From IMG/VR virus record IMGVR_UViG_3300032285_000141, positions 1 through 30,667 of that record: DNA of 30,667 nt; one strand, written 5' to 3'. The stretch's first letter is position 1, and every line of letters begins with the position of its first letter. This stretch comes from a virus. Positions 1 to 30,667 of this stretch are shown here, piece by piece. The notes below the pieces were generated by a model. That model did not search any database. It was not told where the DNA came from and saw only the letters and a list, made by a program, of their open reading frames with translations. A program made the translations under genes and the position numbers.

Positions 1-115
1 CTAAAGCTGGATCATATTCTTTAGTATTTAACAATTCAGCAGTTCTGTGATCAATAAATTCACCACAGTCGTCATCCTCTGGTTCGTAATAAGCATCCTG
101 TCTATTCATTCCCAT
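1..115 (-). CDS. Partial acidic small protein, 3' end beyond window
   Basis: An open leftward frame of 38 codons runs off the left edge without a stop. The chosen start ATG (113-115) follows an AAAGGG stretch that could serve as a ribosome binding site; an in-frame ATG at 131-133 and another at 107-109 are alternatives. The protein begins MGMNRQDAYYEPEDDD and is strongly acidic. I do not recognise the family. It is divergent from the resolvase gene at 184 and lies downstream of a perfect TATAAT box at 163-168 on the same strand. If the window is a circular genome, the frame would continue for a few codons into the right end and stop just before the terminase promoter. Confidence 0.45.
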   Translation of the reverse strand, partial: MGMNRQDAYYEPEDDDCGEFIDHRTAELLNTKEYDPAL

Positions 116-162
116 CTTATTTTTCCCTTTCATGGTAGGCTACGGAATGTAACCATAGATGT

Positions 163-190
163 ATTATATAACGAAACTAAGAAATGTATA
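163..190 (-). promoter_or_regulatory. Candidate leftward promoter (TATACA-16-TATAAT)
   Basis: On the minus strand a perfect TATAAT (163-168) is preceded by TATACA (185-190, 4 of 6 to TTGACA) with a 16-base spacer. It would drive the partial leftward gene from about position 156. Its -35 box overlaps the start codon region of the divergent resolvase gene, so the two transcription units would share this region. Based on consensus match only. Confidence 0.35.
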
Positions 191-549
191 CTTTTTTTAT
201 TCCATATCCGCCTTCTGTAAATACCTATTGGGGCTTTAAAGGTCATAGACGATTTCTTACACCTAAAGCCAACGAATTTAAAACACTTGTAGCTCAAATA
301 GTGAACTTGCATAAAATAAATTTAGGTACATCAAGAATACAAATTGAAATAACTTTATATCCAACAGATAAAAGAATTAGAGATATAGACAATTCTATAA
401 AGTCTTGCCTTGATGCGCTTGTTCAAGCTAGTGCGTTTGCTGACGACTCACAGATTGATTTATTGATTGTCCAGCGTGGAAAAATTATCAAAGGTGGCAA
501 AGCAAAAATAATTTTGAAAGTATTACAATTTCCAAAAATTGATATATAA
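184..549 (+). CDS. rusA: RusA-like Holliday junction resolvase
   Basis: A 121-residue endonuclease of the RusA family, about the normal length (E. coli RusA is 120). It would cut branched DNA, resolving recombination or replication intermediates before packaging. Visible family marks are the N-terminal PPSVNTYW (9-16), the acidic core RDIDNSIKSCLDAL with D67 and D69, and ADDSQI with D87/D88, which match the metal-binding aspartates of the family, plus a Lys-rich C-terminus. It is the first gene of the rightward early operon. The ribosome binding site is weak (ACTAAGAA just before the ATG). A structured hairpin with a T-run follows the stop codon, so it may be partly separate from the downstream genes. 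Confidence 0.9.
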   Translation: MYTFFIPYPPSVNTYWGFKGHRRFLTPKANEFKTLVAQIVNLHKINLGTSRIQIEITLYPTDKRIRDIDNSIKSCLDALVQASAFADDSQIDLLIVQRGKIIKGGKAKIILKVLQFPKIDI

Positions 550-556
550 TAGTTCT

Positions 557-614
557 TGTAGGGCTAGGTTCATTACCGAAAAGTCGCTTCATCACCGACT
601 GCCCTACATTTTTT
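557..614 (+). terminator. Structured RNA, probable terminator or attenuator after rusA
   Basis: TGTAGGGC (557-564) pairs perfectly with GCCCTACA (601-608) and is followed by six T residues (609-614), the form of a rho-independent terminator. Inside the loop, AGTCG (582-586) pairs with CGACT (596-600), directly stacked on the outer stem, and GGT (567-569) can pair with ACC (575-577). The two inner loops carry near-identical sequence, TTCATTACCGA and TTCATCACCGA. The element fills nearly the whole gap between rusA and the replication gene, so it may act as an attenuator on the replication genes rather than a full stop. Confidence 0.55.
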
Positions 615-638
615 GTGATGCCTTTGATGAAAGGATTT

Positions 639-1397
639 ATGAATTATTATCCGTTTCACATTGGGGATTATATTTCCCATACAAGTCATCTAACGGATGA
701 AGAAGATTTAGCATACAGACGGATGATTGATCTTTACTATCATTCAGAACAACCTTTCCCAGACGAATTTTTTGTAGCTAGACGAGTTAAATCCAATCCA
801 GCAATAGTATTAGTTTTACTTCAAGAATTTTTTGAATTTTATGAGGATGGTTGGCATAACAAGCGTGCTGACGAGGAAATTGCCAAATATCAAGCGAAAG
901 CTGATTCCGCTAGAAATGCAAACAGAGTTAAATTAGAAAAGAAATCAGTTCTGAAATCAGTTCTGAAATCAGAATTGAAATCAGAACCGTCTCAGCTCCT
1001 AACCAATAACCAAGAACCAATAACCAATAACCATAATAAAAACATACCGCCACCTGAAGGTGTCGATTCTGATTTATGGAAAGATTATCTTAAAGTTCGT
1101 AATAAACAAAAGAAACCTATTACACAAACTGCTATTAAAGGATTGCAGAGAGAAGCCGATAAAGCCAAATTATCTATTTCAGAAGTAATACAAATATGTG
1201 CCGAAAGAGGTTGGGTTGGTTTTAAGGCAGAGTGGGTAGATTCTATGAAAACGACCAAAACTAATAATCAAGAATGGAGGACAAATGACAATCTTATGAT
1301 TGCTAAAGCTACAGAACTGGGTTTACATACAGTAGGTTTACAAAGATTTGAAATAGTTAATAAAATAGACGCCACTTTAAGGAGCAGAGGATTATGA
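639..1397 (+). CDS. DUF1376-type phage replication protein
   Basis: The N-terminus (YYPFHIGDYISHTSHLT, then DLAYRRMIDLYYHSEQPFP) is the DUF1376 signature found in phage replication-module proteins. A low-complexity Lys/Ser/Asn linker follows, and then a C-terminal helical region (DLWKDYLKVRNKQKKPIT and ERGWVGFKAEWV) typical of phage replisome-organiser-like proteins. The likely role is origin binding and helicase loading, by analogy with lambda O/P-type systems. I chose ATG 639 (252 residues) because the family starts with MNYYPF and because AAAGGA sits just upstream; GTG 615, ATG 618 and ATG 627 are in-frame alternatives. The linker-coding DNA carries two tandem repeat arrays (941-988, 1001-1035). 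The gene overlaps the next by an ATGA junction. Confidence 0.75.
   Translation: MNYYPFHIGDYISHTSHLTDEEDLAYRRMIDLYYHSEQPFPDEFFVARRVKSNPAIVLVLLQEFFEFYEDGWHNKRADEEIAKYQAKADSARNANRVKLEKKSVLKSVLKSELKSEPSQLLTNNQEPITNNHNKNIPPPEGVDSDLWKDYLKVRNKQKKPITQTAIKGLQREADKAKLSISEVIQICAERGWVGFKAEWVDSMKTTKTNNQEWRTNDNLMIAKATELGLHTVGLQRFEIVNKIDATLRSRGL
941..988 (+). repeat. Four tandem 12-bp repeats (candidate origin iterons)
   Basis: GAAATCAGTTCT occurs twice exactly (941-952, 953-964), followed by GAAATCAGAATT (965-976) and GAAATCAGAACC (977-988). The unit keeps frame and encodes the KSVLKSVLKSELKSE linker of the replication protein. Intragenic iterons in a replication initiator gene are the arrangement of the lambda origin in gene O, so an origin role is inferred. 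Confidence 0.6.
1001..1043 (+). repeat. Five tandem 7-bp repeats AACCAAT plus A-rich flank
   Basis: AACCAAT, AACCAAG, AACCAAT, AACCAAT and AACCATA follow one another without spacing from 1001 to 1035, then run into an A-rich stretch (ATAATAAAAAC). Seven bases is not a multiple of three, so the repeat is in DNA and not a simple peptide repeat; it encodes TNNQEPITNNHNKN. This fits a DNA-binding or unwinding site adjacent to the 12-bp repeats. Confidence 0.6.
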
Positions 1398-1609
1398 AAC
1401 AAGAAAAAATAACAGAATTAGAACAAGAAATATCAATTATTAAATGGAAAGTTGCTTATTATGAAAAAGTAATAAAAAATGCTTGGTGGGTTTTAACTGA
1501 TATTGATTCACAAGACTTAAATGCCGAAATTTACCGTAGATTAGTTGTAGAAAGTTTATCGGAAATTGCTTGTGAAGTACTTGATAAGGAAGAATTAAAT
1601 GACAAATGA
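1394..1609 (+). CDS. Small unknown protein with N-terminal coiled coil
   Basis: A 71-residue acidic protein I do not recognise. Residues 1-25 (KQEKITELEQEISIIKWK) have heptad-like hydrophobic spacing that suggests a short coiled coil, and the rest looks helical. It starts with ATG overlapping the TGA of the replication gene (ATGA), so it is likely translated by coupling, and its end overlaps the next gene by 11 bases. Its position suggests an accessory role in replication, but no catalytic motif is visible. Confidence 0.6.
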   Translation: MKQEKITELEQEISIIKWKVAYYEKVIKNAWWVLTDIDSQDLNAEIYRRLVVESLSEIACEVLDKEELNDK

Positions 1610-1937
1610 TGACATTTCTCCTTACAAAGCATTAGACTTTATTAGAGATAACGCTACAAAGTTAGGCAATCTTAAAGGCGCTGTATATGCACACACAGAA
1701 TTGCGTAAAACAAAAAAAGCTAGGCTTATGTTAATGGCTACGGATTTAAAAACACAATCAGAAAAAGAGGCTTATGCTTATGCTCAAGAAAGTTATGAGG
1801 ATCACATTAAAGAAACAGAAGAACTTATAGCTATGTTTGAAACATTACGCATACTTATGCTAGCTGCTGAATCAAAAATTGAAGTTTGGCGAAGTTTAGA
1901 ATCAACCGCAAGAGCAGAAGGAAAATCAACGCAATGA
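1599..1937 (+). CDS. Conserved phage protein of unknown function, helical
   Basis: A 112-residue, almost entirely helical protein. The pattern (FIRDNATKLGNLKGAVYAHT, RKTKKARLMLMA, EKEAYAYAQESYEDHIK, LRILMLAAESKIEVWRS) resembles a family often seen in replication/recombination modules of proteobacterial phages and prophages. That resemblance is from memory and the function is unknown. It has no metal-binding or nucleotide-binding motif. It overlaps the genes on both sides, by 11 bases upstream and an ATGA junction at 1934-1937 downstream, so it is part of one translationally coupled string. Confidence 0.7.
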   Translation: MTNDDISPYKALDFIRDNATKLGNLKGAVYAHTELRKTKKARLMLMATDLKTQSEKEAYAYAQESYEDHIKETEELIAMFETLRILMLAAESKIEVWRSLESTARAEGKSTQ

Positions 1938-2083
1938 TTAAGTTAGGTTTTCCAGTTGCTTGGAGATGGAAATGGCATACATTTTCAGAATGGCAATATG
2001 GTTCTAAGGTCCCTAATACAACAGCAGTTTATTACAAACTACAACCGCTTTATCTTAATCCAGTTGAATCGGAGATTGATTAA
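1934..2083 (+). CDS. Small unknown aromatic-rich protein
   Basis: A 49-residue protein starting at the ATG of an ATGA junction with the preceding gene; AGAAGGA about 11 bases upstream can act as its ribosome binding site. A TTG at 1886 would add 16 basic residues but would create a 50-base overlap, so I prefer ATG 1934. It is rich in Trp and Tyr (WRWKWHTFSEWQYG). I do not recognise it. It ends in a TAATG junction with the next gene. Confidence 0.5.
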   Translation: MIKLGFPVAWRWKWHTFSEWQYGSKVPNTTAVYYKLQPLYLNPVESEID

Positions 2084-2508
2084 TGCAGATTAAAAAGTTT
2101 GACCAAGCATTACATGATAAATATGATCCACCAGCAAGAGAAGCGGTATCTAAATGGATTTATATGAAATGGGGTTATCAAACTAGGGATAACCCTGATA
2201 TTTATGGTACCGACTTAATTATTTATCGTAATGGTAAACAAATAGGATTTGCTGAGGTAGAAGTTAGGCAATGGAATCCTTGTCCATTTAATACTATTCA
2301 TGTACCAGTTAGAAAAAAACATATGCTTGAAGTACCACATACAATGTTTTTTGCTTTAACACAAGATATGGTTCATGCTTATTGGATAAATGGAGAAAAG
2401 GCGTTAGGCTACGAACAAGTAAGACTTAAAACATTTGAAAAAGATGAGTTATATTATGATGTACCAAAATGTTTATTTCATTACATAGACCTTACAGAAC
2501 CTTTTTAA
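2083..2508 (+). CDS. Unknown protein, possible PD-(D/E)XK nuclease-like fold
   Basis: A 141-residue protein. Residues 39-61 read D-x4-D, then a strand (LIIYRNGKQIGF), then AEVEVR, with D44, E58 and E60. This resembles the Asp ... Glu-x-Lys core of PD-(D/E)XK nucleases, with Glu in place of the usual Lys. A region with two Pro (NPCPFNTIHVPVRKK) and a later helix follow. It starts at a TAATG junction and ends at another with the Ref-like nuclease. The nuclease idea is weak: the canonical Lys is missing, and it may be an inactive or unrelated fold. A DNA-processing role fits the RusA and Ref neighbours. Confidence 0.6.
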   Translation: MQIKKFDQALHDKYDPPAREAVSKWIYMKWGYQTRDNPDIYGTDLIIYRNGKQIGFAEVEVRQWNPCPFNTIHVPVRKKHMLEVPHTMFFALTQDMVHAYWINGEKALGYEQVRLKTFEKDELYYDVPKCLFHYIDLTEPF

Positions 2509-2789
2509 TGACCAAAAATGAAAAAGAATATTACAGAAAAGTTGCTGAACTGGGATGCTCATTATGTAGGCATCAAGGTAATGAAGGCACACCAGCGGAA
2601 TTGCATCACATTAGACGAACTAGCAAAAGAAGTAATGCCCCTGTTATCCCCTTATGTCCATACCACCATAGAGGATCAAATACCAGTATTCACGGAATGG
2701 GTCGTAAGCGGTTCGAGTTGGAATACCAAATCACAGAAGAAGAATTATTGTCGCAAACAAAAAAATTAATAGGAGAAGATAATGAATGA
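2508..2789 (+). CDS. Ref-like (RecA-dependent) HNH nuclease
   Basis: A 93-residue protein with the zinc/HNH layout of the phage recombination enhancement function (Ref) family: CSLC (C17, C20), AELHHIRR (H33, H34), IPLCPYHH (C50, H53, H54) and IHGMGRKRFE (H62). Phage P1 Ref is a RecA-dependent nuclease that cuts at displacement loops; the same role in recombination or DNA processing is inferred here. It starts at ATG 2508 in a TAATG junction with the preceding gene; a longer reading from 2469 would only add residues overlapping that gene. It overlaps the next gene by 8 bases. Confidence 0.8.
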   Translation: MTKNEKEYYRKVAELGCSLCRHQGNEGTPAELHHIRRTSKRSNAPVIPLCPYHHRGSNTSIHGMGRKRFELEYQITEEELLSQTKKLIGEDNE

Positions 2790-2985
2790 ACATATCTGGA
2801 CTGCAAGTGGAACTGATATTGAGGAAAGATGGAAGCTACATGGATGGGTTAAACCATCAGAACAATCAGAATATCAAGCTAAATGGAAATATTATCAAGA
2901 ATTACCAATGCGGAAATTAGATGATGTTGCTAAGATTCGTTACGAAGAAGTATTAAAAAAAGCTAAAGTTTTAAGGATCAAATGA
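2782..2985 (+). CDS. Small unknown protein
   Basis: A 67-residue protein with many Trp and Lys residues (IWTASGTDIEERWKLHGW, AKWKYYQEL). It has a strong ribosome binding site, AGGAGAAG, a few bases before the ATG. The family is not recognised and no catalytic motif is visible. It overlaps the Ref-like gene by 8 bases and the following gene through ATGA, so it is clearly an operon member. Confidence 0.6.
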   Translation: MNEHIWTASGTDIEERWKLHGWVKPSEQSEYQAKWKYYQELPMRKLDDVAKIRYEEVLKKAKVLRIK

Positions 2986-3152
2986 AAATTTCGCAAAATA
3001 TATTAGATGCTCGTAAACTTCTTTCAGAAATTGAACAATTAAATGCAAATCCTGCATTAATAGATGTTGAAATTATTTATAAAAAAGCTATTGATTTAGA
3101 TGTTGTTATACAGCAAATGATTATTACTACAGCAAAAATGCTTGATTTATGA
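2982..3152 (+). CDS. Small unknown helical protein
   Basis: A 56-residue open frame (begins MKISQNILDARKLLSEIEQ, ends TTAKMLDL) placed exactly between two coupled neighbours: ATGA with the gene before (2982-2985) and ATGA with the membrane protein after (3149-3152). The upstream AAGGA (TTAAGGATCAA) gives a good ribosome binding site. The predicted protein is helical and acidic, with no recognised domain. Confidence 0.55.
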   Translation: MKISQNILDARKLLSEIEQLNANPALIDVEIIYKKAIDLDVVIQQMIITTAKMLDL

Positions 3153-3295
3153 GTGCTTGGCTTATTATCCTTACTGGCTTGATTTATCTATATATATCAG
3201 TAGAGCAAGTCTTTAAAGGTAATATTGGAATGTCCATTTGTTATTTTGGATATGCAACAGGAAATATAGGACTTTATTTAATGGCTACAAAGTAA
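3149..3295 (+). CDS. Small two-helix membrane protein
   Basis: A 48-residue protein with two hydrophobic segments, about residues 3-17 (AWLIILTGLIYLYIS) and 28-45 (GMSICYFGYATGNIGLYLM), joined by a short polar loop (EQVFKGN). It is likely an inner-membrane protein of unknown function; similar mini-proteins occur in freshwater phage genomes, as far as I recall. It begins at an ATGA junction with the gene before and is the last gene of the rightward operon. Its stop codon abuts the stop of the convergent gene with no base between. Confidence 0.6.
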   Translation: MSAWLIILTGLIYLYISVEQVFKGNIGMSICYFGYATGNIGLYLMATK

Positions 3296-3298
3296 TTA
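3293..3298. other. Abutting convergent stop codons (TAATTA)
   Basis: The TAA of the rightward operon (3293-3295) and the TAA of the leftward operon (3296-3298 on the minus strand) are directly adjacent, forming the palindrome TAATTA. I see no hairpin with a T-run between the operons, so transcripts from each side probably run into the other as antisense. Confidence 0.85.
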
Positions 3299-3643
3299 AA
3301 GTTCATGACCATCAAAACCTAAGTTCTGTCCTACAAGCATTTTTCTTCGTTTAAAAGTTGCATCATGTAATGTCCATTTACCTGATTTATGACGACTACA
3401 ATGTATCATTTCATGAGCCATGCTACGAACAATAGTATCGTAATGTCCGCATCGAGCTTTAGATATACAAAAAATATGAGGTTTAGCTAGTGATTCATCA
3501 TATTCATAAGTAGCCATTATTGAATGATCATCAACTATAAAATATCGACATAATTCACTAGGAGGTAAATCCCATTTTGTAAACGGATCGCATTTAGCAA
3601 GCGTTAAATAAATTCCCTCTAGAATTTTGGGAGTAATTTTCAT
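3296..3643 (-). CDS. SprT/zincin-like HExxH protein
   Basis: A 115-residue protein with a clear zinc metalloprotease motif HEMIH (residues 77-81) in the context VRSMAHEMIHCSRH, and further His residues (H85, H93) that could complete the site. The pattern resembles SprT-like domains, which in phages are of unclear role. It is the last gene of the leftward late operon, with its start overlapping the phosphoesterase stop by four bases (ATGA). Substrates cannot be read from sequence. Confidence 0.7.
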   Translation of the reverse strand: MKITPKILEGIYLTLAKCDPFTKWDLPPSELCRYFIVDDHSIMATYEYDESLAKPHIFCISKARCGHYDTIVRSMAHEMIHCSRHKSGKWTLHDATFKRRKMLVGQNLGFDGHEL

Positions 3644-4614
3644 ACCGCAAGTATTTCACCCCTAAACTCTACTTCATCTTCTCCACATACCATTACCAAT
3701 TCTGGCATAAGCATCCGACCTTGATCAAAAGAAAGCATAACAAAGCCTGATCTCCAATCCTTAGGGCTATCTTCACAGTATTCAAAAGTTTGACTTTGTG
3801 GGTCTGCTAAACAGCCTGTTTGAACCCCCCAAAAGGTTCCTTGATAATTTGAAATTGGACTGGCACAGAGGACATGTGTATGCCCTGTAATCATATTTGT
3901 ATTTCCAGCAGCAGTTAGATTAGAATAACCAGCAGTTCTGCCACCTTTATATCGGTGCTTGATTACAGTTTCTTCGCCTACCCAAAAACTCCAGCAAGTT
4001 TCCCAATGCGGAAAATGATATTTAAGACTAAAGCCATCTACACCACTATATTCTGGCACTTTATTGACAAGCCATGATTCATAGCGCATATCATGATTAC
4101 CAAGAGTCCAAATTAAACGACAACCAGCTGGTCTAACCTTTTCAATTTCACCTAAATGCCAACGACAGGCTTCTAATTCTTCTAGAACTGTTGGCTTTGC
4201 ATCGTAATTTATGGAGGGGAAACGACTAAGAACTTGTCCATCAAAAGCATCGCCATTACAAATAATAACTTCTGGCTTAAATTTCTTAATAAACTTTAAA
4301 AGTGCTTTAAAAGCTGTGGTAGTTTCATCTGTAAAATGTGCATCTGAAAAGACAATTACTTTCTTTACTTTGTTTATATCAATGCCTCTGCGGACATTGT
4401 GTGGTGTTTGTTCTATTTTTTTAGGTTTTTGTTTTAGTTCATCTCTTTGAGAATTGTGAGTTGGTAACTTTATTCCATATCGTATTTCCAAATTTCTTCT
4501 TCTGGTTAATGCGCTTCTAGGGTTTATACCTAGATGCTTTCCTACAAGGGTGGGTGATCCTAACTTTTTCCAAAGTTTTATAAATTCATCATCCGACTGC
4601 TTGCTGTTTTTCAT
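3640..4614 (-). CDS. Metallophosphoesterase with N-terminal helix-turn-helix
   Basis: A 324-residue protein of the calcineurin-like phosphoesterase superfamily. All metal-binding blocks are visible in order: SDAHF (D91, H93), NGDAFD (120-125), LGNHDMR (GNHD 172-175), a later KH (219-220) and TGHTH (243-247). Residues 8-45 (DDEFIKLWKKLGSPTLVG, then GKHLGINPRSALTRRRNL) look like a helix-turn-helix with a basic recognition helix, followed by a polar linker (52-80). The N-terminal domain suggests DNA or RNA targeting, so a nuclease or phosphatase acting on nucleic acid is likely; the true substrate is unknown. It overlaps the endolysin gene by 26 bases. Confidence 0.85.
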   Translation of the reverse strand: MKNSKQSDDEFIKLWKKLGSPTLVGKHLGINPRSALTRRRNLEIRYGIKLPTHNSQRDELKQKPKKIEQTPHNVRRGIDINKVKKVIVFSDAHFTDETTTAFKALLKFIKKFKPEVIICNGDAFDGQVLSRFPSINYDAKPTVLEELEACRWHLGEIEKVRPAGCRLIWTLGNHDMRYESWLVNKVPEYSGVDGFSLKYHFPHWETCWSFWVGEETVIKHRYKGGRTAGYSNLTAAGNTNMITGHTHVLCASPISNYQGTFWGVQTGCLADPQSQTFEYCEDSPKDWRSGFVMLSFDQGRMLMPELVMVCGEDEVEFRGEILAV

Positions 4615-5131
4615 AATTGCTCATTTCTAAAGCAGTAGCCTTAACTTCTGAAACTCTTTTACTCCAGCCTTTACCAAAAATAGGAAAAGATTTTAAAGAG
4701 GACAAGAACTCTAATCGTTTAGTGCAATATAACTCTATGATTCTATTGGGGTCTGATGACACTTTTTTTACTAATGCAGAAGTAATGCTACCGTAGCTCC
4801 CATCTGGAGTAGCCCCAACACAAGACTGTAATAACTTAATCGCCCTACCGACTCCTGAATTGACAGAGACATCAAAAACAGCATAGTCAAGACCAGATAT
4901 AAGGTCATCAGCATAGCAAGCATCCCAATATTTCCTTTTATAAAGTTGTTTAACCATTAATGGAGTTAAATTACGCATCTCTTTTTCTGATACTGGATGA
5001 CCTACCCATTCTTCCCAAGTGCGAATAGTTACCCCAAGATTTGTTATGCCACCATTATCTCTGCTGTCATTAACAAAACCACCTTCATGAACCAGCAAAT
5101 TTTCTAAACAAAGCTGAAAGTTACTTTCCAT
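4589..5131 (-). CDS. Endolysin, GH108 N-acetylmuramidase with peptidoglycan-binding domain
   Basis: A 180-residue lysozyme-like enzyme that would cleave the glycan backbone of peptidoglycan at the end of infection. The N-terminal block LLVHEGGFVNDSRDNGGITN carries the family catalytic Glu (E16 in HEGG) and the D-x-GG-x-T pattern of glycoside hydrolase 108. KRKYWDACYADDL and VFDVSVNSGVGRAIKLLQ are the further family blocks, and the C-terminal half (VGATPDGSYG onward) matches the small peptidoglycan-binding domain. It has no signal peptide, so it depends on the holin genes just upstream (11-base overlap with the 3TM-type holin). Confidence 0.9.
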   Translation of the reverse strand: MESNFQLCLENLLVHEGGFVNDSRDNGGITNLGVTIRTWEEWVGHPVSEKEMRNLTPLMVKQLYKRKYWDACYADDLISGLDYAVFDVSVNSGVGRAIKLLQSCVGATPDGSYGSITSALVKKVSSDPNRIIELYCTKRLEFLSSLKSFPIFGKGWSKRVSEVKATALEMSNYEKQQAVG

Positions 5132-5531
5132 TACTTGATCTTTCTTTCATATCAATGATCTTTTCTAATGTTCTACCGCCAAAATAAAAAGACATTATTA
5201 ACATTCCCCATTGACCTAATAGTTCTACATACTTAGTATTAGTATCCATTTGGAATGCTGACATCATAGCAAAAACAAAATATCCTGCCAAAATGGCTAT
5301 AAGGGTCATAGGTCGTATGTTTTTAGATAGCCAAGAATCACTCATCATGTCGGCTTCTTGCCGTTTTGTAAGTTCTTGTGCTTCGTTTATATCGGCTTGT
5401 ATATCAGCTAATTTGCCTTCTTGGGCTAATTTAGCTAGGTCTAATTGTGCTTGGGCTTTAGCGGCTGGATCAGGAATTAATTTATCTACTAACTTCATTC
5501 CTACTGCAATAATGTCATCTACTCCAAACAT
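5121..5531 (-). CDS. Holin, 3TM-type family
   Basis: A 136-residue membrane protein. The N-terminal third is amphipathic (PDPAAKAQAQLDLAKLAQEG), followed by SWLSKNIRPMTLI and hydrophobic segments at about 75-94 and 102-119. The SW-x-(K/R)-x-RP block between helix and membrane segment is typical of the phage holin 3TM family. It would form lesions in the inner membrane that release the endolysin. The ribosome binding site GGAG lies inside the end of the upstream gene, one base separates the two genes, and the endolysin gene overlaps its end. Confidence 0.8.
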   Translation of the reverse strand: MFGVDDIIAVGMKLVDKLIPDPAAKAQAQLDLAKLAQEGKLADIQADINEAQELTKRQEADMMSDSWLSKNIRPMTLIAILAGYFVFAMMSAFQMDTNTKYVELLGQWGMLIMSFYFGGRTLEKIIDMKERSSNGK

Positions 5532-5532
5532 A

Positions 5533-5781
5533 TTATCTCCAATGATTTTTAAACATATCTATTCCATACATTACTAAACCAATAGCGGCTGAACTTAATA
5601 GCCCTAAGAATGTTTTTTCAATAACAGCTTTTCGGAAAGCGGCTCGTCTAGCTTCGGCTTCTATAGCCAATCGAACCCATTTGACTTCATCGTCAGACAA
5701 GGGATGTTGTTCTACTGCTTCAGATATTACTTCTTTAAGAAGGTTTATTAATTCTTCTTTATCAAGTTGATTTAAAGCCAT
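5533..5781 (-). CDS. Small one-helix membrane protein, lysis accessory
   Basis: An 82-residue protein with an acidic helical N-terminus (KEELINLLKEVISEAVEQ), a central EVKWVRLAIEAEARRAAFRK block and one C-terminal transmembrane segment (about residues 58-78, LGLLSSAAIGLVMYG). It sits directly before the holin, so it is probably a lysis-cassette membrane protein such as a second holin, antiholin or accessory factor; the family is unknown to me beyond that. GGAATTTCT before the ATG serves as ribosome binding site. Confidence 0.65.
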   Translation of the reverse strand: MALNQLDKEELINLLKEVISEAVEQHPLSDDEVKWVRLAIEAEARRAAFRKAVIEKTFLGLLSSAAIGLVMYGIDMFKNHWR

Positions 5782-5811
5782 AGAAATTCCAGACGATTGA
5801 ATTAATTATGA

Positions 5812-5839
5812 ATCTTATCTTATCTGGATGATTTGTAAA
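5812..5839 (-). promoter_or_regulatory. Possible weak promoter before the lysis genes
   Basis: TTTACA (5834-5839, minus strand, 5 of 6 to the -35 consensus) and TAAGAT (5812-5817, 4 of 6 to the -10 consensus) are 16 bases apart upstream of the lysis cassette. A TCCAGA/TCTGGA inverted repeat (5788-5793 and 5823-5828) flanks the -10 region. In AT-rich DNA such matches are frequent, so this is tentative. Confidence 0.22.
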
Positions 5840-6269
5840 GACATTCTACCACCACTTCTGGAAAAACAAATGCTTCTTTATTATATTCAGTAAAATCCCA
5901 CCATAAAAACTGATTTTTTGCCAAATAACTTCTATCTTTTAATAAGTTTTGATTTTCAGGATGACCAAAAATTTTAGGGTCTGATACAGACCATAATACT
6001 ATTCCAGACTTATTCCAATGCCAAGCAAAGTGTTGAAAAAAACTATCCACAGAAATCCAATTCCATGATTCATACAATAATGTTCTTAATTCAAGTAAAT
6101 TTAAATTTTTTCTAAAATCATCAACAAGTTGTTCTTCACCTTCAACTCCAATTTGTACTATATGATCTTTATTTCCAATAAGTTCTATTAATTCCTTCCA
6201 ATAAGGATAATTTTTAGGATTTTGTTTACTATTTAATAAAGGTTTAGCATAAGGAGAAATTATTAACAT
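5820..6269 (-). CDS. GT9-like glycosyltransferase, C-terminal half
   Basis: A 149-residue protein that resembles the C-terminal (donor-binding) half of family 9 glycosyltransferases of heptosyltransferase type. Marks are HIVQIGVEGEEQLV, then LNLLELRTLLYESWNWISVDSFFQHFAWHW and GIVLWSVSDPKIFGHPEN; the VDS-x2-QH and SDP-x2-FGHP blocks follow the family pattern. The N-terminal Rossmann half is absent here but appears at the C-terminus of the upstream protein (TIIVLNCGLGDHIVF). The start ATG overlaps the upstream stop (ATGTTAA), so the two are translationally coupled and probably assemble into one GT-B fold. Acceptor unknown. Confidence 0.6.
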   Translation of the reverse strand: MLIISPYAKPLLNSKQNPKNYPYWKELIELIGNKDHIVQIGVEGEEQLVDDFRKNLNLLELRTLLYESWNWISVDSFFQHFAWHWNKSGIVLWSVSDPKIFGHPENQNLLKDRSYLAKNQFLWWDFTEYNKEAFVFPEVVVECLYKSSR

Positions 6270-7249
6270 TTATAAAGTTTCCTAAAAGCATTTTCAAGAC
6301 TTTCTGTCCATTTCCATTCATCCATTTTTTTATAAATATTCCATTGCTCTATATCGCCAAAAAGCATTTTAGCTTCGGCAATAGATTTGCACGATAATAC
6401 TTCTGGATAACAACCAAATATAACAGGATTAGATATATCAGGAAGAATATGACTGAATACAATGTGATCACCAAGACCGCAGTTAAGAACAATAATAGTC
6501 TTATTGCTATATTTAATAATTGACCTAAATATAAAATCATCCCTAGAATAAAGTTCATTATTTGATTCACTTCTAATACCCCCTTGTGGGTTTTTAAAAT
6601 GCCAAGTAATTGCATTTGGCACTACTAGCAACTTAAAACCTTTCAACTGTAAACCATAAGTAAAAAGGGTTTCTTCTCTATGAGCTACCCTTGATAATCC
6701 TAAGTTATAATCATGTATAGCAGCTCTATATAGAAAAGAACAATGAAGATGTTCAACTTCTTTAGATTTTGTAATATTATTCCATTGAATATTAGGTTCT
6801 TTATCCATATTTTTTATTTTGCCAGTAGATTTGCTTGTATCAAATACTAACGGTGGAGTTAAAATTGCCCCTCCAATTGCCCCTACATTATCTAAATTAG
6901 TATATGCAAAAAGATTATCAAGAACATTAGGTTCTGGAATAGCATCGTCATCTACTCGCCATACCCATTCATAGCCCATTAAATTAGCTTTTTGATGAAT
7001 ATAATGTTGTCCTTTTTTTTCAGCAAATAACCATTCCCATTTGATTCCTTTGTAATCTAGCGTTTGGAATATGTGTTGATATACAGGGTTTTCCCTCATA
7101 TCCTCTGGATTGTCATTGTCATCGAATATAACCAACTTATCAGGGCTTTTTGTTTGATTGGCTATAGCCATCAAGACCATTGGCAAAGTCGTGGTGTAGC
7201 GACCTCTAGTGGCTACTGAGCAGAGTATTTGCATAGCATTAGATTGCAT
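6263..7249 (-). CDS. Family 2 glycosyltransferase fused to N-terminal half of a GT9-like domain
   Basis: A 328-residue protein. Residues 1-225 are a GT-A glycosyltransferase: MQILCSVATRGR start, IFDDNDNPED (nucleotide-binding Asp), RVDDDAIPEPN with the DDD triad at 100-102 (metal and sugar nucleotide), and CSFLYRAA with HREETLFTYGLQLKG near the acceptor site. From residue 249 the protein changes to KTIIVLNCGLGDHIVFSHIL, which looks like the first strand and Gly-rich loop of a GT9/GT-B Rossmann domain. The rest of that fold is in the next gene. Starts at 7249 or 7234 are both possible, and neither has a clear ribosome binding site. It overlaps the methyltransferase gene by 37 bases. Likely acceptors are phage fibres or host surface glycans. 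Confidence 0.8.
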   Translation of the reverse strand: MQSNAMQILCSVATRGRYTTTLPMVLMAIANQTKSPDKLVIFDDNDNPEDMRENPVYQHIFQTLDYKGIKWEWLFAEKKGQHYIHQKANLMGYEWVWRVDDDAIPEPNVLDNLFAYTNLDNVGAIGGAILTPPLVFDTSKSTGKIKNMDKEPNIQWNNITKSKEVEHLHCSFLYRAAIHDYNLGLSRVAHREETLFTYGLQLKGFKLLVVPNAITWHFKNPQGGIRSESNNELYSRDDFIFRSIIKYSNKTIIVLNCGLGDHIVFSHILPDISNPVIFGCYPEVLSCKSIAEAKMLFGDIEQWNIYKKMDEWKWTESLENAFRKLYKC

Positions 7250-7797
7250 CTGTTTTGTTCTGTAATTGGTTGTAGTTCTTTTGTTATTTGACCATGTTCA
7301 TTGACATATTCAAACTCAAACCCTGTAAAGTCTTTTTCTGTTAAACCATGCAATTTATGATGCTCACCCCAAAAGCCTTTTGGCTCATTATATGGGACTG
7401 TCAGCAATAATCTTTTGCAATGTTTCTTTAGTTTTTCTACTATTTCTAAACCATTATCAAGATGTTCAATAACTTCAAAAGCTATTATGGTGTCATGCTG
7501 TTGCAATTCTAATGTATTGATGTCTGCATGAACATACAAAGTATTGTTTCTCCAGCCTTGCATAGAAGCAAATTGAACAATATTTAAATCGTAATCTACA
7601 CCAATATATAAAATGTCATTAGGTAAAAATTGGATGCCATATCCACTTGAACAACCAACTTCTAAGATATTTTTGCCATATAGATGCTCATTAGCCCAAA
7701 TATATCTAGTGGCTTCTCTAGGTAAAACTGGTTCACCCTTTATAAATACTGCTCTTTCAAAGTTGTTTTCTAATTGTTTTATTTTGTCTATTGTCAT
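7213..7797 (-). CDS. SAM-dependent methyltransferase (class I)
   Basis: A 194-residue class I methyltransferase. NILEVGCSSGYG (43-54) is motif I for S-adenosylmethionine, IGVDYD (65-70) holds the acidic motif II, and FEVIEHL (107-113) is the motif typical of methyltransferase 11/23-type enzymes acting on small molecules or glycans, not the DNA N6-adenine or C5-cytosine motifs. It sits between a fibre gene and two glycosyltransferase genes, so sugar O-methylation or fibre modification is more likely than DNA methylation. Its stop overlaps the next gene. Confidence 0.8.
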   Translation of the reverse strand: MTIDKIKQLENNFERAVFIKGEPVLPREATRYIWANEHLYGKNILEVGCSSGYGIQFLPNDILYIGVDYDLNIVQFASMQGWRNNTLYVHADINTLELQQHDTIIAFEVIEHLDNGLEIVEKLKKHCKRLLLTVPYNEPKGFWGEHHKLHGLTEKDFTGFEFEYVNEHGQITKELQPITEQNRCNLMLCKYSAQ

Positions 7798-7800
7798 ATT

Positions 7801-9756
7801 TTAAGAGCCGTTAAAAAAAGCAAAGAAATTAAAGTTTGGTGTTAATGCTAAAGAATACACAATAATAATAACCCCTTGTGCTCCACTATTACCAGCACGA
7901 GTTGCATTTGCAATAGTTACACCACCGCCACCGCCACCAGCACCATAAAAAGCGGCTTGTGCAGTATTTGTGCCAGCACCAGAACCAGAAGTTCCGCCAC
8001 CACTTCCTAATCCCTTAATATCAGTACCACAACCACCAGCAAGTCCAGAACCAGTAGAAATTGCACCACCTGCGCCACCGCCATTAAATCCAACAGTATT
8101 TGAAGCTCCACCACCTACCCCTGCATTATTATTTCCGCCAGTTCCGCCAGTTGCAGACGAAGCATTACCACCAGTAGAACCGCCACCATTTCCACCACCG
8201 CCACCGCCTGCTACTTGCGATGAAGTTGTAGAAGCAAAACCATTTCCACCATTTGCGCCATTACCTAATAATCCACCAGCACCAGCACCTCCACCGCCAC
8301 CATCTCCAGTTAAAACCACCGTTGATAAAGAACCTTGACCTCCTACGCCACCGTTATATGTAGAGCCTGTTCCTGCCGTACCGCCAGTTGAAGAAGTTGC
8401 TGTTGCTTGACCTCCTCCACCGCCTGTAGTTGTGTATGTACCAGAATTAAATGTAGTTGAGCCACCAGTGCCACCATTAGCACCAGCCGCACCAGCAGTG
8501 CCACCAGCACCAATAGCAAAAGTAGCAGTTCCACTTAGAGTTACATTGGTTGCTTTAGTGTATCCACCACCGCCTCCACCGCCACCACCAGCACCGTTAG
8601 GCGTAGTAAATCTAGCACCAGCACCTCCACCGCCACCACCAATCAAATGAATTTCATTATTGGTATTGTTCCAGTTTGCTGGAACAGTCCAAGGACTTGA
8701 TGTTGAACCATTTAATACATAAACATATTGATTGGCAGTTGAGGTTGTAGCCGCAACACCTTGCACATTTGACCGCAATTTTGTATTTGCACCAGCATAG
8801 AAAGTAACTGGTTGTAAATTGGAAGTTATATCTGTTACATCTAAATAATCAATGCTTGATGTTTGATTATTAATGGTTAATGTTCTTGCAATAGTAACAC
8901 TATTACTATTTACTGTTACCACATTTCCAGCAGTTCCAGTAACAGACCAAGTGCCAATGGTTTGATTTGCACCAAATGAAATTGTGGTTGCTACTGTTTT
9001 TGCACAACTTATAGAACTAAATGTATTAGCACCAGTAATAATATAAGAAGCATTAACTGTGGCACCAGCAGAAGTTCCTAAAGATAAAGAGCCATAAGTA
9101 AAACCACCACCAGCAAAAGTTTTTGAGCCTGTTGCGGTGCTTGATAATATAATATTTGGTGATCCTGTAACTGATCCTGATACAGTCCAAGTTGAAGTGC
9201 CTGTTCCTGATGTTGTAATTGTGCTACCAGAAGTAATTACAGCGTTAATGCTAGTAAAATTTGTGCAAGAAACTGTGTATCCTTGAGTATTTAAAGTTCC
9301 ATTATTATTTATACTGCTTGTAGATATAAAATTTGAACCTAAAATAAAACCAACACCGCCTCCAGTAATATTTATTGCAGAGGCTACAGTAATATTATTT
9401 ACATTTAATAATACATTTGTGGTACTTGGAGAAAGAGATCCATTATAAGTCCAAATAATAGTGTTTAAGACAACCAAACCAGAAGAACTACTGATTGATA
9501 AAGCCCCATTTCCAGCCAATGTTAATGTTCCAGCGGAAGGATTATCTATTGATGCACTTAATATTTGTGCGGCTGATGATCTGGTTACTGTATAGGATGC
9601 ACCACTATTAGGAACATTAGACAAACTGTCAAATATAACAGCATCTGCTGAAGTTGGAACAGATGCTCCACCACTACCACCAGATGTAGTTGACCAATTA
9701 GTAGTAGAAGTTGCATCCCAAGTTCCACTTCCACCAACCCAATATCTATTAGCCAT
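7801..9756 (-). CDS. Tail fibre/adhesin with glycine-rich C-terminal domain
   Basis: A 651-residue structural protein. It opens with MANRYWVGGSGTWD, a motif I associate with phage fibre proteins. It continues to about residue 350 as Ser/Thr/Asn-rich beta-type repeats with no charged catalytic residues, compatible with a trimeric beta-solenoid or beta-prism. After a YVYVLNGSTSSPWTVPANW block, residues 370-640 are extremely glycine-rich, with many runs of four to nine Gly, similar in style to the glycine-rich domains of phage receptor-binding adhesins. It ends in a hydrophobic NFNFFAFF tail. It starts directly at the stop of the small Cys protein. It probably determines host recognition. Confidence 0.75.
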   Translation of the reverse strand: MANRYWVGGSGTWDATSTTNWSTTSGGSGGASVPTSADAVIFDSLSNVPNSGASYTVTRSSAAQILSASIDNPSAGTLTLAGNGALSISSSSGLVVLNTIIWTYNGSLSPSTTNVLLNVNNITVASAINITGGGVGFILGSNFISTSSINNNGTLNTQGYTVSCTNFTSINAVITSGSTITTSGTGTSTWTVSGSVTGSPNIILSSTATGSKTFAGGGFTYGSLSLGTSAGATVNASYIITGANTFSSISCAKTVATTISFGANQTIGTWSVTGTAGNVVTVNSNSVTIARTLTINNQTSSIDYLDVTDITSNLQPVTFYAGANTKLRSNVQGVAATTSTANQYVYVLNGSTSSPWTVPANWNNTNNEIHLIGGGGGGAGARFTTPNGAGGGGGGGGGYTKATNVTLSGTATFAIGAGGTAGAAGANGGTGGSTTFNSGTYTTTGGGGGQATATSSTGGTAGTGSTYNGGVGGQGSLSTVVLTGDGGGGGAGAGGLLGNGANGGNGFASTTSSQVAGGGGGGNGGGSTGGNASSATGGTGGNNNAGVGGGASNTVGFNGGGAGGAISTGSGLAGGCGTDIKGLGSGGGTSGSGAGTNTAQAAFYGAGGGGGGVTIANATRAGNSGAQGVIIIVYSLALTPNFNFFAFFNGS

Positions 9757-9944
9757 TATTCTGCCTGTGGAATATTAATAAAATTTGTTCCATTCCAAGT
9801 GCAACCTGTTTGCGCATAATTTCCATCTATATCAGGAGTTACAATTAATTGACAATCAGGGTATGGACAATCAAAATATGGTTCAGCAATAATTACATTA
9901 ATTACTAAACCATTTGATAATTGGCATACTGCACAAGTAGTCAT
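9756..9944 (-). CDS. Small Cys-rich protein between two fibre genes
   Basis: A 62-residue protein beginning MTTCAVCQLSNGLVINVIIA, with CxxC (C4, C7), CPYPDC and a fourth cluster CTW. The ATG at 9942-9944 lies one base after the stop of the GYS-repeat fibre; an upstream in-frame start at 9968 would overlap it. The spacing of cysteines suggests zinc binding or disulphides. Located between two fibres, it may be a fibre tip or folding helper, but that is inference. Its stop shares bases with the next start. Confidence 0.6.
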   Translation of the reverse strand: MTTCAVCQLSNGLVINVIIAEPYFDCPYPDCQLIVTPDIDGNYAQTGCTWNGTNFINIPQAE

Positions 9945-9945
9945 G

Positions 9946-11508
9946 TTAAGCCTGTTGAGCCAAAGCAATTACATCCCAAAAAGTTGCGGCAGTATTATAA
10001 ATACAACCTACATACAATATTTTGGAAGCAGTTGTTGTTGTTGGTAAAGTTGTTCCGACAATTCTATAACCACCACTAGAAGTTGTCCAAGTTAAAGTTT
10101 GTGCGCCACCATTATCCAAAATACGAATAATGAGCTTTTGACCATCTACAGGACTTCCAGTTGGTGCATTAATTGTTAGTCCAACTGCAAGGGCAGTAAC
10201 TTCGTATTGATCCGTAGCGCCGGCGTTTGGTGTGATTGAAGATGCGCTAGTAGTAGATGTAATTCTAGGAGCAATATAAGTATTTGCACCTGAATAACCA
10301 GAATAACCACTTGTACCACTAAATCCTGATAAACCAGAACCACTATATCCGCTATAACCTGATATTCCAGAACCAGAATAGCCACTATAGCCAGATGTAC
10401 CACTTCCAGAATAGCCAGAATAGCCAGAAATTCCTGACCCAGAATATCCACTAATACCTGACCAACCAGAATACCCAGAGTAACCAGATACACCACTTCC
10501 AGAATAACCACTATAGCCACTTAATCCTGATGCTCCATTAGCACCTGAAAAACCACTTATTCCAGATGCTCCATTGATGCCAGAGAATCCAGAGTAACCA
10601 GAAAATCCAGAGCCACTATAACCGGAATACCCAGATGTACCACTTGCTCCAACTGCACCACTATAGCCAGAGTAACCACTTGTACCTTGTTGCCCACTAA
10701 ATCCAGAATAGCCACTATAACCACTTATTCCAGAGCCAGAATAACCACTAAATCCAGATGTACCTATTGCTCCAGAATAACCACTATAGCCGCTATATCC
10801 ACTATAGCCTGATATTCCAGATTGACCATTGATGCCAGAATATCCACTCAAACCATTGATGCCAGAATATCCACTATATCCACTAATTCCACTTCCAGAA
10901 TAGCCAGAGTAACCAGATATGCCACTTCCACTAAAACCTGAATACCCAGATTGCCCACTATAACCAGAATAGCCAGATGTTGATGCACCTGATTGACCTG
11001 AATATCCAGAATAGCCAGATAATCCACTACCTGAATAACCACTATAGCCTGATACACCACTTCCTGAATAGCCAGAATAGCCACTTACACCACTATATCC
11101 ACTTATGCCAGAATATCCAGAATAGCCTGATGTAGATGCCCCAGACTGCCCAGAAAAACCACTATAGCCACTATAACCACTTGTGCCAGAACCAGAATAA
11201 CCAGAGTAACCAGATACACCACTACCACTATATCCACTAATGCCTGAGTAGCCAGAGAACCCAGATTTTCCAGAGTATCCAGAATAACCAGATGTGCTTG
11301 CTCCTGACATCCCAGAATAGCCAGAATAACCACTATAGCCACTTATGCCACTATATCCAGATGTTCCTGATGAGCCTTGTATGCCTTGATCTACAACCAT
11401 TGTAATTTGATTACCAATGGATACATCAAGGGTTATATCTGTTCCCCTAGCTACATCAACATTTAAATTTGTGCCACCTTGGGCAGTTGAAATTGTTATA
11501 TCAGTCAT
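9946..11508 (-). CDS. Tail fibre with long Gly-Tyr-Ser (collagen-like) repeat
   Basis: A 520-residue structural protein. Residues 1-41 form a short beta N-terminus (DITISTAQGGTNLNVDVARG), probably the virion anchor. Residues 42-407 are an unbroken low-complexity stretch dominated by GYSGYSG units, with regular breaks of the type GSGxSG and GASTSG. Residues 408-520 are a compact C-terminal domain (ITSTTSASSITPNAGATDQY, then DGQKLIIRILDNGGAQTLTW and WDVIALAQQ) like the C-terminal trimerisation or receptor domains of other phage fibres. Gly at nearly every third position is collagen-like, but the repeat almost lacks Pro, Lys and Glu. It follows the small structural protein at 11511. Confidence 0.8.
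   Translation of the reverse strand: MTDITISTAQGGTNLNVDVARGTDITLDVSIGNQITMVVDQGIQGSSGTSGYSGISGYSGYSGYSGMSGASTSGYSGYSGKSGFSGYSGISGYSGSGVSGYSGYSGSGTSGYSGYSGFSGQSGASTSGYSGYSGISGYSGVSGYSGYSGSGVSGYSGYSGSGLSGYSGYSGQSGASTSGYSGYSGQSGYSGFSGSGISGYSGYSGSGISGYSGYSGINGLSGYSGINGQSGISGYSGYSGYSGYSGAIGTSGFSGYSGSGISGYSGYSGFSGQQGTSGYSGYSGAVGASGTSGYSGYSGSGFSGYSGFSGINGASGISGFSGANGASGLSGYSGYSGSGVSGYSGYSGWSGISGYSGSGISGYSGYSGSGTSGYSGYSGSGISGYSGYSGSGLSGFSGTSGYSGYSGANTYIAPRITSTTSASSITPNAGATDQYEVTALAVGLTINAPTGSPVDGQKLIIRILDNGGAQTLTWTTSSGGYRIVGTTLPTTTTASKILYVGCIYNTAATFWDVIALAQQA
10288..11385 (-). repeat. Coding tandem repeat for GYS units
   Basis: About 1.1 kb of degenerate 9-base periodicity (codons for Gly, aromatic or small residue, Ser), seen on the plus strand as repeated CCAGAATANCCACTATANCC-like words. 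Other frames are also open over long stretches because the repeat lacks stops. This DNA is prone to expansion or contraction by recombination, so copy number may differ between relatives. Confidence 0.85.
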
Positions 11509-11510
11509 GG

Positions 11511-11993
11511 TTAGTTCACCACGATTGCATCAGACCTAACTAGGAATAGCAAAAAGATAATTAAATCATTTGCTGGAGTTGTTCCTGATGCTGGAAAACT
11601 AATCTTAATACGACCAGAAAAGCCAGCACCATTAATGGATGCAATATCTAAGTCTGTATCAGTTGTAGTTAAAGCCCAAGCTGAATCGTCAATAGTAAGA
11701 GTAAATTGCCCTGTAGTATCGCTACGATTAGAAATGGTCAAAGAAATTGGGGTTGGTGTAGGTGTGTAATCGCCAATATCAAAACTCAAGCCATAGCGAG
11801 TATCTTGGACATTGGATAATTTTCTACGAATAATCTGGGCATTAATAGTTGCACCAGTTAAATCAATGGCAGTTCCATCTGTATTAAGAGCCAAATTCCA
11901 ATAGGTTTTTTGGTTATATACCAATTCACCAGCAATAATCTGGTTATCAAACCCTGAAACTTGGGTCAAAGTGTTTTTATTAAAGACTGCCAT
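11511..11993 (-). CDS. Probable tail/baseplate accessory structural protein
   Basis: A 160-residue, beta-rich protein without recognised enzyme motifs. ELVYNQKTYWNLALNTDGTA followed by IDLTGATINAQIIRRK resembles the N-terminal beta-sandwich modules of phage fibre or baseplate-upper-type proteins, which often read as DLTGATV-x-A; this is a resemblance, not a firm match. It has a strong ribosome binding site (ATGGAGAAATC before the ATG) and ends two bases before the GYS-repeat fibre start, so it may anchor that fibre. A 72-base gap upstream holds a possible GGGTGG/CCATCC hairpin. Confidence 0.55.
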   Translation of the reverse strand: MAVFNKNTLTQVSGFDNQIIAGELVYNQKTYWNLALNTDGTAIDLTGATINAQIIRRKLSNVQDTRYGLSFDIGDYTPTPTPISLTISNRSDTTGQFTLTIDDSAWALTTTDTDLDIASINGAGFSGRIKISFPASGTTPANDLIIFLLFLVRSDAIVVN

Positions 11994-12065
11994 GATTTCT
12001 CCATTACTCGGTTATTAGGGGATGGAACTCCACCCACCTACGAATCATGTCTTATTTTTTGATAA

Positions 12066-12314
12066 TTATACTACTGGTGGAATGGGTTTTTCCCATTCTG
12101 CTACACAATTATTAGCCCATTTAGGCAATTCTGTAATAGATTTGTTTTCAGGCTTATTACCATCTTTTGTTACTGCATATTCAATCCAGCCAGAATCATT
12201 TTCCCATTGTAGGGCATGAATACCACCAGGTATTGAACAATCATGAAAGTCAACAATACGCTTAATACCATCTACTTTTACAGCTTTATCATCAATAATA
12301 ATAGTTAATTTCAT
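12066..12314 (-). CDS. Small unknown protein in the tail-fibre block
   Basis: An 82-residue protein, MKLTIIIDDKAVKVDG then HALQWENDSGWIEYAV and LPKWANNCVAEWEKP. Small proteins with this layout recur beside fibre genes in phages with similar tail regions, as far as I recall, but no function is known to me. It starts three bases after the stop of the small Cys protein at 12318, so it is an operon member. It could be a fibre assembly factor, but nothing in the sequence proves that. Confidence 0.6.
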   Translation of the reverse strand: MKLTIIIDDKAVKVDGIKRIVDFHDCSIPGGIHALQWENDSGWIEYAVTKDGNKPENKSITELPKWANNCVAEWEKPIPPVV

Positions 12315-12317
12315 TTC

Positions 12318-12602
12318 TTATCCTTCAAGTAGTTTTGATGATGCCATCAATAATTGCTGGCTAGATTCATTGGCTTTAATCATTTCATTTCTAAATGATT
12401 CAACGGCTGATGCGGTGCTGTGTTGTTGTTTGGCATTTTCCAATAACATCATAGGCATCATAGCCATAGTGCATCCCCAATCTTTAATTGGCTGACCAGT
12501 ATTAGGATTTGTTCCATGTAATTCTATAAACCAAGCGCAATCCAATTGTTTGCATGGTTCAAAATTATTTAAGGGGCAATTGTTTTTAGGTTCTATTTTC
12601 AT
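12318..12602 (-). CDS. Small Cys-containing unknown protein
   Basis: A 94-residue protein with four cysteines in the N-terminal half: CPLNNFEPCKQLDCAWF and later WGCTMAMM, giving C-x7-C-x4-C and a fourth about 20 residues on. This could bind a metal or an Fe-S cluster. The C-terminal half is a Met/Gln-rich helix (MMPMMLLENAKQQHSTASAV). It lies in the fibre block; similar ORFs are common there in related phages by my recollection. Its start overlaps the stop of the tail-collar fibre by one base. Confidence 0.6.
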   Translation of the reverse strand: MKIEPKNNCPLNNFEPCKQLDCAWFIELHGTNPNTGQPIKDWGCTMAMMPMMLLENAKQQHSTASAVESFRNEMIKANESSQQLLMASSKLLEG

Positions 12603-13156
12603 TAGTTTTTAGAGCAAATAATGATATTAGCGTAACGGACATTAAGAGTAATAGCAGATGAAGTTATTGCGCTTACGCTACCTGAGAATGAGTGAGTATG
12701 AGAACCATCGCCACCTTCTGAGGCAGTTGTACCAGAATAAGAATACGCAAAAGGGTTTTCTGTTCCAACATTACTACCAGTATAATATCCTTCTCTATTT
12801 ACAAATGCTTCACCACTACCAGGGCTATGAGCATGAGATGGCATTTGTGCAGTAGAAAGTGTTGTTGCCCCAATTGTTGCGCTTAATGTTCCACCAGTAA
12901 TACTAGGAGTTTGATTTGTAAATACTGTTGAATAAGCAGTTGTGCCACCAGTAGTTCCACCTACCCCAGATACCAATCGCAAATCATAATCATTAAGGCT
13001 AGTAATTTGCGACCATCCAGTAGGAGCAGATGCTTGATAAAATAAACTTACAGTTCCACTTGGTACTACTACTCCTGATTGAATACCAGATGCGGAGACT
13101 TGTCCTGATGAATTAAGAAAATTCGCAAATTGCGAAAGATTATATGCTTGTGTCAT
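12602..13156 (-). CDS. Tail-collar-type short fibre with HxH motifs
   Basis: A 184-residue fibre-like protein. VPSGTVSLFYQASAPTGWSQ is the classical tail-collar domain entry. The middle is Gly/Thr/Ser-rich with LSTAQMPSHAHSPGSG (HAH) and later GGDGSHTHSFSG (HTH), and it ends in the LNVRYANIIICSKN strand. HxH pairs in T4 long-fibre tip proteins coordinate iron ions along the trimer axis, and similar metal binding is inferred. It follows the J-like protein directly and probably forms a small side or tip fibre contributing to adsorption. Confidence 0.8.
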   Translation of the reverse strand: MTQAYNLSQFANFLNSSGQVSASGIQSGVVVPSGTVSLFYQASAPTGWSQITSLNDYDLRLVSGVGGTTGGTTAYSTVFTNQTPSITGGTLSATIGATTLSTAQMPSHAHSPGSGEAFVNREGYYTGSNVGTENPFAYSYSGTTASEGGDGSHTHSFSGSVSAITSSAITLNVRYANIIICSKN

Positions 13157-16100
13157 TATGCCGCCCCAGTTCTAGCAAAAGTTTGTTGCACCAAAATATT
13201 GGTGTTAGTTGTTGGTGTATTAGTCAAAGTAAAAGTATTTGTTCCAGTTGTGTAATCTGTTCCTTGTTTATATAGACATCCATTTCCGTATAAATTAAAA
13301 GCATTAATATTATAGGCAAAAGAATATAATGTTTGACCAATAATTGTAAACACATCGGCATTAACTGGCGTACCATTAGCTACGCCAAGGTTATTTGGTG
13401 TCCATTGAATAATTTGCAAATAGCCTGTAGCATTTCCTGTAAAAGTAATATCTTGACCACTAATATCATAATCTTCAGCATTTACGATTGTGCCATTTAA
13501 AAACAACAATTCATATCCTGTATTAAGGGTAAACCCTGATGCAGTATAAGTAGCTTGATTAGTTAAATTTGCACTATTAAATGAGAATGAAGCATATACA
13601 CCAGTTCCAGAATTTTGTGATCTAAAGGAAACAATGGTAATAATATCACCTGTAATAGCCCCAATTCCTAATGTAACTGTTCCAGTTGATCCACTTGTAT
13701 CTGTGTATTCTGATGGGCTTAGTTTTAAGCCATTTCTAAATACCCAGCATTGACCACTAATGTAAGTTGATGATCTAGTAACACTAAATACAGTTTGTCC
13801 TGATGTGGCAGTAAATACTTGCTCTGTATAATTAAAATCATCTGGAGTTTCAAATCCAACTACACGACCATAAATATCAATAGTCAAAAGAGCAACAGAC
13901 GAAGTTTTTGTATATGCTCCACCAAAATCAAGATATTCTTGTAATTGTGCTTTTAATGTTCCATCAGGATTATTAATAATAGACAATTCTCCAGTTCCAA
14001 CAGATGTTGTTCCTGTCTGTGTAAGCTGACCAGTTCTTAAATCTAAATCAATAATGTTTGTTCCATCTGGCAAACCACCCCATTGAGAAGGGTCATAAGT
14101 TGCAGTTGATGTTGGAACAAAAGAGCCAGAACCAGCCGCATAAGCCGCAAAGCCAGTAGAAAAACTAAATCGTCTGTCATTGCGATTAATATAAAGAAGA
14201 TAAATTAATGCCCCAGTAGAATTAAAAGCTGTAGGTGCAAGATACCATGTGTAATTAGATGCAACTGGATTTGGAGTAGCATTGTTTTGATTAAACAATC
14301 CATAATATGCTTTTCCTCTAGGGCTAAAACTAAATCCTGTTCCTACTGCATCATCAGCATAAGCAACAGATAAATAACGCTGACTATATTGAAAAGTTCT
14401 TGGACGCCATGTAAACAATGAACTTGCTGGGCTATATGAAGAAGAAGCTAAACTATTAACAGTCCTAGTAAAGAAATACCAATTACCAGATGGAATGTTG
14501 GTTAATGTTACTGGTGAAATTAAAGTTAATGGTTGATATGGATTGCCATTAGATTGAATTTCACTTGTTCCAGCAAATACCATTTGAGTTGTTAATGGAT
14601 TACTAAATGCTGAATACCAAATTTCCATATATTGAGTAATGCCATTTGGGGCTGTATATGCTTGAATTTGAATATATGGAACATTGGCTGTTTCAGATGA
14701 TGAATAAACAGATGGTGCAGTTAGATTTCCAAATGTAGTAGGGCTTCCAATTCCAGTATTAGGGGTTGGCTGAAATTGAGTTATATCAGCATCATCATAA
14801 ACTGTAGGATTGTATTCAGACATACTAAGCTGAACAGCAATAGACCCATCATCATTAAATTGTTGAACAACTTTATTTACTCTAAATAACTTTGCTACCC
14901 ATCCATAATTAGAATTTGTTACTGTAACAATATCTCCAGCATCTAATTCAATTCCAATAAAACTTACAGTAACTTGAATTTGCAAATCTTCACGACCAGA
15001 TTTAAGAACTCTAGTTGCTAAATATTGAGCAGTTACACTATTGCTTGTTAATGGAAAACTAAAAGAAACTTTATTTACTGGTTCATTAGGATATAACAAT
15101 GCTGGATCAAGACTTGCTAAATCAAAAGTGGTTGAATTAAATGCACTTTGATTTGTAATATCTGGGAACTTACATTCAACAACATTATAGGATGCGGCAA
15201 TATCTAATGGAGTTATTTGAATAGCTGAAATCATATTGCTATCATTAATATCCATTGCTATTGTATATGTTGGAGATTGGACAACTACACCCCAAAGACC
15301 TGTAATTTCTGTATATTTAATTAAGCAATCACAGCATGAAGCCATATCTTGCAAGTTATCCATTACAGTTCTTGTGGTATCTAAAGACCCATTAAATTTA
15401 AATCTTGGTTGAGTAGATGTGCCACCACTTGAATTTGTATAAGAAAAAGAACCATTTGAGTAAGTTGTTAAAGCTGTAAGACTTGCTGTATCAACTTGAG
15501 CCAATGGAATAGCACAGCCATAACGAGTATTAATTAAATAATCTTTTATGCAATCGCCAGTATTTGTTAGGCTATTTGTTACTTGAAATTTAGTTTGATT
15601 AATTCCAGTAACATTAGCAGATTGACTATAAGAAAGATGAATAATTGCAAAAGCACAATTAGTCATTAATTTATTGGCATCCCATTGATAAGTAAGACCA
15701 GCAGTTTGCATGACACTAATTGCTGATTGACTAGAATTGGCTGGAGTATTTGAACCATTGCTATAAAGGAATATTTCAATTCTTCCATTTACAGAAGTAT
15801 CAGATGCTCCAGTAGATTCATCTAAAAGACTTGCTACTGTATATCCATTACTTTGAAATACTACTTTTTTTCCACCATAATAAATATTTCCAAATGTAAT
15901 AGTATCTGCTGTTTGCCCTGTATTTGTGCTAGTTACTTCACAAATAGAAAGAACATAATATAACTGTTGATTATCAGAACTAATAGATAAGTCTGTAATA
16001 ATTCCACCTATATAGGCTGAACCATAAACTACAGGAAGTTTATTATCTGTGGCTGGTGGAACTTGTTGGCTGTTGCCAGGATTAGGGCTAGAACCAGAAG

Positions 16101-16317
16101 CATATCCATTGGAATCAAATGAGTTTTGATTGGCAAATGCTTTAGAAACAATTACTGCAACAACCATATTAATAGCCATTGCTGTTGCTATAGCACCAAC
16201 AGTCATAGCAGTTGCAAATACACCTTCAGCTACTAATGCGGCAACAATCATTGTTCCAAATGCAAATGCTGGAACAGAAAAAATCATCAGAAATATTGCC
16301 AAATAAAGTTTACGCAT
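13156..16317 (-). CDS. Central tail tip protein, lambda J-like (host specificity)
   Basis: A 1053-residue protein at the lambda gpJ position, about the usual size. Residues 1-60 are unusually hydrophobic and start like a signal peptide (MRKLYLAIFLMIFSVPAFA followed by small-residue repeats). The J-like core includes LPVVYGSAYIGGIITDLSIS, then CAIIHLSY-like beta modules, RYGCAIPLAQVD, the CCDCLIKYTEITGLWGV block and KSGREDLQIQVTVSFIGIEL with GDIVTVTN. Fibronectin-like domains (IQIQAYTAPNGITQYMEIW) and a Ser/Thr-rich C-terminal part follow. It forms the tail tip and probably contacts the receptor. The start is ATG 16317 in a TAATG junction; four extra residues in front are less likely. Confidence 0.85.
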   Translation of the reverse strand: MRKLYLAIFLMIFSVPAFAFGTMIVAALVAEGVFATAMTVGAIATAMAINMVVAVIVSKAFANQNSFDSNGYASGSSPNPGNSQQVPPATDNKLPVVYGSAYIGGIITDLSISSDNQQLYYVLSICEVTSTNTGQTADTITFGNIYYGGKKVVFQSNGYTVASLLDESTGASDTSVNGRIEIFLYSNGSNTPANSSQSAISVMQTAGLTYQWDANKLMTNCAFAIIHLSYSQSANVTGINQTKFQVTNSLTNTGDCIKDYLINTRYGCAIPLAQVDTASLTALTTYSNGSFSYTNSSGGTSTQPRFKFNGSLDTTRTVMDNLQDMASCCDCLIKYTEITGLWGVVVQSPTYTIAMDINDSNMISAIQITPLDIAASYNVVECKFPDITNQSAFNSTTFDLASLDPALLYPNEPVNKVSFSFPLTSNSVTAQYLATRVLKSGREDLQIQVTVSFIGIELDAGDIVTVTNSNYGWVAKLFRVNKVVQQFNDDGSIAVQLSMSEYNPTVYDDADITQFQPTPNTGIGSPTTFGNLTAPSVYSSSETANVPYIQIQAYTAPNGITQYMEIWYSAFSNPLTTQMVFAGTSEIQSNGNPYQPLTLISPVTLTNIPSGNWYFFTRTVNSLASSSYSPASSLFTWRPRTFQYSQRYLSVAYADDAVGTGFSFSPRGKAYYGLFNQNNATPNPVASNYTWYLAPTAFNSTGALIYLLYINRNDRRFSFSTGFAAYAAGSGSFVPTSTATYDPSQWGGLPDGTNIIDLDLRTGQLTQTGTTSVGTGELSIINNPDGTLKAQLQEYLDFGGAYTKTSSVALLTIDIYGRVVGFETPDDFNYTEQVFTATSGQTVFSVTRSSTYISGQCWVFRNGLKLSPSEYTDTSGSTGTVTLGIGAITGDIITIVSFRSQNSGTGVYASFSFNSANLTNQATYTASGFTLNTGYELLFLNGTIVNAEDYDISGQDITFTGNATGYLQIIQWTPNNLGVANGTPVNADVFTIIGQTLYSFAYNINAFNLYGNGCLYKQGTDYTTGTNTFTLTNTPTTNTNILVQQTFARTGAA

Positions 16318-16751
16318 TACTGAATCCAATTTTCATCTAATTTGGTAAACCCAAATTTTTCATATTTAACATTAGGGCTAGAAGGCATTTTTCCTATTGC
16401 AAACATACATATTCTGCCATCTTCTTTTAATTTATTGCCATATTCAATATATTTCTTTAAAAGCCTATATCCAACACTTGTATTTCTTTGTTCTGGCTTT
16501 ACATACCAAGCTAATTCTTGCATATAAAATGTTTTATCGCACCAAAGATTATGGGTTATTAAAGCCATTATTAAACCAACACCATCTTCAATATAAATAA
16601 TTCCAGCACCAGCTAATATTGAATCTAGCAGTCTATTCCAATATGGTTCATTATCTAAACTATGATATTGTTTTATATTGCTTTCAGCCCTAAATAATTT
16701 CATTATTTCTATTATTTGTGGCTTATCGTATTTTGTAGCTTGTCTTATCAT
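16317..16751 (-). CDS. GNAT-type N-acetyltransferase in the tail module
   Basis: A 144-residue acetyltransferase of the GNAT superfamily. The central IIYIEDGVGLIMALITH strands, the FYMQELAWYVKPEQRNTSVG block with the acetyl-CoA pyrophosphate loop (Q88-R-N-T-S-V-G94, a variant of Q/R-x2-G-x-G/A), then the helix YRLLKKYIEYGNKL and the C-terminal YEKFGFTKLDE are all in order. It would transfer acetyl groups from acetyl-CoA to an unknown amine. It is coupled to the tail-tip gene before (4-base overlap) and J-like gene after (TAATG), so it may modify a tail protein; acetyltransferases at this place recur in some phages. Confidence 0.75.
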   Translation of the reverse strand: MIRQATKYDKPQIIEIMKLFRAESNIKQYHSLDNEPYWNRLLDSILAGAGIIYIEDGVGLIMALITHNLWCDKTFYMQELAWYVKPEQRNTSVGYRLLKKYIEYGNKLKEDGRICMFAIGKMPSSPNVKYEKFGFTKLDENWIQ

Positions 16752-17353
16752 GATCCAGCCAATGCACCTTTTCCAAACTGATAATTAATATTGGTAATAA
16801 ATGCAACTCTATTCATGCTTGTATCATTAGGGCTAAAGTATTGCCAGTTATTGTCATTGGTAAATCTGCCAGCAGTTCTATTTTTTAAAATAAGCTGAAT
16901 AGAAGATGCGGCTACTGAAATAGTGCCAACAAACTGCCTGATTTCTTCCATCCATGTTTCATTGATTGAAAATGAATTGATATAGCCATTAAAGAATTGA
17001 TACAAACCACCTGTGCCACCAGTTGTTATTAATGCACCATTGGTATCAAAAAAGCCTTTCCATGCTTCAATTTTGCTACCTTTAATTTGATTGCCAAGAA
17101 CCCATCCCAACATTGCTGTATCAATACCAACCATAGTAAATGTTGTTTCATTGGCAGTTGATTTAATATCTCGCTGTGTATCACCAACTTTCATTAAAAT
17201 GCCTAAAGCACTAAAAGATTCTGAATCAACAGCAGAAATAGTTAATGCAGATGGAGTTGTTGCAAATCGATAAGTATTTGAAGGTGTAGTTACACGAACA
17301 AAATCAGCATATCTAATATTATTGGTATTTTCTACTGGTGCAATTACATTCAT
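16748..17353 (-). CDS. Tail tip protein (DUF2163-like)
   Basis: A 201-residue beta-rich protein. IRYADFVRVTTPSNTYRFAT with YQFFNGYINSFSINETW, and the C-terminal AGRFTNDNNWQYFSPNDTSM, resemble phage tail proteins of DUF2163 type that lie between the tape measure and the J-like protein. It is likely part of the distal tail hub. It overlaps both neighbours by four bases. The family assignment is by pattern memory; the position makes a tail-tip role fairly sure. Confidence 0.6.
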   Translation of the reverse strand: MNVIAPVENTNNIRYADFVRVTTPSNTYRFATTPSALTISAVDSESFSALGILMKVGDTQRDIKSTANETTFTMVGIDTAMLGWVLGNQIKGSKIEAWKGFFDTNGALITTGGTGGLYQFFNGYINSFSINETWMEEIRQFVGTISVAASSIQLILKNRTAGRFTNDNNWQYFSPNDTSMNRVAFITNINYQFGKGALAGS

Positions 17354-18030
17354 AATACACTTTCAAATGCTTTAAAAGAACCAGACCATTGAATAAATGA
17401 ATCATTGGTCATAGGAATTAAAGTATATGTAGGGTAATCTCTTAAAACAACTTGAAAAGTAGTTCCTGTATAAGTAGTTCCACCCATGCTTATTGTAGTT
17501 CCATATTGACCAATTACAGCATTTACTGGACTCGATAAGCTAGATATAAGGTTGCGATGAACAGGAATAGAAACAGTAGTCCCACTACCACGCTGAACAT
17601 CAGATGTAGCAATATACGCATATAAACCTACTTGGCAAAAATCACCTTGTTTAACAATATAAGTTGTAGAACTAATGGATGGTAAAGAACCAAGAACTAA
17701 AGTTTTATTAGCAGAAGATGTTTGCCATTGACATGAAGCTATTTGACCAGATGTCATATCCCCTTGATAAGCAATATAATTTACCCATCCAGTAGAACCA
17801 AAGTTTAAATATTGAGTTAATGATTTATCTGGAATACGCAATGAATTAAGCAATGCTCTATTTTTACTATAAAGCAAATAATTCATAGGCTTCATTTCAA
17901 AAGCAAATGGAACTACTGTAATAATCTCTGAAGTAGAAATTCTTTGATTTCTGCTTACTACTTGACCTACAAATCTTTGGTCATTAATGCCAACTGATTC
18001 GCTAATTGATAGGATGTCTGTAAGTGCCAT
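17350..18030 (-). CDS. Distal tail protein, following tape measure
   Basis: A 226-residue beta-rich protein immediately after the tape measure gene, where lambda gpM or the Dit protein of other siphophages lie. It begins MALTDILSISESVGINDQRF and has many Ser/Thr strands (FEMKPMNYLLYSKNRALLN, LRDYPTYTLIPMTNDSF). The final GSFKAFESVL overlaps the next start. No enzyme motif is seen. The exact family is not recognised; the role is inferred from position. Confidence 0.6.
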   Translation of the reverse strand: MALTDILSISESVGINDQRFVGQVVSRNQRISTSEIITVVPFAFEMKPMNYLLYSKNRALLNSLRIPDKSLTQYLNFGSTGWVNYIAYQGDMTSGQIASCQWQTSSANKTLVLGSLPSISSTTYIVKQGDFCQVGLYAYIATSDVQRGSGTTVSIPVHRNLISSLSSPVNAVIGQYGTTISMGGTTYTGTTFQVVLRDYPTYTLIPMTNDSFIQWSGSFKAFESVL

Positions 18031-18032
18031 AA

Positions 18033-19943
18033 TTATCTACCAGTTGGAATTGAACGATTAGCAGATTGATTCATTGACCAAATCGTCATTTTATTTTTAG
18101 CCAAGAATTGTATTCCTGACTGGGTATCAATAGCTTGCATATTCTGAATTACCGGACCATTGTAAGTAACGCCACCACCACCACTTAAAGCATCGCCCAT
18201 TGTATTATTAGGGATTACACTTCCAGAACGACCAGGAATAAATAACTCTGGACCATTCTCTCCAACAATAGTAGGACCATCAATGGTTCCACCAGTTGCC
18301 GCAGTACCCCATCTACTAGGATCAGCCGCACTATTTACCATACCACTTGAATCAAATGTAGCTTGACCAGCAGTAAACATGCCACCAATACCTCCAAACA
18401 TGGCACTTATGCCACGCATCATTAACATACGCAACTGTATTTTAATAAGGTCTTGAATAATACTTTTCGCTAAACTACTAAAAGATAACTTTCCAGTATC
18501 AACAAACTTATCCATAGCGGATGTCATATTGCCAGTAATAGAAGTAAATACATCTTCGGCATTTTTAGCATAGTTTCCAGCATCCTCAGCATATTGTGAA
18601 AAGGCTTTGTTCCATCCAAAACTAAATGTGCGCTGTGCAGCAATAGAAGATTCTTCAATTTGTCTAGCGGCTTTTGCTGATGCCTCACCAATTTCTTTTA
18701 CTTTTGCAATTTGTTTATCGTATTCAGCTAATACTTTAGCATCGCCACCACGACCTACAGCAGCTTCACGAAGTTTATTAATTTCGTCAATTTTTTTGCT
18801 TGTGGAATCTAGTTGTTGATTTACAGCCTCTTGAATTCTTCTTTCATTATTTGTCATGCCAACCATTGCATCACGAACTTTTAATTGCTGTAATGAAAAA
18901 TCAACTTGTCTTTTGTATTCAACAGAAATAAGACTAGCTGTATAAAGCATCTGCTTTTGTTTATCAGCTTCGGCATCTTTAGCGGCTGTTACAGCTCTAC
19001 CAGCAAACTCATCACCATTAACTTTAGCTTTTGCTTGTGGTGAATCTAAAGCCAATAGTTTTCCACGGAACATTACTTGATCTGCATATATTTTTCTTAG
19101 TTCTTCTTGGGCTTTATTTGAATCAATTTTTCCAGTAAACTTATCCCAATACACACCCATGGTTGCAAATCCATTAGCAACACTACCAGCGGTATACCAA
19201 AGACCAAGCAATACTGCATTAAGTTTTCCAAATACATTTTCAGCTAAACCACCTTTTTCACCCCATTGTTCAAACATAGCCGAAACAGTAGGCATTAATT
19301 CTTTTGTAAAAATTAAAAGTAGTTTTGTAGCTTTTGCTTCTAGTTTGTCATGCAAATCAGCTGATAGTCTTACAGCATCAGCATATTCTCTAAATGAATC
19401 TGTGCCTTTTGCCATTTCTTCTTGAATAGCCTTAAGACTTACACCTCTAATACCTTTACCCAACAACTCAAAAGCAATGGCATTTCTTTGCACTACATCA
19501 GGTATTTTGGCAAGATTGTTAATTGTTTTATCAAATAATTGCTCATTGGTCATAGAGCCAATGTCTTTTAAAGATACGCCAATACGAGCAAAAGCATCTT
19601 GTGCTTGCTTGCTTCCTTGTGCAGCCGCATCTATTTTGGTAGTAAATGATGCAAAGATTTTTCCAGCATTTTCACCACTACCACCAGCCAAATTAAGTGC
19701 TTCAGATAAAGCTAAAACCTTCTCTACCGCTATTTCATTAGCATCAGCAAGGTCAGCTACTTTATCGGAAAATTCTAAAGACTTGTAAATCATGCCAGCA
19801 AAAGCGGCAGTACCAATTACAGATGCTTCATCCAGTTTTTTGGATATTTCACCAAGCCCTTTTTTTGCGGCTTCTAATCCTTGTGTAAAATCAGCGGTTT
19901 CTAATCCCAGTTTTACTGCTAGTTGAGCAACAATATTAGCCAT
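18033..19943 (-). CDS. Tail tape measure protein
   Basis: A 636-residue protein that determines tail length and helps DNA ejection. The start MANIVAQLAVKLGLETADFT with Ala/Lys-rich coiled-coil helices (LEAAKKGLGEISKKLDEA) is typical, as are the central hydrophobic stretch near VFGKLNAVLLGLWYTAGSVA and the long helical segments. The C-terminal GGTIDGPTIVGENGPELFIP is a hallmark of lambda gpH-type tape measures. It is shorter than lambda gpH (853), so the tail should be shorter, roughly 90-100 nm at 0.15 nm per residue. It lies directly after the frameshift-read chaperone, three bases from it. Confidence 0.9.
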   Translation of the reverse strand: MANIVAQLAVKLGLETADFTQGLEAAKKGLGEISKKLDEASVIGTAAFAGMIYKSLEFSDKVADLADANEIAVEKVLALSEALNLAGGSGENAGKIFASFTTKIDAAAQGSKQAQDAFARIGVSLKDIGSMTNEQLFDKTINNLAKIPDVVQRNAIAFELLGKGIRGVSLKAIQEEMAKGTDSFREYADAVRLSADLHDKLEAKATKLLLIFTKELMPTVSAMFEQWGEKGGLAENVFGKLNAVLLGLWYTAGSVANGFATMGVYWDKFTGKIDSNKAQEELRKIYADQVMFRGKLLALDSPQAKAKVNGDEFAGRAVTAAKDAEADKQKQMLYTASLISVEYKRQVDFSLQQLKVRDAMVGMTNNERRIQEAVNQQLDSTSKKIDEINKLREAAVGRGGDAKVLAEYDKQIAKVKEIGEASAKAARQIEESSIAAQRTFSFGWNKAFSQYAEDAGNYAKNAEDVFTSITGNMTSAMDKFVDTGKLSFSSLAKSIIQDLIKIQLRMLMMRGISAMFGGIGGMFTAGQATFDSSGMVNSAADPSRWGTAATGGTIDGPTIVGENGPELFIPGRSGSVIPNNTMGDALSGGGGVTYNGPVIQNMQAIDTQSGIQFLAKNKMTIWSMNQSANRSIPTGR

Positions 19944-19946
19944 TTG

Positions 19947-20291
19947 TTAACCTTGTAATTGACTGGGTGCGCCTGGGTGCATTTTTGCAAAAGCTATTAG
20001 ATTTTTGCTAACTTGCTCCCTTTTTGCTTCTTCCGATAATGGTGGGTAAAGATAATCATATTGATTAGGAATTATATCTTGTAATTTATAAGGCGACGAA
20101 CCTTTTGGTAATAAACTATTAAAATGTCCAGCCGCATGACTGCCTAATACTTGCAATAATCCTAAATTACCTATAACGCCATCATTAAACATGACACAAA
20201 TGTCGCTAAAAGTTTGTTCATCTACTGTTGCTGGGTCAGTACCATGAGCAGTTAAATATGCTTTAACTTGCCTACGAACTGACCTTACTAC
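19947..20291 (-). CDS. Tail assembly chaperone, -1 frame extension (GT-type)
   Basis: In the -1 frame relative to the upstream gene, an open frame runs from the slippery site to 19947 and adds 114 residues (VVRSVRRQVKAYLTAHGTDP, then SEEAKREQVSKNLIAFAKMH). Its only ATG, at 20192, is deep inside and lacks a ribosome binding site, so it is most likely made only as the C-terminal part of a frameshifted G-T fusion of about 275 residues. In lambda, gpGT binds the tape measure through T. The position between the chaperone and tape measure fits exactly. Confidence 0.75.
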   Translation of the reverse strand, partial: VVRSVRRQVKAYLTAHGTDPATVDEQTFSDICVMFNDGVIGNLGLLQVLGSHAAGHFNSLLPKGSSPYKLQDIIPNQYDYLYPPLSEEAKREQVSKNLIAFAKMHPGAPSQLQG

Positions 20292-20773
20292 TTTCCCTTT
20301 ATTTCCTTATATGAAGGAGATATTGTTTCTCCAATATGTTCTATTAATTCTAGTTGAACAGAGAATGGAAATAACTCTTCTACATCCTTATAAGTAATAT
20401 CTTCTAAAGTGTGTCCTTCTTCTGGAACTAATAACTTAATCATTTCCAAAATACGGTTTTCAGTAATTAGTTTATTTCTAGCCGTTTCCAGCATTGATCT
20501 ACCTTGCACTTTAATATCATTTTCCTCAAAAATAACACCAAGTTCAGTATTTAAGGATTCCTTTTCTTTCTTTAAATCTTTAGTTAGTTCATTATAATAT
20601 TCTTGTATTTTTTCTTCATTTGGTATTCTTATTCTTTCAAGAATTGCATCGTATTCCGAAGTTAATGGAACTTTTACTTTAAAAATATGTCCAGCCATTT
20701 CAAATGATCTAATTCGTAAAAGGCTTTTATTTTCAATAAACTTCTTACCAAATGCTTGTTCTAATTGATTCAT
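20288..20773 (-). CDS. Tail assembly chaperone, zero frame (G-type)
   Basis: A 161-residue helical, charged protein (QLEQAFGKKFIENKSLLRIRSFEM then ILERIRIPNEEKIQEY, ELTKDLKKEKESLNTEL and LLVPEEGHTLEDITYKDVEE) at the position of lambda gpG, before the tape measure. It would coat or chaperone the tape measure during tail polymerisation. The gene ends in GGGAAAG immediately followed by the TAG stop. It overlaps the gp10-like gene by four bases. Confidence 0.7.
   Translation of the reverse strand: MNQLEQAFGKKFIENKSLLRIRSFEMAGHIFKVKVPLTSEYDAILERIRIPNEEKIQEYYNELTKDLKKEKESLNTELGVIFEENDIKVQGRSMLETARNKLITENRILEMIKLLVPEEGHTLEDITYKDVEELFPFSVQLELIEHIGETISPSYKEIKGK
20291..20308 (-). promoter_or_regulatory. 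Programmed -1 ribosomal frameshift site GGGAAAG
   Basis: On the minus strand the zero-frame codons are AAG GGA AAG TAG, so G GGA AAG (20291-20297) is the same slippery heptamer as in the lambda G/GT genes and lies right before the stop. A -1 slip reads on as GGG AAA GTA into the open T frame. A Shine-Dalgarno-like AAGGA (20304-20308) lies six bases upstream of the heptamer, a distance at which such sites can stimulate slippage (as in dnaX). The overlapping AAAGGGA is a second possible heptamer giving the same frame. Confidence 0.8.
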
Positions 20774-21321
20774 TTGCTACTCCTATTTTGTTTTGCTTTA
20801 TATCTTTCTAATACTGCACCTATGTCATCACCTAAACTTCTAAGAACTTGATCAGCATTTGCTTCTAAAGAAATTCGCATATATGGTTGCGCTGGAAAAT
20901 AGGGGCTTCCAAATTCTTGAACATTTGCTCTAGCATCTGATTTCATACCTATAGATTTATAAGGCATTGTAGTTCTAGTATTTTTGGTTTTTTCTATCAT
21001 TCTTTTGTTGTAATAAGAAACCTGTGCCAATTTATTGCCTGGAGCCGTACTTACATAAGCTACCATTACTTGTCCAGCAACATAATATCTAGACCTTTTA
21101 TCTTTGGAATTAGGAGCTCTAGCTTCTATACGCAAGGAGGCCTCTAAAGCACCAGTATCTACAGGAGCACGAAACTCCGCTGATGTTAATACAGGCGTCA
21201 TAGCCTTTTTCATTCCATTTCTTAAAATTCCTTTAGCATCTTTAGCACTAAAGTCATTAACAATCTCATCAATAAGGGCTTTAAAGTCATCAAAGCCTTC
21301 CATCTTAAAGGTTGTTGTCAT
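20770..21321 (-). CDS. HK97 gp10-like head-tail/tail protein
   Basis: A 183-residue protein of the HK97-gp10-like putative tail-component family: FKMEGFDDFKALIDEIVNDF, the RNGMKKAMTPVLTSAEFRAP helix, PVDTGALEASLRI (the conserved DTGAL block) and a C-terminal YFPAQPYMRISLEANADQVL. Members act in head-tail joining or tail completion. Normally this gene lies between head closure and tail terminator; here it is after the major tail protein and directly before the chaperone, a shifted order. Confidence 0.8.
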   Translation of the reverse strand: MTTTFKMEGFDDFKALIDEIVNDFSAKDAKGILRNGMKKAMTPVLTSAEFRAPVDTGALEASLRIEARAPNSKDKRSRYYVAGQVMVAYVSTAPGNKLAQVSYYNKRMIEKTKNTRTTMPYKSIGMKSDARANVQEFGSPYFPAQPYMRISLEANADQVLRSLGDDIGAVLERYKAKQNRSSK

Positions 21322-21322
21322 A

Positions 21323-21547
21323 CTACTCTCCGTTTTTAATCATTTTGTGATAAATGGCATTATTTAGCCTAGTCACATATTCAACAATTTCTTCAGGAGT
21401 TAGTTTATCCGCATGTATAGCGGCAATTTGATAAGCGGTATGAATACCAGCAATGCGCTGTTGTTGAAAGCCAAACCAATTCTTTACTCCTGAATTGGAT
21501 TGGCTAATCAAGAAACTTAATAGGTCATTGTTCGATTGAATCTGCAT
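21323..21547 (-). CDS. Small unknown protein in tail module
   Basis: A 74-residue helical protein (NDLLSFLISQSNSGVKNWFGFQQQRIAG, then TPEEIVEYVTRLNNAIYHKMIKN). It overlaps the end of the small upstream ORF by 23 bases and ends next to the gp10-like gene. The N-terminal LLSFLISQ helix and Gln-rich middle give no recognised family. It could be a minor tail-assembly protein, a guess based on position. Confidence 0.55.
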   Translation of the reverse strand: MQIQSNNDLLSFLISQSNSGVKNWFGFQQQRIAGIHTAYQIAAIHADKLTPEEIVEYVTRLNNAIYHKMIKNGE

Positions 21548-21689
21548 TGACTATTGTTTTCTTTTGTTTTGGTTCGTCTTGTAAAACTAAAGGATTAAAT
21601 GGGTCATCTCCACCACCAAGACATTGCGCAATAGCATCGTCAATATCTTTAGCTTCAAAGACTTTTCCATTAGCAAATTGAACTTTCAT
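21525..21689 (-). CDS. Small acidic unknown protein after major tail protein
   Basis: A 54-residue open frame (MKVQFANGKVFEAKDIDDAI start, LVLQDEPKQKKTIVNADSIEQ end) that fills the gap after the major tail protein. The ribosome binding site AAGGAA lies a few bases before the ATG. Its 3' end overlaps the following gene by 23 bases in another frame. The family is not recognised; such small ORFs beside tail tube genes are common. Confidence 0.5.
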   Translation of the reverse strand: MKVQFANGKVFEAKDIDDAIAQCLGGGDDPFNPLVLQDEPKQKKTIVNADSIEQ

Positions 21690-21697
21690 ATTATTCC

Positions 21698-22192
21698 TTA
21701 AGCTGAATTAGACCAACCATACTGATTTCCACGAGGATGGATGGAGAATACACATTTGGCTTCTGCTCCAGGTTGCGCATCAATATGGAACATAGAAACA
21801 CGACCATTAAAGGCATAATAAACAATATTTGTGCCATCAGTAGCAGAAATTACATAAGTACGATCAACTGTTCCGCTATAAGCATCGCCACGAATCAATA
21901 AAAGATTTGCATCGCTAGGATTCCAAGCGGCTGTAATAGTCATTGAAGTAGGAGCAGACTGTGTAGGGATTTTGTCAGATTGACGGCTACCAGCAACCAT
22001 GAAAGATGCTACTGCATCATCTTGACCGAAAGCTGGGATAGCTTCAACTGGCACTAAGTTACCAGAAACAGCAATAGCAGAAACAGAAGCCAAAGTAGAT
22101 AAAGCAGAAGTAGCCAATGGAGTTGGACTAGAAGTAGGTTGCATATACAAAGTGGCTGAAAAGCCAGGAAGTACTTTTGATGGAAGTGCCAT
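21698..22192 (-). CDS. Major tail (tube) protein
   Basis: A 164-residue beta-rich protein at the place of lambda gpV. It starts MALPSKVLPGFSATLYMQ and contains SDKIPTQSAPTSMTITAAWN followed by LLIRGDAYSGTVDRTYVI and the closing AFNGRVSMFHIDAQPGAEAK, which follow the tube-subunit pattern of an insertion loop, long strands and a C-terminal strand. It would polymerise as hexameric rings around the tape measure. The ribosome binding site AAGGAATTAATC precedes the ATG. Confidence 0.75.
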   Translation of the reverse strand: MALPSKVLPGFSATLYMQPTSSPTPLATSALSTLASVSAIAVSGNLVPVEAIPAFGQDDAVASFMVAGSRQSDKIPTQSAPTSMTITAAWNPSDANLLLIRGDAYSGTVDRTYVISATDGTNIVYYAFNGRVSMFHIDAQPGAEAKCVFSIHPRGNQYGWSNSA

Positions 22193-22231
22193 GATTAATT
22201 CCTTAAATTAAAGTTAAATAATTCTATCTTA

Positions 22232-22648
22232 TTAAGCTGGAATATCCAAGGTGCAATCCATAATAATATGATGCAATCCTACAGTATTGTCGTATGTATT
22301 GTAAAGCCACATTACATCTGCTTTTGAAATATAAAAACCAGTAGAACCGCCAAACTGACCACTATATCCATGAAGCGACTGTAATATTGTATTACTAATA
22401 TCGAAACAATCTACCATATTTTGTGCAAATACACTAATTTGAAAGGTAGGTCGATCAATACCTTTAACAGATTGAGTTGTGCCAGTATAAACTGGTTGAT
22501 GCACATTTCTCAACTGCCAAGTTAAAAATTTAGGCTCTGTAGCAAAATTGCGATTAAAGTTAGCATAAACAGGGACAGGTGTAACTATAGAAGCTAATTG
22601 CGCTTGTATAGCTTTTGCATAATTGGATGGATTTAACTGTGTTGTCAT
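22232..22648 (-). CDS. Tail terminator (DUF3168/gpU-like)
   Basis: A 138-residue protein. NYAKAIQAQLASIVTPVPVY and the strand-rich core TFQISVFAQNMVDCFDISNT, with the final HHIIMDCTLDIPA, match the pattern of the tail-terminator/joining family that caps the tail tube and contacts the head. It lies between head closure and major tail protein and overlaps the head closure gene by four bases. The family name is by pattern. Confidence 0.65.
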   Translation of the reverse strand: MTTQLNPSNYAKAIQAQLASIVTPVPVYANFNRNFATEPKFLTWQLRNVHQPVYTGTTQSVKGIDRPTFQISVFAQNMVDCFDISNTILQSLHGYSGQFGGSTGFYISKADVMWLYNTYDNTVGLHHIIMDCTLDIPA

Positions 22649-22989
22649 ACTGGCACCACAGGATCATTTCTATAGCAATACAGCGTAGTCGTCATGCGAT
22701 CATCAGCTTCAACAGCCGAATCTATGCGCCATGCTCTATCTCTCCATGTAATACTATAAAGATTTTGGTTATCCACTATTTCTTTAATATTAGGGGTATA
22801 GTTAAGTTTAAAATTAACCAAATCCGTATAAATCCGTTCATCTTTAGTAATATTTAATGAGTTTTTAACGGAATGAACCAACGCTCTGGTCTGAAACCAA
22901 AGTGTAGTTGTTGTAGTTTGCTGACCATAAGTGTCTATGGAATTCACTACTCTATTTATTGATATATTCTCATAACGAGCAATAGCCAT
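22645..22989 (-). CDS. Head closure protein (head-tail connector)
   Basis: A 114-residue beta-barrel-like protein: YENISINRVVNSIDTYGQQT, then TLWFQTRALVHSVKN and the closing YSITWRDRAWRIDSAVEADD, the strand pattern of the phage head-tail joining (SPP1 gp16-like) family. It would plug the head portal vertex after packaging. It overlaps its neighbours by one and four bases and sits between adaptor and tail terminator, the usual order. Confidence 0.7.
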   Translation of the reverse strand: MAIARYENISINRVVNSIDTYGQQTTTTTLWFQTRALVHSVKNSLNITKDERIYTDLVNFKLNYTPNIKEIVDNQNLYSITWRDRAWRIDSAVEADDRMTTTLYCYRNDPVVPV

Positions 22990-23657
22990 TACATCACCAA
23001 TGACTTATAAGGTCGCAATAACTGTGCAACACCAAAAGGTATTTCTTGCAACATTCCAGCAACAGTATTGCTACGATTATTGTAGATATGAGTTAAAAGC
23101 AATAATCCAGCTTGCTTAATTACTGGATATTGCGATAAAGGATTAGCTTTGGTCTGATAAGTAACCATAATGGGGTTGGTCATTACTGTATTCACAGAAT
23201 TTGGCAATCCTTGTGATACAACCACTTTATTTCCTGTTGCATCATAAAAATAATCTGTTGATGCTAAAGTAACCAATGTCGGTGGAGTATTACCATTGTA
23301 ATAAGATACTGAATTAATAACGACACCAACTTGATTTTGGAATGGCTGTGAAACCTCTGGTAAATCCAAGCACATTTGTGTTCCAGTAGTGTTTGTAGCC
23401 CCATAGTATGCTTTGTAAGTAATGGGGAATATGGACATACCTAAATAATCTTCAATAGCCATACGAGTCGCTAATTCAATGCTAGACAAGTAAGTATCTT
23501 GGCTTTCATCATTAAAAAGATTAAGCTGTTGTGTAATCTCATCTAAAGTAAGCCAAGCCGTTTGTATATCACGGCTTGTTTGCTCAACCTTTTCATAAGA
23601 ATAAGGATTCCTAGATGAGCCTAAAAAAGGACCATTTATCAAAGCATCGGTTGTCAT
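22989..23657 (-). CDS. Head-tail adaptor (gp6-like)
   Basis: A 222-residue protein: WLTLDEITQQLNLFNDES followed by LSSIELATRMAIEDYLGMSI, which is the start helix pattern of phage gp6/connector adaptor proteins (QLxL...D..L...I..A....E..LG). The strand-rich middle VVINSVSYYNGNTPPTLVTL and C-terminal VIKQAGLLLLTHIYNNRS follow the same family. It would bind below the portal. It follows the second capsid gene by four bases. Confidence 0.8.
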   Translation of the reverse strand: MTTDALINGPFLGSSRNPYSYEKVEQTSRDIQTAWLTLDEITQQLNLFNDESQDTYLSSIELATRMAIEDYLGMSIFPITYKAYYGATNTTGTQMCLDLPEVSQPFQNQVGVVINSVSYYNGNTPPTLVTLASTDYFYDATGNKVVVSQGLPNSVNTVMTNPIMVTYQTKANPLSQYPVIKQAGLLLLTHIYNNRSNTVAGMLQEIPFGVAQLLRPYKSLVM

Positions 23658-23660
23658 TTA

Positions 23661-24704
23661 TCAAGCTCCGTATAAACGGACACCAGCAAATACATCACGA
23701 ATTGTGCTAACTACACGCTTTTCGCAATACATAGTAATAAATCCTGGGGCTGTTTGATCTAAACGCTGAATGTTCATTTCTTCACGATCAGCAATAGTTA
23801 CAAATCTTTCCCATTCAGCCAAATAAACTGGATAATTCCCAGAAGCGGCTGTTTGCATATAAGGGTTGGAAATAACTTTATGACCAAATACATAAAGCAA
23901 AGCACCGCCATCATCATCACCAACTTCAATAAAAATTGGAAGTTGAGCAGTATTCTTTAACTTGCGAATCTGAGCAATGGTAGTTGGGTGCATCATCCAA
24001 GCAGTTGTAGGCTTATAAAGATATTGTGAAGGCAAAGCGGCTTGTAAATTAGCTAAGTCATCATAAGAAATTGCTGTAGCGGATGCTTGTGCTACTTGCA
24101 ATACAGTATGTTTACCATTGGTAATGGCAGAACCATTAGAGCCAAAAGCGGCGGCTGTAGTAGAGCCAGCATAGCTATTTAAACCACGCAAACCAGCAGT
24201 ACCACCATAATTTACAGTAGTAGATCCAGATTGGTCATTGTTATACATCATAGAAAGAGCTTCTTGCTGGGCAAATTGCAATGCAATGTCAGTAAGGATA
24301 GTTTCTTCTAAGTAATTTACATCGGATAAAACCGCTGTACGAATAGGGGCAGAAGCATTTAATACACGAACTGGGATTTGCCAAAACTTAACATCTTCAC
24401 CAGATGTAGCATTATCGCTATTTACTGCATAGCCCCAAGGATTGTTAGAGCCATCTTGAATATTGGTAACAGTACCAGTATTTACTACAAAGGCTTCATC
24501 TGAGCCAATAGTTGTGATTACACGACTGCCAGCCATACGGAATGGATTTCCATAACGCAATGCGGCAAACGCATCATCGTAAATTACACGACCACCAACC
24601 CCTGAACCTGAACCAGTAAGGGCAGATGCTTCTTTTAAGTTTACTTTTGCTTTGCCATCAACAATGGCTTCCTTAACTGCGTCAAGAACTAGATTAGTTG
24701 TCAT
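23661..24704 (-). CDS. Second major capsid protein paralogue, no scaffold domain
   Basis: A 347-residue HK97-fold capsid protein homologous along its whole length to the product of the upstream gene. Shared blocks are KEASALTGSGSGVGGRVIYD (from K24), the A-domain core (WGYAVN, FWQIPVRVLNASAPIRTAVL and QEALSMMYNNDQ), YGG-x2-GLRGL-x2-YAG and the C-terminal RLDQTAPGFITMYCEKR. Only about 23 residues precede the conserved KEASALTG, against about 103 in the first copy, so the delta/scaffold domain is missing. A TTG at 24714-24716 would add four residues; I use ATG 24704 with TTGGAATTAAAA upstream. A terminator-like hairpin precedes it, so it is probably expressed less than, or tuned against, the first copy. 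Confidence 0.85.
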   Translation of the reverse strand: MTTNLVLDAVKEAIVDGKAKVNLKEASALTGSGSGVGGRVIYDDAFAALRYGNPFRMAGSRVITTIGSDEAFVVNTGTVTNIQDGSNNPWGYAVNSDNATSGEDVKFWQIPVRVLNASAPIRTAVLSDVNYLEETILTDIALQFAQQEALSMMYNNDQSGSTTVNYGGTAGLRGLNSYAGSTTAAAFGSNGSAITNGKHTVLQVAQASATAISYDDLANLQAALPSQYLYKPTTAWMMHPTTIAQIRKLKNTAQLPIFIEVGDDDGGALLYVFGHKVISNPYMQTAASGNYPVYLAEWERFVTIADREEMNIQRLDQTAPGFITMYCEKRVVSTIRDVFAGVRLYGA

Positions 24705-24726
24705 TTTTAATTCCAATAGAGATTAA

Positions 24727-24755
24727 GAAAGGGGGGTTTTTAACCCCCCATTTCA
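24727..24755 (-). terminator. Strong hairpin between the two capsid genes
   Basis: GGGGGGTT (24742-24749 read on the minus strand) pairs perfectly with AACCCCCC (24731-24738), loop AAA, and GAAA/TTTC extend the stem with one bulge. On the minus strand the hairpin is followed by TTTCTTAATC, an intrinsic terminator form. It starts a few bases after the stop of the first capsid gene and lies about 25 bases before the second, so it is expected to cut transcription partially (attenuator), since many late genes lie beyond it. Confidence 0.75.
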
Positions 24756-26093
24756 TTAGGTTGCAGTACCAGTAGAACGGAAACGGATAATTGCAAATGG
24801 ATCTACAACGCTGGTGGCGAGCCTTTTTTCGCCATAGAAAGTTATTGAGCCAGGCAATGTCTGGTCATATCTACGGAGAATCATGTTCAAGCGATCAACG
24901 ATTGTGAAGCCTTTTTGGAAATCACCGAAATACATTGGATACAAGCTGTTAGTACCAGCAGAGCCAGATGAAGTTTGTGAAGGAGTATCAAGATACTTAT
25001 TCACTACAACATTAAAGCCTAACAATGTACCAACGATACCATCGTTACGAGCCAAACCATCAACATAGATTGGGCGACCTTGATCATCTACCAAACCACG
25101 AATCTGTTGTAACAGAACTGGGTTGATAACAAAACAAGCTGATTCTGTCCAATATTGCTGTGGCAAGCTGTAAATAAAGTTCACAACATCTTTGTATTTG
25201 ATGTTAGCCGCACCAACAGTATTTGCGTTAGTTGTTAACTGGTCATAAGTAGCCAAGCTATGCAAACCGCTAGAAGAACCAGTACCAGAAGTACCGAAAG
25301 CGGCTGTAGAGATTGTTCCACCTGTGTAGGAAGAATTAGCACCAGCATACTGATCTAAACCACGCAAACCATTAGAACCCCCATAAGGCAATGATGTTGC
25401 GCCTTGGTCGTTATTCTGGATCATGGAAAGAGCTTCAGCTTGTGAGAACTCAGCCAACATATCGCTAACAACATTACCTTCCAAACCATCAATATCATCC
25501 AAAGCCGCTGTACGGATAGGGAACTGGACATTTAAGTCTTGGAGAGTTAATTGCCAAATGTTTGTATCTTCAGTTGTTAGTGATCCGTTATTATTAATTG
25601 CATAACCCCAAGCGGCTCCAGCATTGCCTACCTTTGCACGGAACTGATAAGTTGCACCATCAGTAGCAACAGCACGAGCAACACCACGCATTGGATTTAG
25701 CAAACGCAATGGAACGAATACTGGATCATAGGCGGTACGACCACCGATGCCAGCACCAGAGCCAGTTAATGCAGATGCTTCTTTAAAATACGCATCATAT
25801 TGACCAGCATCTTCAAACATTTTGATTTCTTTTTGTACTTTAGCTTCGCCAGCAACAAAAGATTTCAACTGCTCTTTAACCATGCGGTTTACTTCAGAAC
25901 CAATAGACTTGTAAGTCTTGATTGCTGGAGTTGCACCTAATTGGCTAACTTTAGCTTCCAAAGCGGCAACTTTTTCTTCAAAAGATACAACTGCTTCTTC
26001 AACTTTTTTTACTGCTTCAGCTTTGCCTTCTTCAATCTTAGCTACTGTATTAGCTTCGATTTCATCTAGCTTTGCAATGATTTGCTCAGACAT
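24756..26093 (-). CDS. Major capsid protein with N-terminal scaffold (delta) domain
   Basis: A 445-residue HK97-fold capsid protein. Residues 1-100 are a highly charged coiled coil (AKLDEIEANTVAKIEEGKAE, FEEKVAALEAKVSQL), the delta/scaffold domain of HK97-type precursors, which the protease gene just upstream would remove. KEASALTGSGAGIGG (from K104) marks the likely start of the mature N-arm. The core holds WGYAIN, DLNVQFPIRTAALDDIDGLE, QAEALSMIQNNDQGA and YGGSNGLRGLDQYAG, and the C-terminal part RYDQTLPGSITFYGEKRL. A complete paralogue without the delta domain follows after a hairpin. Confidence 0.9.
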   Translation of the reverse strand: MSEQIIAKLDEIEANTVAKIEEGKAEAVKKVEEAVVSFEEKVAALEAKVSQLGATPAIKTYKSIGSEVNRMVKEQLKSFVAGEAKVQKEIKMFEDAGQYDAYFKEASALTGSGAGIGGRTAYDPVFVPLRLLNPMRGVARAVATDGATYQFRAKVGNAGAAWGYAINNNGSLTTEDTNIWQLTLQDLNVQFPIRTAALDDIDGLEGNVVSDMLAEFSQAEALSMIQNNDQGATSLPYGGSNGLRGLDQYAGANSSYTGGTISTAAFGTSGTGSSSGLHSLATYDQLTTNANTVGAANIKYKDVVNFIYSLPQQYWTESACFVINPVLLQQIRGLVDDQGRPIYVDGLARNDGIVGTLLGFNVVVNKYLDTPSQTSSGSAGTNSLYPMYFGDFQKGFTIVDRLNMILRRYDQTLPGSITFYGEKRLATSVVDPFAIIRFRSTGTAT

Positions 26094-26103
26094 GATATTT
26101 CCT

Positions 26104-26907
26104 TTACTTAATGCGTTTAGATAATACCTTTAAGAATTCTCTTTCCTCTAGGGCTTTGAGAATCTTATCGGCTTCATTTACCACCGCTTCAGGCTCACCC
26201 TGTTGTGGGGTATCTTTAATAATTTCCTCTACAACATCACGCTGTTCAAGTATTTTCTTAAAGACAGAAGATGCGGTGGTCGCACCCTTCTTGGAAAGAC
26301 CAGCATCACGCAAGGCTTCCTCAACTATACGAGGATTTAAATGCCCTTCAGCATCAAAACACTCTAACTTTTGAATATTGGCTTCTGGGTTATTAGGATA
26401 CATGACTACACTAATCTCACGCAGACCGCCTTTTTTAATTTGAAAATAGGCTTCATCAGAAGGCTCATCCACAGGATTGCCATCTGCATCAACCATAATC
26501 GCTTCATCTGCATAAGCACCAACAGATACACCGCCAAATAAATTTGGTGATTCTTTTAAGACTGAATAAATATCTGAACCAGAAGATGTATTCATAAACA
26601 AACGACCTTTAGCTGTCATACCAGCTTCGTCAAAAGAAATTTCATCCCATTGACCTACAGGCATACCCATATCGTTATGATTTAAAAACATTGGCATTGG
26701 CTTGCCAGCCTTGGCAAACTCATCCGCCCATTGTGCAAAACCTTCAGGCTGGTAGTTAAAACGGCGTCCATCGGAACCTTCTCTGGCTCCCCAAGTAGTC
26801 GCTCTAGCCTCGATTGTTCCGCTAGGGTTTTGTGCTTCGTCTGCGGATTGTCCCAGTTGAACTTTTGCTTCGCAAACTAGAAGTAGATTTTTCATTGATA
26901 GCCCCAT
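26104..26907 (-). CDS. HK97-family prohead protease
   Basis: A 267-residue peptidase of the S78/HK97 prohead protease type that matures the procapsid. Conserved catalytic features are the His in MFLNHND (H77), the Ser in GGVSVGAYA (S128) and the Glu in LREISVVMYPNNPEAN (E164); the EISVV-x-x-P-x-NP block is diagnostic. The C-terminal region (RDVVEEIIKDTPQQ onward) is charged. Two near starts exist (26907 and 26895). Its 5' end overlaps a 68-residue ORF in another frame by 86 bases. It is ten bases before the first capsid gene, the usual order. Confidence 0.9.
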   Translation of the reverse strand: MGLSMKNLLLVCEAKVQLGQSADEAQNPSGTIEARATTWGAREGSDGRRFNYQPEGFAQWADEFAKAGKPMPMFLNHNDMGMPVGQWDEISFDEAGMTAKGRLFMNTSSGSDIYSVLKESPNLFGGVSVGAYADEAIMVDADGNPVDEPSDEAYFQIKKGGLREISVVMYPNNPEANIQKLECFDAEGHLNPRIVEEALRDAGLSKKGATTASSVFKKILEQRDVVEEIIKDTPQQGEPEAVVNEADKILKALEEREFLKVLSKRIK

Positions 26908-27028
26908 TGTTAATAGCCTGATTATTATCTTGTATTTTTGGGGGTTTAACTACATTTTTTGGTAGTTTAACATTACTATTTTTAATTTGTAAATTTAATA
27001 TATCTAAAATTTTGTCTAATAGTAACAT
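26822..27028 (-). CDS. Small basic ORF between portal and protease
   Basis: A 68-residue basic ORF beginning MLLLDKILDILNLQIKNSNV and ending SLRSKSSTGTIRRRSTKP. The ATG overlaps the portal stop (TAATG), suggesting translational coupling, and it fills the 120 bases before the protease start. Its last 29 codons overlap the protease gene in a different frame. The family is not recognised and the overlapping part may be chance, so expression is plausible but unproven. Confidence 0.4.
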   Translation of the reverse strand: MLLLDKILDILNLQIKNSNVKLPKNVVKPPKIQDNNQAINNGAINEKSTSSLRSKSSTGTIRRRSTKP

Positions 27029-28425
27029 TATTTACCTATATTCATCTTGCGTTTTTGATTTCCACCGTTACCGCCAGTATCTTGTGGTGATGAGCCTGAT
27101 ATTGGTTCTGCCATATTGGATTTAGAAGTTAATTCATCTTCACCTTCCATTTTAGCCATATTAAGATATTCTCTAGCTTCATTAGGAGTCATAATACCAC
27201 CAGTTACTCCAGCATTAACAAAGTTCATTTGATCTAATGGAGCACCTTTAAGAAAGTCTTTAGTATCAAAGCGGATACATAAACTAGGATAACCTTTTAA
27301 TAGATGACTATTTAGCTTTTGTTCAATATTTATAACCATAGGATACATAGTTGTTTTATAAAATTCATCCAACAATGTTTGCGTATTATTAAACTTTTGG
27401 TCTGAAATACCAAGCATTGCTGGAGGAACACCAAATAAAGCACAAATCCGTTTTATTGTTTGTTCTTTTAATTTAGCACAATCCGCATCTTGTAGAGTAA
27501 GCATCTGTAAAGGCTGATATTTCATGCCTTGATCTAATAGCATACCTTGTCCTGGTTTGCTTAAATCACTTGTTCTAGAGCCTGTCATGCTTGACCATGC
27601 TTCTTTTAATCGTGCCGCAATCTCTTTATATTTGGCGTCTGGAATAACTTGTTCTGTTACAAACATACCAGTAGGCTTTGCGCCGTTCTGCATAATAAAA
27701 TTGGCATATAAATCAATATCTTGGTCTAAGGCTACCAATTCAGTAGCTAGAATACCTTTATTAAAACCAGCTGCACCTTGCCAAGCCGCTTCCTTAATAT
27801 GCATTACCTGATGCGCCGCTAATAATTCATCTTTATTAAATCCATAGCTAGGGGTGGATAGGCGATAAGCTGGATACCTAGCTGGAGTAAGTTGTACTGT
27901 TATTAGTGTGGCATCTAGGTTATACATTTCTAATGGAGTAGCTACAGAATCGGCTTGATCTTTTCTCCACCATAAAGTGAATGTTTCGCCAGCAAGGTCT
28001 TGCCACATTGACCATTGATACCAAAATTCATATTGGCTTTCAAAGTTATTGGGGGTGCTAAGTAGATTTAATACTTGTTTAGCTTTTGCTTTATCTCTTG
28101 CTCCAACGGCAGTATTTTCCAAAGCATTAACAAATGTGCCATCGTCTGTCTTATACATAACACGAATTGGTAACTGCGCTAATGCTCTAGCTTTAACACC
28201 AACGCAACTCATAATAGTGCTGTTTCGGCTTAATACTGACATATCCACAGTCCGACCAGCGGCTGTAGTGCTAGATGTAGTTACATAAAGTAATTGCTGT
28301 GAAACAGTTTGCTTGCCACCTTGACCTTGATAAATAACATTATTACCAAGTTGTGTTTGACCAAAAAGGGTATTCGATTCTGTTGAATCTACTTTCTTTC
28401 CTTTGAAAATATCCAAAATACCCAT
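27028..28425 (-). CDS. HK97-type portal protein
   Basis: A 465-residue portal subunit that forms the dodecameric DNA channel. MGILDIFKGKK start, then the conserved SVLSRNSTIMSCVGVKARAL, FWYQWSMWQDLAGETFTLW, HQVMHIKEAAWQGAAGFNKG and the CALFGVPPAMLGISDQKFNN block near residue 345-355 (family hallmark) are all visible. The C-terminus is flexible and polar (SGSSPQDTGGNGGNQKRK). It starts after a short AT-rich inverted repeat and an AGGAG ribosome binding site. It follows terminase by 30 bases. Confidence 0.9.
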   Translation of the reverse strand: MGILDIFKGKKVDSTESNTLFGQTQLGNNVIYQGQGGKQTVSQQLLYVTTSSTTAAGRTVDMSVLSRNSTIMSCVGVKARALAQLPIRVMYKTDDGTFVNALENTAVGARDKAKAKQVLNLLSTPNNFESQYEFWYQWSMWQDLAGETFTLWWRKDQADSVATPLEMYNLDATLITVQLTPARYPAYRLSTPSYGFNKDELLAAHQVMHIKEAAWQGAAGFNKGILATELVALDQDIDLYANFIMQNGAKPTGMFVTEQVIPDAKYKEIAARLKEAWSSMTGSRTSDLSKPGQGMLLDQGMKYQPLQMLTLQDADCAKLKEQTIKRICALFGVPPAMLGISDQKFNNTQTLLDEFYKTTMYPMVINIEQKLNSHLLKGYPSLCIRFDTKDFLKGAPLDQMNFVNAGVTGGIMTPNEAREYLNMAKMEGEDELTSKSNMAEPISGSSPQDTGGNGGNQKRKMNIGK

Positions 28426-28435
28426 TTTTTTCTCC

Positions 28436-28453
28436 TAGAATTTACTAATTCTA
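28436..28453 (-). repeat. Inverted repeat before the portal ribosome binding site
   Basis: TAGAATT and AATTCTA are separated by four bases (28436-28453) in the terminase-portal gap. The stem ends just upstream of the AGGAG site of the portal gene and touches its first base (CTAGGAG), so folding could hinder ribosome entry. No T-run follows, so it is not a classical terminator. Confidence 0.4.
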
Positions 28454-28455
28454 TA

Positions 28456-30117
28456 TTAAAACGATCTAAACCCAAAGCTAGTTGAAGTATATGGGTTATC
28501 TAATGAACAATGTGCTGCAATAATCATGGCTATTATGCCATCAACTTTAGCAGATTTGTCAGCTTCGTTTTTTCTAATCTTAATATTACCATTTACATCC
28601 TCGTAAACCTCACAGTTACCTAACTGCCAACCTAAAAATGGGTTGCCATCATGCTTAATTTGCTTATTAAGTATTAATTTCTCTATATATTTTGATGGAT
28701 TAGATAACACACTCATACCTTGCCCAACTTTTTTTACTGGGACACCATTTTCAAATAACCTAGCAACCATTGAAGCGGCATTATAAGCATCATAACCTAC
28801 TTCCTTAACATCATACTTGGCACATTCCTGAAGAATATAGTCACTAATCTCTCTATCATCCATAACATTACCTTCAGTAAGCTTTAAGATGCCTGAGTCC
28901 ACAGCAACTCTAAATATGTCTTGATAATGCTTTGGGATTAACTCATACCCAATCTCAGGTAAGAAAAATTGCCAATGTGCTCTGTAATCTAGTTCACCAT
29001 ATCTTTTTAAAGTACATACAGCATTCAGGTCTCTTGTAGCGGCTAAGTCGAACCCAATAAAGACGGCCTCGGGCTGTCGCCCATCGTCCTCAGCAATAGC
29101 CTCATCCCAATGATTTCTGTCTAACCAAGCAGAGTTAGCACTAACATATATGTTAAGTGTTTTGCAAAGGAACTCATTAAGCACCGCTGGTTTATGCTTT
29201 GCTTCTTCCGCTCTTTGCTCAATAGCTTCTTGAAAGACAGAGATACCATGCATTGGATTAGCTTTAGCCCAAGTCTTAGGGTCTCTCCAATCGTCTTGAG
29301 GGTCTAAACCATACAGCAAACCAAACCATCTAGGATTATCAGTAGCTTCCCCATTCAGCATAGATTGAACCATGCTCATATCTTCATAGAACTTGGTGTC
29401 TTTAGAGAAAGATGCCGTTGTAATATAGATTCGTAATGGGTTTTGCCTTGCGACCATACCTGAATGTAATACCTCAATGGAATTTCTATCCACAATCTGA
29501 GCCGCTTCATCCACGATTACGCAAGATGGATTCTTACCATCCCCAGATTTCTTTGTGTCTCTAGAAAGAGCTTTAAATGTAGACTGTGAGTCTCCGCCCT
29601 TCTTTACTTCGTATCTTGATACATTAAATAGACAAGATAAGTCTGTAGGCATTGCTTCTACGAATCCTTTAGCCGCATCAAATACAATAGTTGCTTGCTC
29701 TCTATTGGTTGCCAAAGTAAACACCTCTGCGCCCGATTCACCACATAGTAGTTCGTAAAGTGCTATTGAAGCTGTAATAGTTGATTTACCAGCTTTACGA
29801 GGAATAAAAACGATTACATCAGTAACCATTCTTTTAGTCTTATCCTTCTTCCCCCTGAATCCATAGATAGCACAGATAAGGAAGATTTGAAATGGCTCTA
29901 ATATTAATGGTTCTCCAGCTTGTGGACCTTTAGTATGTTTTAGGTTTCCGCAAAAGGATAGGAAATGCTGTGGCACTCTTTCATCGAATACCCATTCCCA
30001 TTCTTTATTCTCATACTGATTGATAAATCTTTGGCAAGCTAATCTAATATCTTTGCAAACATTAATCTCGCCTTTTATTACATCGTGTGCATATTCAAAG
30101 CCTGTCTCCCATTTCAT
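28456..30117 (-). CDS. terL: Terminase large subunit
   Basis: A 553-residue packaging motor. The ATPase domain has Walker A PRKAGKS (106-112) and Walker B CVIVDEAAQ (VIVDE 200-204), with the TTASF coupling motif at about 233-237. The nuclease domain has AVFIGFDLAATRD (D357) and EVGYDAYNAASM (D442), the metal-binding aspartates of the RNase-H fold. It is of the terminase 1 type. It overlaps the small subunit gene by four bases. Packaging mode (cos or headful) cannot be read from this window. Confidence 0.95.
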   Translation of the reverse strand: MKWETGFEYAHDVIKGEINVCKDIRLACQRFINQYENKEWEWVFDERVPQHFLSFCGNLKHTKGPQAGEPLILEPFQIFLICAIYGFRGKKDKTKRMVTDVIVFIPRKAGKSTITASIALYELLCGESGAEVFTLATNREQATIVFDAAKGFVEAMPTDLSCLFNVSRYEVKKGGDSQSTFKALSRDTKKSGDGKNPSCVIVDEAAQIVDRNSIEVLHSGMVARQNPLRIYITTASFSKDTKFYEDMSMVQSMLNGEATDNPRWFGLLYGLDPQDDWRDPKTWAKANPMHGISVFQEAIEQRAEEAKHKPAVLNEFLCKTLNIYVSANSAWLDRNHWDEAIAEDDGRQPEAVFIGFDLAATRDLNAVCTLKRYGELDYRAHWQFFLPEIGYELIPKHYQDIFRVAVDSGILKLTEGNVMDDREISDYILQECAKYDVKEVGYDAYNAASMVARLFENGVPVKKVGQGMSVLSNPSKYIEKLILNKQIKHDGNPFLGWQLGNCEVYEDVNGNIKIRKNEADKSAKVDGIIAMIIAAHCSLDNPYTSTSFGFRSF

Positions 30118-30611
30118 GAAGCAAATGGTCCTTTAAGGAATTGTGAGATTGGGCTATTGTTTTCTACTTTGCCAGAAGAAAGTCTGCTTCTAGGGGTAAG
30201 CCCTAACTCATTCATAAGCTGAATTATTAAGGTAGTGGTTTTATTTCTAATACTTAACCACGGACTAGGAGCAAGGGTCGCATTATTATTTTGAGGTATT
30301 ACTAATCTGCTCTGACGCTTTCCTTCATCATCAACGAACCTTAGCATTTTGGAGCAGTCCACATAAACCTCAATTTGATCTGCAAGCATTGACAAAGCAT
30401 GCTTATCTTGATCATTACCTATTCCATAGACAGAATGCAAGAATTCTGAAGTCTCATCTATAAACTGTTGCTTATCCCAAGCGTCTGGATTGTCAAGCCA
30501 TTCGGCTCTAGGAATTCTTTTCCTAATAGTGTCTGGCAAGGAAGCTATGTTGCCTCTAGTCCTTGATTTTGTTCCATCAACGATATGAAGTTCTGGTGGC
30601 TTTTTATTCAT
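30114..30611 (-). CDS. terS: Terminase small subunit, P27 family
   Basis: A 165-residue protein with the P27-family layout: N-terminal KPPELHIVDGTKSRTRGN, a middle helical region (DKHALSMLADQIEVYVDCSK) and the C-terminal LMNELGLTPRSRLSSGKVE, where GLTP-x-SR is the hallmark. It recognises the packaging start on phage DNA and loads the large subunit. It is the first gene of the leftward late operon, with AGGAT-type ribosome binding site (TAGGA seven bases upstream) and a consensus-like promoter directly in front. Confidence 0.85.
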   Translation of the reverse strand: MNKKPPELHIVDGTKSRTRGNIASLPDTIRKRIPRAEWLDNPDAWDKQQFIDETSEFLHSVYGIGNDQDKHALSMLADQIEVYVDCSKMLRFVDDEGKRQSRLVIPQNNNATLAPSPWLSIRNKTTTLIIQLMNELGLTPRSRLSSGKVENNSPISQFLKGPFAS

Positions 30612-30617
30612 GATTGC

Positions 30618-30646
30618 ATCCTAACCGAAGAACCCCCCTCTGTCAA
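30618..30646 (-). promoter_or_regulatory. Promoter in front of terS (TTGACA-17-TAGGAT)
   Basis: On the minus strand, a perfect -35 box TTGACA (30641-30646) is followed after 17 bases by TAGGAT (30618-30623, 4 of 6 to TATAAT). The predicted start is at about 30611, at the ATG itself, so a transcript would be leaderless or nearly so. The -10 hexamer overlaps the ribosome binding site TAGGA of terS, so in longer upstream transcripts the same bases act as the Shine-Dalgarno. Confidence 0.5.
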
Positions 30647-30667
30647 ATTACATTACCCTTGTTTTTA

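Follow-up and report, generated by a model that had tools for sequence, protein, structure and literature searches.

Known capsids with one or two HK97-fold proteins

Proteins of the HK97 type normally form both the pentamers and the hexamers of a shell from a single gene. In phage HK97 itself, one capsid gene (gp5) serves both kinds of capsomer and encodes a delta domain of ~100 residues, and the genes are laid out in the order portal, protease, capsid, and connector. The locus described here has this same layout around a capsid gene called A, and differs from HK97 in that a second capsid gene without a delta domain, called B, comes after it. The closest solved structure is that of Rcc01687, the capsid protein of the Rhodobacter capsulatus gene transfer agent (RcGTA; sequence E-values of 1.8e-10 for A and 5.3e-6 for B), a particle whose oblate head is built, pentamers as well as hexamers, from one protein (PMC7296036). 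A 2025 paper describes T4 as the single virus that divides the pentamer and hexamer roles between two HK97-fold proteins, other HK97 capsids relying on one flexible protein (PMC12407261).

Like A and B, T4 gp23 (hexamers) and gp24 (vertices) are two HK97-fold paralogs in one phage. The likeness extends to a long N-terminal piece on the major protein and a short one on the other, and to a cleavage motif after glutamate (PMC9958956, PMC5694885), with cleavage being predicted in the present case; the T4 prohead protease removes 65 residues from gp23 and only 10 from gp24 (PMC9958956). However, gp23 and gp24 are only ~20% identical compared with 37% for A and B, and T4 has a prolate head and separate core scaffold proteins, whereas here the scaffold is built into A, a PF05065 protein of a ~38-kb siphophage. 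A Pfam scan (E <= 0.001) of A and B gave PF05065 as the sole family and no match to the T4 capsid protein family; the pair, which matches PF05065 only, lies outside the T4 family and has a separate origin, and nothing indicates that the two duplications descend from a common one. A single shell made from two HK97-fold paralogs, as proposed here, is also known from the two-component Family 2B encapsulin of Streptomyces lydicus (PMC12407261), which, unlike A and B, is associated with no DNA packaging, delta domain, or protease and whose subunits mix randomly within pentamers. One paper credits Bacillus phage B450 with "two distinct major capsid proteins", by annotation only. The open-licence literature yielded no tandem HK97-fold phage capsid pair beyond T4 and no paper describing the present pair.

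The capsid locus

The window (the whole stretch of DNA analyzed, a virus record of 30,667 bases) contains a siphophage-type head operon, all on the minus strand, in the order terS, terL, portal, a 68-aa ORF, S78 prohead protease, A, B, connector, and tail genes. Its main features are as follows:

28456..30117, minus strand: terminase large subunit (phrog_9, 465 bits)
27028..28425, minus strand: portal protein (PF04860, 204 bits)
26104..26907, minus strand: prohead protease, Peptidase S78 (PF04586, 39.4 bits, cut-off 21)
24756..26093, minus strand: capsid gene A, 445 aa (PF05065, TIGR01554, leader length)
25779..26093, minus strand: delta domain of A, residues 1-105, ending at F-K-E|A-S (conservation of the E site)
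24731..24749, minus strand: G+C hairpin followed by TTTCTT between the A stop and the B start, resembling an intrinsic terminator (folding)
23661..24704, minus strand: capsid gene B, 347 aa with ATG start (PF05065, identity to A, fold model)
24633..24704, minus strand: leader of B, ~24 residues, ending at L-K-E|A-S (helix prediction, amphipathicity, conservation of the E site)
22989..23657, minus strand: head-tail connector gene directly 3' of B (phrog_40/442, PF05135)

Two further ORFs on the minus strand deserve mention. The 68-aa ORF between portal and protease (26822-27028) has no PHROG match and overlaps the start of the protease ORF, and an ORF flanked by two tail genes (16317-16751) matches phrog_1249, annotated as an acetyltransferase, a name that is doubtful at this position in the tail block.

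The reading frames of A and B are both open and complete. The listed start of B is a TTG at 24716 (351 aa), and an alternative ATG at 24704 (347 aa), with GGA upstream, fits the alignment of relatives better. Both proteins score well above the cut-offs of PF05065 (116.8 bits for A and 75.5 for B, cut-off 24.2) and of the NCBIfam profile TIGR01554 (111.6 and 79.2 bits, cut-off 27.5), and they align with each other over nearly all of B with 129 of 352 columns identical (37%, E 3e-69). A belongs to the HK97-fold major capsid protein family and carries a charged, helical delta domain of ~104 residues. The motif KEASALTGSG, which begins at residue 104 of A, is preceded by 103 residues in A and by 23 in B, and the parts following the leaders comprise 342 and 324 residues, respectively. 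A sequence-only reading of the window had described two intact HK97-fold capsid genes in tandem, one with and one without a scaffold domain; reading frames, profiles, and mutual identity confirm this description, the motifs it quoted (KEASALTGSG, PIRTA, and others) are all present, and its residue counts (~103 versus 23 in the leader, 342 versus 324 afterwards) are right.

Conservation of the pair in related phages

More than 300 loci were collected from IMG/VR scans, a species-genome scan, and tblastn searches of cultured phages, the scans returning the best-scoring relatives. B follows directly after A on the same strand at 300 of these loci (some contigs being counted repeatedly), and the 264 complete pairs include 204 that are distinct in DNA (from IMG/VR, MAG contigs, and the cultured phage P19250A), every one in the order A then B. 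Across the distinct pairs, leader lengths range from 87 to 111 aa in A and from 21 to 32 aa in B without overlap, and the delta-type N-terminus of ~100 residues is present in A and absent from B. Repeated in this way, the difference in leader length between A and B is far beyond chance. Where A or B occurs alone, the contig or fetched stretch ends at or before the expected place of the partner, except in three outgroup phages with a single major capsid protein (MCP), which were counted as A-like among the A-only loci. The pair is a fixed feature of the group, with no clear single-copy member among the surveyed loci, although a distant sister group without B could be missed since the scans return only the best-scoring relatives. 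Among bacterial and archaeal genomes, hits were confined to five MAG contigs, each of which carries the pair.

The B frame is damaged at two loci, through a frameshift (L143) or loss of the C-terminus together with a 679-nt gap between A and B (L153). Sequencing errors or genuine decay may explain both, and insertion followed by decay, or an assembly error, is possible for L153. The sequence-only reading had named as grounds for giving up a two-component capsid that close relatives have lost the second copy or let it decay; this was looked for and did not overturn it. An assembly artefact was ruled out by the presence of the pair in independent contigs and in a complete cultured genome.

The phages that carry the pair form a widespread and mostly aquatic group; they are small siphophages common in aquatic metagenomes, with the Methylophilaceae phage P19250A as cultured representative. 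Genes 0005 and 0006 of P19250A resemble the window pair (68% and 52% identity to A and B, respectively), with the same order and hairpin. Since gene 0006, the B homolog, is annotated as a hypothetical protein, the pair has gone unnamed and the second protein overlooked.

The intergenic hairpin and expression

The hairpin between A and B in the window has a minimum free energy of -18.2 kcal/mol (z -2.59). A simple scan detected an intergenic hairpin in 147 of 149 distinct sequences of relatives, compared with 3% of mononucleotide shuffles, and the hairpins comprise 99 different stem-loop sequences; the two misses are a locus where the gap call was shortened (L145) and one where an imperfect hairpin is visible (L294). 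In the single-MCP phages Bcep176, RHph_X2_25, and K303, a hairpin lies directly 3' of the only capsid gene, with a T-rich stretch behind it in two of the three, which indicates that A occupies the ancestral slot and B lies behind the capsid terminator. The distance from the B stop to the start of the next gene is about 1-14 nt in relatives, and B probably shares a transcription unit with the connector genes, past the putative capsid terminator. The predicted ribosome site is weaker for B than for A (median -3.3 versus -5.6 kcal/mol; p 8e-20, a value that overstates the number of independent cases because the sequences are related). Together, the position of B behind a terminator-like hairpin and its weaker ribosome site point to A being made in excess over B, although the A:B ratio does not follow from the hairpin alone.

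Leaders and the predicted cleavage site

The junction between leader and body carries the motif hydrophobic-x-E|A at the same aligned place in A and B, usually with alanine after the glutamate. The glutamate is present in all 204 sequences of both proteins, and the full hydrophobic-x-E pattern in 200/204 for A and 203/204 for B. Prohead proteases of T4, phiKZ-type phages, and SPN3US cut after glutamate in such motifs (PMC5694885), and by analogy we infer that the S78 protease, which is of the HK97 type, would cut both A and B at this site. The leader of B has a predicted helix at residues 5-16 that is amphipathic (p 0.004), and its closest parallel is in the leaders of 10-20 residues that act as capsid targeting sequences in T4 (PMC5694885). 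Homology of the B leader to the final delta-domain helix of A was not detected (246 of 500 shuffles reached the score). Given the conserved leader and site, B probably has a short cleavable targeting peptide. The view that B lacks the delta domain holds, while the further claim that it needs no scaffold was too strong for a protein that keeps an amphipathic leader of 21-32 residues and the hydrophobic-x-E|A site.

Structural differences between A and B

The predicted model of B (pLDDT 72.6, pTM 0.71) matches the RcGTA capsid with Z 21.6 and HK97 prohead I with Z 16.7, and on this model B has the HK97 fold. The model of A is poor (pLDDT 45.9), so that the comparison of loops rests on the alignment and the B model. 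Three loop segments are longer in each of the 53 A sequences than in any of the 53 B sequences (21/13, 25/18, and 19/10 residues); judged from how the secondary-structure elements follow one another in the B model, they are flanked by the spine helix and the P-domain strands and belong to the A-domain region. The E-loop and the P-domain core are conserved in both proteins. In T4 gp23, gp24-bypass sites and a hexamer-stabilizing A-loop map to the A domain (PMC9958956). At one locus (L061), B carries an E-loop insert of ~60 residues resembling phage display-type domains, and the A protein of that locus is without it.

Origin, selection, and exchange

In a tree built from the bodies of 53 A and 53 B proteins together with 3 single-copy capsid proteins, A and B fall on opposite sides of a branch (SH-aLRT 86 and 90; outgroups 98), and the root is less certain than the A/B split because the outgroup branches are long. 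These separate clades fit one old duplication that would have preceded diversification of the group. Median dN/dS values (A body 0.15, B body 0.23, B leader 0.41), with the B body never above 1, indicate that both genes are under purifying selection. A decaying pseudogene was ruled out for B by dN/dS and conservation. Sequence change is faster in B than in A (mean identity 61% versus 70%), and in two pairs of loci (L239/L258 and L295/L296) the A proteins are 94-98% identical and the B proteins ~64% (97.8% and 64.3% in L295/L296). Near-identical A next to divergent B suggests exchange of B between lineages, which appears to occur by recombination close to the A-B junction.

Proposed roles of the two proteins

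The reading favored here, with slightly better than even confidence, is that A forms the hexamers and B the vertex pentamers, the two working like T4 gp23 and gp24. One HK97-fold major capsid gene would have been duplicated in tandem and the copies would have split the work. As the abundant subunit with its own delta scaffold, A would drive prohead assembly and form the hexamers; B, scarcer owing to its position behind the capsid terminator and its weaker ribosome site, would join the growing A-driven prohead through its short amphipathic N-terminal peptide and supply the pentamers of the 11 vertices without a portal. Before expansion and packaging, the prohead protease would then trim ~105 residues from A and ~25 from B at the common hydrophobic-x-E|A site. 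For a T=7 head this would correspond to about 360 copies of A and 55 of B. We infer the pentamer placement and the targeting role of the B leader from the low expected copy number of B, the missing delta domain, the targeting-like leader, the shared site, and the altered loops at the capsomer axis. A could also form both pentamers and hexamers, which counts against the vertex assignment. The earlier proposal of a two-component capsid with a specialized second subunit is supported by conservation, selection, separate clades, hairpin, and loops, its scaffold-free part excepted, and among the subunit roles that it had left open the vertex pentamer fits best.

The main rival is that both proteins enter the same capsomers, with B as a scaffold-less filler that leaves fewer delta domains inside the prohead. 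This is credible but unlikely: the two-component HK97-fold encapsulin does form pentamers of mixed composition in which every interface is allowed (PMC12407261), A and B share a conserved E-loop and P-domain core, and B is exchangeable between lineages where A is nearly unchanged, but the hairpin and ribosome site suggest that B is much scarcer than A, and consistent differences in A-domain loop length at the capsomer axis should disturb mixed rings. A form of mixing at a set ratio, in which the terminator and ribosome sites would fix the A:B ratio and thereby the scaffold fill of the prohead and the size of the head, is a little more doubtful again. We know of no phage whose head size is set by mixed scaffold-bearing and scaffold-less subunits.

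It is improbable that B is a low-copy shell subunit elsewhere, surrounding the portal vertex or starting assembly, with A making all hexamers and pentamers. B would then sit fittingly in the transcription unit of the connector genes, whose products are low-copy, past the capsid terminator, but it retains the whole HK97 fold, E-loop, and P-domain, as a lattice subunit would, and to our knowledge no HK97-fold protein occurs solely at the portal vertex. A redundant or conditional B, serving as a spare or for an alternative head size and dispensable in some particles, could explain its faster evolution and the damaged frames of L143 and L153; this is very improbable in view of the intact B in practically all 204 pairs and its body dN/dS of 0.23, and without a delta domain B is unlikely to assemble alone. 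If the vertex assignment of B is true, the pair would represent a second, unrelated division between pentamers and hexamers besides that of T4. It raises the questions of how a subunit lacking the delta domain finds its place in a prohead whose assembly is driven by one, and why an entire group, with no clear loss among 204 pairs, abandoned the capsid made from a single protein.

An N-terminal extension of B in a sublineage

At twelve loci (L040, L042, L047, L051, L054, L055, L065, L112, L113, L130, L147, and L176), the B reading frame continues upstream, in frame, into a phrog_2859 domain of ~100 aa (MPKPTDAMKAEARRGLDWRKEF...GYPSAGRIAWALWGGD...), which is absent from the window. The domain occupies the position in B that matches the delta domain of A, to which it is unrelated, and an internal ATG precedes the usual B leader in the extended loci. 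The same domain is also N-terminal in annotated capsid proteins of ~840-975 aa from Synechococcus phage S-CBS3 and Roseobacter phage CRP-821.
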